Both the position numbers and the translations under genes were made by a program. Of a stretch of 40,515 nucleotides of DNA, positions 1 through 40,515 are shown piece after piece; the stretch's first letter is position 1; each line of letters opens with the position of its first letter. The notes below the pieces were generated by a model. It was not told the DNA's origin. It was given only the letters and a program-made list of their open reading frames with translations, and made no database searches. The stretch lies in IMG/VR virus record IMGVR_UViG_3300031825_000036, positions 1-40,515 of that record; one strand, written 5' to 3'. This DNA comes from a virus.

Positions 1-187
1 GCCACCGGCGTGGCCCACCTGATGAGCATCTCCGGCCTGCACATCACGATGTTCGCCTGGATGGCGGCCCTGGTGGTGGGGGCGCTGTGGCGGCGCAGCG
101 CGCGCGCCTGCCTGGCCTGGCCGGCGCCGCATGCGGCCCTGGTGGGCGGCGCGGTGCTGGCCGCGGCGTACGCCTTGTTCAGCGGCT
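1..187 (+). pseudogene. comEC: comEC 5' fragment, interrupted by the prophage
   Basis: Frame 1 encodes the ComEC/Rec2 competence-domain core, including HLMSISGLHITMF, which matches the strongly conserved HLxAISGLHI motif of the inner-membrane DNA-uptake channel. The frame continues to ...YALFSG and is broken at base 187; read-through into the phage end stops at 240. The missing continuation, WGVPAQRTVLM, is found at 40076 onward, and the TGG codon is split between T187 and GG at 40077-40078. ComEC moves single-stranded DNA across the inner membrane during natural transformation, so this allele should be non-functional. The upstream part of the gene lies outside the window. Confidence 0.93.
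184..187. repeat. Left copy of 4-bp target-site duplication (GGCT)
   Basis: GGCT here is repeated at 40073-40076 just outside the other phage end. Joining 1-187 to 40077 onward restores an uninterrupted comEC frame (F-S-G-W-G-V-P). The bases on either side differ (C183/A40072 and T188/G40077), so the visible duplication is 4 bp, not the 5 bp made by Mu itself. Confidence 0.8.
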
Positions 188-313
188 TGAAGCGCGCCGC
201 GGGCTTTGGCACCAATTTACGCCGGCTTTGGCACCATTGACGCTGCCTTTGGCACTCAAAAGTTAAATCTTTCTGACGCTTGCTTTGGCACCATTGACGC
301 TGCCTTTGGCACC
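188..313 (+). other. Phage left end with five transposase-binding sites
   Basis: CTTTGGCAC(C/T) occurs at 204-213, 226-235, 247-256, 283-292 and 304-313, all in the same orientation. A 30-bp block holding two sites (226-255) is repeated exactly at 283-312, a 57-bp period. The outermost site starts 16 bp from the terminus, the same distance as the inverted site at the right end. Arrayed end sites are what MuA-family transposases bind to form the transpososome; the assignment is by position and symmetry. Apart from the sites, 188-360 holds no gene, only one GTTAAAG motif (326-332). Confidence 0.85.
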
Positions 314-360
314 ATCCGAGCGGCAGTTAAAGCCGATACCGACGCGCTTGCCAGGTCAGC

Positions 361-1212
361 CTACCAGTTCCTGATCAGCAACTCGCCCTTCTCGCCGCGC
401 CCACGTCCTGCAGCGCTGACGCTGTAACGGATCGCCAGCCGGCGCATGGTCAATCCCTTGAACGCGCGGCGCATTTCTGGGATGTCGTTGACGCTCACGA
501 TCGCCTTGCCCTTCATCGATCCCAGCAACGCCGCCATCCGGTCGTACTGTTCCAGGCCGAAGTCCACGCCGTACCCCTCGGTGCCCCAGTAGGGCGGATC
601 GCAGTAGAACAGCGTGTGCGGCCGGTCGTATCGCTCGATGCAGGCCGCCCAGTCCATGTGCTCCACCACGACCCTGGACAGCCGCAGGTGCGCTGCGCTG
701 AGGTCTTCCTCGATGCGCAGCAGGTTCAACGCCTGGGTGGCTGTGGTGGCCACGCCGAACGTCTGTCCTTCCACCTTGCCGCCGAAGGAGAGTTTCTGCA
801 GGTAAAAGAACCTCGCGGCCCGCTGGATGTCCGTCAGGGTGTCGGGCGGCGTCGCTTGGGCCCACTCGAAGAGCCTGCGACTCGTAAGCGCCCACTTGAA
901 CTGCCGCACGAACTCCTCCAAGTGGTGCTGCACGACGCGGTACAGGTTCACCAGGTCGGTGTTCACGTCGTTGAGCACCTCGACCTTGCTTGGCACCTTG
1001 TTAAAGAGCAATGCCGCCGCACCTGCGAACGGTTCCACATAGCACGTATGCGGCCCGAACCACGGCAGGATCTCGCCTGCCAGGCGGCGCTTGCCGCCCA
1101 CCCACGGCACGATCGGCTGGGCCTTCAGGCCCATGCCCATGACCGCGTCGTCGAACACCTCGCCGGTGCTCAGCTCGTCAATTTTGTTGTTCATCACAGT
1201 CCGCCAAGTCAT
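361..1212 (-). CDS. DNA adenine methylase (Dam/D12 class)
   Basis: This 283-aa protein is a class alpha amino-methyltransferase that transfers a methyl group from S-adenosylmethionine to adenine N6. It has the N-terminal PWVGGKRRL motif (residues 36-44), the AdoMet-binding YVEPFAGAAALLF segment (58-70) and the catalytic DPPY tetrapeptide (205-208), in the usual D12 order and at typical length. It is the leftmost phage gene, at the place where Mu carries its own DNA-modification gene (mom), so a role in protecting phage DNA from host restriction is likely. The target sequence cannot be read from the protein. The ATG at 1212 is chosen; a second ATG at 1194 is possible. A GTTAAAG motif abuts the 1212 start. 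Confidence 0.9.
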   Translation of the reverse strand: MTWRTVMNNKIDELSTGEVFDDAVMGMGLKAQPIVPWVGGKRRLAGEILPWFGPHTCYVEPFAGAAALLFNKVPSKVEVLNDVNTDLVNLYRVVQHHLEEFVRQFKWALTSRRLFEWAQATPPDTLTDIQRAARFFYLQKLSFGGKVEGQTFGVATTATQALNLLRIEEDLSAAHLRLSRVVVEHMDWAACIERYDRPHTLFYCDPPYWGTEGYGVDFGLEQYDRMAALLGSMKGKAIVSVNDIPEMRRAFKGLTMRRLAIRYSVSAAGRGRGEKGELLIRNW

Positions 1213-1371
1213 CTTTAACTTTTAGAATCCCACCGCCTGGTACCAGGTGGCGAGGCCTTGGGCCGAACCGTGGCTTGCTCACGGATAGGTGGGTGGTGAG
1301 GTGCTCGTAACACCTGGCCACTCGCCTCGTCTTTTTCTCGTCTTCAACTCCTTCAGCGGAGGCAGCAGGCC
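1213..1371. other. Intergenic region with KpnI-type palindrome
   Basis: There is no convincing gene here. It holds the 12-bp palindrome CCTGGTACCAGG (1236-1247) and a GTTAAAG motif on the minus strand (1213-1219) directly before dam. It may contain the dam promoter or an mRNA-end hairpin for the tail genes, but I see no clear -35/-10 pair. Confidence 0.4.
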
Positions 1372-1791
1372 TCACGCCACCATCCAAGAATGCTGCGGCG
1401 TGACGCGCTGCACCTGGTGCAGGAAACGCTGGCGCTGGCCGGCCGCGCACGCCCCTTCCAGCAACTCGGAACAGAACCACGCGCACGCGTCCTGCCACTC
1501 GCGCCGCAGCCCCAGGCCGATGACACCCGGCCAGTCGTACGGCTTGCCGACTTGGGCACGTGCCCAGGAGATCGCGGCGGCATCGTTCGGCAGCGGAATG
1601 CTGCGCACGCTGTAGCGGCTCGCGTCAGCGATGAAGTCGCGCAGGTCGCGCTCGATCACGCCGTGCCAGGCTGTGGCTTCGATCACGGTGAGATCCGGGG
1701 TGACGATGCCCACGTGGCTCCAGCTGCTCCACAGGAACGTGCGCAGCAGCATGCTCCCCGCGGTGTCGCGCCGGCAGAAGATCGCGTCCAC
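1372..1791 (-). CDS. YiiX/YebB-like permuted NlpC/P60 (papain-fold) hydrolase
   Basis: This 139-aa protein has the circularly permuted NlpC/P60 pattern: WSHVGIV with the catalytic His (His26) comes first, then GKPYDW (82-87), then AWFCSEL with the catalytic Cys (Cys107). In canonical NlpC/P60 enzymes Cys comes before His. Members of this superfamily cleave peptidoglycan peptides or related amide/thioester bonds. The GTG start at 1791 lies one base after the stop of the upstream peptidase gene, so the two are probably translated together. It may be a tail-tip wall-opening enzyme or a late effector. No signal peptide is seen. Confidence 0.7.
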   Translation of the reverse strand: MDAIFCRRDTAGSMLLRTFLWSSWSHVGIVTPDLTVIEATAWHGVIERDLRDFIADASRYSVRSIPLPNDAAAISWARAQVGKPYDWPGVIGLGLRREWQDACAWFCSELLEGACAAGQRQRFLHQVQRVTPQHSWMVA

Positions 1792-1792
1792 G

Positions 1793-2902
1793 TCAGAAGC
1801 CCGTCCAGGCCGCCAGGCGGCTGGCGTTGCCGGGGTTGCCGGCGAAGCCGTCGATCTCGGCGATGGACAGGCCCGTGACCTGGGCCATCCGCTGGTGCGA
1901 CAGGCCGCGCCGGCGCAGGTACTCGTAGGCCGAGACGTAGCACTGCAGCGTTGGGTCGATCACCCAGGTTAGCGCGTCCCCTGCATCCGTGGCATTCCCC
2001 AGCGCGCACAGCGCGGCGCGGTGCTGCGCCACCTCCGTGTCGGGCAGGGGAGGTTCCACCACCGGGCCCGTGTCGCTATAGCCGTCGAAGCCATCGATCG
2101 TCCAGGCCTCGAACACGAAGTTCGTCAGCCCAGCCCAGGGGATCGCCGTCCAGCCGTTGTCGCCCCAGGTCGGGCCCCACGAGTTGCCCAGGAGTGCCGA
2201 GCCGAGCCCGGGGGGATAGATGGAGTCGTCCCAACCGCCCAGCAGGATCGCGTGCGCGCCCTGGATCTGCGACATCGTCGGATCCGTCCAGTTCCACTGG
2301 GCGGCGTGGTCGGACCGCGGGCCGTGGATGTAGAACATCCCGCGCGGCACGTACATGCCGACGATGACGCGCTTGCCGGTCGCGACGGCCTGCTTCAGCG
2401 CGTCGATCCGATCGCGGTAGTTGTCGGGGTTGAGCGTGATGCGCTCGAACGTCGACAGCTTGTGAGGGCCAGCCAGGTCCAAGATGCGCTGCTCGGGCAT
2501 CGCGTCCCACCCCAACTGGTCATACGGCAGGTCGACCTCCGCGCACACGCCCCACTTGCGCGCGGCATCGAGGCCGCCGCGGATCGTGGTACCGGTGTCG
2601 CCCTGGCCGAGCAATCCCGCCTCCAGCTTGCCCAGCGTGTAAATCAACTCGCGCGACAGGTCGGACCGATCGTCGAGCGGGCGGGACTTGTTCCTGATCG
2701 ACTCGCAGCCGAACGCGATCGAGTTTCCCACGCACGAGCCGATCGACAGCTGGTCGCGCAGCCGCACGTAGGGCTCGACGGAGTACCGCGGAGGCAGCGC
2801 CTTGGGTAGGGCCACCCTGAACACGAAGTCCTTCGCCTCGGGGCCGGACGGGATCAGGCGCGGAGAGCGGTGGAACAGCGCTTCGATCTGGATCGGGGTC
2901 AT
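1793..2902 (-). CDS. Papain-like (C1A) cysteine peptidase, late phage gene
   Basis: All four papain-family active-site positions are visible in the 369 aa: oxyanion Gln51 and nucleophile Cys57 in RDQLSIGSCVGNS, His217 in GAHAILLGGWDD, and Asn240 in LLGNSWGPTWGDNGW. The protein is therefore probably an active endopeptidase. No pro-domain or signal peptide is obvious. A C-terminal tail (about residues 310-369) contains a helix-turn-helix-looking AQVTGLSIAEIDGFAG segment. The ATG at 2902 follows AAGGAG at good spacing. It sits between the tail-fibre genes and the NlpC/P60-like gene. It may be a virion-associated enzyme, a processing protease or an effector; the substrate is unknown. Confidence 0.8.
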   Translation of the reverse strand: MTPIQIEALFHRSPRLIPSGPEAKDFVFRVALPKALPPRYSVEPYVRLRDQLSIGSCVGNSIAFGCESIRNKSRPLDDRSDLSRELIYTLGKLEAGLLGQGDTGTTIRGGLDAARKWGVCAEVDLPYDQLGWDAMPEQRILDLAGPHKLSTFERITLNPDNYRDRIDALKQAVATGKRVIVGMYVPRGMFYIHGPRSDHAAQWNWTDPTMSQIQGAHAILLGGWDDSIYPPGLGSALLGNSWGPTWGDNGWTAIPWAGLTNFVFEAWTIDGFDGYSDTGPVVEPPLPDTEVAQHRAALCALGNATDAGDALTWVIDPTLQCYVSAYEYLRRRGLSHQRMAQVTGLSIAEIDGFAGNPGNASRLAAWTGF

Positions 2903-2914
2903 GATGCTGCTCCT

Positions 2915-3382
2915 TCAGGCCAGGCTCGCGCCGATCTGCGCGATCGACGCCATCGCGGAATCGAACACGGCCTGGGCTTCGGCGTCCGTAGCAGCTCGGG
3001 TGACGGCGTACTTCTGCATGCGAAGATCGCTAAGCTGGTCGAGCGCCCAGCGCATCTGCGTCGCCTGCTGCAGGATCAAGTCCGCCGCGTCCTGGGGCGT
3101 CATGTTCGCTGGCGTGGCGAAGCCGGCTACGCGCGGCGGCACGGAACCGCTGTAGGCCGCGTCCTTGAACGCCTTGGCCTGGACCTCGCGCTGCTCGTAC
3201 TCCTTCGAGAAGGTCATCGGCTTGGCATAGACCGCGGCGACGGCGGCATCGATCTGCGCTGCGAGGGAGGTGCGGTCCAGGGGCGCCGTGAGGCGGGCGT
3301 GGATCTCCGCTTCCTCCTCCGGCGTCGCGTCGCGTTCGACCTGAGCTTTCAGCTCGTTATCCCAGTAGAGAACCTTGCTCAT
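2915..3382 (-). CDS. Tail-fibre-associated protein (possible chaperone)
   Basis: This 155-aa acidic, mostly helical protein has no signal peptide or TM segment. The N-terminal part (VLYWDNELKAQV) and the alanine-rich C-terminal half (MTPQDAADLILQQATQMRW) resemble small proteins often encoded directly after tail-fibre genes. That resemblance is by feel only, and I cannot name a family. The ATG at 3382 is preceded by AAGGGA. It follows the fibre gene by 9 nt and lies 12 nt before the C1A peptidase gene, inside late block 2. Confidence 0.55.
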   Translation of the reverse strand: MSKVLYWDNELKAQVERDATPEEEAEIHARLTAPLDRTSLAAQIDAAVAAVYAKPMTFSKEYEQREVQAKAFKDAAYSGSVPPRVAGFATPANMTPQDAADLILQQATQMRWALDQLSDLRMQKYAVTRAATDAEAQAVFDSAMASIAQIGASLA

Positions 3383-3391
3383 CTCGATCCC

Positions 3392-4411
3392 TTACGAATT
3401 GTTGTATCCGTAGATGCGGACCTTGCCCTGCGCGGCGAAGTTGGCCCCAGACTGCCAGAACAGACGCAGCCCCGTCACCACGCTCGCTGCGGTGTAGTTG
3501 GACGCGAAGGGGCCTGACGAGTATGTCGGCGTCGCATCCGTCTGGCAGTTGGCACGCCCCACCACAGACTTGATGGTCGCTGCGTCGTTGACGTTCATGA
3601 TGTTTGCCCAGAAGTTGACCCCCTTGCCTGTGTTCAAGACACCGGAAACAGAGATATTCATGAAAGCGACCGGCGAGCTCCCAGAGTTGTAGTTGGGAGC
3701 TGTGTCTGTTACACCCCCCACCGCGAGCCGCATGAAAAGGGTGTCGGCGGCCGAAGGTTTCAGCCCTGTCCCGAGCACGAGGTAGTTGTCGTAAGTCGCG
3801 GAGAACACGCTCAAGGCGTCCACATTCGCCACAGCGGTTGGCGTGAGCACCGCCAGCGGGGTGCTGAGACCAGCAGCACCGACGTCCCCCTTGTCTCCAT
3901 TGCGCGTGAACTTGAGCACCAGCGACTCGCCGTCGACGAACGGGCTCGCCGCGCTGCCGGCCACGTGCGACACCGTGAGGTTCTTGTATCCGGCCGGAGA
4001 CGCGACAGCGGTCGTCGTGAACAGGAGCCACTTCGAGGCGTCGGTCACGCTCTGAAGCAGGATAAACCCTTTGATGACACTCGACGAATCGTCGAAGGTG
4101 TCGATGACGCCAGACCAAGCGATGCCGTCGGCGCCGAGCGAATCCAGCCTCATCACGACGGCCAGATTTTGCGTCGCGTTGCCCAGGCGAAGCTTGCCAG
4201 CGCCCGGATCAGCGTCCGCGGTTGTCGTGTCGAACGTATACGGGATGGTCATCGCGCCGCCGGCCGCGAGCGAGTTCATCGCCGCGGCTTGCGCGTTGGC
4301 CTCGGCAACGAAGCCGGCGAGCGCCCCCAGCAGCGCGTCGGCTTTGCTGGAGAACGCGGCGGCGTTGTCGGTGGCCCGGTTGGGCGTGGCGGGCAGTGCG
4401 GTGATGGCCAT
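3392..4411 (-). CDS. Tail fibre / receptor-binding protein candidate
   Basis: This 339-aa protein is rich in Ser, Thr, Ala, Gly and Asn, as fibre proteins usually are. The N-terminal 50 residues (ADALLGALAGFVAEANAQAAAM) form an alanine-rich helix suited to trimerisation or tail attachment. A short collagen-like stretch, NGDKGDVGAAG, lies near residue 174. The C-terminal half is beta-rich and probably carries receptor specificity. Its base composition looks less GC-rich than the flanking genes, which fits exchange of host-range modules. It lies between the 302-aa tail protein and the fibre-associated gene. Confidence 0.65.
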   Translation of the reverse strand: MAITALPATPNRATDNAAAFSSKADALLGALAGFVAEANAQAAAMNSLAAGGAMTIPYTFDTTTADADPGAGKLRLGNATQNLAVVMRLDSLGADGIAWSGVIDTFDDSSSVIKGFILLQSVTDASKWLLFTTTAVASPAGYKNLTVSHVAGSAASPFVDGESLVLKFTRNGDKGDVGAAGLSTPLAVLTPTAVANVDALSVFSATYDNYLVLGTGLKPSAADTLFMRLAVGGVTDTAPNYNSGSSPVAFMNISVSGVLNTGKGVNFWANIMNVNDAATIKSVVGRANCQTDATPTYSSGPFASNYTAASVVTGLRLFWQSGANFAAQGKVRIYGYNNS

Positions 4412-5320
4412 TTAAGTCATTCCTTCGATTGTCAGGTTGCAGTCCGAGAACGTTGCGTACGGAATCGTGATGCTGAAGTCCTTGTAGAAACCGAAGATCG
4501 TGGTGATCGCCAGCGGCTCGTAGGCCACCCACAGGCACGGAGTGGCGCGCAGCGACGTCAGTCGGCGCTTCAGCGCATCGACCTCCGAATTGGGTACGGG
4601 CATGGCGAAGGTGAGCCGGTCGGCAAAGGCGCGCTGGTCCAGCACCGTGTCGCCCCACTGGTTGGTGTCCTTGCGGCTGTAGTCCTGGATGCCCGCTTCG
4701 GCACCGTAGTAGATGCCATCCCCCACCGTGAGCTGGTAGCCCATCATCAGCACGCCGCACCCGGCATTGCCGCTGTTGGCCGTCACGTCCACCTGCACGG
4801 AGGCGCTCGCATACGGCGGCACGTCCAGCGCGATCACCTGGTCCTTGTTCGACGTCGTGGCGAAGAAGTAGTCGAACCAGCTCGGCGCGGGAATCTCGCC
4901 CCTGAGGCTCGTGGTCTTGTCGTAGACCAAGCCCGCGGTCGGGTCGGTCATGCGGATGCGCACCGTGTCGGCCAGCAGGTTCAGCAGGGCCACGGCATTG
5001 ATCGCCTGGCCGGGCGCGACGGTGTAACTCATGCTGCCGGCCTTGGTCGTCTGGGTGCTGCGGCTGGTGTCGAACAGCTTCCAGCGGTTGGTCGGACTGA
5101 CTTCGATCCACCAGGCAGCATTGGCGACGAGCGTCGGGTCCTTGCCGAGGTTGTTCGCCTGCAGGCTTTCGTAGACCTTGTGCGTGGCCACGACGATCAC
5201 GCGCGCAGCCAGCGCATAGGTGGTACCGGCAGCCCACGCAGCGTAGTCGGCCTCGGGCACGTCGGTGGCCGACAGCATGGCGTCCGTGATAGTCAGTGGC
5301 TTGACGATGGCCAGGCTCAT
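4412..5320 (-). CDS. Tail protein following the tape measure (tip or hub candidate)
   Basis: This is a 302-aa protein. Residues about 25-62 (AAWAAGTTYALAARVIV...KVYESLQANNLGKDP) have the spaced Trp/Tyr pattern of small chitin/cellulose-binding-type modules often found on phage tails. The rest is beta-rich with no TM segment. Its ATG overlaps the tape-measure stop (ATGA at 5320-5317), so translation is coupled. Position directly after the tape measure is where distal-tail or tip proteins are encoded in siphophages, but I recognise no Dit or Tal family motif. The structural role is therefore inferred from position. Confidence 0.6.
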   Translation of the reverse strand: MSLAIVKPLTITDAMLSATDVPEADYAAWAAGTTYALAARVIVVATHKVYESLQANNLGKDPTLVANAAWWIEVSPTNRWKLFDTSRSTQTTKAGSMSYTVAPGQAINAVALLNLLADTVRIRMTDPTAGLVYDKTTSLRGEIPAPSWFDYFFATTSNKDQVIALDVPPYASASVQVDVTANSGNAGCGVLMMGYQLTVGDGIYYGAEAGIQDYSRKDTNQWGDTVLDQRAFADRLTFAMPVPNSEVDALKRRLTSLRATPCLWVAYEPLAITTIFGFYKDFSITIPYATFSDCNLTIEGMT

Positions 5321-8300
5321 ACCGTCCTCGTCTGCGGCATGCCGTCGAACTCCCAGCGCTCCAGCAGTTTGACCATGCGCTGATTGATCGTCACCTGGGC
5401 CCGCGCCTGTGCACGCGCTTCCGCCGTCTGCTGCTCCAGCACCTGCGCCATTCGTTGAAAGTCAAGCCCGTCGCGCCGATTCACGTCGGCGGGAACGATG
5501 CGCTCGCCGCGGTGGATGCGTGCGTTCATGTCGCCGGGAACGAAGTCGGTGCCGACGTCGAACGAGGGCAGGCCCATCGCCGCCGCCTCGCGGTTGGAGT
5601 ACCCGGCCGGCAGGCGCATCAGCGCGTCCAGGCTGTTGGCAGAGATGCCTTGCTCGATCGCCTTCGCGTAGATCGAGGCGCGGTCCCCGGCCGCTGCTTG
5701 CGCGTTCACCCAGGCACGCGCGGTGTCGGCGGTGTACTGGTCACCCGTGATGCCGCTGATGGTCAGGCCCGCTGCGTTCTGCAGGCCGATCGCGCCGCCA
5801 GTGGACTGCCACACCTTGCCCATCGGACTGTCGACCCACTGTTCGGTGGCGGCCACCTTCTTGCCTGCCGTGGCGGCTTCGCGGGCCAGTGCCAGCGCCA
5901 GGCGGTCGATCGCGTCGCGCACGCTGATCACGCTGGTGTCGATGCCGCGCAGCGCGTCGATCTGCTGGCGCGCAAATTGCAGCGTTTCGTCCAGCTGCTT
6001 GATCTGCTCCTTGGCGGCCTGCAGCTGCCGCTCGGCCACGGGGATGGCCTTGCCGGCAACGCCCTGCAGCTGCGACAGCTGGCCGGCCAGCACCAGCTGG
6101 TCGCGCTTCTGTTCGAACGCCGACGCGTAGTTGGCCGCGCCCATGCCGCCGCGCGCTGCGCCGATCGCGCCGGCCAGGTCGGCCTGGTCCGGCAGGTAGC
6201 CGGTGGCCAGGGCGGTAGACAGCGCCTGGTCGATGAACTGGCGGCCCGCAGCGGCGGCCATCTGGGCGGCCGCTTCGCCGTAGAGGCTGCCGATTTCGCT
6301 GCGCAGCATGTCGAAGATGCTGCGCAGCGCGCCCAGTTCTTCCTGCGCGACGCTGGCGGCAAGCTCGGCGCGCTCGCGCTCGGCGGCCGTGGCGCGCTCC
6401 AGCGCGGCGTAGGCGGCGTCCGTGGCACTGATCCATCCGTCGCGGGTGGACTGGATCGCGGCCGCTGCCTTTTCGGCCTCGGGGTGCAGCTCGGCGAAGG
6501 CGCGGGCGACGTCCAGGATCGCCTCCTGCGCGCCGGTGTTGCCGAGCGCCTCCATGCGCAGGTACAGCTGGCGCAGGTCCTCGCGCGTGGCGCCCAGGAT
6601 CTGCTCGGGGCTGAAGTCCATGCCCGCTTGCGACAGCCGCTGCTGAATCTCGCGTGCCCGGAAGGCGCGCAGCTGCTCCGCGTTGAGGTAGTCGGCCACG
6701 ACGTTGGAGAGCTTGCTGCGGATGCCGTCCAGGCGCTCGGCGGCCTTCTCGGCGGCGGCGGCGAGATCCTCCTGCGCGTAGATCTGATCGAGCAGCGCCC
6801 GGTTGCTTTCGTCGACCGCAGCCCGTTCTTGCTCGCGGGTGCGGGCGAGCTTCTCGGTCTGGCTGGCCGTGAGCTGGAACAGGCGCTCTTCGAGCTGCGC
6901 GCGCTGCTGCCTGGCTGCCGTGGCGCGGGCGGCTTCCTCGTTGACCTGCGCCAGGGCCTGGGTCAGCTCGTCGGCCGAGCGCTGCCCGACGTCGCCCAGC
7001 TGCTGCAGGATCTCGCCCACCTTGCCCGTCAGGTTGGCCTGCCGCAGCCCGCGCAGGATCGCCTCGGTGCTCATGGCGCCGATCGCCGCCGTCAATTCCT
7101 CCTGCGAGCGGCCCACGTCCCGATTGAGGTCGGTGAACTGCACCGCGCCGCCGCGGCTGGCGGTCACATCCAGGAAGGTCGGGCTGTCGCCCTTCGGATC
7201 GGCGCTGTAACCCAGGCCGAACGAGAGATCGCCTTGGCGGCCGAACGCCTGCAGGATGCCGCTGTACTGCGCCTGGATGGCCTGCGCGGCGGTGCGCGCT
7301 GCGCTGTCGGATTCGGTCGTGTGGTTGCCCGCACCGATGCCGGAATTCAGCAGCCCGAAACTGCCGTCGACCTTTGGACCGCCCCCCTTCTTGCCGAACA
7401 ACGAGTAGATCGCGGCGGCGCCCAGCGCGATCGGCCCGAGGGCGCCGAGCGCCATGCCCGCGCCTGACAAGGCGCCCGCGGTGGTGCCCGAGGTAAGCAA
7501 CGAACCGGCGGCACCCAAGGATCCGGAAAGACTCGTGGCACCCGTCAGCCAACCGGCGCCGGCCGCCAATGAGCCGCCAATACCACCGGCACCGAACACC
7601 GAACCCAGCGCGGAGCCGGTAGCAGAGCCGAGGATGCCGTTGGCTCCGCCAGCGCCCGCAGAGGAAGCACCCGTCAGCGCACTCGCCACCGCGCCGGAGA
7701 TCGGCTGCACGGCGGCCAGGATCGTGGGCTTGAGCACCAGGTTCTCGAAGATCGCCTGGGCCTTGCTGGCAGCGTCGCGCGTGCGACCTGTCAGCACGTC
7801 GTACAGGGTCTCGCCGACCTCGCGGTTGGTCGAGCTCCACCTGTCGATCCAGATCCGGGTGGCTACTTGCGCGCGGGCCTCGGCCGCACCGCGCTCTGCC
7901 TTGTCGACCAGCTCCTGCTGCTGCGCGGCCGTCAGGTTGCCTCCTTTGGCCGCGTTGCTGATCTTCTCCTTTTCCTTCAGCAGAGCGATGTCGATCTTGC
8001 GCAGCTCGATCAGCTTGCGCTGTTCGTCGGCGCTGCGGCCCATCAGGCCGATCTCGAAGTCGACCGCCTTGCCCTCCAGCGCGATGGCGTCGACGTACTG
8101 CTGCACCATCTGGGTGGCGGCGTTGTAGCGGTCCGCTGCAGCTTTCTCTGCCTGCGCCCACTCGTCCTTCCACTGGGCCACCTCGGCCGCCACTGCCTCG
8201 CGCGCCTTCTTGGCACGCTGGGCCTGCGTCGTTTCCACGTCCGAGATCGCCTTCTGCCTGCGGCCAGCGATCTTCTCCTCCAGGACTACGGCCTCGCCCT

Positions 8301-10152
8301 CCAGCTCCGCGACCTCGCGCTGGCTGTTGGCCTTCTGCCTGGCGATCGCGATCTTGGACTGCACCAGCTGGCGATCGCGCTCGAGCTGCTGCACCTCCAA
8401 GGCGGCGGTGCGCTCGATGAACTCCACCTCGCTGGACAGGCCCTGCCGGTACGCCGCGGCGACCTGCTCGACGCCGCTGCGAATGATCTCCGCCTGCTGG
8501 TCGTTGAACTTCTGCAGCCGAGCCAGGCGCGCCCCCAAGGCATCCTGCTCCTTGGGATCGACCATCTTCTCCCGAGCGGCAGCCACGGCAGCGTCGATCT
8601 CTGCCTGCGGCCGGCGCGCGAGGGCACCGTCAGCCTCGATTTGTGCGATTCGATTCTTCCGCTGCTCACGAACGCTCAGCGATTGATTGAGCGCATCGCT
8701 GAAGCGCTTCTCCGCTTCAGTTTGCTTCGCCTGTTCTGCAGCCGCGAACGCAGCTTTCGCTTCCTCCGCGACCAGGGCCTGGGTCGCGGGCACCAGCGCC
8801 TTTACCGCGGCGAGTCGCTGATCGAGATCGCCGGTGGCCAGCCCGCGGGCCTTGCGGCTGTCGATCTGCGCTTGCAGCCTGGTGACAGTCGCCGCGGCCT
8901 GGTCGGACTGCTGCTGCGCCGACAGCGGCCGCCCGATGTCCAGCAGCGCGTCGGCTACGCCGGAGACGGCGCTCTTGATGCCCCGCCACAGCCGCTCCAG
9001 GCCGCCAAGGTTGCGCGACATCTCCGGCATGCGCTGCTGCAGTGCGTCGGCCAGCGAGGTCTGGGCCAGTTCCACGGCCTGCGTGTGTTCACCCGCGTCC
9101 TTCAGGGCTTTGATCTGGCGCAGCGTCGCGGCGGTGAGGTGGTTGTACGTCTGCGTGAGCTTCACGCTCGCGTCCACCGGCGACTCGGCCAGCGCAGCGA
9201 ACTCCTTGGCCGTGTCGGCCACCGGCTTGCCCACCAGCCGGTCCAGTTGCTGGGCGATGCCAGCGAAGCGCTGCAGGTGCTCGGCTCCGACGCGCCCAGT
9301 CTGTGCGAACTGTCCGATCGCGTCCAGCGCCGCGCTCTTGGTGCCGCCGATCTTGGCCAACTCGGCCGCCATCTGGCGGTACTGGCTCACCGTGCCGCCG
9401 GCGGCGTTGCCCGAGAGCGTCACCTGGCGTTCGAACTTCGCGACCTCCTCAGCCCCCGAAAACGCCGCGTACGCCAGCGCGCCGACGACCACGGCCGCCA
9501 CGCTCACCGGCGTGATCATGGCGCCCACGTAGGCGCCCAGCGCGCGGGCCGCCGGTCCCACCCCGCCGAAGACGTCCTTGAGCTGGCCGCCCTGCTGGAT
9601 CAGGATCTGCAGCGGCGACTGCCCGGCAGCGATCTGCGTGACCATGTCGGTGAACTGCGGACCGACCATGCGCATCATCCGCCCCGAGCTGGCCGCGCTG
9701 GCGCCGAGGCGGTCGACGCCGCGTGCCGCCTCCGCGAGCTGCGGCGCCACCGCCTTGGCAGCGCTCAGCACGCCGGCATTGGCCTCGACGCCGCTGGCCT
9801 TGTAGGCTTTCCATTGCTCGGCGATCTGTCGGATCGCCTTGGTGTGCGCGTCAGCGTGCGACAGGCCCTCGGCCGAGAACTGCCGCATGGCCGGACCCAT
9901 GTTCGCTTTCACGAACTCGGTCCAGGTCATCGCGCCCTGCTTGGCCTGCCCGATCCCGGCGGCCACCTGCTCCAGGCCCGTCGCAGCTTCCCGCGACGAC
10001 TGGTGAATCTGCGCCGCCGCTGCCTGCGCGGCGCGCCCCGTGTCGGCCACGGACTGGCTCAGGGCCTGGGTGGCCTTGGCGTTGGCGGCCATGTCCACCA
10101 CGAACGCCTGGCCGTCCGAGGTGACCTTGATGGCAACGGTGCGTTCAGTCAC
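5317..10152 (-). CDS. Tail tape measure protein
   Basis: At 1611 aa this is the longest gene in the window. The N-terminal region (about 1-170) is helical and contains the MVGPQFTDMVTQIAAGQSPLQILIQQGG segment typical of prophage tape measures. It is followed by hydrophobic segments near 200-235 and a Gly/Ala-rich hydrophobic zone near 830-925. Long Gln/Ala/Glu-rich coiled coils lie between and after these. The C-terminus has FDVGTDFVPGDMNARIHRGERIVPAD, common to this family. It sets tail length and is ejected with the DNA; at about 0.15 nm per residue it would give a tail of roughly 240 nm. It overlaps the upstream DUF1799-like gene by 8 nt. Confidence 0.95.
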   Translation of the reverse strand: MTERTVAIKVTSDGQAFVVDMAANAKATQALSQSVADTGRAAQAAAAQIHQSSREAATGLEQVAAGIGQAKQGAMTWTEFVKANMGPAMRQFSAEGLSHADAHTKAIRQIAEQWKAYKASGVEANAGVLSAAKAVAPQLAEAARGVDRLGASAASSGRMMRMVGPQFTDMVTQIAAGQSPLQILIQQGGQLKDVFGGVGPAARALGAYVGAMITPVSVAAVVVGALAYAAFSGAEEVAKFERQVTLSGNAAGGTVSQYRQMAAELAKIGGTKSAALDAIGQFAQTGRVGAEHLQRFAGIAQQLDRLVGKPVADTAKEFAALAESPVDASVKLTQTYNHLTAATLRQIKALKDAGEHTQAVELAQTSLADALQQRMPEMSRNLGGLERLWRGIKSAVSGVADALLDIGRPLSAQQQSDQAAATVTRLQAQIDSRKARGLATGDLDQRLAAVKALVPATQALVAEEAKAAFAAAEQAKQTEAEKRFSDALNQSLSVREQRKNRIAQIEADGALARRPQAEIDAAVAAAREKMVDPKEQDALGARLARLQKFNDQQAEIIRSGVEQVAAAYRQGLSSEVEFIERTAALEVQQLERDRQLVQSKIAIARQKANSQREVAELEGEAVVLEEKIAGRRQKAISDVETTQAQRAKKAREAVAAEVAQWKDEWAQAEKAAADRYNAATQMVQQYVDAIALEGKAVDFEIGLMGRSADEQRKLIELRKIDIALLKEKEKISNAAKGGNLTAAQQQELVDKAERGAAEARAQVATRIWIDRWSSTNREVGETLYDVLTGRTRDAASKAQAIFENLVLKPTILAAVQPISGAVASALTGASSAGAGGANGILGSATGSALGSVFGAGGIGGSLAAGAGWLTGATSLSGSLGAAGSLLTSGTTAGALSGAGMALGALGPIALGAAAIYSLFGKKGGGPKVDGSFGLLNSGIGAGNHTTESDSAARTAAQAIQAQYSGILQAFGRQGDLSFGLGYSADPKGDSPTFLDVTASRGGAVQFTDLNRDVGRSQEELTAAIGAMSTEAILRGLRQANLTGKVGEILQQLGDVGQRSADELTQALAQVNEEAARATAARQQRAQLEERLFQLTASQTEKLARTREQERAAVDESNRALLDQIYAQEDLAAAAEKAAERLDGIRSKLSNVVADYLNAEQLRAFRAREIQQRLSQAGMDFSPEQILGATREDLRQLYLRMEALGNTGAQEAILDVARAFAELHPEAEKAAAAIQSTRDGWISATDAAYAALERATAAERERAELAASVAQEELGALRSIFDMLRSEIGSLYGEAAAQMAAAAGRQFIDQALSTALATGYLPDQADLAGAIGAARGGMGAANYASAFEQKRDQLVLAGQLSQLQGVAGKAIPVAERQLQAAKEQIKQLDETLQFARQQIDALRGIDTSVISVRDAIDRLALALAREAATAGKKVAATEQWVDSPMGKVWQSTGGAIGLQNAAGLTISGITGDQYTADTARAWVNAQAAAGDRASIYAKAIEQGISANSLDALMRLPAGYSNREAAAMGLPSFDVGTDFVPGDMNARIHRGERIVPADVNRRDGLDFQRMAQVLEQQTAEARAQARAQVTINQRMVKLLERWEFDGMPQTRTV

Positions 10153-10516
10153 GTTCCAGATGTCTGTTGCGCAGCGGCTTGGCTTCAGCCACCAGCGTGT
10201 TCAACTGCCGGAACAGGCGCGGGCTGGGCGAGATACCGAGCCACTTCTCGGCCACGTTCGCCGCGCGCGCGAAGTCCAGTCCCTGCCAGTACATGCCGCC
10301 GAAGCCGGCGATCGCGATCCACTGCGTGTCGCACGCCACCAGCAGGTGCACAGCATCCAAGTGTTCCGGCCATACCTCGTACTCCTCCTGCCGCTCGCTC
10401 CTGGCCTCCTGCACCGCCGTGGGCGGAATCAGCCGGTCGATGTCGATGCCCAGGCTCGCGCACTGGGCCTGCACCTCGGGGTCGTCTCGATCCTCGGCGG
10501 CGCTGGTGCTCGTCAC
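10145..10516 (-). CDS. Tail assembly protein, DUF1799-like (frameshift extension)
   Basis: This 123-aa protein lies between the first chaperone gene and the tape measure. The central VWPEHLDAVHLLVACDTQWIAIAGFGGMYWQGLDFA segment matches the pattern of DUF1799 proteins found at this site in many siphophages. The apparent start is a GTG that overlaps the upstream stop (GTGA, 10516-10513). The frame is -1 relative to the upstream gene and remains open back to an A AAA AAC slippery site at 10552-10546. The main product may therefore be an approximately 270-aa fusion, equivalent to the GT product of lambda, rather than a stand-alone protein. Confidence 0.8.
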   Translation of the reverse strand: MTSTSAAEDRDDPEVQAQCASLGIDIDRLIPPTAVQEARSERQEEYEVWPEHLDAVHLLVACDTQWIAIAGFGGMYWQGLDFARAANVAEKWLGISPSPRLFRQLNTLVAEAKPLRNRHLERD

Positions 10517-10956
10517 TCCGTAGAAGTGGCGGGCAGCGCCCCGGAGTTTTTTTCCGGGGCCTTCAGGAAGTTGTCGAGGAACGTGCGCACGATCGCGCCG
10601 CGCACGCCCAGCACCCGATTGGCTCGCGCCAGGTTGTCGGGCGTGTAGGGCAGCGGCCGATCGTCGTCGCCCAGCACGTCGTCCCAGTCGATGACGAACC
10701 GTTCGATCACCTCGCGGTCGGTCAGCTCCTTGGCCGCCGTCGCGGTCGGGTCGGCCGGCGCGGCCGGCGGCTCGGCCGGCAGCAGGGTGGCGCGCGCCTT
10801 GTCGAAGACGCGCTGGATCAGATCCTCGACCTCGTCCTGGTCGGGCCGGCGAAACTTCACCTTGAAGCCGATTTTGACGGTGGTGCCGAGATCTCCGATC
10901 AGCTCGTGTTCCACGAGCTGCCAGAAGTGCGGCACGACGGCGATGCGAAACGTCAT
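10513..10956 (-). CDS. Tail assembly chaperone (G-like)
   Basis: This 147-aa protein is encoded between the major tail protein and the tape measure, where siphophages carry the tail assembly chaperone pair. The N-terminus (MTFRIAVVPHFWQLVEHELIGDLG) is compact and beta-rich; the C-terminal half is helical and acidic. The ATG at 10956 follows AGGAACGACC. Near the 3' end the codons GAA AAA AAC (residues 135-137) form a -1 slippery site. A small fraction of ribosomes probably continue into the DUF1799-like frame, as with lambda gpG/gpGT. The family is assigned from position and signal, not from sequence motifs. Confidence 0.75.
   Translation of the reverse strand: MTFRIAVVPHFWQLVEHELIGDLGTTVKIGFKVKFRRPDQDEVEDLIQRVFDKARATLLPAEPPAAPADPTATAAKELTDREVIERFVIDWDDVLGDDDRPLPYTPDNLARANRVLGVRGAIVRTFLDNFLKAPEKNSGALPATSTE
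10546..10552 (-). promoter_or_regulatory. -1 ribosomal frameshift site (A AAA AAC)
   Basis: On the minus strand the zero-frame codons are GAA AAA AAC TCC, giving the classical heptamer A AAA AAC. After a -1 slip the frame stays open through the downstream GTG and the whole next gene. A GC-rich segment follows immediately, and CTCCG/CGGAG arms (10546-10542 and the stretch just before the stop) can pair. Frame relation and gene context are those of tail chaperone frameshifts; use of the site is inferred. Confidence 0.8.
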
Positions 10957-10985
10957 GGTCGTTCCTGTGGGTGCGAAGTGCCGCC

Positions 10986-11918
10986 TTAGCGGATGATCCA
11001 GGTGTACTCGTCGTTGCCGGCCGACGACGGCACGAAGGCGGTCTGCACCGTGATCATCTGCACGCCGTCCTGGTTGCCGTACGAGGGTTTGCTGATCTCG
11101 CAGCGGCCGTTCGAGTTGAACTCGACGATGTTGCCGGCGACGATGCCGTGCACGACCGACAGCGAGCCCTGCGTGGTTGCCCTGGCCAGGCCGATCCAGT
11201 CCTTGGTGGCCACCGCCGTGTTCTCGAAGGTGATCGAGCCCGTGGAGGCGCGGTCGACGATCAACACCGAGTCGACGCCGGTGATATCGCGCTTGACGAG
11301 TTGGATGCCGCCGTCCCAGGCGAAGGCGCTGGTGTTGACCACCGCGCCGTGCAGGGTGACGATGGTGTTCGCCTTGTTCACGGCCACCGGCTTGGTGAAG
11401 CCGGTGTAGGTGACGGCCGGGAGCACGGCGTCGGCGACAGGCACGAACGGGGCCATGAAGTCGAACTCGTAGGCCGGGTAGCCCTTGGCGTCCAGGCCGA
11501 GCTTGACCGTGCCCTGGGCGTCCACCATCTTGTGGAGCACGCCGTCGATGTTGCCGTAGATCGTGCCGTACTCCAGAGCGTCGGTGATCGGCGCATAGGT
11601 CACACTGACGCCAGCGGCAACTGTCGCGCTGTGCGCGCACATGCGCAGCAGCGGGTCGTACTTCGGCGCCGTGCCGGCGGCGCCGGCGCCCGCGCACTCC
11701 ACCTTGAAACGGACGCGCCCGTAGGCGGTGGCCATGACGTTGCCGTCGTGGCCGAAGTACGGCTTGATCAGGCCGCGCTGGACCAGATCGCCGTCCAGCG
11801 GGGTGAGCTCGACGTCCTTGACCAGAATCGCGTTGGCCGCGCCGGTGGGCACCGGGTCGACGCCGAGGCCGGCCTGGATCTTCGCCAGGATGGCCATCTT
11901 CTTCATCAGCTTGGGCAT
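10986..11918 (-). CDS. Major tail (tube) protein
   Basis: This 310-aa protein lies directly upstream of the tail chaperone pair and tape measure. The N-terminus MPKLMKKMAILAKIQAGLGVDPVPTGAANAILV is typical of tail-tube proteins of B3/BcepMu-like and other siphophage-type tails. The rest is beta-rich with domains suited to ring formation. It would polymerise around the tape measure to form the tail tube. The ATG at 11918 follows AAGGAG at 7-nt spacing, a strong signal that fits high expression. No TM segment is seen. Confidence 0.82.
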   Translation of the reverse strand: MPKLMKKMAILAKIQAGLGVDPVPTGAANAILVKDVELTPLDGDLVQRGLIKPYFGHDGNVMATAYGRVRFKVECAGAGAAGTAPKYDPLLRMCAHSATVAAGVSVTYAPITDALEYGTIYGNIDGVLHKMVDAQGTVKLGLDAKGYPAYEFDFMAPFVPVADAVLPAVTYTGFTKPVAVNKANTIVTLHGAVVNTSAFAWDGGIQLVKRDITGVDSVLIVDRASTGSITFENTAVATKDWIGLARATTQGSLSVVHGIVAGNIVEFNSNGRCEISKPSYGNQDGVQMITVQTAFVPSSAGNDEYTWIIR

Positions 11919-11947
11919 GGTGGGCTCCTTCGGTCAGCCTGGTGGGG

Positions 11948-12211
11948 TTACTTCGTGGCCGGCAGCGGCTGGCCGTCCTCGTCGATCGGCGTGCGCTTGC
12001 CGTCGACCAAGGCGTAACGGCCGCCGCGGCCGTGATGCTCATCGCGCGGGATGGCCGGCGCCACGTCGGGGTCGCTCAGGGCGGGTTGGGGCTTGGCCGC
12101 CGCCGCAGCGGTCCGCGACGTCCCCGGTGCCGGAGCCTCCTGGCCCGTGGTAGCAGCAGTGGACGCGACGCCAGCGCCTTCCTCGGAGACAGCTTTGTTG
12201 CGCAGGTTCAT
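11948..12211 (-). CDS. Small Ala/Pro-rich late protein, function unknown
   Basis: This 87-aa protein has a low-complexity Ala/Thr/Pro-rich first half and a C-terminal GGRYALVDGKRTPIDEDGQPLP segment that could form a small beta hairpin. The ATG at 12211 overlaps the stop of the upstream tail-terminator candidate (ATGA). It lies between the terminator candidate and the major tail tube gene. It may be a tail assembly or decoration factor; no family is recognised. Confidence 0.65.
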   Translation of the reverse strand: MNLRNKAVSEEGAGVASTAATTGQEAPAPGTSRTAAAAAKPQPALSDPDVAPAIPRDEHHGRGGRYALVDGKRTPIDEDGQPLPATK

Positions 12212-12690
12212 AGGTAGCTCCAGGTTCTCAGTTGCAGGACGGCGCTGTGACACAACACGCCGCAGAAGGTCACGGGACCGGCATCGACGACTTGCACACC
12301 GTCGGTGCCGTCGCCGTCGTCGTGCGGGTTCTGTGCGCACACGCCGCCCAGGGTCGGGTCGGCGCGCACGGCATCGCGCAAGGCCTCGATCAGCGCGTCG
12401 AACACCAGCTCGCTGCCAGCCTCGTCGTTAAAGGCCATGTAGCCGCGGCACTGCCAGGTGTGGGCGGCCAGGCTGGTGGCGATGGTCACGGTCCTCTCGT
12501 CGGTTGCCGCCCGCCGCCACCACCAGCCGCGCACCTGGCGCGGCGCAGGCGCTGCGGGCGTGAACAGGTACAGCTCGCGGAACTTCTCTTCCGTGCGCAG
12601 GTAGCGCTCCCGGTCGTGCACGATGCCGACGTCGGGCACTGCCCGATGTAGGGCGACGATGGCCGCGCGGATCTGGGCCAGCGTGCTCAT
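12208..12690 (-). CDS. Tail terminator-like protein
   Basis: This 160-aa protein sits between the gp10-like protein and the tail tube gene, the usual place for the tail terminator (lambda U-like) that caps the tube and stops its growth. The N-terminus MSTLAQIRAAIVALHRAVPDVGIVHDRERY is helical, followed by beta-rich sequence with FNDEAGSELVFDALIEALRDAVRADPTL, as in Gp37-type minor tail proteins. It overlaps both neighbours by ATGA, so translation is coupled. The function is by position and general shape. Confidence 0.7.
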   Translation of the reverse strand: MSTLAQIRAAIVALHRAVPDVGIVHDRERYLRTEEKFRELYLFTPAAPAPRQVRGWWWRRAATDERTVTIATSLAAHTWQCRGYMAFNDEAGSELVFDALIEALRDAVRADPTLGGVCAQNPHDDGDGTDGVQVVDAGPVTFCGVLCHSAVLQLRTWSYL

Positions 12691-13181
12691 GCCGGCGCTC
12701 CGGGCAGCTGCTGCGCGATGCGCTCGGCCGCCGCCTCGAACATGCGCACGACCTGCGTTTCGTTCTCGTCCAGCGTTCGGCGGAACGGCCGCTGCGCCTT
12801 GGTGCCGCGCGCCCTGATCTTGAGTGCGATCGCAAACGCGACCGACTTCGCGCGCTGTTCGTCCAGGCCCAGCACCGCACGCACCCAGGGCTGCAGCGCC
12901 GCCGGCGGTGGCATGTGCGGCCGCGTGCCTTCTTCGACGAACAGCGCCGCCGGCTGGCTGCTGCCGACCACGCCCAGCACGCCGGCCGGGGTGCTCATGA
13001 CGTCGCTCGTCACGCTCTGACGGGTCAAGCCGGTGGCGCCGGTCGGGATCTTCTCCTTGACCTCGCGTTCCAGCAGCATGGTCGCCTCGGTTGCTGCCGC
13101 CATCAGCTCGCGCCTGGTCATCTCCGGCGCACGCTGGAGCCCGTCCTGCAAGATGTTCAGCGCGCCGGCTGAAATGCTCAT
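12687..13181 (-). CDS. HK97 gp10-like head-tail/tail completion protein
   Basis: This is a 164-aa protein. Residues 20-60 (REVKEKIPTGATGLTRQSV) and the segment GVVGSSQPAALFVEEGTRPHMPPPAALQPWV match the typical gp10-like pattern, in which the GTR/KPHMPP loop is strongly conserved. These proteins join the head connector to the tail or complete the tail. Translation is coupled to both neighbours (ATGA overlaps at 13181 and 12690). Start ATG at 13181. Confidence 0.8.
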   Translation of the reverse strand: MSISAGALNILQDGLQRAPEMTRRELMAAATEATMLLEREVKEKIPTGATGLTRQSVTSDVMSTPAGVLGVVGSSQPAALFVEEGTRPHMPPPAALQPWVRAVLGLDEQRAKSVAFAIALKIRARGTKAQRPFRRTLDENETQVVRMFEAAAERIAQQLPGAPA

Positions 13182-13885
13182 CACAGCAGGCTCCCGCGCG
13201 TGAGGCTGTTGCGGGTACGCCCCGACCAGGCGCCGGCGCTGGCCGCCGGCTCGCCGGCCGCGGCCGCCGCGCTGCGCGCTTCCGAGCGCGGATCGGCCTT
13301 GCCGATGCCGGCGTAGTAGGCTGCCCGGTACTCCTTGGCGCGGGCGGAGAAGTTCCTCGCGCGGCTCTCCGTGTTGCTGTGGTCGGAGTTCGTCGGCGTC
13401 TCGCGCTCGCCGCTGTACAGCGCGGCGAGCTGGCCGCACAGCAGGCTGGCCGCATAGCTGGACAGCGCCTCGCGATGCACGGCCGGGATCGTGTCGGTGG
13501 CCGGGGGGGGCCCATCGGTCAGCAGGTGCTCGGCCGCGAAGGTCACCCGCACCACCGCGCCGGCCGGCAGGGCGTCCTCAACGACCAGCAGGCGCTGCGT
13601 GGGGGTCAGGTACACCTCCAGCGGGATCAGCGCGGCGGGCTGCTCGCCCACCGGGTACTCTGCCTGTCGGATGTAACTCACGTCGGTCCAGCCTGCCGGC
13701 AACGGGCCGAAGTAGCCAGCCTCGGCCCAGGCCACATCCACCAGCAGCTCACGCTCGCAATCCTGGCTGTAGCGCAGGCGCGCCGCCTCGATCGCCGCGT
13801 CGCGATCGGTCGCGGCGATGGTTTCCACCCCGCCGGGGGCGCGGACCATCTTGTCGACGAGGGTTCTGTAGTCGGCCAGGGACAT
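13181..13885 (-). CDS. Head-tail connector/adaptor protein
   Basis: This 234-aa protein is encoded right after the capsid gene and before the gp10-like gene, the position of head-tail adaptors (HK97 gp6-like). The N-terminal half is predicted helical with several acidic patches. SSYAASLLCGQLAALYSGE and FSARAKEYRAAYYAGIGK form amphipathic helices typical of the adaptor C-terminus. The last 40 residues are a Ser/Ala-rich basic tail. Start ATG at 13885. The role is from position and helical layout. Confidence 0.65.
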   Translation of the reverse strand: MSLADYRTLVDKMVRAPGGVETIAATDRDAAIEAARLRYSQDCERELLVDVAWAEAGYFGPLPAGWTDVSYIRQAEYPVGEQPAALIPLEVYLTPTQRLLVVEDALPAGAVVRVTFAAEHLLTDGPPPATDTIPAVHREALSSYAASLLCGQLAALYSGERETPTNSDHSNTESRARNFSARAKEYRAAYYAGIGKADPRSEARSAAAAAGEPAASAGAWSGRTRNSLTRGSLL

Positions 13886-13900
13886 GAGTGTTGTAACGGG

Positions 13901-13955
13901 GTTTCAGAAAGCACTAGGTGCGGTGCCTTCTGAAACCCGCCCCTCGCGGGGCGGG
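13901..13955. other. Tandem strong hairpins between capsid and connector genes
   Basis: Two perfect stems lie in the 150-nt gap: GTTTCAGAA/TTCTGAAAC (13901-13909 with 13928-13936, a GCAC/GTGC pair inside the loop) and CCCGCCCC/GGGGCGGG (13936-13943 with 13948-13955, loop TCGC). Neither strand has a following T-run, so they are not ordinary intrinsic terminators. They could stabilise the 3' end of the abundant capsid mRNA or lower expression of the downstream genes. Confidence 0.55.
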
Positions 13956-14035
13956 AGTAGCTGAATGGCGCCGGCGGCAGTCTCGGGACCCGCCAATGGC
14001 ACCGGGGGGGTACCCCACTCGCGCAGGAGCGTCGG

Positions 14036-15535
14036 TTACACGACCACCGCCTTGGTGGCGCCCTTCTCGCCGTCGACCAGGACGGCGCCGCCGTAGATGT
14101 GGCGGATCTTGTAGGTCACCTTGTCGTTGCTGAACATCGAGCCCACGTTGGGCATGTCCTGCACGAACAGCTCGGGGTCTTCCTTGCCGTCCAGGAAGCC
14201 GATCTCGATCACCGGCAGCACGTTCTGGTCGCACACGGTGACCCAGTCGTTGGCGTCGGTCCAGTAGGCGACCGGGATCACTTCCGGATTGATGGTCTGT
14301 ACGAACGTCTTGTCCAGGTTCTGGCCGCGCACGAACAGGTTGTAGGCCGTCTCCTGCAGCTCGAACGGCACCAGCACCGAGCGCGGGCCCACGCCCAGGC
14401 GTTTGCCGCTGCCCGCGCGCACCTGCTTGACCATCGCCAGGCGGTGGGTGGCGAACTCGGCGGCCGACAGCGCAGCGGCGAACAGGTTGTTGTGGCCCGC
14501 GGCGAACAGCGCGACACCGTCGTGGATCAGCGGGTTGGTGCGGTAGAAGTCGAAGACGAACTCGTACAGCGTGTTCTTCGCCGCCAGGGCCAGCTCCAGC
14601 GGGATGCGGCGCAGCGCCTGGACGTCGTCGTTCTTGATCGTCTCCAGCGTCACGTCCTCGGTGCCGCCGCGCTTGGTCGCGGCATACGTGGCCTTGGCGT
14701 CGCCGGGGGAGGCGAGCGCCGCGTAGGCCGCACCCTGGGCCACCGCCGGCAGGTTGCCATAGCCGCCGATGCGCGTGCGCTCCTGCGTGCGGAAGTCGTT
14801 CACCGGACCCCAGATGGCCACCTTCTTCCAGGCGTCCAGGTCCGTCAGACCGGTGAAGATCGCCTGCATGCGCCGCGTCAGCGTGTTGCCCAGGGCATTG
14901 GCGAAGGTCGTGCTGTCGATCGACTCGGCGAAGTGGCCGAGCGATTCGCGCAGGCGGCTCTGGTCGCAGTTGGCGAACTGGCCGGTGACCAGGCGGTCGC
15001 CGGTGATCTCGATGTACGCCTCCTTGAACGAGCGCACGTCGCGATGGTTCGCATGCGCCGGGTCGAAGAACGCATCCAGCATGTCCTTGATCTGCACGCT
15101 GCGGTCGCCCACCTGGATCGAGCCGGCGCCGAACACCGGCACGCGCACCGCGCCGCTTTCGGTGAAGCGCGCCAGGTAGGCGGCCTCGCCCTGGATCGCC
15201 TTGTCGATGTCGGCCTCGACGAAGCGTTCCCGGCCGGCGAAGTCCGCCTGCAGGCGATCCTTGGCCGCCTGCGGCAGCTTGCTCGCGGAGATCCGCGCGC
15301 TGGCCGCCTGGCGCAACTGCAGCATCTGCAGCTCGCCGCGGGTGACCGGCGTGTTGTCGGCCTGCGCCTCGGTCAGGCGGGCGGAGCCCGGATCGGCCGG
15401 CACCAGCGGGCCGCACACGGCCTCGTGCAGCTTGACCAGGTCGTCGTCGCCGATCGTCTCGGCGTTGATGGTGGCGTGCTTGGCCGGATCCTTGGCCTTG
15501 ATGGCCTCCAGCATGCGTTGCTTCCACAGGGGCAT
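14036..15535 (-). CDS. Nested major capsid protein from an internal start
   Basis: Codon 306 of the fusion gene is an ATG (15535-15533) preceded by a perfect AAGGAG (15549-15544) with 8 nt spacing. Translation here would give a 499-aa protein beginning MPLWKQRMLEAIKAKD. This removes the whole protease part and leaves a helical scaffold-like segment (about 100 residues) plus the capsid fold. It would let the phage make hundreds of capsid subunits and few protease-bearing ones, comparable in logic to nested scaffold/protease genes such as Mu I/Z. Use of the start is inferred. Confidence 0.65.
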   Translation of the reverse strand: MPLWKQRMLEAIKAKDPAKHATINAETIGDDDLVKLHEAVCGPLVPADPGSARLTEAQADNTPVTRGELQMLQLRQAASARISASKLPQAAKDRLQADFAGRERFVEADIDKAIQGEAAYLARFTESGAVRVPVFGAGSIQVGDRSVQIKDMLDAFFDPAHANHRDVRSFKEAYIEITGDRLVTGQFANCDQSRLRESLGHFAESIDSTTFANALGNTLTRRMQAIFTGLTDLDAWKKVAIWGPVNDFRTQERTRIGGYGNLPAVAQGAAYAALASPGDAKATYAATKRGGTEDVTLETIKNDDVQALRRIPLELALAAKNTLYEFVFDFYRTNPLIHDGVALFAAGHNNLFAAALSAAEFATHRLAMVKQVRAGSGKRLGVGPRSVLVPFELQETAYNLFVRGQNLDKTFVQTINPEVIPVAYWTDANDWVTVCDQNVLPVIEIGFLDGKEDPELFVQDMPNVGSMFSNDKVTYKIRHIYGGAVLVDGEKGATKAVVV

Positions 15536-16450
15536 GGTCGTTTCTCCTTGAGTTTCGGCAGCGGCTTCGGTCAGGCGATCCAGGCCGCCGCCAGCGCCCG
15601 GCTCGACAATCAGGTCCACGGAGTTCACCTTGATGAACTTCGCCGCCTCGCGCAGGGTCTTGCCCTGCGTCTGGCGCTTCTTGGTGCGGGCTACCGCGTC
15701 GATCGACAGGCCCATGAGGCCCTGCATGCCGCGCCTGACGGCTTCGACCATCTTGGTGACGACGGCGTCGGCGGGGTCGATCGGGCGGAAGGTGCCCTGC
15801 AGCGTCCCCGTGTCGGCCGCCTTGCCCTCGACGAACTTCACGTCGTAGATGCCGCCGATCAGGTTGCGCACGTCCTTGCCTTCGCCCTTGATGTGCTGCG
15901 TGTCGCTCTTGGCGAATACCCGCACACCTTCGAAGAGCGGCACGGCCTCGCGCAGCGCCGCGTCCGGGTAGAAGTTGCCGTTGCCGCTGGCGCCGGCGCG
16001 GATCAGCGTGACCAGGATCGAGCCGTCCGCGGCTTCGACGAACACCTGGTCGCCGGGCTGCGCCTGGCGCATGGCCTCGGTCACCTTCGAAACCTTCTCG
16101 GCGGGCTGCCCCACCGGCACGAACTGGCCGACCACCTGCACCGCCTGGCCGAGGACCATCGTCTCGACGCCGTTGACGGCCTGCACGGTGTAGCCGTACT
16201 GCCAGTGCTTGCCGTCGAGCTCGATGACGATGCGGTCGGCGTACATCGCCTCGATCGAGACGTAGCGGCGCTCGCCCGGCATCTTGCCGGCGTTGACGAC
16301 CTGGTCGACGGCGCCGCGCGCCATGTCGATCAGGGCGCGGAAATCACGCTCCGGGGCGGCCTGGGCCTCGCGCATGTGGGCGTTGACCGCGTCCCGCCCC
16401 TGCAGGCCGCCGGCGGCGGCAAGGGCTGCGATCAGGAGTGCGAGCTTCAT
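14036..16450 (-). CDS. Prohead protease-major capsid fusion protein
   Basis: This 804-aa protein combines two functions usually on separate genes. Residues about 70-285 look like an S78/HK97-type prohead protease: His186 (DTQHIKGEG), a GLSI serine motif (Ser249) and the typical closing VNSVDLIVEPGAGGG. Residues about 306-804 look like a Mu gpT/HK97-type major capsid protein. The protease part would mature the procapsid and the capsid part builds the shell. The first 25 residues are hydrophobic (MKLALLIAALAAAGG). A strong in-frame start at 15535 could make the capsid portion alone. The ATG at 16450 overlaps no gene and has a GAGGGC sequence upstream. Catalytic residues are proposed by pattern. 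Confidence 0.8.
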   Translation of the reverse strand: MKLALLIAALAAAGGLQGRDAVNAHMREAQAAPERDFRALIDMARGAVDQVVNAGKMPGERRYVSIEAMYADRIVIELDGKHWQYGYTVQAVNGVETMVLGQAVQVVGQFVPVGQPAEKVSKVTEAMRQAQPGDQVFVEAADGSILVTLIRAGASGNGNFYPDAALREAVPLFEGVRVFAKSDTQHIKGEGKDVRNLIGGIYDVKFVEGKAADTGTLQGTFRPIDPADAVVTKMVEAVRRGMQGLMGLSIDAVARTKKRQTQGKTLREAAKFIKVNSVDLIVEPGAGGGLDRLTEAAAETQGETTMPLWKQRMLEAIKAKDPAKHATINAETIGDDDLVKLHEAVCGPLVPADPGSARLTEAQADNTPVTRGELQMLQLRQAASARISASKLPQAAKDRLQADFAGRERFVEADIDKAIQGEAAYLARFTESGAVRVPVFGAGSIQVGDRSVQIKDMLDAFFDPAHANHRDVRSFKEAYIEITGDRLVTGQFANCDQSRLRESLGHFAESIDSTTFANALGNTLTRRMQAIFTGLTDLDAWKKVAIWGPVNDFRTQERTRIGGYGNLPAVAQGAAYAALASPGDAKATYAATKRGGTEDVTLETIKNDDVQALRRIPLELALAAKNTLYEFVFDFYRTNPLIHDGVALFAAGHNNLFAAALSAAEFATHRLAMVKQVRAGSGKRLGVGPRSVLVPFELQETAYNLFVRGQNLDKTFVQTINPEVIPVAYWTDANDWVTVCDQNVLPVIEIGFLDGKEDPELFVQDMPNVGSMFSNDKVTYKIRHIYGGAVLVDGEKGATKAVVV

Positions 16451-16457
16451 GGCCCGA

Positions 16458-16724
16458 TCAGCCCTCGTCCTTGGAGCTGAACTTCTGGCCGTCCTTGGTC
16501 ACGACGACCACGTGCGTGCCGTAATCCTTGAACGCCAGCACTTCGGCCGCCGTGATCGGGACTTGCTTCTGCACGTCCTTGAAGACGTCGGCGCCCTGGC
16601 CGTCCTTGCCGGCCTTGACGCGCTCGGTGATCGTGCGGCTCACGCGCTTGGCGGCCTCGGCCGCGGTGAGTTCCTTCGTCGCGCCGGCGCCGGCGGCGGG
16701 CGGGGTCTGCGTGCTCTGGGTCAT
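16458..16724 (-). CDS. Small late protein at the head of late block 2, function unknown
   Basis: This 88-aa protein has an Ala/Thr-rich N-terminus, a helix (TAAEAAKRVSRTITERVKAG) and a C-terminal beta hairpin (GTHVVVVTKDGQKFSS). The ATG at 16724 follows AGGAG at good spacing. It ends 7 nt before the protease-capsid start and is probably its co-transcribed partner. It could be a head decoration or assembly factor; no family is recognised. Its upstream region holds a 14-bp palindrome and a leader hairpin. Confidence 0.75.
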   Translation of the reverse strand: MTQSTQTPPAAGAGATKELTAAEAAKRVSRTITERVKAGKDGQGADVFKDVQKQVPITAAEVLAFKDYGTHVVVVTKDGQKFSSKDEG

Positions 16725-16736
16725 CGTTCGCTCCTG

Positions 16737-16750
16737 GTTGATCGATCAAC
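16737..16750. promoter_or_regulatory. 14-bp palindrome GTTGATCGATCAAC before late block 2
   Basis: This perfect palindrome lies 12 nt upstream of the start of the first late-block-2 gene, next to its ribosome-binding site. It contains two GATC sites. A dyad this close to a start suits an operator or activator site, for example for Mor or the Xre protein, but no second copy was found elsewhere in the window. Confidence 0.4.
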
Positions 16751-16780
16751 TGCAGGAGAGAACTGTGCGGCTGGGGCCGC

Positions 16781-16809
16781 AAAGAAATAAGGCCGACGCG
16801 TGTCGGCCT
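16781..16809 (-). terminator. Leader/terminator hairpin before late block 2
   Basis: On the minus strand AGGCCGAC/GTCGGCCT form an 8-bp stem with a 4-nt loop, followed by TATTTCTTT. It would stop leftward transcription arriving from the cargo island, or act as an attenuator in the leader of the capsid operon. A near-copy lies at 25496-25527, and both are preceded by AGSCTAGCACA (here at 16834-16844). Confidence 0.65.
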
Positions 16810-16878
16810 CAGGCGTGTTCGGATTCGGCTATGAGGCTAGCACAATCCGTTTGTGCTGCGGCGCAGCAACTGTTTTGG

Positions 16879-16906
16879 TTGATTATTTGAACCGATTTGG
16901 TATAAA
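16879..16906 (+). promoter_or_regulatory. Promoter of the Xre-ImmA pair
   Basis: TTGATT (16879-16884), a 16-nt spacer and TATAAA (16901-16906) form a good sigma-70 promoter 60 nt before the Xre gene. GGTT...GAACC half sites overlap it and could serve autoregulation by the Xre protein. The AT content here stands out from the GC-rich surroundings. Confidence 0.65.
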
Positions 16907-16965
16907 TGAGGTTGAGCAGCCCGAGAGTTGCATCGCCCTTGTGACTTTTAACCCAGGAGAACCGC

Positions 16966-17319
16966 ATGGCACTGACTGATTTCGGCAAGGCGGTACGAAG
17001 TGCACGCGTCGAAACAGAAACCACGCTGCAGATGATGGCCGACGAACTCGGAACTACGCCAGCTTTTTTGAGCGCCCTCGAAACCGGACGAAAGAAGATC
17101 CCGGACGGTTGGGTCGCGCGCATCGACAACTTTTTCGTCGCGCGCGGTATGTGTATGAAGAACCTGCGCCAGCTCGCAGACGTGTCAAACAAGGAGGTGA
17201 CGGTGGAAGGACTCAGTCCCGCGCAGCAGATGCTCGTGGCTGGATTCGCCCGCACCAGCCTTGATACCGACCAGTTGAAGAGCTTCGAAGCGCTCCTGCG
17301 AAAAGCTATGAAAGGTTGA
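16966..17319 (+). CDS. Xre-family transcriptional regulator
   Basis: This 117-aa protein has a Cro/C1-type helix-turn-helix at about residues 6-60 (FGKAVRSARVETETTLQMMADELGTTPAFLSALETGRKKIP). The C-terminal half is a short helical tail. The ATG at 16966 follows AGGAGA. It lies opposite in direction to the surrounding late genes and 4 nt before an ImmA/IrrE-type protease gene, the standard pairing in which the peptidase inactivates the regulator. It probably represses its own promoter at 16879-16906, and perhaps late block 2, which starts divergently. It could equally be the antitoxin of a COG2856-type pair. Confidence 0.85.
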   Translation: MALTDFGKAVRSARVETETTLQMMADELGTTPAFLSALETGRKKIPDGWVARIDNFFVARGMCMKNLRQLADVSNKEVTVEGLSPAQQMLVAGFARTSLDTDQLKSFEALLRKAMKG

Positions 17320-17323
17320 ACAT

Positions 17324-17878
17324 ATGAGTGGCCTCCACACAGGCTTCCGCGTTGCGCCTCAGTCGACCGTCTCGATCCGTCGCATGGCGTGGAATGCAAG
17401 ACAGGCATTCGCCATAGGCGACGGCCGAATCGATCTGGAGCAATTCCTCGAGCGCATGATCGACTACGGGATCATCGTCGACGTCTTCGACAGCTCGGAC
17501 GCGCCTGTGGGCCACGGGGTTGAAGCCTGTTGGGTGCCAGAGAGCCGCACGCTCTATATCCGCGACACGGTGTACGCGAACGCCTGCCGCGGCGGCACCC
17601 GTGCGGTGTTCACGATCTGCCATGAAACCGGGCACATCATCCTGGCCCACAAGCGGACCATCAATCGCGAGAGCCCAGGCCGACAGATACCGGTCTACGA
17701 GAACTCTGAGTGGCAGGCCGATACGTTCGGCGCGGAGTTCGCGATGCCGCTGCCCATCATCAATCGATTGCGTCTCGAGACGCCTGGAGCAATAGCCAGG
17801 CACTTCGGCGTTTCACAGCAGGCCGCTGAAGTGAGGATCGAGAAACTGGTGCGGGAGGCGACCGCGCAAAAAAAATAA
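17324..17878 (+). CDS. ImmA/IrrE-family zinc metallopeptidase
   Basis: This 184-aa protein has the HExxH zinc motif (HETGH, residues 100-104) in FTICHETGHIILAH and a downstream SEWQADTFGAEFAMP segment giving the third ligand near Glu129. These are the signatures of the ImmA/IrrE family, in which the peptidase cleaves a partner Xre repressor in response to stress. The C-terminal 30 residues (PGAIARHFGVSQQAAEVRIEKL) resemble a second helix-turn-helix. Start ATG at 17324, 4 nt after the Xre stop. Its last codons (CAA AAA AAA TAA) also form the U-tract of a minus-strand terminator. Confidence 0.88.
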   Translation: MSGLHTGFRVAPQSTVSIRRMAWNARQAFAIGDGRIDLEQFLERMIDYGIIVDVFDSSDAPVGHGVEACWVPESRTLYIRDTVYANACRGGTRAVFTICHETGHIILAHKRTINRESPGRQIPVYENSEWQADTFGAEFAMPLPIINRLRLETPGAIARHFGVSQQAAEVRIEKLVREATAQKK

Positions 17879-17907
17879 GGCGGCGGGAAGTTCCAGTTCC
17901 CGCCGCC
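17868..17907 (-). terminator. Strong terminator facing late block 1 (bidirectional hairpin)
   Basis: GGCGGCGGGAA/TTCCCGCCGCC (17879-17889 with 17897-17907) form an 11-bp stem with a 7-nt loop. Read leftward, the stem is followed by TTATTTTTTTT, an excellent intrinsic terminator that would stop late block 1 transcripts before they run antisense through the Xre-ImmA pair. Read rightward it lacks a T-run but could still end the ImmA mRNA. Confidence 0.8.
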
Positions 17908-18024
17908 TTGATACCGAGTACGGGTGAGGTATCGGCTGCCTTGGTCAGGCGAAAGCGAGTTTACTCGCATCCGCTCATCGGCAGCTAGGGGAACCCCTTG
18001 CAACGCAACTTGACGGAGGTTTCC
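17908..18024 (+). other. Structured 117-nt leader upstream of the 44-aa gene
   Basis: This short AT-poor gap contains several nested inverted repeats: GATACC/GGTATC, GCTGCC/GGCAGC enclosing GCGAGTTTACTCGC, and GGGGAACCCC. It could be a structured 5' leader or a small RNA. I recognise no known riboswitch class. Confidence 0.35.
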
Positions 18025-18159
18025 ATGAAGGATTCCACCAACAAGGCAGCTCAGACCGGTGGGCGGTGGGTTTACTGCCGCTACATCGTGCGGAACGGGC
18101 GCGTGATCTATCCCAAGAAGGCGCGCTTCTTCCGGTTCTGGGTGAGCCGCGACAAGTAG
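18025..18159 (+). CDS. 44-aa basic protein of the cargo island
   Basis: This small gene starts at ATG 18025 behind a strong GGAGGT ribosome-binding site and ends with TAG at 18157-18159. The protein is basic and aromatic, with RWVYCRYIVRNGRVIYPKKA forming a likely two-strand beta hairpin and FFRFWVSRDK at the C-terminus. The strong ribosome-binding site and codon pattern support a real gene. It could be a nucleic-acid-binding or toxin-like microprotein; no family is named with confidence. Confidence 0.65.
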   Translation: MKDSTNKAAQTGGRWVYCRYIVRNGRVIYPKKARFFRFWVSRDK

Positions 18160-18222
18160 GTCCGCAACAACCGCGGAGATGGCGCCCAGCGTGAGCTGGT
18201 GAGTTGGCATTCGGCCAGCGGG

Positions 18223-18250
18223 GGAGGTCGCCTCGTGCGACCTCCTGTCT
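18223..18250 (+). terminator. Hairpin after the 44-aa gene
   Basis: GGAGGTCG/CGACCTCC (18223-18230 with 18238-18245, 7-nt loop) is followed by TGTCTTAACT on the plus strand, a weak T-rich tail. It may terminate the 44-aa gene transcript or shape the leader of the Cas2-like gene. Confidence 0.5.
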
Positions 18251-18281
18251 TAACTACCCACCTCATTCGGAAAACGGCATC

Positions 18282-18557
18282 GTGAGCAACATTCTCATCG
18301 GCTACGACCTGAACATGACCGGCCAGCGGTACGAGGCGCTGATCGGCCTCATCAAGAAGACATTTCCCAACTACTGGCACTGCCTCGATTCGACTTGGAT
18401 CGTCCAGACTGGCATGACGCCGGTGCAGGTACGGGACTGGTTGAAGACGCAGATCGACGCAAACGACGAACTGTTCGTCGTGGACATCACGGGCAAGGCC
18501 GCCGCTTGGGCGGGCTTCAAAGGCGAGTGCAACGACTGGCTGTCGAAGAACCTGTAG
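18282..18557 (+). CDS. Cas2-like ferredoxin-fold small protein (often labelled SinR family)
   Basis: This is a 91-aa protein. It opens with a beta strand and acidic residue, NILIGYDLN, as in the Cas2/VapD superfamily. Next come a helix (YEALIGLIKKTFPNYW), a strand (HCLDSTWIVQT), a helix (PVQVRDWLKTQIDANDE), a strand (LFVVDITG) and AAWAGF. Cas2/VapD relatives include toxin ribonucleases and the CRISPR adaptation subunit, but no CRISPR array or Cas1 is present, so an orphan nuclease or toxin role is more likely. GTG start at 18282; no strong ribosome-binding site. It is the last gene of the rightward cargo island. Confidence 0.65.
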   Translation: MSNILIGYDLNMTGQRYEALIGLIKKTFPNYWHCLDSTWIVQTGMTPVQVRDWLKTQIDANDELFVVDITGKAAAWAGFKGECNDWLSKNL

Positions 18558-18849
18558 CTGCAGCGGTGTAGAGCGCACGCGTGATGCGCCTGGATCCCCC
18601 CGCTCGCCGACGCCGATCCCAGATTCGCGGCACTCAAGAGGCGTGGGAATGGGCTCGGCCGCCAGCCTCTGTAACTCGGGGGGATTTCTTCCGGACCAGC
18701 GACGGCCGGATGTTGGGAGGCAACCTCAGCCTCAACAATGCCCCGCGCTCGCGCGTTAAAGCATAGTTAAAGGGGGTCGGCGAAAATCCTGGCGGGGTGG
18801 TAGCTAGAAGCGCATCGCGCGCGCCAGCGGCCCGGAAATTTCGCCCACT
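18558..18849. repeat. Gene-free border with clustered GTTAAAG motifs
   Basis: No convincing gene lies between the Cas2-like gene and the convergent MuF-like gene. The motif GTTAAAG occurs at 18755-18761 and 18766-18772 and inverted at 18848-18854, where it overlaps the MuF-like stop codon. The same motif recurs at other module borders and at both phage ends. Confidence 0.5.
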
Positions 18850-19767
18850 TTAACTTTGCCGCATCCCGGCCCGTTTCGCGGCCTGGTCCAGCGCCGCTTT
18901 CCGGCCATCGAGCTGCAGCTCGCGATCGCTGAACGGCCTCGCCCCCGGCGTCGTCACCTCCCAGGTGGCGCGATAGGGTAGCGCCAGGCACCCGCAGTTG
19001 ATCACCTCGCCCACGGGCGCCTTGGGATCGTGCGGGTGCATCAGCCTCACCGGCCCCTCGTGACCCGGCAGCACGAACGGCTGGTCGACGTCCTGGATCT
19101 GGCCGTCGGCCGCGTCGTGGTTCCACCGGCTGTGGATCTTGCCGCTGCGCCGCCATTGCTTCTTCAAGCCCGGCACCAGCTGCGCGGCCTGCTCCAGGCG
19201 CCGGAAGCTGGCGATCGCGAAGGCGCGGCCCACCTCGGTGCGCACGATGGTGGTCGCCCGCTGGGCGCTCTCGGTGCCTAGGATCTGCTGCACCTGCTGG
19301 ATCGCCTTGAACGGCGTCGTCGATCCGATGGTGACCAGGCTCAGCTGGTTCCCGATCTTGCGGGTGGCCTCGCGCCCCACATCCTTCAGCCGCAGCACGG
19401 CGAACTGCCGCAGCTGTGCCAGCACGCCCGTGTCCAGCATGGGCAGCTGCAGCTCCACGTTGGTCCCGGCGGCCGACAACGGCTTGTCGACGAAATCCTC
19501 TCCCTGCTGCCAGGCCTGCCGCAGGCCGGCGTCGACCGCCGCGCCGGCCTGGCCGGCGGCACCCTCCAGGATCGCCTGCAGCTGCTGCAGCAGCTGCGTC
19601 AGATGCCAGCGCTCCCAGTCGGCCGGTTGCGCCGCCAGCGTCCGCAGGATCTGCTCGCGGGCGTCCTTCAGGAGGCCGATCACCTTCTGGTCGGTCGCCA
19701 GGATGGTGCCGGCACGCTCATGCAGTCGCTGGCGCAGCGCCGCTTCAAACGCTTGCCGTGGCGTCAT
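18850..19767 (-). CDS. MuF-type minor head morphogenesis protein
   Basis: This 305-aa protein has a helical first half and a C-terminal MuF domain. That domain has the pattern WRRSGKIHSRWNHDAADGQ, then FVLPGHEGPVRLMHPHDP and the closing NCGCLALPY, equivalent to the conserved Trp-His-DG...PHDP...NCRC motif. Mu gpF-like proteins attach to the portal inside the procapsid. The ATG at 19767 gives a 23-nt overlap with the portal gene. It is the last gene of late block 1; the cargo island follows. Confidence 0.87.
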   Translation of the reverse strand: MTPRQAFEAALRQRLHERAGTILATDQKVIGLLKDAREQILRTLAAQPADWERWHLTQLLQQLQAILEGAAGQAGAAVDAGLRQAWQQGEDFVDKPLSAAGTNVELQLPMLDTGVLAQLRQFAVLRLKDVGREATRKIGNQLSLVTIGSTTPFKAIQQVQQILGTESAQRATTIVRTEVGRAFAIASFRRLEQAAQLVPGLKKQWRRSGKIHSRWNHDAADGQIQDVDQPFVLPGHEGPVRLMHPHDPKAPVGEVINCGCLALPYRATWEVTTPGARPFSDRELQLDGRKAALDQAAKRAGMRQS

Positions 19768-21259
19768 CGCGTGCCGGTGCGGCCTTGCCGTCCTTGAGCG
19801 CCTGGCGCAGATCCTCGGGCAGGTTGAAGCTGTCCTGCGCCGCCTTCTCCTTCTGGCGCCGCGCGCCTTCGGCACGGGCTTTCTCCAGCTCCGCGGCCGC
19901 GTCGATCTCCTGGCCGAAGCGGCTGGCGATATCCGCGATCAGCTGCAGGCCGCGCTCCTGGGTGAGCAGGTTGTTGTCGATCAGCAGGATCACGGCCGTG
20001 GCCACCTGGCTCATGGCCGCGGCGAACTTGGTCAGATCCTTGCTCACCAGTTCGGGGAAGACGGCCGTCACCTTCCACTTCTCGTCGCTCCAGTCGGGCT
20101 TGCCAGCGTCGACGGCCTTCCACAGCACGAAGCGGCCGATCTCCTCGAGCATCAGCTTGAGCATGCTCTGGCGGGCGGTGTACACCTTGAACGTGGGCTC
20201 ACCCATCTCGCTGGCGGCCGCCCGGTTCACGTCGCCGCCGCCACCGAACCAGTGTTCCGGCACTGTGGCGCCGCCCAGAACGTGGTTGCGCAGCAGCCGG
20301 GCGCTTTCGCTCGTATCGGCGGCCTGCAGCTCCGGGGCCACCGCCTTCAGCTCCACGCTGTCGTTGTGGACGAACTTGCTGTTGGGAGCCGGCGCCTTGA
20401 AGTCCTTGTCGAACTGCTTGACCTTGCCGTCGTCGGCACCCGTGAGCTTCACGTCCCACACGAAGCTGCGCAGGTAGGAGATCCGGTCGATCTCGTCGAA
20501 CAGGAACCCGTCATAGGCGTCCAGCCAGTCCATCTGGCCCAGCAGGTCGCTGCGCCCGCGGCTGCCGTCCGGGAACTTGTTCACCTGGTACAGCAGGCAT
20601 TCGCCGTCGGTGAAGTCCTCGGCGCGGATCTGCGCCGTGCGCTGCGTGAACAGCTCGGCGTCGTCGCCCAGCACCACGACGCGGTACTTCCAGTACCGGC
20701 CCTTGTCGTCGCGTTTCGTCACCACGCCGATCGGCTGCTCCGGGTTGTCCGGGTCCATGACCACACTGCCGATCTGGCGCGGATCCAGGTAGCCCAGGCG
20801 CACGAACCCGCTGGCCTCGTTCACGTGGGCGATGTAGCACTGCTCACCGAGCAGGCCCAGGGCGCGCACGCGCGGCGTGAGCTTCAGCGGCCAGTTGTTG
20901 ATCGGGTCATTCCAAAAGGCGTCCAGCAGCTTCTGGTGCTCCGTATCCTTGCACTGCAGCCGCACGCCCTCGGCCAGCAGGTACGCCAGCGGCAGCTCCG
21001 TGAGGCGGTTGGCCAGCAGGTTGCTCTGCCACAGCCACTCGGCCAGCTTCGCCATCCGGTCCTGCGCCATCGGCGTCAAGTCGCGGGCGTTCTGCCTGGT
21101 CAGGCCGTCGCCGGTCAGGCGCGTCCAACCAGGCTCGTCCACGCTCTGGCTGCCGGCGGCTTCCACCATCCGCTGCTCGCCGCCCGTCGCGGGAGCGTCA
21201 ACCACCTGACTGAAACCGATCGCCTGCAGCAGGCGCCCGAACACGCTTTCCTTCTTCAT
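19745..21259 (-). CDS. Portal protein
   Basis: This 504-aa protein is encoded directly after the large terminase and before MuF. The order terminase-portal-MuF is standard for Mu-type and SPP1-type phages. WLWQSNLLANRLTELPLAYLLAEGV, the LGYLDPRQIGSVVMDPDNPEQP region and the C-terminal helix SQVATAVILLIDNNLLTQERGLQLIADIA fit the portal crown/wing and clip-stem layout. Twelve subunits would form the DNA entry ring at one capsid vertex. The ATG at 21259 follows GAGGAG and overlaps the terminase stop (ATGA). Confidence 0.88.
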   Translation of the reverse strand: MKKESVFGRLLQAIGFSQVVDAPATGGEQRMVEAAGSQSVDEPGWTRLTGDGLTRQNARDLTPMAQDRMAKLAEWLWQSNLLANRLTELPLAYLLAEGVRLQCKDTEHQKLLDAFWNDPINNWPLKLTPRVRALGLLGEQCYIAHVNEASGFVRLGYLDPRQIGSVVMDPDNPEQPIGVVTKRDDKGRYWKYRVVVLGDDAELFTQRTAQIRAEDFTDGECLLYQVNKFPDGSRGRSDLLGQMDWLDAYDGFLFDEIDRISYLRSFVWDVKLTGADDGKVKQFDKDFKAPAPNSKFVHNDSVELKAVAPELQAADTSESARLLRNHVLGGATVPEHWFGGGGDVNRAAASEMGEPTFKVYTARQSMLKLMLEEIGRFVLWKAVDAGKPDWSDEKWKVTAVFPELVSKDLTKFAAAMSQVATAVILLIDNNLLTQERGLQLIADIASRFGQEIDAAAELEKARAEGARRQKEKAAQDSFNLPEDLRQALKDGKAAPARDDATASV

Positions 21260-22926
21260 GCGCCTACTCCTCTGAACATGCGGCTGGCCTGCCGCCCATA
21301 GCGGGCGCGGGCGCTCGCTTCCTCTTCGCCGCCGCTTTGCGCCGCGGCCGCCAGACCGCCCGTGACGCACAGCATCCACAGCATGCAGACCATGTCGGGC
21401 CCGTCGTCGTGGTCGGCCTTCGGGAAGTGCTTGAACTGGTCCACCAGCGTCGTCTGGCTGGAATGCAGCCGGATCAGCCCGTTGTGCATGTGCGGCTGCA
21501 GGGCCTCGATCCGCATCAGCTTGTCCAGGATGGGCACCAGCATGCGGATCGGGAGTGGCACGCCGGCCTGGGCGCTGCGTTTGAGCAGCTCGGTGGCCAG
21601 GAACTCCTGAAACTGCACGGTCTCCACGCCCCAGACCAGGCAGTTGTACTCGCGCTGCACTTCGATGATGTCGCTGATGATCCGGTCGGGCACGCGCTTG
21701 CGGATCTTGGCCTCGACGACGTCGAGCACGCCCGTCTCGCGGTTGAAGCCGCCCACGCCAATCGCGCTGGGGTCCCGGCCGGCGCCGGCCTTGCCCAAGG
21801 AGGGGTCGCACGCGCCGTAGAAGATCCAGTCCGCCAGCCGGTTGACCCAGAAGCGAATCGAGTTGACGAAGGGAGCCTCCTCGCCGCTGGTTGGGTCGTT
21901 CTGCTGTTCGCTGTCGAACGCGTCGTGCCCCTCGCGCGCACGCTTGACCATCAGCTTGGCCAGTGGCCGCACTGCCGGCCAGCTGACCACCGCGCCGCGG
22001 TCCATGTCAGCCTGGTGCTCCTGGTACAGGGCCATCGCCGCCGCCAGGCCAGCCTGGGGCGTGTCCGCGTTGAGCAGCAGTCCCTCGAACTGCTCCCAAA
22101 GGTCCATGCGTTCGGGCCACTGGATGACCGCCCGCAGCACCTTGCGGTTCCACAGCGGGTTGCGTAGGAACCGCGCCAGGACGCTGTCGTAGTGCAGCAC
22201 CGTGCCCACCAGGATCGCGTCCATGCTGTCGTCCGGCGGGCCGAGGTTCAGCACGCCCTTGGTGACGAACTTCTCCAGCTTGTCACGCTGCGCCGGCGTC
22301 ATGACGTTCTCATCGTTCTCGATGTCGTCCATGACGGCCAGGTCGGGCCGGTGCGGGCCGTGCCGGCGGCCGCGGATCTTCTTGGCGCTGCCGAAGGCCT
22401 CCACCTTGCGGCCGTTGGCTGTAACGATCACCCCCGCGCGCCACACCTTGCCCTGGCCGCACGCTTCCGGGAAGTCGCCCTGCAGGCGCGGGTTCGCCTC
22501 CAGTTCCGCCTTGATCGCCTCCAGCATCTCGGCGGCCTGCTCGAAGGCGTCCATGACGATGATCGGGTACCACTTGATGCCCTTGATCACGCACCACAGC
22601 ACGAAGATCAGGCTGATCTTTGTCGACTTCGCTTCGCCCCGAGGCGCGGCGATTGCGTCCCGCTCGCCGTTGGGCGAGTTGACGATCTGCGGCAGCCGCT
22701 GGTGCAGGTACTTGTGAAGCTCGCTCGGCTCGGCCTTGCCGTAGTGCGGGAAGTAGGTGCGGTCGAAGTACTCGAAGCCGGTGACGTCGTCGAAGACCCG
22801 CCGGCGGCGCTCCGCCACCGCGCCGGGCGAGAGGTCCCAGCCGTCCAGGTCGGCGTCGATCTGCCGGCGCAGGCTCTCGGCAAGGGCCGCCAAGCCGTCG
22901 AGGAACTCTTTCTTGTTCTTAGCCAT
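21256..22926 (-). CDS. Terminase large subunit
   Basis: This 556-aa protein is the DNA-packaging motor. The ATPase half has the Walker A-like APRGEAKST (about 94-102) and Walker B PDLAVMDDIE (194-203). The nuclease half has the metal-binding acidic residues in GACDPSLGKAGAGRDPS (Asp374, Asp385). In Mu-type phages it packages by headful from a site near one end and carries host DNA with it. The ATG at 22926 is chosen because MAKNKKEFLDG begins the conserved region; the predicted ribosome-binding site is weak, so translation may depend on the overlapping zinc-ribbon gene. Confidence 0.93.
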   Translation of the reverse strand: MAKNKKEFLDGLAALAESLRRQIDADLDGWDLSPGAVAERRRRVFDDVTGFEYFDRTYFPHYGKAEPSELHKYLHQRLPQIVNSPNGERDAIAAPRGEAKSTKISLIFVLWCVIKGIKWYPIIVMDAFEQAAEMLEAIKAELEANPRLQGDFPEACGQGKVWRAGVIVTANGRKVEAFGSAKKIRGRRHGPHRPDLAVMDDIENDENVMTPAQRDKLEKFVTKGVLNLGPPDDSMDAILVGTVLHYDSVLARFLRNPLWNRKVLRAVIQWPERMDLWEQFEGLLLNADTPQAGLAAAMALYQEHQADMDRGAVVSWPAVRPLAKLMVKRAREGHDAFDSEQQNDPTSGEEAPFVNSIRFWVNRLADWIFYGACDPSLGKAGAGRDPSAIGVGGFNRETGVLDVVEAKIRKRVPDRIISDIIEVQREYNCLVWGVETVQFQEFLATELLKRSAQAGVPLPIRMLVPILDKLMRIEALQPHMHNGLIRLHSSQTTLVDQFKHFPKADHDDGPDMVCMLWMLCVTGGLAAAAQSGGEEEASARARYGRQASRMFRGVGA

Positions 22927-23146
22927 GCGATCGCCCGGCGAAGTACGCTGCACGCGTCTTGCCGAAGTGCACCTCTGCGCATTCGAGGCAGAAGTAACAC
23001 TCGCAGTACAGGCACTTGAAGAGGAACCGAATTGGAGCGCACAGGCCACAGCCGCAAGTGACCTTCGGCTGCTCGCCCTTGTCCTCGCGATGCTGACGGT
23101 CACGCAGGTCGCGCGTTTCGGGCGCAAGAGCCTCCAGATAGTTCAT
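22919..23146 (-). CDS. Small cysteine-rich zinc-ribbon protein
   Basis: This 75-aa protein has a dense cysteine cluster: VTCGCGLCAPIRFLFKCLYCECYFCLECAEVHFG, enough for one or two zinc sites. It lies between the DUF1804-like gene and the large terminase and overlaps the terminase start by 8 nt. The ATG at 23146 is preferred; a GTG at 23152 overlapping the upstream stop is an alternative. It may bind DNA or the terminase during packaging, but there is no direct evidence. Confidence 0.72.
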   Translation of the reverse strand: MNYLEALAPETRDLRDRQHREDKGEQPKVTCGCGLCAPIRFLFKCLYCECYFCLECAEVHFGKTRAAYFAGRSHG

Positions 23147-23148
23147 GA

Positions 23149-23649
23149 TCACCCGTACGCCTTCGCCAGTTCCTCGCCGAACGGCTCCAGGATCTCGACG
23201 AGGGCGCCCACGTGCTTCGGGTGCTTGGCCTGGGTGAACTGCGCCAGACGCTGCAGCACGTCCAGGCCGATCGACTGGCGGTTGAGGTCAGGGGCGAGGC
23301 GCTTGAAGCTGTTCATCGTCTTGTTGAAGCTGTCGCTCATGCTGGCGAGCGTCTCGGCCCGCTGCATCGGCGTGAGCTTCTTGTCCTCGCGCAGCAGCTT
23401 CATCGTGGCTTGGTGCTGCAGCAGGTAGTCTTCGAGCAGCTGCTTCGAAAGGTTGGTGAACGTCTCGTCGCCCAGCGCCACGGCTGCGCGCGCGGTGTCC
23501 CAGTCGTCGCCCTTGCCGGCGGCGTCCTGCTTCCAGCGGTTGCCGGTGCTCTTGGGCACCTGCAGCTTCTTGCAGGCCGCCTCCATCGACATGCGCTGGT
23601 AGACGTACAGCCCACGCAGCTGCGTCCGCTTCTCGGTGCCGTGTGCCAT
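23149..23649 (-). CDS. DUF1804-like protein, probable terminase small subunit
   Basis: This 166-aa protein has an N-terminal helix-turn-helix: RGLYVYQRMSMEAACKKLQVPKSTGNRWKQDA (about 10-40). Long helices follow (EDYLLQHQATMKLLREDKKLTPMQRAETLASMSDSFNKTMNSFKRL). This architecture and its location just upstream of the large terminase match DUF1804 proteins of Mu-like phages, which are taken to be small terminase subunits that recognise the packaging site. The ATG at 23649 overlaps the upstream stop. Confidence 0.78.
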   Translation of the reverse strand: MAHGTEKRTQLRGLYVYQRMSMEAACKKLQVPKSTGNRWKQDAAGKGDDWDTARAAVALGDETFTNLSKQLLEDYLLQHQATMKLLREDKKLTPMQRAETLASMSDSFNKTMNSFKRLAPDLNRQSIGLDVLQRLAQFTQAKHPKHVGALVEILEPFGEELAKAYG

Positions 23650-23921
23650 CAGGGCGTGGGGCCTCCGCGGCCCAGCCAATGTTTGATGCCTTCGACGATC
23701 AGCGCCGTGCCGATCGCCATTGCGCCGCCGGAGACGGCGCCGACCATCGCGGCCTTCTGCTCGACGACGCGCAACCGCCCGTCCATTCGGTCCAGGCGCT
23801 CGTCGACGCGGTCGAACCGCTTGTTCTGCTCGTCCTGGCCTTCCTTGAGGGACTGCACCAGGCCCTTGATCTCGCCGAGCAAGAGCAGCTCTTGCGTCCT
23901 CATTTGCTGTTGGGCGTCCAC
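23649..23921 (-). CDS. Single-TM coiled-coil protein of the lysis region
   Basis: This 90-aa protein has an N-terminal charged coiled coil (ELLLLGEIKGLVQSLKEGQDEQNKRFDRVDERLDRMDGRLRVVEQ) and one C-terminal TM helix (MVGAVSGGAMAIGTALIVEGI) followed by HWLGRG. The GTG at 23921 is supported by AGGAAGG; an ATG at 23903 is an alternative. It follows the spanin gene with a 22-nt overlap. It could be a second holin, an antiholin or a regulator of lysis timing, as in many Mu-type phages. Confidence 0.7.
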   Translation of the reverse strand: MDAQQQMRTQELLLLGEIKGLVQSLKEGQDEQNKRFDRVDERLDRMDGRLRVVEQKAAMVGAVSGGAMAIGTALIVEGIKHWLGRGGPTP

Positions 23922-24511
23922 TGCTTGCCTTCCTGGATGTAGTCGATCAGTCGTTGATGCCTCAGGCGGTCTTCGGCGCAGAGGCGGGCGTTGAGGGCCT
24001 GGTTGTCCCAGGCTGCGGTGAGGGAGACGCCGGAGTCAGCGGCACAGGCTGCCTCGGAGGTGTCAGCAAGTCCGCAGGCACCCACAGGGGCGTCCTGCCC
24101 GGCGAGGGCGGAGTTCCACATCCAGACAGCGCCCAGAGACAGAGCAGGGTCGCCGCCGACGACAGGAGGCGGCTGCGGCTTGCCGGAGCTGCTCCCAGCC
24201 GGCGCAGTTGCGACGGCAGCAGTGGCCGGGCGGGCAAGGATGGGGTGCTGGCGCTTGTACGCATTGAATGCTCCCTGGAGTTGGTCGGACCGGATCTGCT
24301 GGGCGAGCAACTGCGCCTGCAGCTCACCGCTGGCCTTGTCGGAGCGGCGCAGCTCGGATTCGCGCGCGTCGCCCTCAGCCTTCAGCCGCTTCGCCTCCTT
24401 GGCCTGCCAGGCGTTGTCGCGGGCCGCGTCGCCCCAGAAGTAGCCTGCCGCGAGCACCGCCGCGGCGGCGAGGATTGCAGCGAGGGCGCGCGCAGCCATG
24501 CTGTCAGGCAT
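23900..24511 (-). CDS. Rz-like inner-membrane spanin (i-spanin)
   Basis: This 203-aa protein has an N-terminal TM anchor (ALAAILAAAAVLAAGYFWG, about 8-26) and then a long charged helix (WQAKEAKRLKAEGDARESELRRSDKASGELQAQLLAQQIRSDQL), the usual i-spanin layout. It spans the periplasm and, with the nested Rz1 lipoprotein, fuses inner and outer membranes at the final step of lysis. The ATG at 24511 overlaps the transglycosylase stop; another ATG at 24499 is possible. It is longer than lambda Rz (153 aa) because of a Pro/Ala-rich C-terminal region that overlaps Rz1. Confidence 0.8.
   Translation of the reverse strand: MPDSMAARALAAILAAAAVLAAGYFWGDAARDNAWQAKEAKRLKAEGDARESELRRSDKASGELQAQLLAQQIRSDQLQGAFNAYKRQHPILARPATAAVATAPAGSSSGKPQPPPVVGGDPALSLGAVWMWNSALAGQDAPVGACGLADTSEAACAADSGVSLTAAWDNQALNARLCAEDRLRHQRLIDYIQEGKQWTPNSK
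23962..24264 (-). CDS. Rz1-like outer-membrane spanin lipoprotein, nested inside Rz
   Basis: A second frame within the i-spanin gene encodes a 100-aa protein. It has a basic n-region, a hydrophobic segment and a lipobox (LLSSAATLLCLWALSGC, Cys49), followed by a Pro-rich tail (TPPSPGRTPLWVPADLLTPPRQP). This is the o-spanin signature. The in-frame ATG at 24264 has AGGGAG at 7-nt spacing, which decides the start. Complete nesting inside Rz is common, for example in lambda. Confidence 0.8.
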   Translation of the reverse strand: MRTSASTPSLPARPLLPSQLRRLGAAPASRSRLLSSAATLLCLWALSGCGTPPSPGRTPLWVPADLLTPPRQPVPLTPASPSPQPGTTRPSTPASAPKTA

Positions 24512-25448
24512 CCAGGCTCAGGTACCGCACACGCCGCTGCAGCAGGATCTGGCGCACGTAGCCGCGGTTGATCTCGAAGAAGCTGGAGCCGTAGCCCTGA
24601 ACGGCCTGGCGCGCCTTCAGCGAGGTGCGCTCCACGTGCCCGAACCATCGGCCCGGATCGCACCCTGCGGTCGCGGCGCACATCACGCGATCGCTGCGCA
24701 CGCCGCCAAGGCCGCCGTTGTAACCGGCCAGCGTGAAGGCCATGCGGTCGTGGACGGTAGCCGCGTCGTGCACCTGGTTGAAGGCGCCCAGGTCCTTGAG
24801 CACCAGCCCGCGCAGCTGCATCTGCGGGTCGTAGCGTTCATCCCAGCGCCAGGAGCCGAGAGCGGCAGGATGCGCTGCGCGCAGCTCCTCGAACACGTTG
24901 AAGCGGCTCGTGACCGTGACTTGGCCCAGCCCGAAGCCGTACTCGCGCGGCGTTCGCAGCTCGGCCCGCGGATTCCAGCATTTGGGGTGGGTGAGCGAAG
25001 CACAGGTTTCCTGTTCCACCTGGGCGCCGAGCACCGACGGCTGGGGCATGTCAGGCCACCAGGCGCGCTGCTCCGCCTGCAGGAGCGGCAGGTAGGCGAG
25101 GGCAGCCGCCGGCGGGGCGGCGGCGCGGGCGTTGGAGGTGGCGAACAGGAACAAGACCGCCGCAGCCAGGATGCAGCGTCCCAGGTACACGGCGCCGGCG
25201 CCCAGGTTGGCGCCGACGATCGCCTCGCACGCCGCGGCCTGCGGGTTGATGTTCGGCTGCAGCAGGCGCAGCGAGCAGTCACCCGCGGCGAGCGCCAGCA
25301 TGCACAGGCCGAAGTTGAAGAGGATCGGCGCAGCTTCCGGTGTCCAGGCACGGCCCAGCGGAATGGAGAGCCACAGCATCAGGGCGCCCAGCAGCGCCAG
25401 CAGGAGGATGCGGGGGAGGGCCCGCCCAAGGGAATCGAGGATCGGCAT
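24504..25448 (-). CDS. Holin-like membrane domain fused to a lytic transglycosylase
   Basis: This is a 314-aa protein. Residues 1-110 hold three hydrophobic helices (about 12-32, 40-58 and 76-105), including SLGRALPRILLLALLGALMLW, and resemble a small phage holin. The C-terminal part is an SLT-type transglycosylase: Glu147 in GAQVEQETCAS, then EYGFGLGQVTV (169-179) and the FTLAGYNGG motif. The enzyme would cut peptidoglycan glycan strands with formation of 1,6-anhydro-muramic acid. A holin-like domain and endolysin on one chain is unusual. Start ATG at 25448 with GGAG 8 nt upstream; first gene of late block 1. Confidence 0.82.
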   Translation of the reverse strand: MPILDSLGRALPRILLLALLGALMLWLSIPLGRAWTPEAAPILFNFGLCMLALAAGDCSLRLLQPNINPQAAACEAIVGANLGAGAVYLGRCILAAAVLFLFATSNARAAAPPAAALAYLPLLQAEQRAWWPDMPQPSVLGAQVEQETCASLTHPKCWNPRAELRTPREYGFGLGQVTVTSRFNVFEELRAAHPAALGSWRWDERYDPQMQLRGLVLKDLGAFNQVHDAATVHDRMAFTLAGYNGGLGGVRSDRVMCAATAGCDPGRWFGHVERTSLKARQAVQGYGSSFFEINRGYVRQILLQRRVRYLSLDA

Positions 25449-25495
25449 CGAGTGCTCCGCGTATGGATACGCTTCGCATCGTTGCCTGTCGAGCT

Positions 25496-25527
25496 GGAAT
25501 GAATAAGGCCGACTGATGTCGGCCTTA
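25496..25527 (-). terminator. Terminator/leader hairpin before late block 1
   Basis: TAAGGCCGAC/GTCGGCCTTA (25504-25513 with 25518-25527, loop TGAT) form a 10-bp stem followed leftward by TTCATT. It separates the repressor-linked cargo cassette from the lysis genes. The hairpin core and the nearby AGCCTAGCACA (25543-25553) recur before late block 2 at 16781-16844. Confidence 0.65.
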
Positions 25528-25556
25528 GCTCACATGGTATCTAGCCTAGCACACCG

Positions 25557-26060
25557 TCACCAGAACCAGCAAAGCAGGCGCTGGTGGAGCCACAGTTTTC
25601 TGACGTGATCGGGATGGCCCTCGGCGGTCGCTTGCTCGCGTTCGCAAATGAGGGTGAGCCACTTCTGCGCCGGCGGAGCCTTGGCGCAGAGACGGGCAAA
25701 GTCCGAGCGCCAACTGGCGGTCTTGCCTGGCGTCAGCTCTCCGGCTGGAACGAGTTCGATCGCGGCGATCAAGTTCGATGCCTGTTCGGCGAGTTCCTTG
25801 TGCACCTGCCGCCGATCCGTGTACCCGAATATCAGGGCGAGCAGGCCGAGCGCGGAAACGGCGACGCCCACCGCGGGGGTGTCTTTGACATACTGGCCGA
25901 AGAGGGTCGCGCCCAGTGCGATCGTCGCCGTCTTCGTCAGCTTGTCCACGATGTCCCAGAAGCGCTGCTTCTTGCGGTGATAGCGCTGCTGCACCCATGC
26001 CTTGTAACGCACGTCGCAGCGCTGACCCCACAACTCGTCGGACACGCAGTCGTCTTCCAT
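25557..26060 (-). CDS. SLATT-like two-TM protein (possible defence effector)
   Basis: This is a 167-aa protein. A short N-terminal helix with RYHRKKQRFWDIVDKLTK precedes two TM helices (TATIALGATLFGQYV and AVGVAVSALGLLALIFGY, about 44-85). A cytoplasmic helical half follows, with RQVHKELAEQASNLIAAIE and LICEREQATAEGHPDHVRKL. This is the layout of SLATT-superfamily two-TM effectors, which in other systems (for example CBASS-like and retron-like loci) form pores in response to infection. Here it is the last gene before the terminator, downstream of the repressor. Start ATG at 26060. The effector role is an inference; it could instead be a second holin-like lysis gene. Confidence 0.6.
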   Translation of the reverse strand: MEDDCVSDELWGQRCDVRYKAWVQQRYHRKKQRFWDIVDKLTKTATIALGATLFGQYVKDTPAVGVAVSALGLLALIFGYTDRRQVHKELAEQASNLIAAIELVPAGELTPGKTASWRSDFARLCAKAPPAQKWLTLICEREQATAEGHPDHVRKLWLHQRLLCWFW

Positions 26061-26093
26061 GCGCCAGATTGTGGCACCCTCGCTGCGACCGTG

Positions 26094-26291
26094 CTACTTG
26101 GACGGCTTCGGCGGCGGCGGTGGCGGCGGTGAGAAATAGACCGTGTTGTCGTCCAGGGACTTGCCGAGATCCCGACTCTCACGAACGGGCGATTGCCGCA
26201 CGTCTGTGGACTCCCGCGACGGCCGTGGCGGGGGTGGCGGGGGTGGCGGCGGTGGCGGCGGTGGCGCCGGTGGCTTCTTGTCGTTTGGCAT
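26094..26291 (-). CDS. 65-aa proline-rich microprotein
   Basis: This gene is supported by a perfect GGAGGTGA ribosome-binding site upstream of the ATG at 26291. The product starts MPNDKKPPAP, has a long polyproline stretch and a second Pro run (SPPPPPPP) near the C-terminus, with a charged centre (RESTDVRQSPVRESRDLGKSLDDN). Such sequences form polyproline II helices and bind partner proteins or need EF-P for translation. No family is recognised. It lies between the HNH gene and the SLATT-like gene and is read in the same direction. Confidence 0.68.
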   Translation of the reverse strand: MPNDKKPPAPPPPPPPPPPPPPRPSRESTDVRQSPVRESRDLGKSLDDNTVYFSPPPPPPPKPSK

Positions 26292-26337
26292 TGTGGTCAC
26301 CTCCGCCAGGCAGCGTAGCACGACAGTTAAAGCGGCG

Positions 26338-26664
26338 TCAATTTGGCCGAGGTTTGGCTGGTGTTGTGGCCATGCGCCGCAGTTTGCGGCATTCCCGCGC
26401 GTCCACCACCGTCTTGAAGCGGTGATCCTCCACCGACAGCCAGGCCATGTTCGTGTGCTTGTCCTCACCGCCCGCGCACAGCGGAATCGAGTGGTCCACC
26501 TGCCAGCCTGGGCAGGCGCCGGCGCGGCGGCCCGTCGCTGGGCATGGATTCTCGGCTCGGAATGCGCGGATCTCGGCCGCGGACCGCTCGATGCGATCGG
26601 CGGCATGGGCGGTTGAGAGAGTTAGGACCAGGATCGCCACCTGGACACTGATCGTCCGAGCCAT
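26338..26664 (-). CDS. Secreted HNH endonuclease
   Basis: This 108-aa protein begins with a Sec signal peptide (MARTISVQVAILVLTLSTAHA, cleavage after AHA). The mature part is an HNH nuclease: the beta-beta-alpha metal motif WQVDHSIPLCAGGEDKHTNMAWL supplies the HNH residues, followed by EDHRFKTVVDARECR. The signal peptide decides the start at 26664. Phage HNH proteins that help terminase are cytoplasmic, so an exported one suggests action on DNA in the periplasm, for instance against incoming phage DNA. It lies downstream of the lipoprotein gene. Confidence 0.78.
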   Translation of the reverse strand: MARTISVQVAILVLTLSTAHAADRIERSAAEIRAFRAENPCPATGRRAGACPGWQVDHSIPLCAGGEDKHTNMAWLSVEDHRFKTVVDARECRKLRRMATTPAKPRPN

Positions 26665-26698
26665 AAGGCGCCAGCCCCAGGAATCGGCCGTCTTGGCC

Positions 26699-27103
26699 CT
26701 ACTGTGAGCAGCCCGTGCCCGTGTACGTGATCCAATTCGTGCGATGGACGACAACGAGCTCTCCTCCATGCGCCCGGAGCGGGAACCCGCGTTCTTGGAT
26801 GCCTGTATAGCCGCCGTATGAGTTCTTCGCATTGAACTCTACGCAAAGCATCCAAGCTTCCTCGAAATTCCAGCCCAGCGTCGTTGCAGTGATCGGCGCC
26901 AGCTCGCCGACAACAGCGAAGTCCTTCATGCTGTCGTAGTCCTTGAGTGTCCGCTTGAGCGTCTGGTGGGCGACGGCCACAGCTTGGTCAAGTTGGGGTG
27001 GCGGTCCACGCTTTTCCAGGTAGACATTGCGCGGTGCATCAGCACACCCTGTGAGGGAAACTGCCAGTGCGCCTGCTACGGAAATCAATCCACAACATTT
27101 CAT
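26699..27103 (-). CDS. Lipoprotein encoded next to the repressor
   Basis: This 134-aa protein has a lipoprotein signal: MKCCGLISVAGALAVSLTGC with the LTGC lipobox (Cys20). The mature part is globular and beta-rich (ATTLGWNFEEAWMLCVEFNAKNSYGGYTG). Start ATG at 27103 with AAAGGAG. It is the first gene after the repressor on the same strand, so it is probably expressed in lysogens. Small phage lipoproteins at this place often block superinfection by the same phage, for example Cor or Llp; that role is inferred from location. Confidence 0.72.
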   Translation of the reverse strand: MKCCGLISVAGALAVSLTGCADAPRNVYLEKRGPPPQLDQAVAVAHQTLKRTLKDYDSMKDFAVVGELAPITATTLGWNFEEAWMLCVEFNAKNSYGGYTGIQERGFPLRAHGGELVVVHRTNWITYTGTGCSQ

Positions 27104-27155
27104 CGCTACTCCTTTCGCAGACCCTGCGGTCGGGACAACCATGTCGTGACTCCTA

Positions 27156-27938
27156 TCACTTGATTGTCACGCCGGCCCACCGAACCCGGCCGATGATGGC
27201 GAAGTCGCGTTCTGTATCCTCCGTTCCGCGCACCTCGAATGGCTCGTAGTCGGGATTGAGACTTCGGATTCTGAAAGACTTTCCTGGTAGTCGCTGCACC
27301 TGCTTCACGAGTAACGCGCCGTCGAGGCGGATGACGTGAATGCCGTCGTTAAAGACCTCATGCGCCGACCGCAGGTCGACCAGGACCGTGTCGCGTGAGT
27401 GCAAAAGCGGCTCCATCGAGCTGCCGATAACCGTGATCAGTGCGATCGCATCATGGCCGATGCCGAGTTCTCCAGCGATGTAACTCTGATCGAACGGGCG
27501 CATCTTGGTGACCGACTCGACCTGGTCGAAGAGGTTGCCGGGCCCGGCGGATGCCTGCACATCGAAATGAGGCACGTAGATGAAATCGCCTAGCTGCACT
27601 GCGCGCGTGTTCTTCTTCAGGCCCTCCGCCGCGCCTTTGGGCACCTGAGCGCCGGTGAGGAGGTGCTCAGCGCTGGTCTTGTACAGGGTGGCCAGCCGTT
27701 CCAGCTCGAACGCATCTGGCAGGCTGTCCCCCCGTTCAATGTTCCAGATGGTGTTGCGGTGGACACCGAGGACGGTCGCTACATGCGACACCTCCAGCGC
27801 GCCACGCGCGGCCCGGCATCGTTCGCCTAGCGCGGCCATGAACTGGCCTCTCTCCCGCTTGATCGCTTCGCGGCGCTTGTCCTGCTCCGTCCCGTACCGT
27901 TCAATCCGGCTGGGGGATGCTGCCTTTTTTGTGTCCAT
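27156..27938 (-). CDS. LexA/S24-type phage repressor
   Basis: This is a 260-aa protein. The N-terminal helix-turn-helix spans about residues 36-90 (LGERCRAARGALEVSHVATVLGVHRNTIWNIERGDSLP). An S24 peptidase domain follows, with Ala131-Gly132 (ASAG) as the likely self-cleavage site, Ser174 in IGSSMEPLL and Lys212 in LLVKQVQRLPG. Such repressors keep the prophage silent and are inactivated by RecA-stimulated self-cleavage after DNA damage. This differs from Mu c, which is ClpXP-controlled, so the prophage is expected to be SOS-inducible. The ATG at 27938 lies 7 nt after a predicted -10, suggesting a leaderless mRNA. An operator overlaps the start codon. Confidence 0.9.
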   Translation of the reverse strand: MDTKKAASPSRIERYGTEQDKRREAIKRERGQFMAALGERCRAARGALEVSHVATVLGVHRNTIWNIERGDSLPDAFELERLATLYKTSAEHLLTGAQVPKGAAEGLKKNTRAVQLGDFIYVPHFDVQASAGPGNLFDQVESVTKMRPFDQSYIAGELGIGHDAIALITVIGSSMEPLLHSRDTVLVDLRSAHEVFNDGIHVIRLDGALLVKQVQRLPGKSFRIRSLNPDYEPFEVRGTEDTERDFAIIGRVRWAGVTIK

Positions 27939-27945
27939 GAACACA
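27930..27945. promoter_or_regulatory. Operator overlapping the repressor start codon
   Basis: TGTGTCCATGAACACA is a near-perfect palindrome (7 of 8 pairs) over the repressor ATG. The half sites TGTGTCCAT and CATGAACACA recur, spaced apart, at 28060-28087 over the early promoter. These are probable binding sites of the repressor and/or the Ner-like protein. Confidence 0.65.
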
Positions 27946-27974
27946 ATTGTTAGCGTCTCCCGCTTTAATTGCAA
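27946..27974 (-). promoter_or_regulatory. Repressor promoter (leftward)
   Basis: On the minus strand TTGCAA (27974-27969), a 17-nt spacer and AACAAT (27951-27946) precede the repressor ATG (27938) by 7 nt. Transcription would start at or next to the A of the ATG, so the mRNA would be leaderless. Confidence 0.55.
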
Positions 27975-28043
27975 ATTACCGTCTGGTTTTCCCTGATCGC
28001 ACATCGAGGGCAGCCTCAGTAGCGATTTCGCGACACGGCGCTG

Positions 28044-28071
28044 TTGACAATGTGCGATGTGTGTCCATAAT
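28044..28071 (+). promoter_or_regulatory. Early promoter (rightward)
   Basis: TTGACA (28044-28049), a 16-nt spacer and CATAAT (28066-28071) form a near-consensus sigma-70 promoter. It is overlapped by the operator half sites at 28060-28068 and 28078-28087. The predicted start (about 28078-28080) coincides with the Ner-like ATG at 28079. Confidence 0.75.
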
Positions 28072-28087
28072 CATGGGCATGAACACA
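28060..28087. promoter_or_regulatory. Operator half sites over the early promoter
   Basis: TGTGTCCAT (28060-28068) and CATGAACACA (28078-28087) repeat the two arms of the 27930-27945 operator in the same arrangement, separated by 9 extra nt. Binding would block the -10 and start site of the early promoter. Confidence 0.6.
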
Positions 28088-28444
28088 AGAAAGGCAGCAC
28101 AAAACCACGGAGATTGGCATCCAGCCGACGTGGTTGCTGCACTGCGGAAGCGCGGCGTTAGCCTCCGGCAGCTCGCCGCCCAAAATGGATACAGCCACAT
28201 CCAGCGAGTGCTCACGAGTCCGTGGCTCGCGGCGGAGCAGATCGTCGCCCGCGCCTTGGACCTGAAGCCGGAAGCGATCTGGCCGTCTCGCTACCGCAAT
28301 CCGGCCGACCGGCAGCGGGCGTACGAGCTCACGCGAAAGATCAAGGTGACGATGCCTCGCAAGCCTCGTGAGGCTCGTCCGGTGGCGTCCGGTGGCGGCG
28401 ATGGAAGCAAGCCTGCGCTGGGCCGGGGACGGAGGCCATCATGA
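28079..28444 (+). CDS. ner: Ner/Nlp-like early regulator
   Basis: This 121-aa protein has a full Ner/Nlp domain (about 11-72): WHPADVVAALRKRGVSLRQLAAQNGYSHIQRVL, then SPWLAAEQIVARALDLKPEAIWPSRY. Ner proteins are small helix-turn-helix factors that damp early transcription and the repressor promoter, in the manner of Cro. It is longer than Mu Ner (75 aa), with a basic C-terminal tail. An ATG 6 nt upstream (28073) is also possible, but the predicted transcription start favours 28079. Its stop overlaps the transposase ATG. Confidence 0.87.
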   Translation: MNTRKAAQNHGDWHPADVVAALRKRGVSLRQLAAQNGYSHIQRVLTSPWLAAEQIVARALDLKPEAIWPSRYRNPADRQRAYELTRKIKVTMPRKPREARPVASGGGDGSKPALGRGRRPS

Positions 28445-30615
28445 AAAGCGCCTGGCTCACCGCCCGCGAGCTCGCCGGTCTCCCCGGCATGCCCAGCACG
28501 GAGTTCCGCACCCGCGAGAAGCTGACGAAGCTGGGACTGCAGGCACGCCCCCGCGCCGGCCGCGGCGGCGGCCTCGAATACGACTGCAGCCGCCTGCCTG
28601 CGGAAACCCGCACGGCGCTGATGATCGACCAGGTCGCCACTGCCACGGCGCAGATCGCGGCGCTGGCCGAAGTCCCGACCGCGACCCAGCCCCAGTTGCC
28701 CGTCCGGCATGTCGCCAGCGAGCGGCGCCCGCCCAGCCAGGGCGACAAGGCGGTCGCCGACGCGCGCATCACGCTGGTGAACCAGCTGCTTGCCCTCGAA
28801 GGCCTGCACGGCGTCAAGCGCGCGGCCTCCATCATCGCCCTGCAACTGGCCGCCGGCGAATGCACCGACGAACTGCGCCAGGCGGCGCGCACCGCCAATC
28901 AGCGGGCGCGCGATACATCGGTGAGCGATCGCACCCTGCTGCGGTGGCTCAGCACCTACCGCGCTCACGGCTGGTGGGGCCTGTTGCCCGCGCCGGTGGA
29001 GGCTACCCCGGTGGCCGAGGTGGACGACGACGTCGCCCAGGTGCTGGCCCTGTATCACACCAAGGATGCGCGCTTCCGCAACCTGAGCCAGGCGGCGCAG
29101 GACGTGACCAAGCGCCTGCAGCGCCCCGCCGACGCGTGGAAGCAGCTGTATGCGCGCGCCCGGCGGGCGCTGCCCAAGGTCAACAAGGTGGACCTGATCA
29201 AGGCGCGGCACTCGGGATCCGAGGCCAAGGCCCTGCTGCCGCACAAGCGCCGCGACACCAGCGTGCTCAAGCCGCTGGACGTCTTCGTCGGCGACGGCCA
29301 TACCTTCAAGGCCAAGGTCCGGCACCCGGACCACGGCGCACCCTTCGCGCCCGAGGTGACGGCCATGATGGATGCGGCAACCCGCAAGATCTGCGGCTGG
29401 TCGTCGTCCCTCTCGGAAAGCGTGATGGCGGTAGGCGATGCACTGCGCCACGCGGTGGGCAACGCCGGCGTGCCCGCCATCATTTACAGCGACAACGGTT
29501 CCGGCCAGACGGGCAAGCAGATCGACTGCCCGATCACCGGCGTGGTCGCCCGCCTCGGCGCGGAGCACCGCACAGGTATTCCGGGCAACCCGCAGGCGCG
29601 CGGCCTGATCGAGCGCAGCTGGTCGACCTGGCTGATCAAGTGCGCGCGCCAGTTCGGCAGCTACCAGGGCAAGGACGTGGACAGCGGCACCCTGCGCAAG
29701 GTCGCGAGCGAGCTGGCGAAGGAGCAGAGGGCCCTTAAGCGTGCCGAGCACACCGGCGAGGTGATCCAGCTCAGTCAGAAGGCGCCGAGCTGGAAGCAGT
29801 TCGTCGCCGCGGTCGACCGGGCGGTGCACGAATACAACACGCAGCACCGCCACCGCAGCCTGCCAAAGCACACCAGCGGGCCGCATGCAGGCAAGCACAT
29901 GACACCCCAGGAAGCCTGGGACGCGATGCTCGATCGCGAGCACCAGTTCAAGCTGGGCGATCTGGAGCTGCGCATGCTGTTCATGCCGGCGCTGCTGCGC
30001 ACAGCCAAGCGCGGCGAGGTGCAGTTCCTCAATCAGGTGTACTTCAGCCGCGAGCTGATGGCCGTTGACGGGCAGCAGGTGCGCGTGCACTACGACATCC
30101 ACGACCCGAGCTTCGTGCTGGTCTTCACCGCCGAGGGCGAGTACGTGTGCCAGGCCGACTGGAACGCCAACCGCGTCGAGTACTTTCCCAAGCCGGTGGT
30201 GCAGATGGCGCGCGAAAAGCGGGTCGAGGCTCGCATGAAACGCCTGCAGGGCCAGATGGACCTGGCGCAGCGCGAGCTCAGTGGCACCACTGCCGCAAGC
30301 AACGTGTTTTCCCTGCCGGAACCTGGCACCCCCGTGGTGCTGGCGCCCGCTGTGGGGGCTCTTCCGAGTCCCCTCCATCCTGTTCTTCCCCCACAGGCGC
30401 AGCCGGCGCAAGCCGCTGCGGGCAGGCCTTTCTTCGACACCCCCAGCGAGCGCTACGAGTGGCTCATGGGGCACCGCGACGCCTGGGAGCAGGACGACCA
30501 CGACTGGATTGCCGGATACGTGGCGGGCGACGAATACGAGTCACTGGCCGAGTACTTCGCCAGCCGGGGCATCGAGTGGAAGGGTGGGGACGAGGCTTTT
30601 AAGAGTGCCCGGTAA
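28441..30615 (+). CDS. MuA-type DDE transposase
   Basis: This is a 724-aa protein. The N-terminal Mu DNA-binding domain (LTARELAGLPGMPSTEFRTREKLTKLGLQ, about 5-70) binds enhancer or end sites. The catalytic core has the DDE triad Asp285 (FVGDGHTFK), Asp351 (IIYSDNGSG) and Glu391 (GLIERSW), a spacing close to MuA (269/336/392). A C-terminal beta-barrel region follows (Mu-type C domain). It performs strand transfer during lysogenic integration and lytic replication. Expected to bind the CTTTGGCACC sites at both ends. Translation is coupled to ner by ATGA overlap. It appears intact. Confidence 0.95.
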   Translation: MKSAWLTARELAGLPGMPSTEFRTREKLTKLGLQARPRAGRGGGLEYDCSRLPAETRTALMIDQVATATAQIAALAEVPTATQPQLPVRHVASERRPPSQGDKAVADARITLVNQLLALEGLHGVKRAASIIALQLAAGECTDELRQAARTANQRARDTSVSDRTLLRWLSTYRAHGWWGLLPAPVEATPVAEVDDDVAQVLALYHTKDARFRNLSQAAQDVTKRLQRPADAWKQLYARARRALPKVNKVDLIKARHSGSEAKALLPHKRRDTSVLKPLDVFVGDGHTFKAKVRHPDHGAPFAPEVTAMMDAATRKICGWSSSLSESVMAVGDALRHAVGNAGVPAIIYSDNGSGQTGKQIDCPITGVVARLGAEHRTGIPGNPQARGLIERSWSTWLIKCARQFGSYQGKDVDSGTLRKVASELAKEQRALKRAEHTGEVIQLSQKAPSWKQFVAAVDRAVHEYNTQHRHRSLPKHTSGPHAGKHMTPQEAWDAMLDREHQFKLGDLELRMLFMPALLRTAKRGEVQFLNQVYFSRELMAVDGQQVRVHYDIHDPSFVLVFTAEGEYVCQADWNANRVEYFPKPVVQMAREKRVEARMKRLQGQMDLAQRELSGTTAASNVFSLPEPGTPVVLAPAVGALPSPLHPVLPPQAQPAQAAAGRPFFDTPSERYEWLMGHRDAWEQDDHDWIAGYVAGDEYESLAEYFASRGIEWKGGDEAFKSAR

Positions 30616-30688
30616 AGGTGGCCGCCTTCACCGAGCGTGCCTGTCATCGATTGAGGGTCGCACAGCAACAAGCAAGGAGAAATGTGCC

Positions 30689-31426
30689 ATGAAAAAGGGG
30701 TTTGTTCAAACGGAGAACTTCAAGCGCCTGCGCGAGGCGGAGAAGCTGGTTGCCAAGCGCGGCGCGCGCGAAGCCGGCCTGGTGATCGTGCGCGGCGTCT
30801 ACGGCATCGGCAAGTCCGAGCTGACCGAGCGGTGGGCAGTGGACAGCGGCTACGTCTTCGTGCGCGCCAAGGAGACCTGGACCAAGCGGGCCATGCTCGA
30901 CGAGCTGGCCGAGAAGATGGGCCTGGACAAGCGCGGGCGCAACCAGGAGGTGCAGGCGCGTTGCATCGGCAAGCTCGCCGTCGACATGGTCCCGGTGATC
31001 ATCGACGAGGCCGACTTCCTGATCCGCAGCACGCCCAGCCTCTTGGAGGTGCTGCGCGACGTGACCGACCTGACCGGCACGATGTGCTTCCTGGTCGGCA
31101 TGGAGCACTTCCCGCTGAAGGTAGCCCGCTACGGCCACATCGCCAGCCGGGTGGCTCGGGTCGTCGAGCTCGATCCGCTCACGCCGACCGACGTCAAGGC
31201 CACGGTGGCGGCCAAATCAGAGGTCGCGATCGACGACGATCTGGTTGCCCGTATCCACGCCGAATCCAAGGGCCGCATGCGCCTGGTGCTCAATGCGATC
31301 GCCAACATCGAGACCTGGGCGGGCGCGAACGGGTGGAAGCGCGTCGAGGCGAAGCACGTCGAGTCCAGGGTGCTGTGCACCGAGTTCAACGGCCAGCAGC
31401 TGGGCAAGCGCCGCGTGGAGCACTGA
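30689..31426 (+). CDS. MuB-type AAA+ ATPase, transposition target factor
   Basis: This 245-aa protein has Walker A GVYGIGKS (residues 36-43) and Walker B VPVIIDEA (101-108), followed by helical sensor regions (RMRLVLNAIANIETWA). MuB-like proteins form ATP-dependent filaments on target DNA, attract the transpososome and confer target immunity. It is shorter than Mu B (312 aa), with little N-terminal extension, as in several B3-like phages. ATG at 30689 with AAGGAGA. It follows the transposase by 73 nt. Confidence 0.9.
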   Translation: MKKGFVQTENFKRLREAEKLVAKRGAREAGLVIVRGVYGIGKSELTERWAVDSGYVFVRAKETWTKRAMLDELAEKMGLDKRGRNQEVQARCIGKLAVDMVPVIIDEADFLIRSTPSLLEVLRDVTDLTGTMCFLVGMEHFPLKVARYGHIASRVARVVELDPLTPTDVKATVAAKSEVAIDDDLVARIHAESKGRMRLVLNAIANIETWAGANGWKRVEAKHVESRVLCTEFNGQQLGKRRVEH

Positions 31427-31429
31427 CCG

Positions 31430-32032
31430 ATGGCGGCTTGCGCTCAGACCAACGACGCTGCGCACGTGAGGTGGATCAGCGCCGCTGCGCTGGCGGCGCT
31501 CGCGGCCCATCGGAAGACGCGCGCCGGCGCGACCTTCACCATCGAGCAGCTGCGCGCGTGGGACCCGGCGCTGCGCGGCCCGAAGGCCGCCCATGCGACC
31601 GACAAGTTGAAGCGGATGGAGTTCATCCGCAGCGTCACGCCGGGTCAGTACGTCCTCACGGGCGACGGCGCCGCGGCCGTACAGGCCGCCGCCCAGGGCC
31701 ACGTGCTGCGCAGCGGGCAGCACGGCCCCAAGAACCGGCCCCCAGATGCGGCCTCGTTTGCTGCCCGCCTGTGGGCGCTGCTGCGCGCGCGACGAGTGAT
31801 CGACAGCGGCACTGCGGCCGCTACCCTCGTAGACGCCGGGAACGACGTCGCGGCCGCTGAGACGCGCGCCCAGGCCTACCTGCGCAAGTGGGAACGCGCC
31901 GGGCTGGTGACGTCCAGCGCACGGCGGCTGCCAGGCGGCCGCAAGCAGTACGTCCTGATCAAGGACACCCCGCACCCGCCGTGCTGGGAGCAGCTGCGCC
32001 AGCTCGCCGAGCGCAACAAGGAAGACGCATGA
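31430..32032 (+). CDS. Early protein with two winged-helix-like domains
   Basis: This is a 200-aa protein. Two similar segments are visible: HRKTRAGATFTIEQLRAWDP...ATDKLKRMEFIRSVTPGQYVLTGDG (about 27-80) and WALLRARRVIDSGTAAATLVDAG...YLRKWERAGLVTSSARRLPGGRKQYVLIKD (about 113-178). Both have the helix-turn-helix-hairpin pattern of winged-helix DNA-binding domains. It lies 3 nt after the MuB stop. It may help replication, since several Mu-like phages carry such early proteins, but its target is unknown. Confidence 0.7.
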   Translation: MAACAQTNDAAHVRWISAAALAALAAHRKTRAGATFTIEQLRAWDPALRGPKAAHATDKLKRMEFIRSVTPGQYVLTGDGAAAVQAAAQGHVLRSGQHGPKNRPPDAASFAARLWALLRARRVIDSGTAAATLVDAGNDVAAAETRAQAYLRKWERAGLVTSSARRLPGGRKQYVLIKDTPHPPCWEQLRQLAERNKEDA

Positions 32033-32457
32033 CGTACAAGGAAGAGAGCTGGTTTGCCCTGCTGAGCGAGCGCGCGCAGGCGATGTCCCGCAAGGACGTG
32101 GCGCTGGCGCTGCGCGTAAGCGCGCCGGTGATCAGCCAGGTGCTCAACGGCTCGGGCAAGTATGGCTCTGGCGAGGCCAGCACCGCCAAGGTCGCCGATC
32201 GAGTCACGCACACGTTCGGCCGCTTCCAGTGCCCGCACTTGAGCGAGCAGTCGGTCACCGGTGAACCGGTGGTCATCACGGCCGATCAGTGCCGTTTCTA
32301 CGCGCACCGGCCCGCTCCGATCGGCAGCCCGCGCGACATGCAGCACTGGCAGTCCTGCAACGGCTGCCCGCACAAGGCGCACACCGCGCCGGTCGGCCCG
32401 CGCGAGGTCAAGCCGCGCAAGAGCCGTGACAGCTCAACCCCCGAGGAGGGCGCATGA
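32029..32457 (+). CDS. Early DNA-binding protein with helix-turn-helix and cysteines
   Basis: This is a 142-aa protein. The N-terminal part (residues 15-50) contains SRKDVALALRVSAPVISQVLNGSGKYG, a Cro-type helix-turn-helix. The C-terminal half has four or more cysteines (FQCPH, DQCRFYAH, SCNGCPH) that could hold a zinc ion. Start ATG at 32029 overlapping the upstream stop (ATGA). Coupled to its neighbours in the early operon; could be a second early regulator. Confidence 0.7.
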   Translation: MTYKEESWFALLSERAQAMSRKDVALALRVSAPVISQVLNGSGKYGSGEASTAKVADRVTHTFGRFQCPHLSEQSVTGEPVVITADQCRFYAHRPAPIGSPRDMQHWQSCNGCPHKAHTAPVGPREVKPRKSRDSSTPEEGA

Positions 32458-32753
32458 CGCGCAACACCATCATCCGCACGCACCTAGCGCGGGCAGCCCA
32501 GGCTGCTTGTCGCGCCGGCACGGTCTACCTGGCCGGCGGGCCCGTCGGCGTGTTCTACGCGCTGCGGCTCGCGCGGCTGCGCCGCCGGCTGGCGCAGGTG
32601 AGCCTGCATCTGCACTGCGAGAACGAGCTGCACCGGGAGAACCTGCGCGTGATCAACTTCGAGCTGGACACGCTCGTGCGTGCGCAGCAGGCCACCAACC
32701 AGGCTGCCGCCGAATTCTGGCGCTCGCTCGGCGCCAGCGGAGAGCCGTCATGA
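32454..32753 (+). CDS. Early protein of unknown function
   Basis: This 99-aa protein has a hydrophobic segment near residues 18-36 (AACRAGTVYLAGGPVGVFYAL), possibly one TM helix. A basic, Leu-rich coiled-coil region follows (RLARLRRRLAQVSLHLHCENELHRENLRVINFELDTLV). It may be a membrane-attached early factor. Both ends overlap neighbouring genes by 4 nt (ATGA), indicating coupled translation. No family is recognised. Confidence 0.65.
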   Translation: MTRNTIIRTHLARAAQAACRAGTVYLAGGPVGVFYALRLARLRRRLAQVSLHLHCENELHRENLRVINFELDTLVRAQQATNQAAAEFWRSLGASGEPS

Positions 32754-33865
32754 GCGGCGCCGAAGACAGGCTCGCGATCGCGCTGCAGCTCGCGGCGCGG
32801 CCGGACGGATGCGCAAACGGTGATTTCGCGCAGGCAGCCGGCCTCACCTCCACCACAGCCGGCGCCTATCTCAACTCGTGGGTGAAGGCCGGCAGACTGT
32901 TTCGTGCAGCCATCGACGGGCAGCGCCTGCGCTTCTTCGACAGCGCAGCAAGCGCCCAGGCATATCAGGTGCGGCGGCAAACGACCGGACCTACGGAGAC
33001 GCCGGTAGCGTGCGATCCCGTGCAACTTGCGCGGCGGGCCGTGGGTTACATCAAGAAGGGGACGATCGGCAGCGCGGACCTTGCGAAGGTGTGCGGGGCC
33101 AGCGCGCCGGCCATCGACGCGGCGCTCGCCCCGCTGGTCGTGCCTGGGCGGCTGATCCGGGTGCCGGTGCTGCGACGCGGCGAGTCCGAGTTCGACTACC
33201 GCCTTTCCGCCGCGTGGGCGCCGAAGGACGAGGATTTCGCGGCTTGCGCCTTGGCGACGGCCGCTCCGATTCCGTCCATCAGCCCGGTGGCACCGCCTTC
33301 GCCGAAGGCGCTCTCCGCGCCGCCCTCGTCGCGGCCTCAGATCAGCACCGCGGAGCGCGCGCAGGCCTCGCGCAATGGCGGAGCCAGTCGCGTTGCCAGT
33401 CTCAGCCTGGAGCAGTCGCAGGCCGCTGGCAATTCACTCGGCTGGGCGCCGGCCGCTCAGATCAAGACACCGTCGGCGACCACGGCGCCGGCGCAGGCCC
33501 CAGCCGCTGCCGATCCCACCCAGCAAACCCCGGCGGCGCAGCCCGAGGCGGGCCGCCTGGTGCGAGCCGTTCAGGCTCTGGCCACCCAGACGGGCGAGGA
33601 CGCCGGCCGGATCCTGGACTGGCTGTGCGACGGCGGCCTGGCCCAGATGGCGCTGACGTACAGCAGGGCGTCGCAAGAGGTGCCCGGCTGCAGCGTGATC
33701 CGCGTCGACGACCTGGTGTGCGCCATGAACTCGCGCGGCGAGCTGGCGCTCGATCTCGATGAGGCGCGCCAGATGGTCTTCCCGCCAGCCCAGGCCCTGT
33801 ACCTGAAGCGGTTCCTCGTCAACACCAGCGTCCTCGAGGCGCTCGATACGAAGGGCCTCGTGTGA
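32750..33865 (+). CDS. Early multi-winged-helix protein
   Basis: This is a 371-aa protein. The N-terminal domain (6-70, RLAIALQLAARPDGCANGDFAQAAGLTSTTAGAYLNSWVKAGRLF) and second domain (about 92-155, ARRAVGYIKKGTIGSADLAKVCGASAPAIDAALAPL) look like winged helices. A Pro/Ala/Ser-rich linker (about 175-260) and a helical C-terminal domain follow. Start ATG at 32750 overlaps the upstream stop. It is probably a DNA-binding replication or regulatory protein of the early operon; no family is named. Confidence 0.7.
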   Translation: MSGAEDRLAIALQLAARPDGCANGDFAQAAGLTSTTAGAYLNSWVKAGRLFRAAIDGQRLRFFDSAASAQAYQVRRQTTGPTETPVACDPVQLARRAVGYIKKGTIGSADLAKVCGASAPAIDAALAPLVVPGRLIRVPVLRRGESEFDYRLSAAWAPKDEDFAACALATAAPIPSISPVAPPSPKALSAPPSSRPQISTAERAQASRNGGASRVASLSLEQSQAAGNSLGWAPAAQIKTPSATTAPAQAPAAADPTQQTPAAQPEAGRLVRAVQALATQTGEDAGRILDWLCDGGLAQMALTYSRASQEVPGCSVIRVDDLVCAMNSRGELALDLDEARQMVFPPAQALYLKRFLVNTSVLEALDTKGLV

Positions 33866-34110
33866 AGCCGCTCGCCATTGACGTCCTCGTGAAGTTCAGC
33901 GCCGGTGCCCATGTGACCAACACCGTGCGCGGCGTGCGCGCCTCGTCGACGGCGAGCGCCCAGCAGGCGGCAGAGGCTTTCGGCCGCAAGTTCTTCGGCC
34001 AGGGCTTCCAGGGCGCGCGCGAGATTCCCGGCGGCGGCAGCGGCGCGTACCGCTTCGTCGTCACAGGCAGCAACGCCGATCCGAAAGGAACTCCACGTGC
34101 AAAGCGCTGA
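33862..34110 (+). CDS. Small basic early protein
   Basis: This 82-aa basic protein (VRGVRASSTASAQQAAEAFGRKFFGQGFQGAREI) ends with the tail DPKGTPRAKR. GTG start at 33862 overlapping the upstream stop (GTGA). Its C-terminus overlaps the next gene's ribosome-binding site. It may bind nucleic acid; no family is recognised. Confidence 0.6.
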   Translation: MKPLAIDVLVKFSAGAHVTNTVRGVRASSTASAQQAAEAFGRKFFGQGFQGAREIPGGGSGAYRFVVTGSNADPKGTPRAKR

Positions 34111-34417
34111 GCTTCTGAACATCCTGAGCAGTCACCGCGGTCGCGAGCAGGGCATCCACATGGACCGCCTCGCAGCGCGCACCGACGTGCAGCCGCGCGA
34201 GCTGCGCAAGCTGATCTCCGACCTGCGCAGCGAAGGCATCGCCGTCTGCGGCCGGCCCGAGACGGGCTACTTCATCGCCGAGACCGCGCAGGAGCTCGAC
34301 GAGTTCTGCATCAAGTACCTCGAATCGCGCGCGCTGCACAGCCTGAAGCTGAGCAGCCGCCTTCGCAAGATCCCGCTGCAGGTGCTGGCGGGACAGCTCT
34401 TTCTCAACCAAGCCTGA
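34097..34417 (+). CDS. Winged-helix early regulator candidate
   Basis: This is a 106-aa protein. Residues 1-60 (ELLNILSSHRGREQGIHMDRLAARTDVQPRELRKLISDLRSEGIAVCGRPETGYFIA) have the pattern of a winged helix with a beta wing at GYFIA. The last 40 residues are helical (ELDEFCIKYLESRALHSLKLSSRL). GTG start at 34097 behind AAAGGAA. It lies 15 nt before gam. It could regulate early or middle transcription. Confidence 0.7.
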   Translation: MQSAELLNILSSHRGREQGIHMDRLAARTDVQPRELRKLISDLRSEGIAVCGRPETGYFIAETAQELDEFCIKYLESRALHSLKLSSRLRKIPLQVLAGQLFLNQA

Positions 34418-34432
34418 CACGGAGAACGATCA

Positions 34433-34954
34433 ATGGCTGTCACCAAACTCAAGGCCAAGGCGCAGGTGTACGCGCCCCAGTCCGGAACGGACTGCGCCGC
34501 CGACATCAAGGCGCTTGGCGACCTGCAGCGCGACTTCGCGCGCGTCACCGCCGACATGAACGATCAGATCGGGGCGATCACCAAGCGCTTCCAGCCGAAG
34601 CTCGAGGATCTGACCGGTCGCATCGAGACGCTGCAGAAGGGCGTGCAGACCTACTGCGAGGCCCATCGCGACGAGCTCACGAACGCCGGCAAGGTCAAGA
34701 CGGCCAACTTCGTCACCGGCGAGGTGCAGTGGCGCCAGCGCCCGCCCAGCGTCAGCGTGCGCGGCGTCGACGCCGTGATCGAGACCCTCAAGCGGCTGGG
34801 CCTGACCAAGTTCCTGCGCACCAAGGAGGAGATCAACAAGGAGGCGATCCTCAATGAGCCGGACCAGGCGCGCGGCGTGGCCGGCATCACGATCGTCACG
34901 GGCGTCGAGGACTTCGTCATCACGCCGTTCGAGGCCAATCCGGAGGCAGCGTGA
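34433..34954 (+). CDS. gam: Host-nuclease inhibitor Gam (Mu Gam family)
   Basis: This 173-aa protein has the Mu Gam pattern: a long helical N-terminal half ([55 protein letters not shown]) and a beta-rich C-terminal half ([24 protein letters not shown]). Mu Gam is a Ku-like protein that binds double-stranded DNA ends and protects them from RecBCD. Length equals Mu Gam (about 174 aa). Start ATG at 34433 behind GGAGA. Confidence 0.93.
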
Positions 34955-35160
34955 GCGTCGCCGCAACCTGGGTGGCGATGGGCTATCTGCCGATTTCAGC
35001 GCGGCATGGCAGCTGCGTCAGCTGCAGCAAGGCCGAGGCAGCGCCCGCAGGCCTTCGCTGCACCGAGGGCCACTTCTATGTGAACCGGATGGGCGGCTGC
35101 AGGTCGTTCGTCCCCGCAGCGCCGGTCAAGGCGATGCAGGCCGACACCACCGCCGCCTGA
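34951..35160 (+). CDS. Small cysteine-containing early protein
   Basis: This 69-aa protein has [32 protein letters not shown], four cysteines that may bind zinc. GTG start at 34951 overlapping the gam stop. Many Mu-like phages carry such small zinc-ribbon proteins among their early genes; their role is unknown. Confidence 0.65.
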
Positions 35161-35177
35161 TCTGGAGCGACGACAGC

Positions 35178-35717
35178 ATGCGCCCGGACATCCTCACCGC
35201 CGCCGGGAAGTACTTCAACTTCCTGACGCCCGAAGAGAACGACTTCGCGATCTACGAGATCGCGCACGCGCTCTCGCATCTGTGCCGTTACACCGGCCAT
35301 ACGCTGCAGTTCTACAGCGTGGCCCAGCACTCGGTTTACGTCTCGATGCTGGTGCCGCAGGAGCACGCGCTCGCGGGCCTGCTGCACGACGCGGCCGAGG
35401 CCTTCCTGGGTGACGTCTCGTCGCCGCTGAAGAACCTGCTGCCCGACTACAAGGCGCTGGAGCGCCGGGTCGAGCGCGCGGTGCTGGCGCGCTTCGGCCT
35501 GGCCGGCGAGCTGCCACCGTGCGTCAAGGAGGCCGACCTGGTCATGCTGGCCACCGAGCAGCGCGACCTGCTGCCGGCGCACGGCGACGAGTGGGCGCTG
35601 ATCCGCGGTCTGGCGCCAATGTCCGCATGCATCGAGCCCCTGCGGCCCGAGGATGCGCGGCGCCTGTATCTCGCGCGCTTTCACGAGCTGCGCGCTTCGT
35701 TGAGAGGTCTTCCATGA
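35178..35717 (+). CDS. HD-domain phosphohydrolase (YfbR-like)
   Basis: This 179-aa protein carries the metal-binding HD motif [12 protein letters not shown] (His70-Asp71) and an upstream VAQHSVYV (His51), as in YfbR-like 5'-nucleotidases and other HD hydrolases acting on nucleotides. It lies between two small zinc-binding genes, directly downstream of gam. It may adjust nucleotide pools during replication or degrade a host signalling nucleotide as a counter-defence. ATG at 35178 with GGAG nearby. Confidence 0.82.
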
Positions 35718-35935
35718 ACGCGTCCGAAACCAGGGCGGCAGTCGGCTTTCTCAAGCCCACCGAGCGCGATCGCTGCGCGGCCTGCACGGACTGCGGGCAC
35801 GCCGACAACGGCCGCGACGGGCCGTGGGAGCGTTCGTGGCTCAAGTGCCGCAAGCACGGCTTCAACGTGGCCGGCGGCGCGATCTGCGACGACTACCAGC
35901 AGCGCGCAGATCGGCCCGCCCCCCCCCCGCTGTAA
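35714..35935 (+). CDS. Small zinc-finger-like early protein with a poly-C tract
   Basis: This is a 73-aa protein. [13 protein letters not shown] and [18 protein letters not shown] give four to six cysteines for zinc. A run of ten C (35919-35928) lies near the 3' end and is followed one codon later by the stop. One extra C, or a -1 slip, would replace the last residues with [18 protein letters not shown] and extend the gene to 35985, just before the next gene's ATG. The longer version looks more natural, so the tract may cause frameshifting, phase variation or a sequencing error. Confidence 0.7.
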
Positions 35936-35989
35936 CTGACGCGGCGATCCGCGACCTGTTCGAACAACTGATCAACGAGGAGTAGGACC

Positions 35990-36298
35990 ATGAACTGCAA
36001 GCCGCACCAACTCGCATGGATCGTGGTGCCGCGCCACCATCACGGCTCGGGCATAGAGCAGATCGATGGGCACGTCGTCAAGACGCTGCTGCTCCTGCAG
36101 GGTCACAGCCAGCCGGTCTGGGCAGTCACGCCCGCCCAGGTCGTGACCTTCTGCCGGCGCGAGGTCGACGACAGAGGCAGGGCGCTGCATCCAGGCGAGA
36201 CGTGCACCGCGGACGGCATCCCCGATGCCTGGCTGCGGCCGTTCGATCCGCGGTCGGCGCCCCAGCCCTCGATTGAGCACCTGGAGCTGGCGGCATGA
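35990..36298 (+). CDS. Early protein of unknown function
   Basis: This 102-aa protein is beta-rich, with HQLAWIVVPRHHHGSGIEQIDGHVVKTLLLL and HSQPVWAVTPAQVVTF. ATG at 35990 preceded by GAGGAG. No TM segment or recognised motif. It fits the early operon in spacing and direction. Its stop overlaps a very short frame (36295-36330, MKRLVQEALQC) that may act as a translational linker to the next gene. Confidence 0.62.
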   Translation: MNCKPHQLAWIVVPRHHHGSGIEQIDGHVVKTLLLLQGHSQPVWAVTPAQVVTFCRREVDDRGRALHPGETCTADGIPDAWLRPFDPRSAPQPSIEHLELAA

Positions 36299-36323
36299 AG
36301 CGACTCGTACAGGAGGCGCTGCA

Positions 36324-36617
36324 ATGTTGAAGCGAACCTGCGACGCCAACCATTGCCCGGCGACGGTCGATCCGAGCAAGGGCATGTGCCCCAGGCACTG
36401 GCACATGGTGCCGGCCGCCATCCAGGCGCGCATCTACGCGGCCGCCCGCAAGTTCCAGAGCTCGGCGCAACGTCTGTCCAGCGTCGAGTTCCTGGAAGCC
36501 TGGGCCGACGCGGTCGAGGCGGTGGCCACTCAGGAAGGTCGGCTCACGCGCAACGCCTTTCGCAACCTGGCCAACATGGTCAGGGGCCGTCAGCTGACGG
36601 CAGGGAGTGACCGGTGA
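36324..36617 (+). CDS. Small CxxH-type early protein
   Basis: This 97-aa protein opens with RTCDANHCPATVDPSKGMCPRHWHMVPAAIQARIY, a cysteine/histidine motif common in small phage proteins (CRRHW...VP-type). It probably binds zinc. The remainder is helical. ATG at 36324 behind AGGAGG (36311-36316). Next gene overlaps by 4 nt. Confidence 0.72.
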   Translation: MLKRTCDANHCPATVDPSKGMCPRHWHMVPAAIQARIYAAARKFQSSAQRLSSVEFLEAWADAVEAVATQEGRLTRNAFRNLANMVRGRQLTAGSDR

Positions 36618-36841
36618 TCGCGAAAGCCATCGTGTCCACCGATCGCAGCCCACGCCGGCAGGAGTGCAGCGACAAGAAGTCCTATCCGACGTACGGCGCG
36701 GCCGTGCGCGCCATGAAGTGGACGCTGCGCGAGCGTGGGAACGAGGGCTGGCCGATGAAGCCCTACCGGTGCAGGTTCTGCAGCGGCTTCCACTTTGGTC
36801 ACATGCCGTTGAGCGATATCCGTGGGCGAAAAGTGGCATGA
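36614..36841 (+). CDS. Small zinc-ribbon-like early protein
   Basis: This 75-aa protein has the C-terminal motif YRCRFCSGFHFGHMP, a CxxC...H..H zinc-binding site, and a helical middle (YGAAVRAMKWTLRERGN). GTG start at 36614 overlapping the upstream stop; ATG overlap with the next gene (36838). It is probably one of a series of translationally coupled small early proteins. Confidence 0.7.
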   Translation: MIAKAIVSTDRSPRRQECSDKKSYPTYGAAVRAMKWTLRERGNEGWPMKPYRCRFCSGFHFGHMPLSDIRGRKVA

Positions 36842-36987
36842 AGATGCTCCACCTGCTGCACGCCTGGATCGGCGCCGGCTTCTATCGCTGGGCGATGCGC
36901 GAAATCGACCCCCTGCACCCAGACGTGCCCATGATCCTCGCGCGGCATCGCGAGCTGCAGGACAAGCTCGGGAGGCTGCTGGCATGA
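36838..36987 (+). CDS. 49-aa early protein
   Basis: This short coupled gene overlaps its upstream neighbour by ATGA and ends at TGA 36985-36987. The product is MKMLHLLHAWIGAGFYRWAM, continuing with EIDPLHPDVPMILARHRELQ and DKLGRLLA, and is an amphipathic helix bundle. No family is recognised. Coupling and conserved direction support it. Confidence 0.6.
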   Translation: MKMLHLLHAWIGAGFYRWAMREIDPLHPDVPMILARHRELQDKLGRLLA

Positions 36988-37013
36988 AGGCACCCGCGAC
37001 CGAACAGCGCCGT

Positions 37014-37250
37014 TCACCCTTCGTCGAGATCCCACCGGCTCATGACGGCCAGCAGCGCCAGGCCGATATCGATCTGGAACCCGGGAGTGCTACGGAAGGA
37101 ATGAGGCATATCCCAGTTCGAGTTGACGTCGTTCGCGGTCCGCTCCACGGGGACAGGAAGGGGTACGGCGGCTGGAAATGGGTGCCTCTCATTGAGGACG
37201 CGCGCGACTTCGTCGCGTATGGCTTCTGCGCTTCGAATTTCGCGGGGCAT
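37014..37250 (-). CDS. Antisense small gene in the early operon
   Basis: This 78-aa minus-strand frame fills exactly the gap between the 49-aa gene and gemA. The sequence MPREIRSAEAIRDEVARVL, then PVPVERTANDVNSNWDMPHSF and IGLALLAVMSRWDL, has a natural composition and resembles small phage proteins with a GxNW motif. The plus-strand frame over the same bases (36984-37262) looks unnatural. There is no strong ribosome-binding site, so confidence is moderate. Confidence 0.5.
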   Translation of the reverse strand: MPREIRSAEAIRDEVARVLNERHPFPAAVPLPVPVERTANDVNSNWDMPHSFRSTPGFQIDIGLALLAVMSRWDLDEG

Positions 37251-37258
37251 GCCCGAGT

Positions 37259-37690
37259 ATGACCCACGCCTCAGCTGTCGACGGCCCGCTGGCCCGCCGG
37301 AACGAACTGGCGCAGATCCACATCGCCGTGGCCGAACTCGGATGGAGCGACGACGAGTACCGCGCCGTGCTGTTCGCCAAGACCGGCAAGCGGTCTGCCG
37401 GAGAGCTCGATGGCACCGGCCGCAAGCGCTTCATCGAGCACCTCAAGGCGTGCGGCTGGACCGGGCGCAAGCAGGCCGCTGGGCCGCGCTACAGCAAGCA
37501 GCAATGGCACGTCCTGATGCTGTGGCGCGACCTGGGAAAGGCCGGCGCCCTGACCGACAAGAGCGACGCCGCGCTGAACGCATTCATCAAGGGCCAGTGC
37601 GGTGTCGCTGATCTCCGTTTCCTCGCCACCAGCCAAGCCAGCCAGGTGATCGAGGCCCTAAAGAGCTGGTTGAAGCGGGTGAAGAAATGA
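37259..37690 (+). CDS. gemA: GemA/gp16-family early regulator (DUF1018)
   Basis: This 143-aa protein matches Mu GemA (gp16): LAQIHIAVAELGWSDDEYRAVLFAKTGKRSAGELDGTGRKRFIEHLKACGW. The C-terminal region is helical (DKSDAALNAFIKGQCGVADLRFL). In Mu it changes host gene expression through DNA supercoiling. Start ATG at 37259, end overlapping the next gene (ATGA). Confidence 0.9.
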   Translation: MTHASAVDGPLARRNELAQIHIAVAELGWSDDEYRAVLFAKTGKRSAGELDGTGRKRFIEHLKACGWTGRKQAAGPRYSKQQWHVLMLWRDLGKAGALTDKSDAALNAFIKGQCGVADLRFLATSQASQVIEALKSWLKRVKK

Positions 37691-38052
37691 AGGGGTCGCG
37701 CAGCATCGTTGTGCACTTCGCCTGCAACGGTGATCAGGGACTGTTCCAAGGCTTCGCCGAAGGCATAAGCATCGAGACACGCCGAGGCAGCATCGACCTG
37801 GACGGCGAGGCTCGATTCACCGTCGACAGCCAGATGCTGCGCTTCCGGATAGCGCGCATCTGGTTCCCGTTCATGAGCGAGCGCCAGTGGGTGGGGAACT
37901 GGTGCTGGAACGCCTACCTCATGAAGAGACCGCAGGCGCTTCGCCTCATCGCCGCGCTGCGTGGTGCGGGGTGGACCTGCAGCGGTGGGGATACGCGGCT
38001 TTGCGACTGGTACGAGCGGCTGCCTATCGCCGCTGGCGTGCAGGGGGCGTGA
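37687..38052 (+). CDS. Early protein of unknown function
   Basis: This 121-aa protein is beta-rich in the first half (SIVVHFACNGDQGLFQGFAEGISIETRRG) and aromatic in the second (FRIARIWFPFMSERQWVGNWCWNAYLM). Coupled to gemA by ATGA overlap. No domain is recognised and no TM segment is clear. Confidence 0.62.
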   Translation: MKGSRSIVVHFACNGDQGLFQGFAEGISIETRRGSIDLDGEARFTVDSQMLRFRIARIWFPFMSERQWVGNWCWNAYLMKRPQALRLIAALRGAGWTCSGGDTRLCDWYERLPIAAGVQGA

Positions 38053-38063
38053 TGCTGCGAGCG

Positions 38064-38294
38064 CTACTTAAACCGACCATCCTTGAGAGCTTTCTCGAGG
38101 TCGATCACCCATGTAGCCCCATCGAATTGCAGCTCCGTCTTTCCCCTGCCGACGATGATCGTTCGCTTGATCGGTCCGGGCTCTACAGGGTACGAGTCGC
38201 TACGGACGAACTGGAAGTCCGCGGGGTCCAATCCGACCTCGCGGATCAGTCGCTCCGCGTCATCCCTTTCGTCGGCGTCGATCATCTTAACCAT
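38064..38294 (-). CDS. Antisense gene between early genes
   Basis: This 76-aa minus-strand gene has an excellent GAGGAG ribosome-binding site before ATG 38294 and fits the gap between plus-strand genes at 38052 and 38324. The sequence (MVKMIDADERDDAERLIREV, ELQFDGATWVIDLEKALKDGRF) has a natural helix-strand composition. It would make RNA antisense to the early operon, close to mor, so it might regulate the early-to-late switch. Confidence 0.7.
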   Translation of the reverse strand: MVKMIDADERDDAERLIREVGLDPADFQFVRSDSYPVEPGPIKRTIIVGRGKTELQFDGATWVIDLEKALKDGRFK

Positions 38295-38323
38295 AGCCCT
38301 CTCCTCAGGTTGGAGGCCAAAGT

Positions 38324-38845
38324 ATGCGCCTGACCGAACCCCTCACCTGGCACGAGCGCGCGGAGAACGTCGCCGACACCGACTGCAGTGGCAACGCGAA
38401 CAGCGATGCTGGCGTGACACCGTGCGTCACGCCGAACAACGACGACGACGCCCTGCTGATCGATAACCTGTTCCGCGCATCTCTCGGCCGGGACAGCGAC
38501 GCCATCGACAAGGCCCGCATGGCGCTGCGGCAGAGGATGAACGAACTGCGCACCCGTGGCGTGGCGGCGGCTCCCGTGTACCGATGCGCCTGCGGGTATC
38601 AAGGCAACGAAACTAAGCCGTGGCGCGGCATCGGCATCTGTTGCCCTAAGTGCGAAGGTCGCCTGTACCTAGCTTCCGCCTCTGGCGTGGCATCGGTTGA
38701 CCGGGTGCAGCGGCTCATCGACGCCATCGAAGGCGAGTGCGACGGGCTGGCAGTTGACGAGCAGCACGCCCGCGCCATCCTCGCGTACGTTGATGGCGTG
38801 TCGGGGACTGGTCGCGAGACGGTCTCGCCTTCAGGCATCGAGTGA
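38324..38845 (+). CDS. Early protein with a zinc-ribbon domain
   Basis: This is a 173-aa protein. The middle contains YRCACGYQGNETKPWRGIGICCPKCEGRL (about 86-114), four to five cysteines typical of a zinc ribbon. The C-terminal helix (VDRVQRLIDAIEGECDGLAVDEQHARAILAYVD) may mediate dimerisation. ATG at 38324 behind GGAGG. It overlaps the mor start (GTGA). It may cooperate with Mor. Confidence 0.7.
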   Translation: MRLTEPLTWHERAENVADTDCSGNANSDAGVTPCVTPNNDDDALLIDNLFRASLGRDSDAIDKARMALRQRMNELRTRGVAAAPVYRCACGYQGNETKPWRGIGICCPKCEGRLYLASASGVASVDRVQRLIDAIEGECDGLAVDEQHARAILAYVDGVSGTGRETVSPSGIE

Positions 38846-39237
38846 AGTCCTGGTCCGATCTCTCGACCGAGCTGCTGCCGAAGGTGCTGCAGGAGTTCGT
38901 CCGCCTGATCGGCCTGCACGCCACCATGCTGCTCGTCGAGCGGTTCGGCGGGCTGCGCATCTACATCCCGCTCAACCCCACAGCCGACCACCAGTTCGCC
39001 CAGATCATCGGCTTCGAGAACTTGGTCAAGCTCAGTCAGGAGTACGGTCGGGAGGATCACTTCGAGCTACCCAAGGCCGCACGGGCGCTGAGAGCGCTGC
39101 GCGACGCGAAGATGCGCGCGGAGTACGGCCCCAAGTCGCTGCGCCAGCTGGCCGCCGAGCACCAACTCACCGAGCGCCAAGTCACGCGCATCGTCGGCGC
39201 CGCGGTCAACGACGACCAGGCCGAGCTGTTCGGCTGA
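38842..39237 (+). CDS. mor: Mor-family transcription activator
   Basis: This 131-aa protein has the Mor/C pattern: a dimerisation N-terminus (ELLPKVLQEFVRLIGLHATMLLVERFGGLRIYIPL) and a C-terminal helix-turn-helix (LRQLAAEHQLTERQVTRIVGAA). In Mu, Mor activates middle genes, and C, a relative, activates late genes. Here only one such protein is seen, so it may do both. GTG start at 38842 overlapping the upstream stop. Confidence 0.92.
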   Translation: MKSWSDLSTELLPKVLQEFVRLIGLHATMLLVERFGGLRIYIPLNPTADHQFAQIIGFENLVKLSQEYGREDHFELPKAARALRALRDAKMRAEYGPKSLRQLAAEHQLTERQVTRIVGAAVNDDQAELFG

Positions 39238-39282
39238 CAGTCGAGCACGGGTAGACTGTTGAGCTGGAAGAGGAGAGTTGAG

Positions 39283-39513
39283 ATGGCGACCAAGTCAGCA
39301 TCAGCGCCCGACCTTGCCGTGAGCGATATTCGCCGAGCCAGGTCGCGCCTCGAGAGCGAGATCTTCACCGCCGTGAACGAGGCGGTGCTGAAGTTCCGCA
39401 ATGCGACCGGGCTCATGCCCTACGCGATCGATGTCGAAATCTCGAGGAACGACACGCTGAAGGGCGTCTCCTACCTGCCGACCGGCGTGTCGGCCAAGGT
39501 CGAGATCCCGTAG
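39283..39513 (+). CDS. Last gene of the early operon, function unknown
   Basis: This 76-aa protein has a helix (IRRARSRLESEIFTAVNEAVLKF) and a beta hairpin (AIDVEISRNDTLKGVSYLPTGVSAKVEI). ATG at 39283 behind GAGGAG (strong). The early-operon terminator follows. No family is recognised. Confidence 0.68.
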   Translation: MATKSASAPDLAVSDIRRARSRLESEIFTAVNEAVLKFRNATGLMPYAIDVEISRNDTLKGVSYLPTGVSAKVEIP

Positions 39514-39537
39514 CTCCCGGTCCCGCGACACCCCTGG

Positions 39538-39562
39538 ACGGCCCGCTCAAGCGGGCCGTTTT
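39538..39562 (+). terminator. Intrinsic terminator of the early operon
   Basis: ACGGCCCGC/GCGGGCCGT form a 9-bp stem with a TCAA loop, followed by TTTT (39559-39562). It lies 25 nt after the last early stop codon and reads in the right direction. Confidence 0.88.
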
Positions 39563-39581
39563 GCTGCGGGGCACTGTGATA

Positions 39582-39622
39582 GTTAAAGTCGCACGTGCGC
39601 CGCAGGGACGTGCGACTTTAAC
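39582..39622. repeat. 15-bp perfect inverted repeat with GTTAAAG arms
   Basis: GTTAAAGTCGCACGT (39582-39596) and its inverse ACGTGCGACTTTAAC (39608-39622) flank an 11-nt loop. It begins the repeat-rich, gene-free right end and joins the GTTAAAG motif to the GTGCGA motif that follows. Confidence 0.85.
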
Positions 39623-39644
39623 CGCGCCGCCTTGTGCCGAAACC

Positions 39645-39772
39645 ACGTGCGAGTTCGCCCAACTCGCACGTCGTCGTCGGAACGTGACTCATCCGCGCAA
39701 GTGCGCGCCAGCAATAGGGAAAATGAACTCGCACGGTTTTGGGGACGTGCGAGTTCGAACGTGCGAGTTCGG
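39645..39772. repeat. Cluster of ACGTGCGAGTTC repeats
   Basis: ACGTGCGAGTT occurs at 39645-39655 and inverted at 39661-39671 (5-nt loop). GAACTCGCAC at 39725-39734 is the inverse of GTGCGAGTTC at 39747-39756 and 39761-39770, the last two lying in tandem 14-bp units. No gene is seen. Arrayed dyads suggest binding sites for a phage protein. Confidence 0.8.
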
Positions 39773-40072
39773 CCATTGACTCGCGGCCATGCTGCCCGCC
39801 CCGTTACGTAGCTCACTGAGCCCCGCTGGTCGGCCGTTTCTCCAATGAACAGGGCCGCACGGCGTGCCGGCTCGACCCGTCCCGCTTGCAGCTCGTCGCC
39901 GCCCACCTGGCGCCGCCGCTGGCCCCGAATTTCGGCCCCAACGGCCCATTTGGTGCCAAAGGCTGAGTCAGCCTCGCCCAAGCCTCAAATCGCCCGGAAA
40001 CCCGCGCCAAATCTAGCTCGGCCGTTTTTCTGTAACCCCGATCCCGAGTGCCAAATCGAGCAGTCCCCCACA
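39773..40072. other. Phage right end with inverted transposase sites
   Basis: Sites read inward from the right: ATTTGGCACT (40056-40047), ATTTGGCGC (40012-40004) and CTTTGGCACC (39961-39952). The outermost begins 16 bp from the terminal CA (40071-40072), mirroring the left end exactly. No gene is called, but an open frame from ATG 39845 stays open through the phage end into comEC. Confidence 0.82.
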
Positions 40073-40076
40073 GGCT
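40073..40076. repeat. Right copy of target-site duplication (GGCT)
   Basis: It matches 184-187. Removing one copy together with the phage restores the comEC frame. Confidence 0.8.
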
Positions 40077-40515
40077 GGGGCGTTCCGGCGCAGCGCACCG
40101 TGCTGATGCTGGCGGCCGTGGCGCTGCTGCGCCTGTCGGGGCGGCACTGGCCCTGGCCGGTGGTCTGGCTGCTGGCGGCCGCCGTGGTGGTGACGGTCGA
40201 TCCGTGGGCGCTGTTGCAACCGGGCTTCTGGCTCAGCTTCGTCGCCGTGGGGGTGCTGTTCGCCAGCGGGCCCGCGGCGTCCGCCGGCCCGCCGCCGGCC
40301 GGGGCGCGAACCCGCCTGGCGCGTGCGGCGACCGGCGCGCTGCGCGAGCAATGGGTGGTCACGCTGGCCCTGACGCCGTTGACGCTGCTGCTGTTCGGGC
40401 AGGCGTCGGTGGTCGGCCTGCTGGCCAATGCGCTGGCGATTCCGTGGGTCACGCTGGTCGTCACGCCGCTGGCGATCGCCGGCGCCGCCGTCCCCTGGTT
40501 GTGGACGCTCGCCGG
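40073..40515 (+). pseudogene. comEC: comEC 3' fragment (continues beyond the window)
   Basis: The frame beginning GWGVPAQRTVLMLAAVALLRL is the conserved ComEC core following the LFSG of the left fragment. TM helices follow (VVWLLAAAVVVTVDPWALLQPGFWLSFVAVGVLF and WVVTLALTPLTLLLFGQASVVGLLANALAIPWVTLVVTP), and the LQPGFWLSF motif is strongly conserved in ComEC/Rec2. The C-terminal beta-lactamase-like part would lie outside the window. The fragment is in frame with an open phage-end frame, so a fusion product is conceivable, but it would lack the N-terminal half. Confidence 0.92.

Follow-up and report, generated by a model that had tools for sequence, protein, structure and literature searches.

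The window, the whole 40,515-base IMG/VR virus record analysed here, carries on its minus strand an open reading frame of 804 codons (14036-16450; ATG at 16450-16448, stop at 14038-14036) that joins a maturation protease, a scaffold-like region and a major capsid protein (MCP), and that is a single frame in nearly all relatives covering it. The portal protein (19745-21811, minus strand; phrog_10963, 2.5e-61), the terminase large subunit (21256-23127, minus strand; phrog_38, 2.7e-124; TIGR01630) and a tape-measure protein are also encoded on the minus strand, which identifies the region as a tailed-phage head module to which the portal gene and the fusion gene both belong. The window protein shows near full-length homology to PHROG family phrog_29592 (E 2.7e-193, residues 26-804). 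An 88-residue reading frame on the same strand (16458-16724) stops shortly before the fusion gene's first ATG, and a 111-residue frame overlapping it gave no family match in the libraries searched. A sequence-only reading of this locus had placed a prohead protease and a major capsid protein in one 804-residue frame, and profile and fold matches confirm both domains.

The maturation-protease domain occupies residues ~139-293 (15572-16036, minus strand). The N-terminal part matches the head maturation protease family phrog_15531 (E 4.5e-10), and among the invariant columns of the domain are His186 and Ser249 (in GLSID), with the motif SVDLIVEPGAGG also conserved. A separate model of the N-terminal 305 residues (mean pLDDT 82.8) matches viral capsid maturation, prohead and XkdF proteases in Foldseek comparisons (E 3e-11 to 1e-5), while no solved structure matched it at E below 0.001. 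The N-terminal half has no match among Pfam or NCBIfam profiles and a PDB sequence search gave nothing useful, so that it is PHROGs and fold comparison that recognise the catalytic domain. With this fold match of the model and a candidate catalytic Ser and His, the domain is assigned as a putative S78/XkdF-type (assemblin-like) capsid maturation protease. Residues 1-106 (16133-16450, minus strand) form a further, confidently modelled domain in front of the protease, a helix with β-strands at 65-106, which belongs to no known family and lies in the long product only.

The protease is followed by a linker of variable length (residues 295-305; 15536-15568, minus strand; pLDDT below 50), a helical region (residues 306-432; 15155-15535, minus strand; AlphaFold2 helices at 308-427) whose position suggests a scaffold or delta-like function, and a second low-confidence linker (residues 433-447; 15110-15154, minus strand; pLDDT below 50), the candidate site of maturation cleavage or N-arm. 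The HK97-fold MCP comprises residues 448-804 (14039-15109, minus strand), with residues 509-800 matching Pfam PF25209 (Phage_capsid_4, 7.7e-37). In Foldseek comparisons the modelled C-terminal part matches phage capsids of the HK97 fold in the PDB, HK97 itself among them, and encapsulins; the full-length model has moderate overall confidence (pTM 0.45).

The first linker carries an internal ribosome-binding site. The Shine-Dalgarno (SD) sequence AAGGAG lies at 15549-15544 and is followed at a distance of 8 nt by an in-frame ATG, codon 306, at 15535-15533 (all minus strand), confirming the earlier claim of a nested 499-residue frame (14036-15535, minus strand) whose translation is predicted from the conserved start. 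AAGGAG by itself is not rare, occurring 17 times on the minus strand of the 40.5 kb. The SD dG is -8.5 at the internal start versus -6.4 at the first ATG (16448-16450), which has GAGGG 11 nt upstream and whose exact position is less certain than that of the internal start. A sigma-70 scan of 15300-16700 found no promoter for a nested gene, though phage promoters may differ from sigma-70. With its start placed where the 295-305 linker ends, the nested protein would begin at a domain boundary and contain the complete scaffold and capsid regions. It would not be the plain capsid subunit that had been supposed: about 125-145 helical scaffold-like residues precede the capsid fold, a stretch that resembles the HK97 delta domain.

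Conservation of this site was assessed in 80 fetched IMG/VR relatives, which have single fused frames except for one frameshifted gene (L056) and fragments at contig ends. Of 81 aligned sequences, 79 have an ATG at the position of codon 306; the other two come from contigs that are cut short, and in one of them (L073) the ATG can be recognised by eye. Within a non-redundant set of 53 sequences under 90% identical, an SD core (AGGA, GGAG or GAGG at -18 to -4) precedes the aligned ATG in 51, as against 97 of 789 other in-frame ATGs of the same genes (Fisher p 9e-40). When the genes are recoded synonymously at their own codon usage, 29.2±2.6 of the 53 carry an SD core, with a maximum of 37; shared ancestry among the relatives means that these counts are not independent events. 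Both controls, the synonymous recoding and the other ATGs, lead us to reject a chance SD sequence. The motif occurs in two codon registers and encodes differing peptides (QGET, NPKEE, EGS, QEDE), indicating that the nucleotides are kept rather than the peptide, and in nearly all relatives an ATG (or GTG) stands 4-11 nt behind it. SD and start are retained at 45-78% protein identity. The start region also has less mRNA structure than other parts of the gene (mean z +1.67, p 3e-10) and less than its synonymous recodings (mean z +1.62, p 2e-8).

A scan of GTDB species genomes added 74 loci, mostly from Comamonadaceae and other Proteobacteria, with two from actinobacteria. The SD core is present in 64 of the 68 bacterial-genome loci that have an ATG near the aligned place. 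In four relatives (L383, L419, L433 from Nonomuraea and L436 from Planobispora), two of them actinobacteria, GTG replaces ATG behind the SD; exchange of one start codon for another with a change of the encoded amino acid is what selection on initiation predicts. The comparison across relatives shows that the second start is, at the level of sequence, under selection as a start, and it strongly supports the proposal that this start can yield the capsid part without the protease. Two bacterial loci are arranged differently. On a Rhodospirillaceae MAG (L429:2707-4026) a capsid homologue from residue ~454 onwards continues the frame of a ParB-like N-terminal stretch and the protease domain is not seen, which may reflect rearrangement of a Mu-like element or faulty assembly. 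A Rhodocyclaceae contig carries, about 200 bases behind the fused gene (L386:2857-5013), a further copy of the capsid part that lacks the protease (5223-6317), a tandem capsid duplication.

Were only the full-length protein made, every subunit would carry a protease that is cut off later in the manner of the HK97 delta domain, and the internal ATG and SD would be a coincidence or a relic left by an earlier fusion of genes. The single long open frame in almost every relative is compatible with such a course, as is the tolerance of HK97-type heads for a 1:1 scaffold:capsid fusion (PMC10275583). A relic would decay, yet SD and start persist at the divergence given above, through changes of register, ATG-to-GTG swaps and with reduced mRNA structure, and the same nested start recurs in several fusion groups (below); we regard exclusive synthesis of the full-length form as unlikely. 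Across the family the mean SD dG is -6.9 at the internal start versus -6.4 at the best first-start candidate, the internal site being stronger in 30 of 50, a comparison that gives no long:short ratio because the best of several N-terminal candidates was taken for the first start. As the internal SD is not much stronger than that of the first start, SD strength by itself does not lead one to expect the short form in large excess.

Fusion of protease and capsid is by itself known and not new. The two proteins had been described as usually separate, a generalisation that does not hold up well, since two named NCBIfam families cover such fusions and published papers note such genes. The fusions of NF045540 (ClpP-like) and NF045541, for example those of Pseudomonas phages F10 and MD8, of Gifsy-2 and of Rhodobacter RcC phages, have the same protease, scaffold-like and capsid order in one frame as the window protein, and share its nested start. 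The window gene is of this kind, with a maturation protease and an HK97-fold MCP in one uninterrupted frame, but its protein scores below the family cut-offs (NF045541, 124.9 bits against 525; NF045540, 120.5 bits against 475) with only residues 452-791 aligned, and its family is thus a distant branch of the protease/capsid fusion proteins. In the parts of the publications seen, gp5 of Pseudomonas phage MD8 is described as protease, scaffold and MCP (PMC8508860), and fused protease-capsid genes are described in Rhodobacter RcC phages (PMC8601537) and in Arthrobacter phages of clusters AM, AU and AN (PMC5513430); the same parts describe one product, and no internal start was found in them. No report of an internal start in protease-capsid fusions was found in the open-access literature, although an earlier one may exist in a subscription journal. 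The pieces are known, and their combination seems undescribed in open-access literature.

The proteins of F10, Gifsy-2, S1, RcOceanus, Pd_22F, PY223 and LPPA33 exceed the NF045540/NF045541 cut-offs. In each of seven named fusion phages the protease domain is followed closely by an SD-like stretch and an ATG, and the same holds for E. coli phage mEp213, whose gene F857_gp05 has its nested ATG at codon 211 behind GAGGA. Among fused non-redundant members, an SD is present at the aligned ATG in 12/12 of the F10/ClpP-type group (synonymous null mean 6.9), 33/37 of the S1 group (null mean 21.4), 27/30 of the RcOceanus group (null mean 12.9) and 8/8 of the Pd_22F group, where the null mean is 4.7 and the null maximum also 8. 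Since the ClpP-type protease and the other fusion proteases have unrelated folds, the nested-start arrangement recurs with different proteases. Members of the S1 group that lack the SD or the aligned ATG are L196, L199, L200, L202, L203, L204, L206, L231, L233 and L244. Four of these (L199, L202, L206 and L233) have no SD core at the junction ATG and are A-rich upstream (e.g. agaacaaaataaaATG), resembling sequences of hosts that do not rely on SD. Elsewhere in the S1 group, L225 has a frame of 1227 residues in which about 540 extra residues stand in front of the fused gene, perhaps through an additional join to the portal gene. L321, of the RcOceanus group, has a capsid frame of 464 residues closed shortly behind the conserved junction start, and its gene may be split or frameshifted at the junction.

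The comparison with related phages for split or fused genes, which had been suggested as a check, finds the fused form in nearly all and split forms in distant relatives, within the Pd_22F group. Here one clade (L332, L337-L355 and L364) has separate protease and capsid genes. Its protease frame is ~210-245 residues long and stops directly at the capsid ATG or a few bases from it, so that the tail of the protease gene abuts or overlaps the capsid start, and in most split members a strong SD for the capsid gene lies inside the last codons of the protease gene (e.g. L337, cctacttggagggaaaaaataATG, dG -10.4). In the tree all split sequences form a single clade inside the fused ones, rooted at the midpoint only; if this root is right, the topology fits breakage of a fused gene at the junction with the capsid start ready for use. 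The scaffold N-terminus aligns poorly in this clade, and the split start therefore coincides with the fused junction only within some tens of residues.

These split relatives bear on two further alternatives. Their existence could suggest that the fusion is an assembly or frame-error artefact and that the genes are really separate, but the same fused frame is found in ~80 IMG/VR and ~70 bacterial genome contigs from different sources, which makes such an error exceedingly improbable. The frame-error artefact is rejected on the fused frame in about 150 contigs. The SD-like stretch might instead aid translation in some way other than initiation, for example through a ribosomal pause that lets the protease fold before the capsid is made. 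On one view SD-like codons make ribosomes pause, and the stretch sits exactly at the domain boundary. A pause would not call for a start codon at a constant distance, yet the motif is followed 4-11 nt on by ATG or GTG in nearly all relatives, the start site is kept unstructured, and the equivalent site in the split relatives is a true gene start; we consider this role very unlikely.

Nested products behind a viral protease have precedents. The annotation of phage lambda C/Nu3 has, like the window, an in-frame nested start behind the protease domain, giving a protease-scaffold and the scaffold alone. Lambda encodes its capsid protein E separately, whereas the nested product of the window includes the capsid protein. 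The annotation places lambda C among the S49 family peptidases, and the window protease is of another fold. The annotated nu3 start, scored as a positive control, has a weak SD (-2.7), so a nested start need not stand out by this score. The herpesvirus UL26/UL26.5 pair (assemblin protease-scaffold) likewise contains a nested 3' co-terminal gene, and the form with the protease makes up a minor share, ~10%, of the scaffold in herpes simplex virus (PMC12474303); unlike the window product, the herpesvirus short form comes from its own gene inside UL26 and is without capsid protein. HK97 gp4 and gp5 (delta domain and MCP) present the same order of protease, scaffold domain and HK97-fold capsid, but as separate adjacent genes, with gp5 starting 3 nt after the last base of gp4, so that the HK97 protease is not part of the capsid polypeptide. 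The feature expected of a nested two-product gene of the C/Nu3 and UL26/UL26.5 type, a conserved in-frame internal start with a ribosome-binding site behind the protease, is present in the window family.

The reading we favor, with a probability of roughly 0.84, is that of a dual-start head gene that would supply mostly a scaffold-capsid protein and, in smaller amount, a protease-scaffold-capsid protein. Ribosomes starting at the first ATG would make the 804-residue protease-scaffold-MCP, while those starting in the flexible linker at codon 306, behind AAGGAG, would make the 499-residue scaffold-MCP from the same mRNA. Because the scaffold and capsid domains are common to both, the two products would be expected to join one procapsid, the long form bringing in a limited amount of covalently attached protease. 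Once the procapsid has assembled, the protease would cut itself and the scaffold free at the linker near residues 433-447, leaving the mature capsid protein. The presence and strength of two start sites are what is seen; we infer the long:short ratio with its minority dose of the long form, co-assembly and the position of the cleavage site.

Extended beyond this family, the proposal becomes a general rule, which we hold to be somewhat favored, that tailed-phage protease-capsid fusion genes, across several groups whose proteases have unrelated folds, encode two products by way of a nested start for the scaffold-capsid form. Annotation of a single product poses the puzzle of a shell of hundreds of subunits with a protease on each, to which the conserved nested start offers an answer. 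If the rule is true, evolution has repeatedly delivered the protease in covalent attachment to a minor fraction of the capsid protein; retroviruses deliver their protease likewise, with Gag-Pol. The nested start is conserved across hundreds of related viruses, and the entry for the main capsid precursor is predicted to be missing in hundreds of annotated phages. The split relatives show how fused and separate head genes can interconvert with the capsid start staying in use, and the protease dose per procapsid would be tunable and testable through one start site.

Follow-up and report, generated by a model that had tools for sequence, protein, structure and literature searches.

The window, by which we mean the whole stretch of 40,515 nt of DNA analyzed here, is the virus record of a Mu-like transposable phage, whose transposase is 36% identical to its D3112-like matches. 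Downstream of an S24 repressor on the minus strand, ORF calling shows four short co-oriented ORFs encoding a lipoprotein, an HNH nuclease, a polyproline protein and a two-TM protein, in this order (Table 1). The intergenic gaps from the repressor through to the two-TM gene measure 52, 34, 46 and 33 nt, and a hairpin 3' of the two-TM gene separates the four-gene stretch from the endolysin gene. RNA folding gave this hairpin an energy of -21.3 kcal/mol and a z of -6.3, and none of 30 shuffles was as good in a custom scan; a stricter consensus scan of the window called no terminator at the hairpin and no minus-strand promoter. We regard the hairpin as the probable intrinsic terminator of an operon. 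Of 51 loci of the two-TM family, counted with near-copies, 26 have a hairpin with a T-rich tail 3' of the two-TM gene at p<=0.1 in a permissive scan, compared with 21 of 150 ends of other genes. ORF calls and folding agree with a sequence-only reading of the window, which had described four genes behind the repressor and a terminator before the lysis genes, and the position is that of a lysogeny operon, as it had also proposed. From the shared strand with the repressor, the short gaps and the terminal hairpin, we infer that the last two genes, hereafter the pair, would be expressed in lysogens.

Table 1. Features of the repressor operon and its surroundings in the window
Feature	Coordinates	Strand	Evidence
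S24-type CI repressor, putative first gene of the operon	27156..28004	-	Peptidase_S24 E 3e-17, HTH_31 E 1e-8 (Pfam); phrog_4 E 3e-38
Lipoprotein with AKNSYGGYTG motif, optional neighbour	26699..27103	-	ORF; phrog_2320 E 7e-14
HNH nuclease with signal-peptide-like start, optional neighbour	26338..26664	-	phrog_333 HNH E 3e-7
Small polyproline partner protein, 65 aa	26094..26291	-	ORF; alignments
Conserved C-terminal tail of the partner, NTVYFSPPPPPPPKPSK	26094..26147	-	tail alignment; pS vs pN
SLATT-like (by fold) two-TM protein, phrog_11791 family	25557..26060	-	phrog_11791 E 1.6e-13
Hairpin, probably the operon's intrinsic terminator	25499..25533	-	RNA fold
Endolysin with hydrophobic N-terminal part, first lysis gene past the hairpin	24504..25448	-	phrog_669 E 3.5e-24
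Mu-type (MuA-type) transposase, divergent from the repressor	28441..30615	+	phrog_310 E 2e-145

The four genes had been proposed to act as one joint system, to be recognized by a neighbourhood search for the four families together. This proposal found no support, and a fixed four-gene system was rejected: all four families occur together in one of 53 loci, which is the window itself. The HNH family lies beside the pair in 3/53 loci (the window, L074 and L060), all three first seen by reading and then used to build a profile that added no adjacent case. L074 has the order of the window (HNH, partner, SLATT, putative holin, endolysin-like gene), and in L060 the SLATT gene is followed by HNH. In L014-L017, relatives of the nuclease also follow a repressor-type gene where the pair is missing (L014 by reading, the other three by tblastn). 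The protein begins, by eye, with a hydrophobic, signal-peptide-like stretch, which L015-L017 and L074 keep despite little sequence identity there. Pfam HNH reached E 0.15, below its cut-off, and the PHROGs family gave the match listed in Table 1. D57, H58 and N72 are invariant in an alignment of six homologues, H81 is not kept in L060, and the AlphaFold2 model (pLDDT 73.8) has HNH domains of Cas8-HNH as its top PDB matches in Foldseek (prob 1.00, E 0.05); the catalytic motif and the fold of an HNH endonuclease are both present. The lipoprotein, with the N-terminus MKCCGLISVAGALAVSLTGC and a lipobox LTGC recognized by eye, belongs to the AKNSYGGYxG family, found beside the pair in 6/53 loci including the window, of which four built the profile and the others are L097 and L067 (weak, E 4e-4).

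Nine Mu-like relatives retrieved by a transposase scan (L001-L009; 52-55% identical to the window) show what else the place behind the repressor can hold. No lipoprotein, HNH or two-TM gene was found in them by tblastn, a search that is blind to the polyproline gene and missed it in L010 too. Beyond the slot, DUF1804 is present in 9/9 and the terminase in 8/9, and the slot genes of five of the nine, by reading, differ from those of the window. Judging from these comparisons, the slot behind the repressor is variable; it carries the HNH nuclease and lipoprotein as separate and optional cargo, which may add an envelope layer.

The two-TM protein belongs to a PHROGs family (phrog_11791) listed there as of unknown function, whose profile matched each of the 19 diverse members scanned. 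The window protein had no match in Pfam, NCBIfam or PADLOC. Its AlphaFold2 model, calculated from an 11-member alignment in which Y27, H28, F34 and W117 are among the conserved residues, has a pLDDT of 87.7 and predicts a two-TM hairpin continued by cytosolic helices. When this model was compared with predicted viral structures (BFVD) in a fold search, both matches with E <= 0.001 (best 5e-4) were named SLATT proteins, with prob 1.00. Among the best 20 BFVD matches, eight are SLATT-named (prob 0.99-1.00, TMq 0.46-0.65) and come from large eukaryotic viruses; the remaining 12 are uncharacterised or unnamed, one of them being called just 'transmembrane protein'. The PDB search of the same model gave nothing with E <= 0.001 and no useful match. 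The Pfam SLATT cut-off was reached by 0/11 and 0/19 members scanned, SLATT_1 appearing below threshold at E 0.18 in one of the 11 and at best at 0.059, in two of the 19. Since there is a fold match and no curated Pfam match, we call the protein SLATT-like by fold: the SLATT-like nature suggested from sequence is upheld by the predicted structure, though not by a curated profile. Two neighbouring hydrophobic segments were found by hydropathy scan in 17/19 members, the first TM not being called in the window protein or in L085; in members with the hairpin, K/R lie mostly on both outer sides of the hydrophobic segments and are few in the loop.

Loci of this family were collected by growing profiles in genomes (7/399 genomes in the family of G001, 9/399 in the order, 6/369 in the class and 12/398 in the phylum, G001 and some other genomes recurring across these tallies). 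A first scan of genome contigs was empty and a second gave one locus; viral contigs widened the sample by 39 loci, some of them repeats. INPHARED searches with the two-TM proteins of the window, L010 and L039 found no match, and those with the proteins of L085 and L057 found one phage, TC7; tblastn against plasmids with the window protein as the only query found no match. The resulting count of 66 loci omits L079 and L081, whose upstream sequence is too short, L081 being besides a near-copy of L082, and also L090, a near-copy of L089; near-copies were sought among the first 53 loci only. Repeats never entered it (L019, L070, L071, L073, L035, L043, L044, L062, L126-L128), nor did a second, broken copy in G364 (L033, L034, L041), and L065 and L066 were counted despite their broken two-TM frames.

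Directly upstream of the two-TM gene, the window encodes a protein of 65 aa with 13 prolines in a row at about 26226-26264, disordered by composition and with no match in Pfam, PHROGs, PADLOC or NCBIfam. The nearest two-TM homologues found (L010, L020, L021, L022) each have a short tailed ORF in the same place, the start of that in L020 being cut off by the contig end, and their C-termini resemble that of the window protein (TVxFSPPPPxPxxPSK). We turned this resemblance into a mechanical test, which takes an ORF of 35 aa or more whose end falls no more than 150 nt ahead of the start of two-TM homology and no more than 25 nt past it, with at least four prolines in its last 18 residues and K/R in its last six. 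In 55/66 family loci the two-TM gene has such a tailed ORF immediately upstream, against 30/754 other genes of the same loci, and the polyproline protein, earlier thought to bind a partner, can be taken as the regular companion of the two-TM protein; an earlier count with duplicates still in (44/53 loci) gave a Fisher p of 1.6e-43. Among 11 new phylum-level loci, found regardless of the tail, eight carry it. The 11 of the 66 loci that fail the test are L103, L104, L036, L057, L061, L037, L060, L065, L135, L139 and L137. In L036, which has three tandem tailed ORFs, the one nearest to the two-TM gene finishes with a basic stretch that is longer; the proline tails of L057, L061 and L139 are weaker, the two-TM frame of L065 is interrupted by a stop, and the two-TM match of L137 is marginal (E 2e-4). 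None of 12 loci of the curated families SLATT_1, DUF4231 or SLATT_5 passed the test (a wider distance window lets through one spurious ORF inside a larger gene), and the tailed partner was discarded as a trait of SLATT in general among the curated families sampled. These 12 omit L109-L111 (below cut-off), L122 (stops) and L113, L115, L116 and L118 (same genes again). The pair also occurs in a cultured phage that was likewise found regardless of the tail: in Pseudomonas phage TC7 (MG707188), an unannotated tailed ORF of 52 aa follows 'repressor protein C', and the two-TM gene is TC7_041, annotated as hypothetical, whose annotated start overlaps the tailed ORF, family homology beginning past that ORF.

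The partners, once trimmed, are mostly 46-72 aa long and look disordered by composition. Their tail alignment, which omits spurious second ORFs (L074_1, L096_1, L040_1), a duplicate (L090_0) and L063, L064 and L066, shows a recurrent C-terminal block in which prolines and a basic end follow a hydrophobic/aromatic stretch; as the test is compositional, the proline and K/R content of this block is partly given by construction, which does not apply to the V-x-F-like positions ahead of these residues. The long proline run is optional, and was set aside as the functional element, since many partners lack it and keep the tail. Over the last 22 codons, 18 related pairs of partners gave a pS of 0.72 and a pN of 0.20 (pairs hand-chosen, several of them saturated at synonymous sites), as expected for a tail that evolves as a translated, constrained protein. 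These results bear on the view that the polyproline ORF is an artefact of low complexity, and that the four genes share a variable slot as passengers with no relation to one another. Such a view would account for the optional HNH and lipoprotein genes and for the fact that these genes and the two-TM gene were not found in the nine Mu-like relatives; in the loci that pass the test, including those without a long proline run, however, the ORF is constant in position, similar in size and conserved in its tail, and pS is far above pN. We judge it very improbable as a whole: it is contradicted for the pair and likely for the lipoprotein and the HNH nuclease. On this sequence evidence, the core of the cassette is the conserved pair of a proline-tailed protein and a SLATT-like two-TM protein.

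The arrangement of the pair varies in several ways. The stop of the partner gene and the start of the two-TM gene overlap by 4 nt in 12 loci, and the window pair, with the gap given above, does not overlap. Tandem partners precede a single two-TM gene in four loci, three each in L036 and L084 and two each in L083 and L076, and several different partners within one locus share the tail (L036, L084). In L037, the place of the partner is taken by a 279-aa CAP12/Pycsar TIR protein (PF10137, E 4e-26), whose C-terminus, KTISFNAPP, resembles the partner tail. As its score is reached by 10/700 control C-termini in pairwise alignment and exceeded by 5/700 in a profile comparison, we downgraded this tail as firm evidence, and the resemblance is only suggestive.

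A same-strand repressor-type gene lies within 2 kb upstream of the pair (0.2-1.9 kb) in 31 of the 43 loci with at least 3 kb of upstream sequence, nine of these 31 having supplied the repressor queries and some matches being weak (E about 1e-5); under the same rule, 49/619 other genes have an upstream repressor. The other 12 of the 43 gave no repressor by search, and some of them have repressor-like genes by eye (L074, L082). By reading, the neighbours of the pair in L101 are virion genes, and in L089 an integrase-like gene is next to it, placements that fit mobile cargo. Relatives of the L037 transposase (phrog_310, E 3e-78) were found in 9/16 loci examined (L037, L074, L040, L036, L068, L010, L035, L021, L082), which indicates that many carriers are transposable phages; the window transposase as query matched 0/16 at E 1e-4. 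Two further loci, L038 and L039, were read as P2-like. In several prophages the pair stands directly before a putative holin and endolysin, as would suit an antiholin or second holin that sets the timing of lysis rather than a defence gene. Against this account, a separate putative holin is read downstream in L010, L020, L035, L036 and L074, hairpins stand 3' of the two-TM gene, ahead of the gene that follows, in the window and in about half of the loci scanned, and no lysis genes were read among the neighbours in the P2-like loci or in L099 and L101. These observations led us to disfavour a holin role, and a lysis accessory of either kind appears quite improbable.

SLATT is the name of the SMODS and SLOG-associating 2TM effectors, and several published accounts describe such proteins. 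SLATT proteins are predicted to be pore-forming (PMC7159879); in DRT10, deletion of the SLATT gene abolishes phage defence, and the authors consider it possible that a toxicity is kept neutralised until infection releases it (PMC12632851). Furthermore, TIR and SLATT adjoin in firmicute phages (PMC9503650), and an RT-SLATT pair is present in a P4-like satellite (PMC9122126). The predicted architecture of the window protein is that of SLATT proteins such as the DRT10 subunit, which combine a two-TM hairpin with helical cytosolic parts; what sets it apart is the proline-tailed partner, which the 12 curated SLATT/DUF4231 loci lack. Nucleotide-signal SLATT systems (CBASS, Pycsar, DRT) contain a signal-making enzyme, whereas Pfam, PHROGs, PADLOC and NCBIfam gave no reverse transcriptase, nucleotidyltransferase or SLOG match for the four cassette genes of the window. 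The firmicute-phage arrangement, with a phage SLATT gene that sometimes accompanies an HTH gene (PMC9503650), comes close to L037 with its TIR gene beside the two-TM gene; the window cassette, however, has no TIR match in Pfam, and a small partner is the rule in this family. The 2TM effectors of Panoptes and of a miniature Cas10 system are named in work on phage defence that speaks of indirect detection and inhibitory signalling; their signal is nucleotide-based, whereas the candidate regulator here is a small protein. The PHROGs entry for the family of the two-TM protein names neither the SLATT fold nor a partner, and no proline-tailed SLATT partner is described in the excerpts of openly licensed literature among the matches listed. 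Within that literature, the SLATT effector is known and its disordered, proline-tailed partner appears not to have been described before.

Pore prediction, DRT10, the TIR-SLATT neighbours and the RT-SLATT pair together make a lysogen-expressed, partner-controlled membrane effector the likeliest reading. We propose, at roughly even odds, that the pair is a two-gene membrane effector expressed in lysogens and held in check by its disordered partner, its part in defence being suggested by analogy. The downstream gene would give a SLATT-fold inner-membrane protein with a two-helix hairpin and both ends probably cytosolic, and the upstream gene a small disordered cytosolic protein, whose proline-rich basic C-terminal tail would dock on the SLATT protein. 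As long as the lysogen is healthy, the partner would prevent the SLATT protein from acting, and it would release that protein when a second phage disturbs the cell; the freed protein, by analogy with the pores predicted for SLATT proteins, may then permeabilise the membrane, so that the infection would be aborted. In view of the SLATT fold, the earlier suggestion of an anti-phage action of the cassette at the envelope is plausible. For the resting lysogen we lean towards inhibition, since the partner gene is upstream, sometimes overlapping and sometimes multiplied.

Nearly as good as an inhibitor, for the role of the partner, is an activating adaptor, whose tail, a docking tag, would recruit the SLATT channel or open it once infection is sensed. 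Different partners that share a tail within one locus and a TIR protein in the partner's slot would both suit it; on the other hand, the partners are short and have no recognisable sensor domain (that of the window scanned with Pfam and PHROGs, the others read), and the tail match of the TIR protein is weak. On balance we consider an activator possible, if somewhat unlikely. The same physical arrangement could also serve another purpose, that of a toxin-antitoxin addiction module stabilising the prophage, with the SLATT protein as toxin, the tailed protein as antitoxin and defence as an incidental effect. The small upstream partner, the overlapping genes, the mostly repressor-linked position of the pair and its moron-like placement among virion genes in L101 are what such a module would show. 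Addiction would, however, be less needed by a chromosomal prophage than by a plasmid, the plasmid search with the window protein gave no match, and the extra partners (L036, L084, L083, L076) together with a TIR protein in the partner's place fit sensing better. Addiction is to our mind an unlikely purpose of the pair, and we retain the partner-restrained effector of the lysogen as the preferred reading. A broader formulation, which we put forward tentatively, is that of a so far unrecognised class of prophage immune modules in which a short disordered protein, defined by its tail, would regulate a SLATT channel: the tail would act as a modular docking tag carried by short peptides, tandem peptides or a TIR enzyme, so that different inputs could reach one membrane effector without a nucleotide cyclase.

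SLATT proteins are thought of as membrane-killing effectors that are switched by nucleotide or nucleic-acid signals. If the proposed reading is true, the same effector fold would, in a phage branch, be under protein-level control by a tiny disordered partner, and phrog_11791 would gain a function that can be tested. Besides, the pair reveals small genes that annotators have skipped, as in phage TC7, and the tail before a two-TM gene may serve as a search tag for more modules of this kind.

The transposable prophage L037 carries a CAP12/Pycsar-type TIR protein flanked by the CI repressor and the SLATT-like gene, and in the P2-like prophage L038 a BRCT-like protein is flanked by the repressor and the proline-tailed gene. 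At L014, which has an HNH relative, the consecutive genes are repressor-like, lipoprotein, membrane proteins, an HNH frame with a broken start and a protein judged by eye to be PemK/MazF-like. The cultured Pseudomonas phage TC7 (L125) has an unannotated proline-tailed ORF 3' of repressor C; this ORF overlaps the start annotated for TC7_041. The window endolysin ORF has a long hydrophobic N-terminal part, at the place where relatives carry a separate putative holin gene, and it may be a holin-endolysin fusion.

Positions of the features described at each locus
Feature	Locus	Position	Strand	Details
[IV]Q[IV]G repressor/next-gene motif	L010	4187-5179		
[IV]Q[IV]G repressor/next-gene motif	L036	6179-6978		
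[IV]Q[IV]G repressor/next-gene motif	L068	4137-5068		
GNVTAGRDVN repressor/next-protein motif	L003	6043-6977		
GNVTAGRDVN repressor/next-protein motif	L004	6046-6950		
Repressor-like to PemK/MazF-like gene row	L014	4669-6574		
CAP12/Pycsar-type TIR protein	L037	9926-10765	minus	PF10137, E 4e-26
BRCT-like protein	L038	8250-8732		E 0.001, just below Pfam cut-off
Proline-tailed ORF	L125	3853-4011		52 aa; MG707188
Endolysin ORF with hydrophobic N-terminal part	window	24504-25448		

Two motifs were found to be common to a repressor and its neighbour. In L003 and L004, two Mu-like relatives of the window, GNVTAGRDVN is found C-terminally in the repressor and N-terminally in the two-TM-like protein encoded next. 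In three carriers of the two-TM family gene (L010, L036 and L068), [IV]Q[IV]G, a motif resembling the RHIM core, is present C-terminally in the CI-like repressor and again early in the gene immediately after it, as if the repressor could signal to that gene's product.
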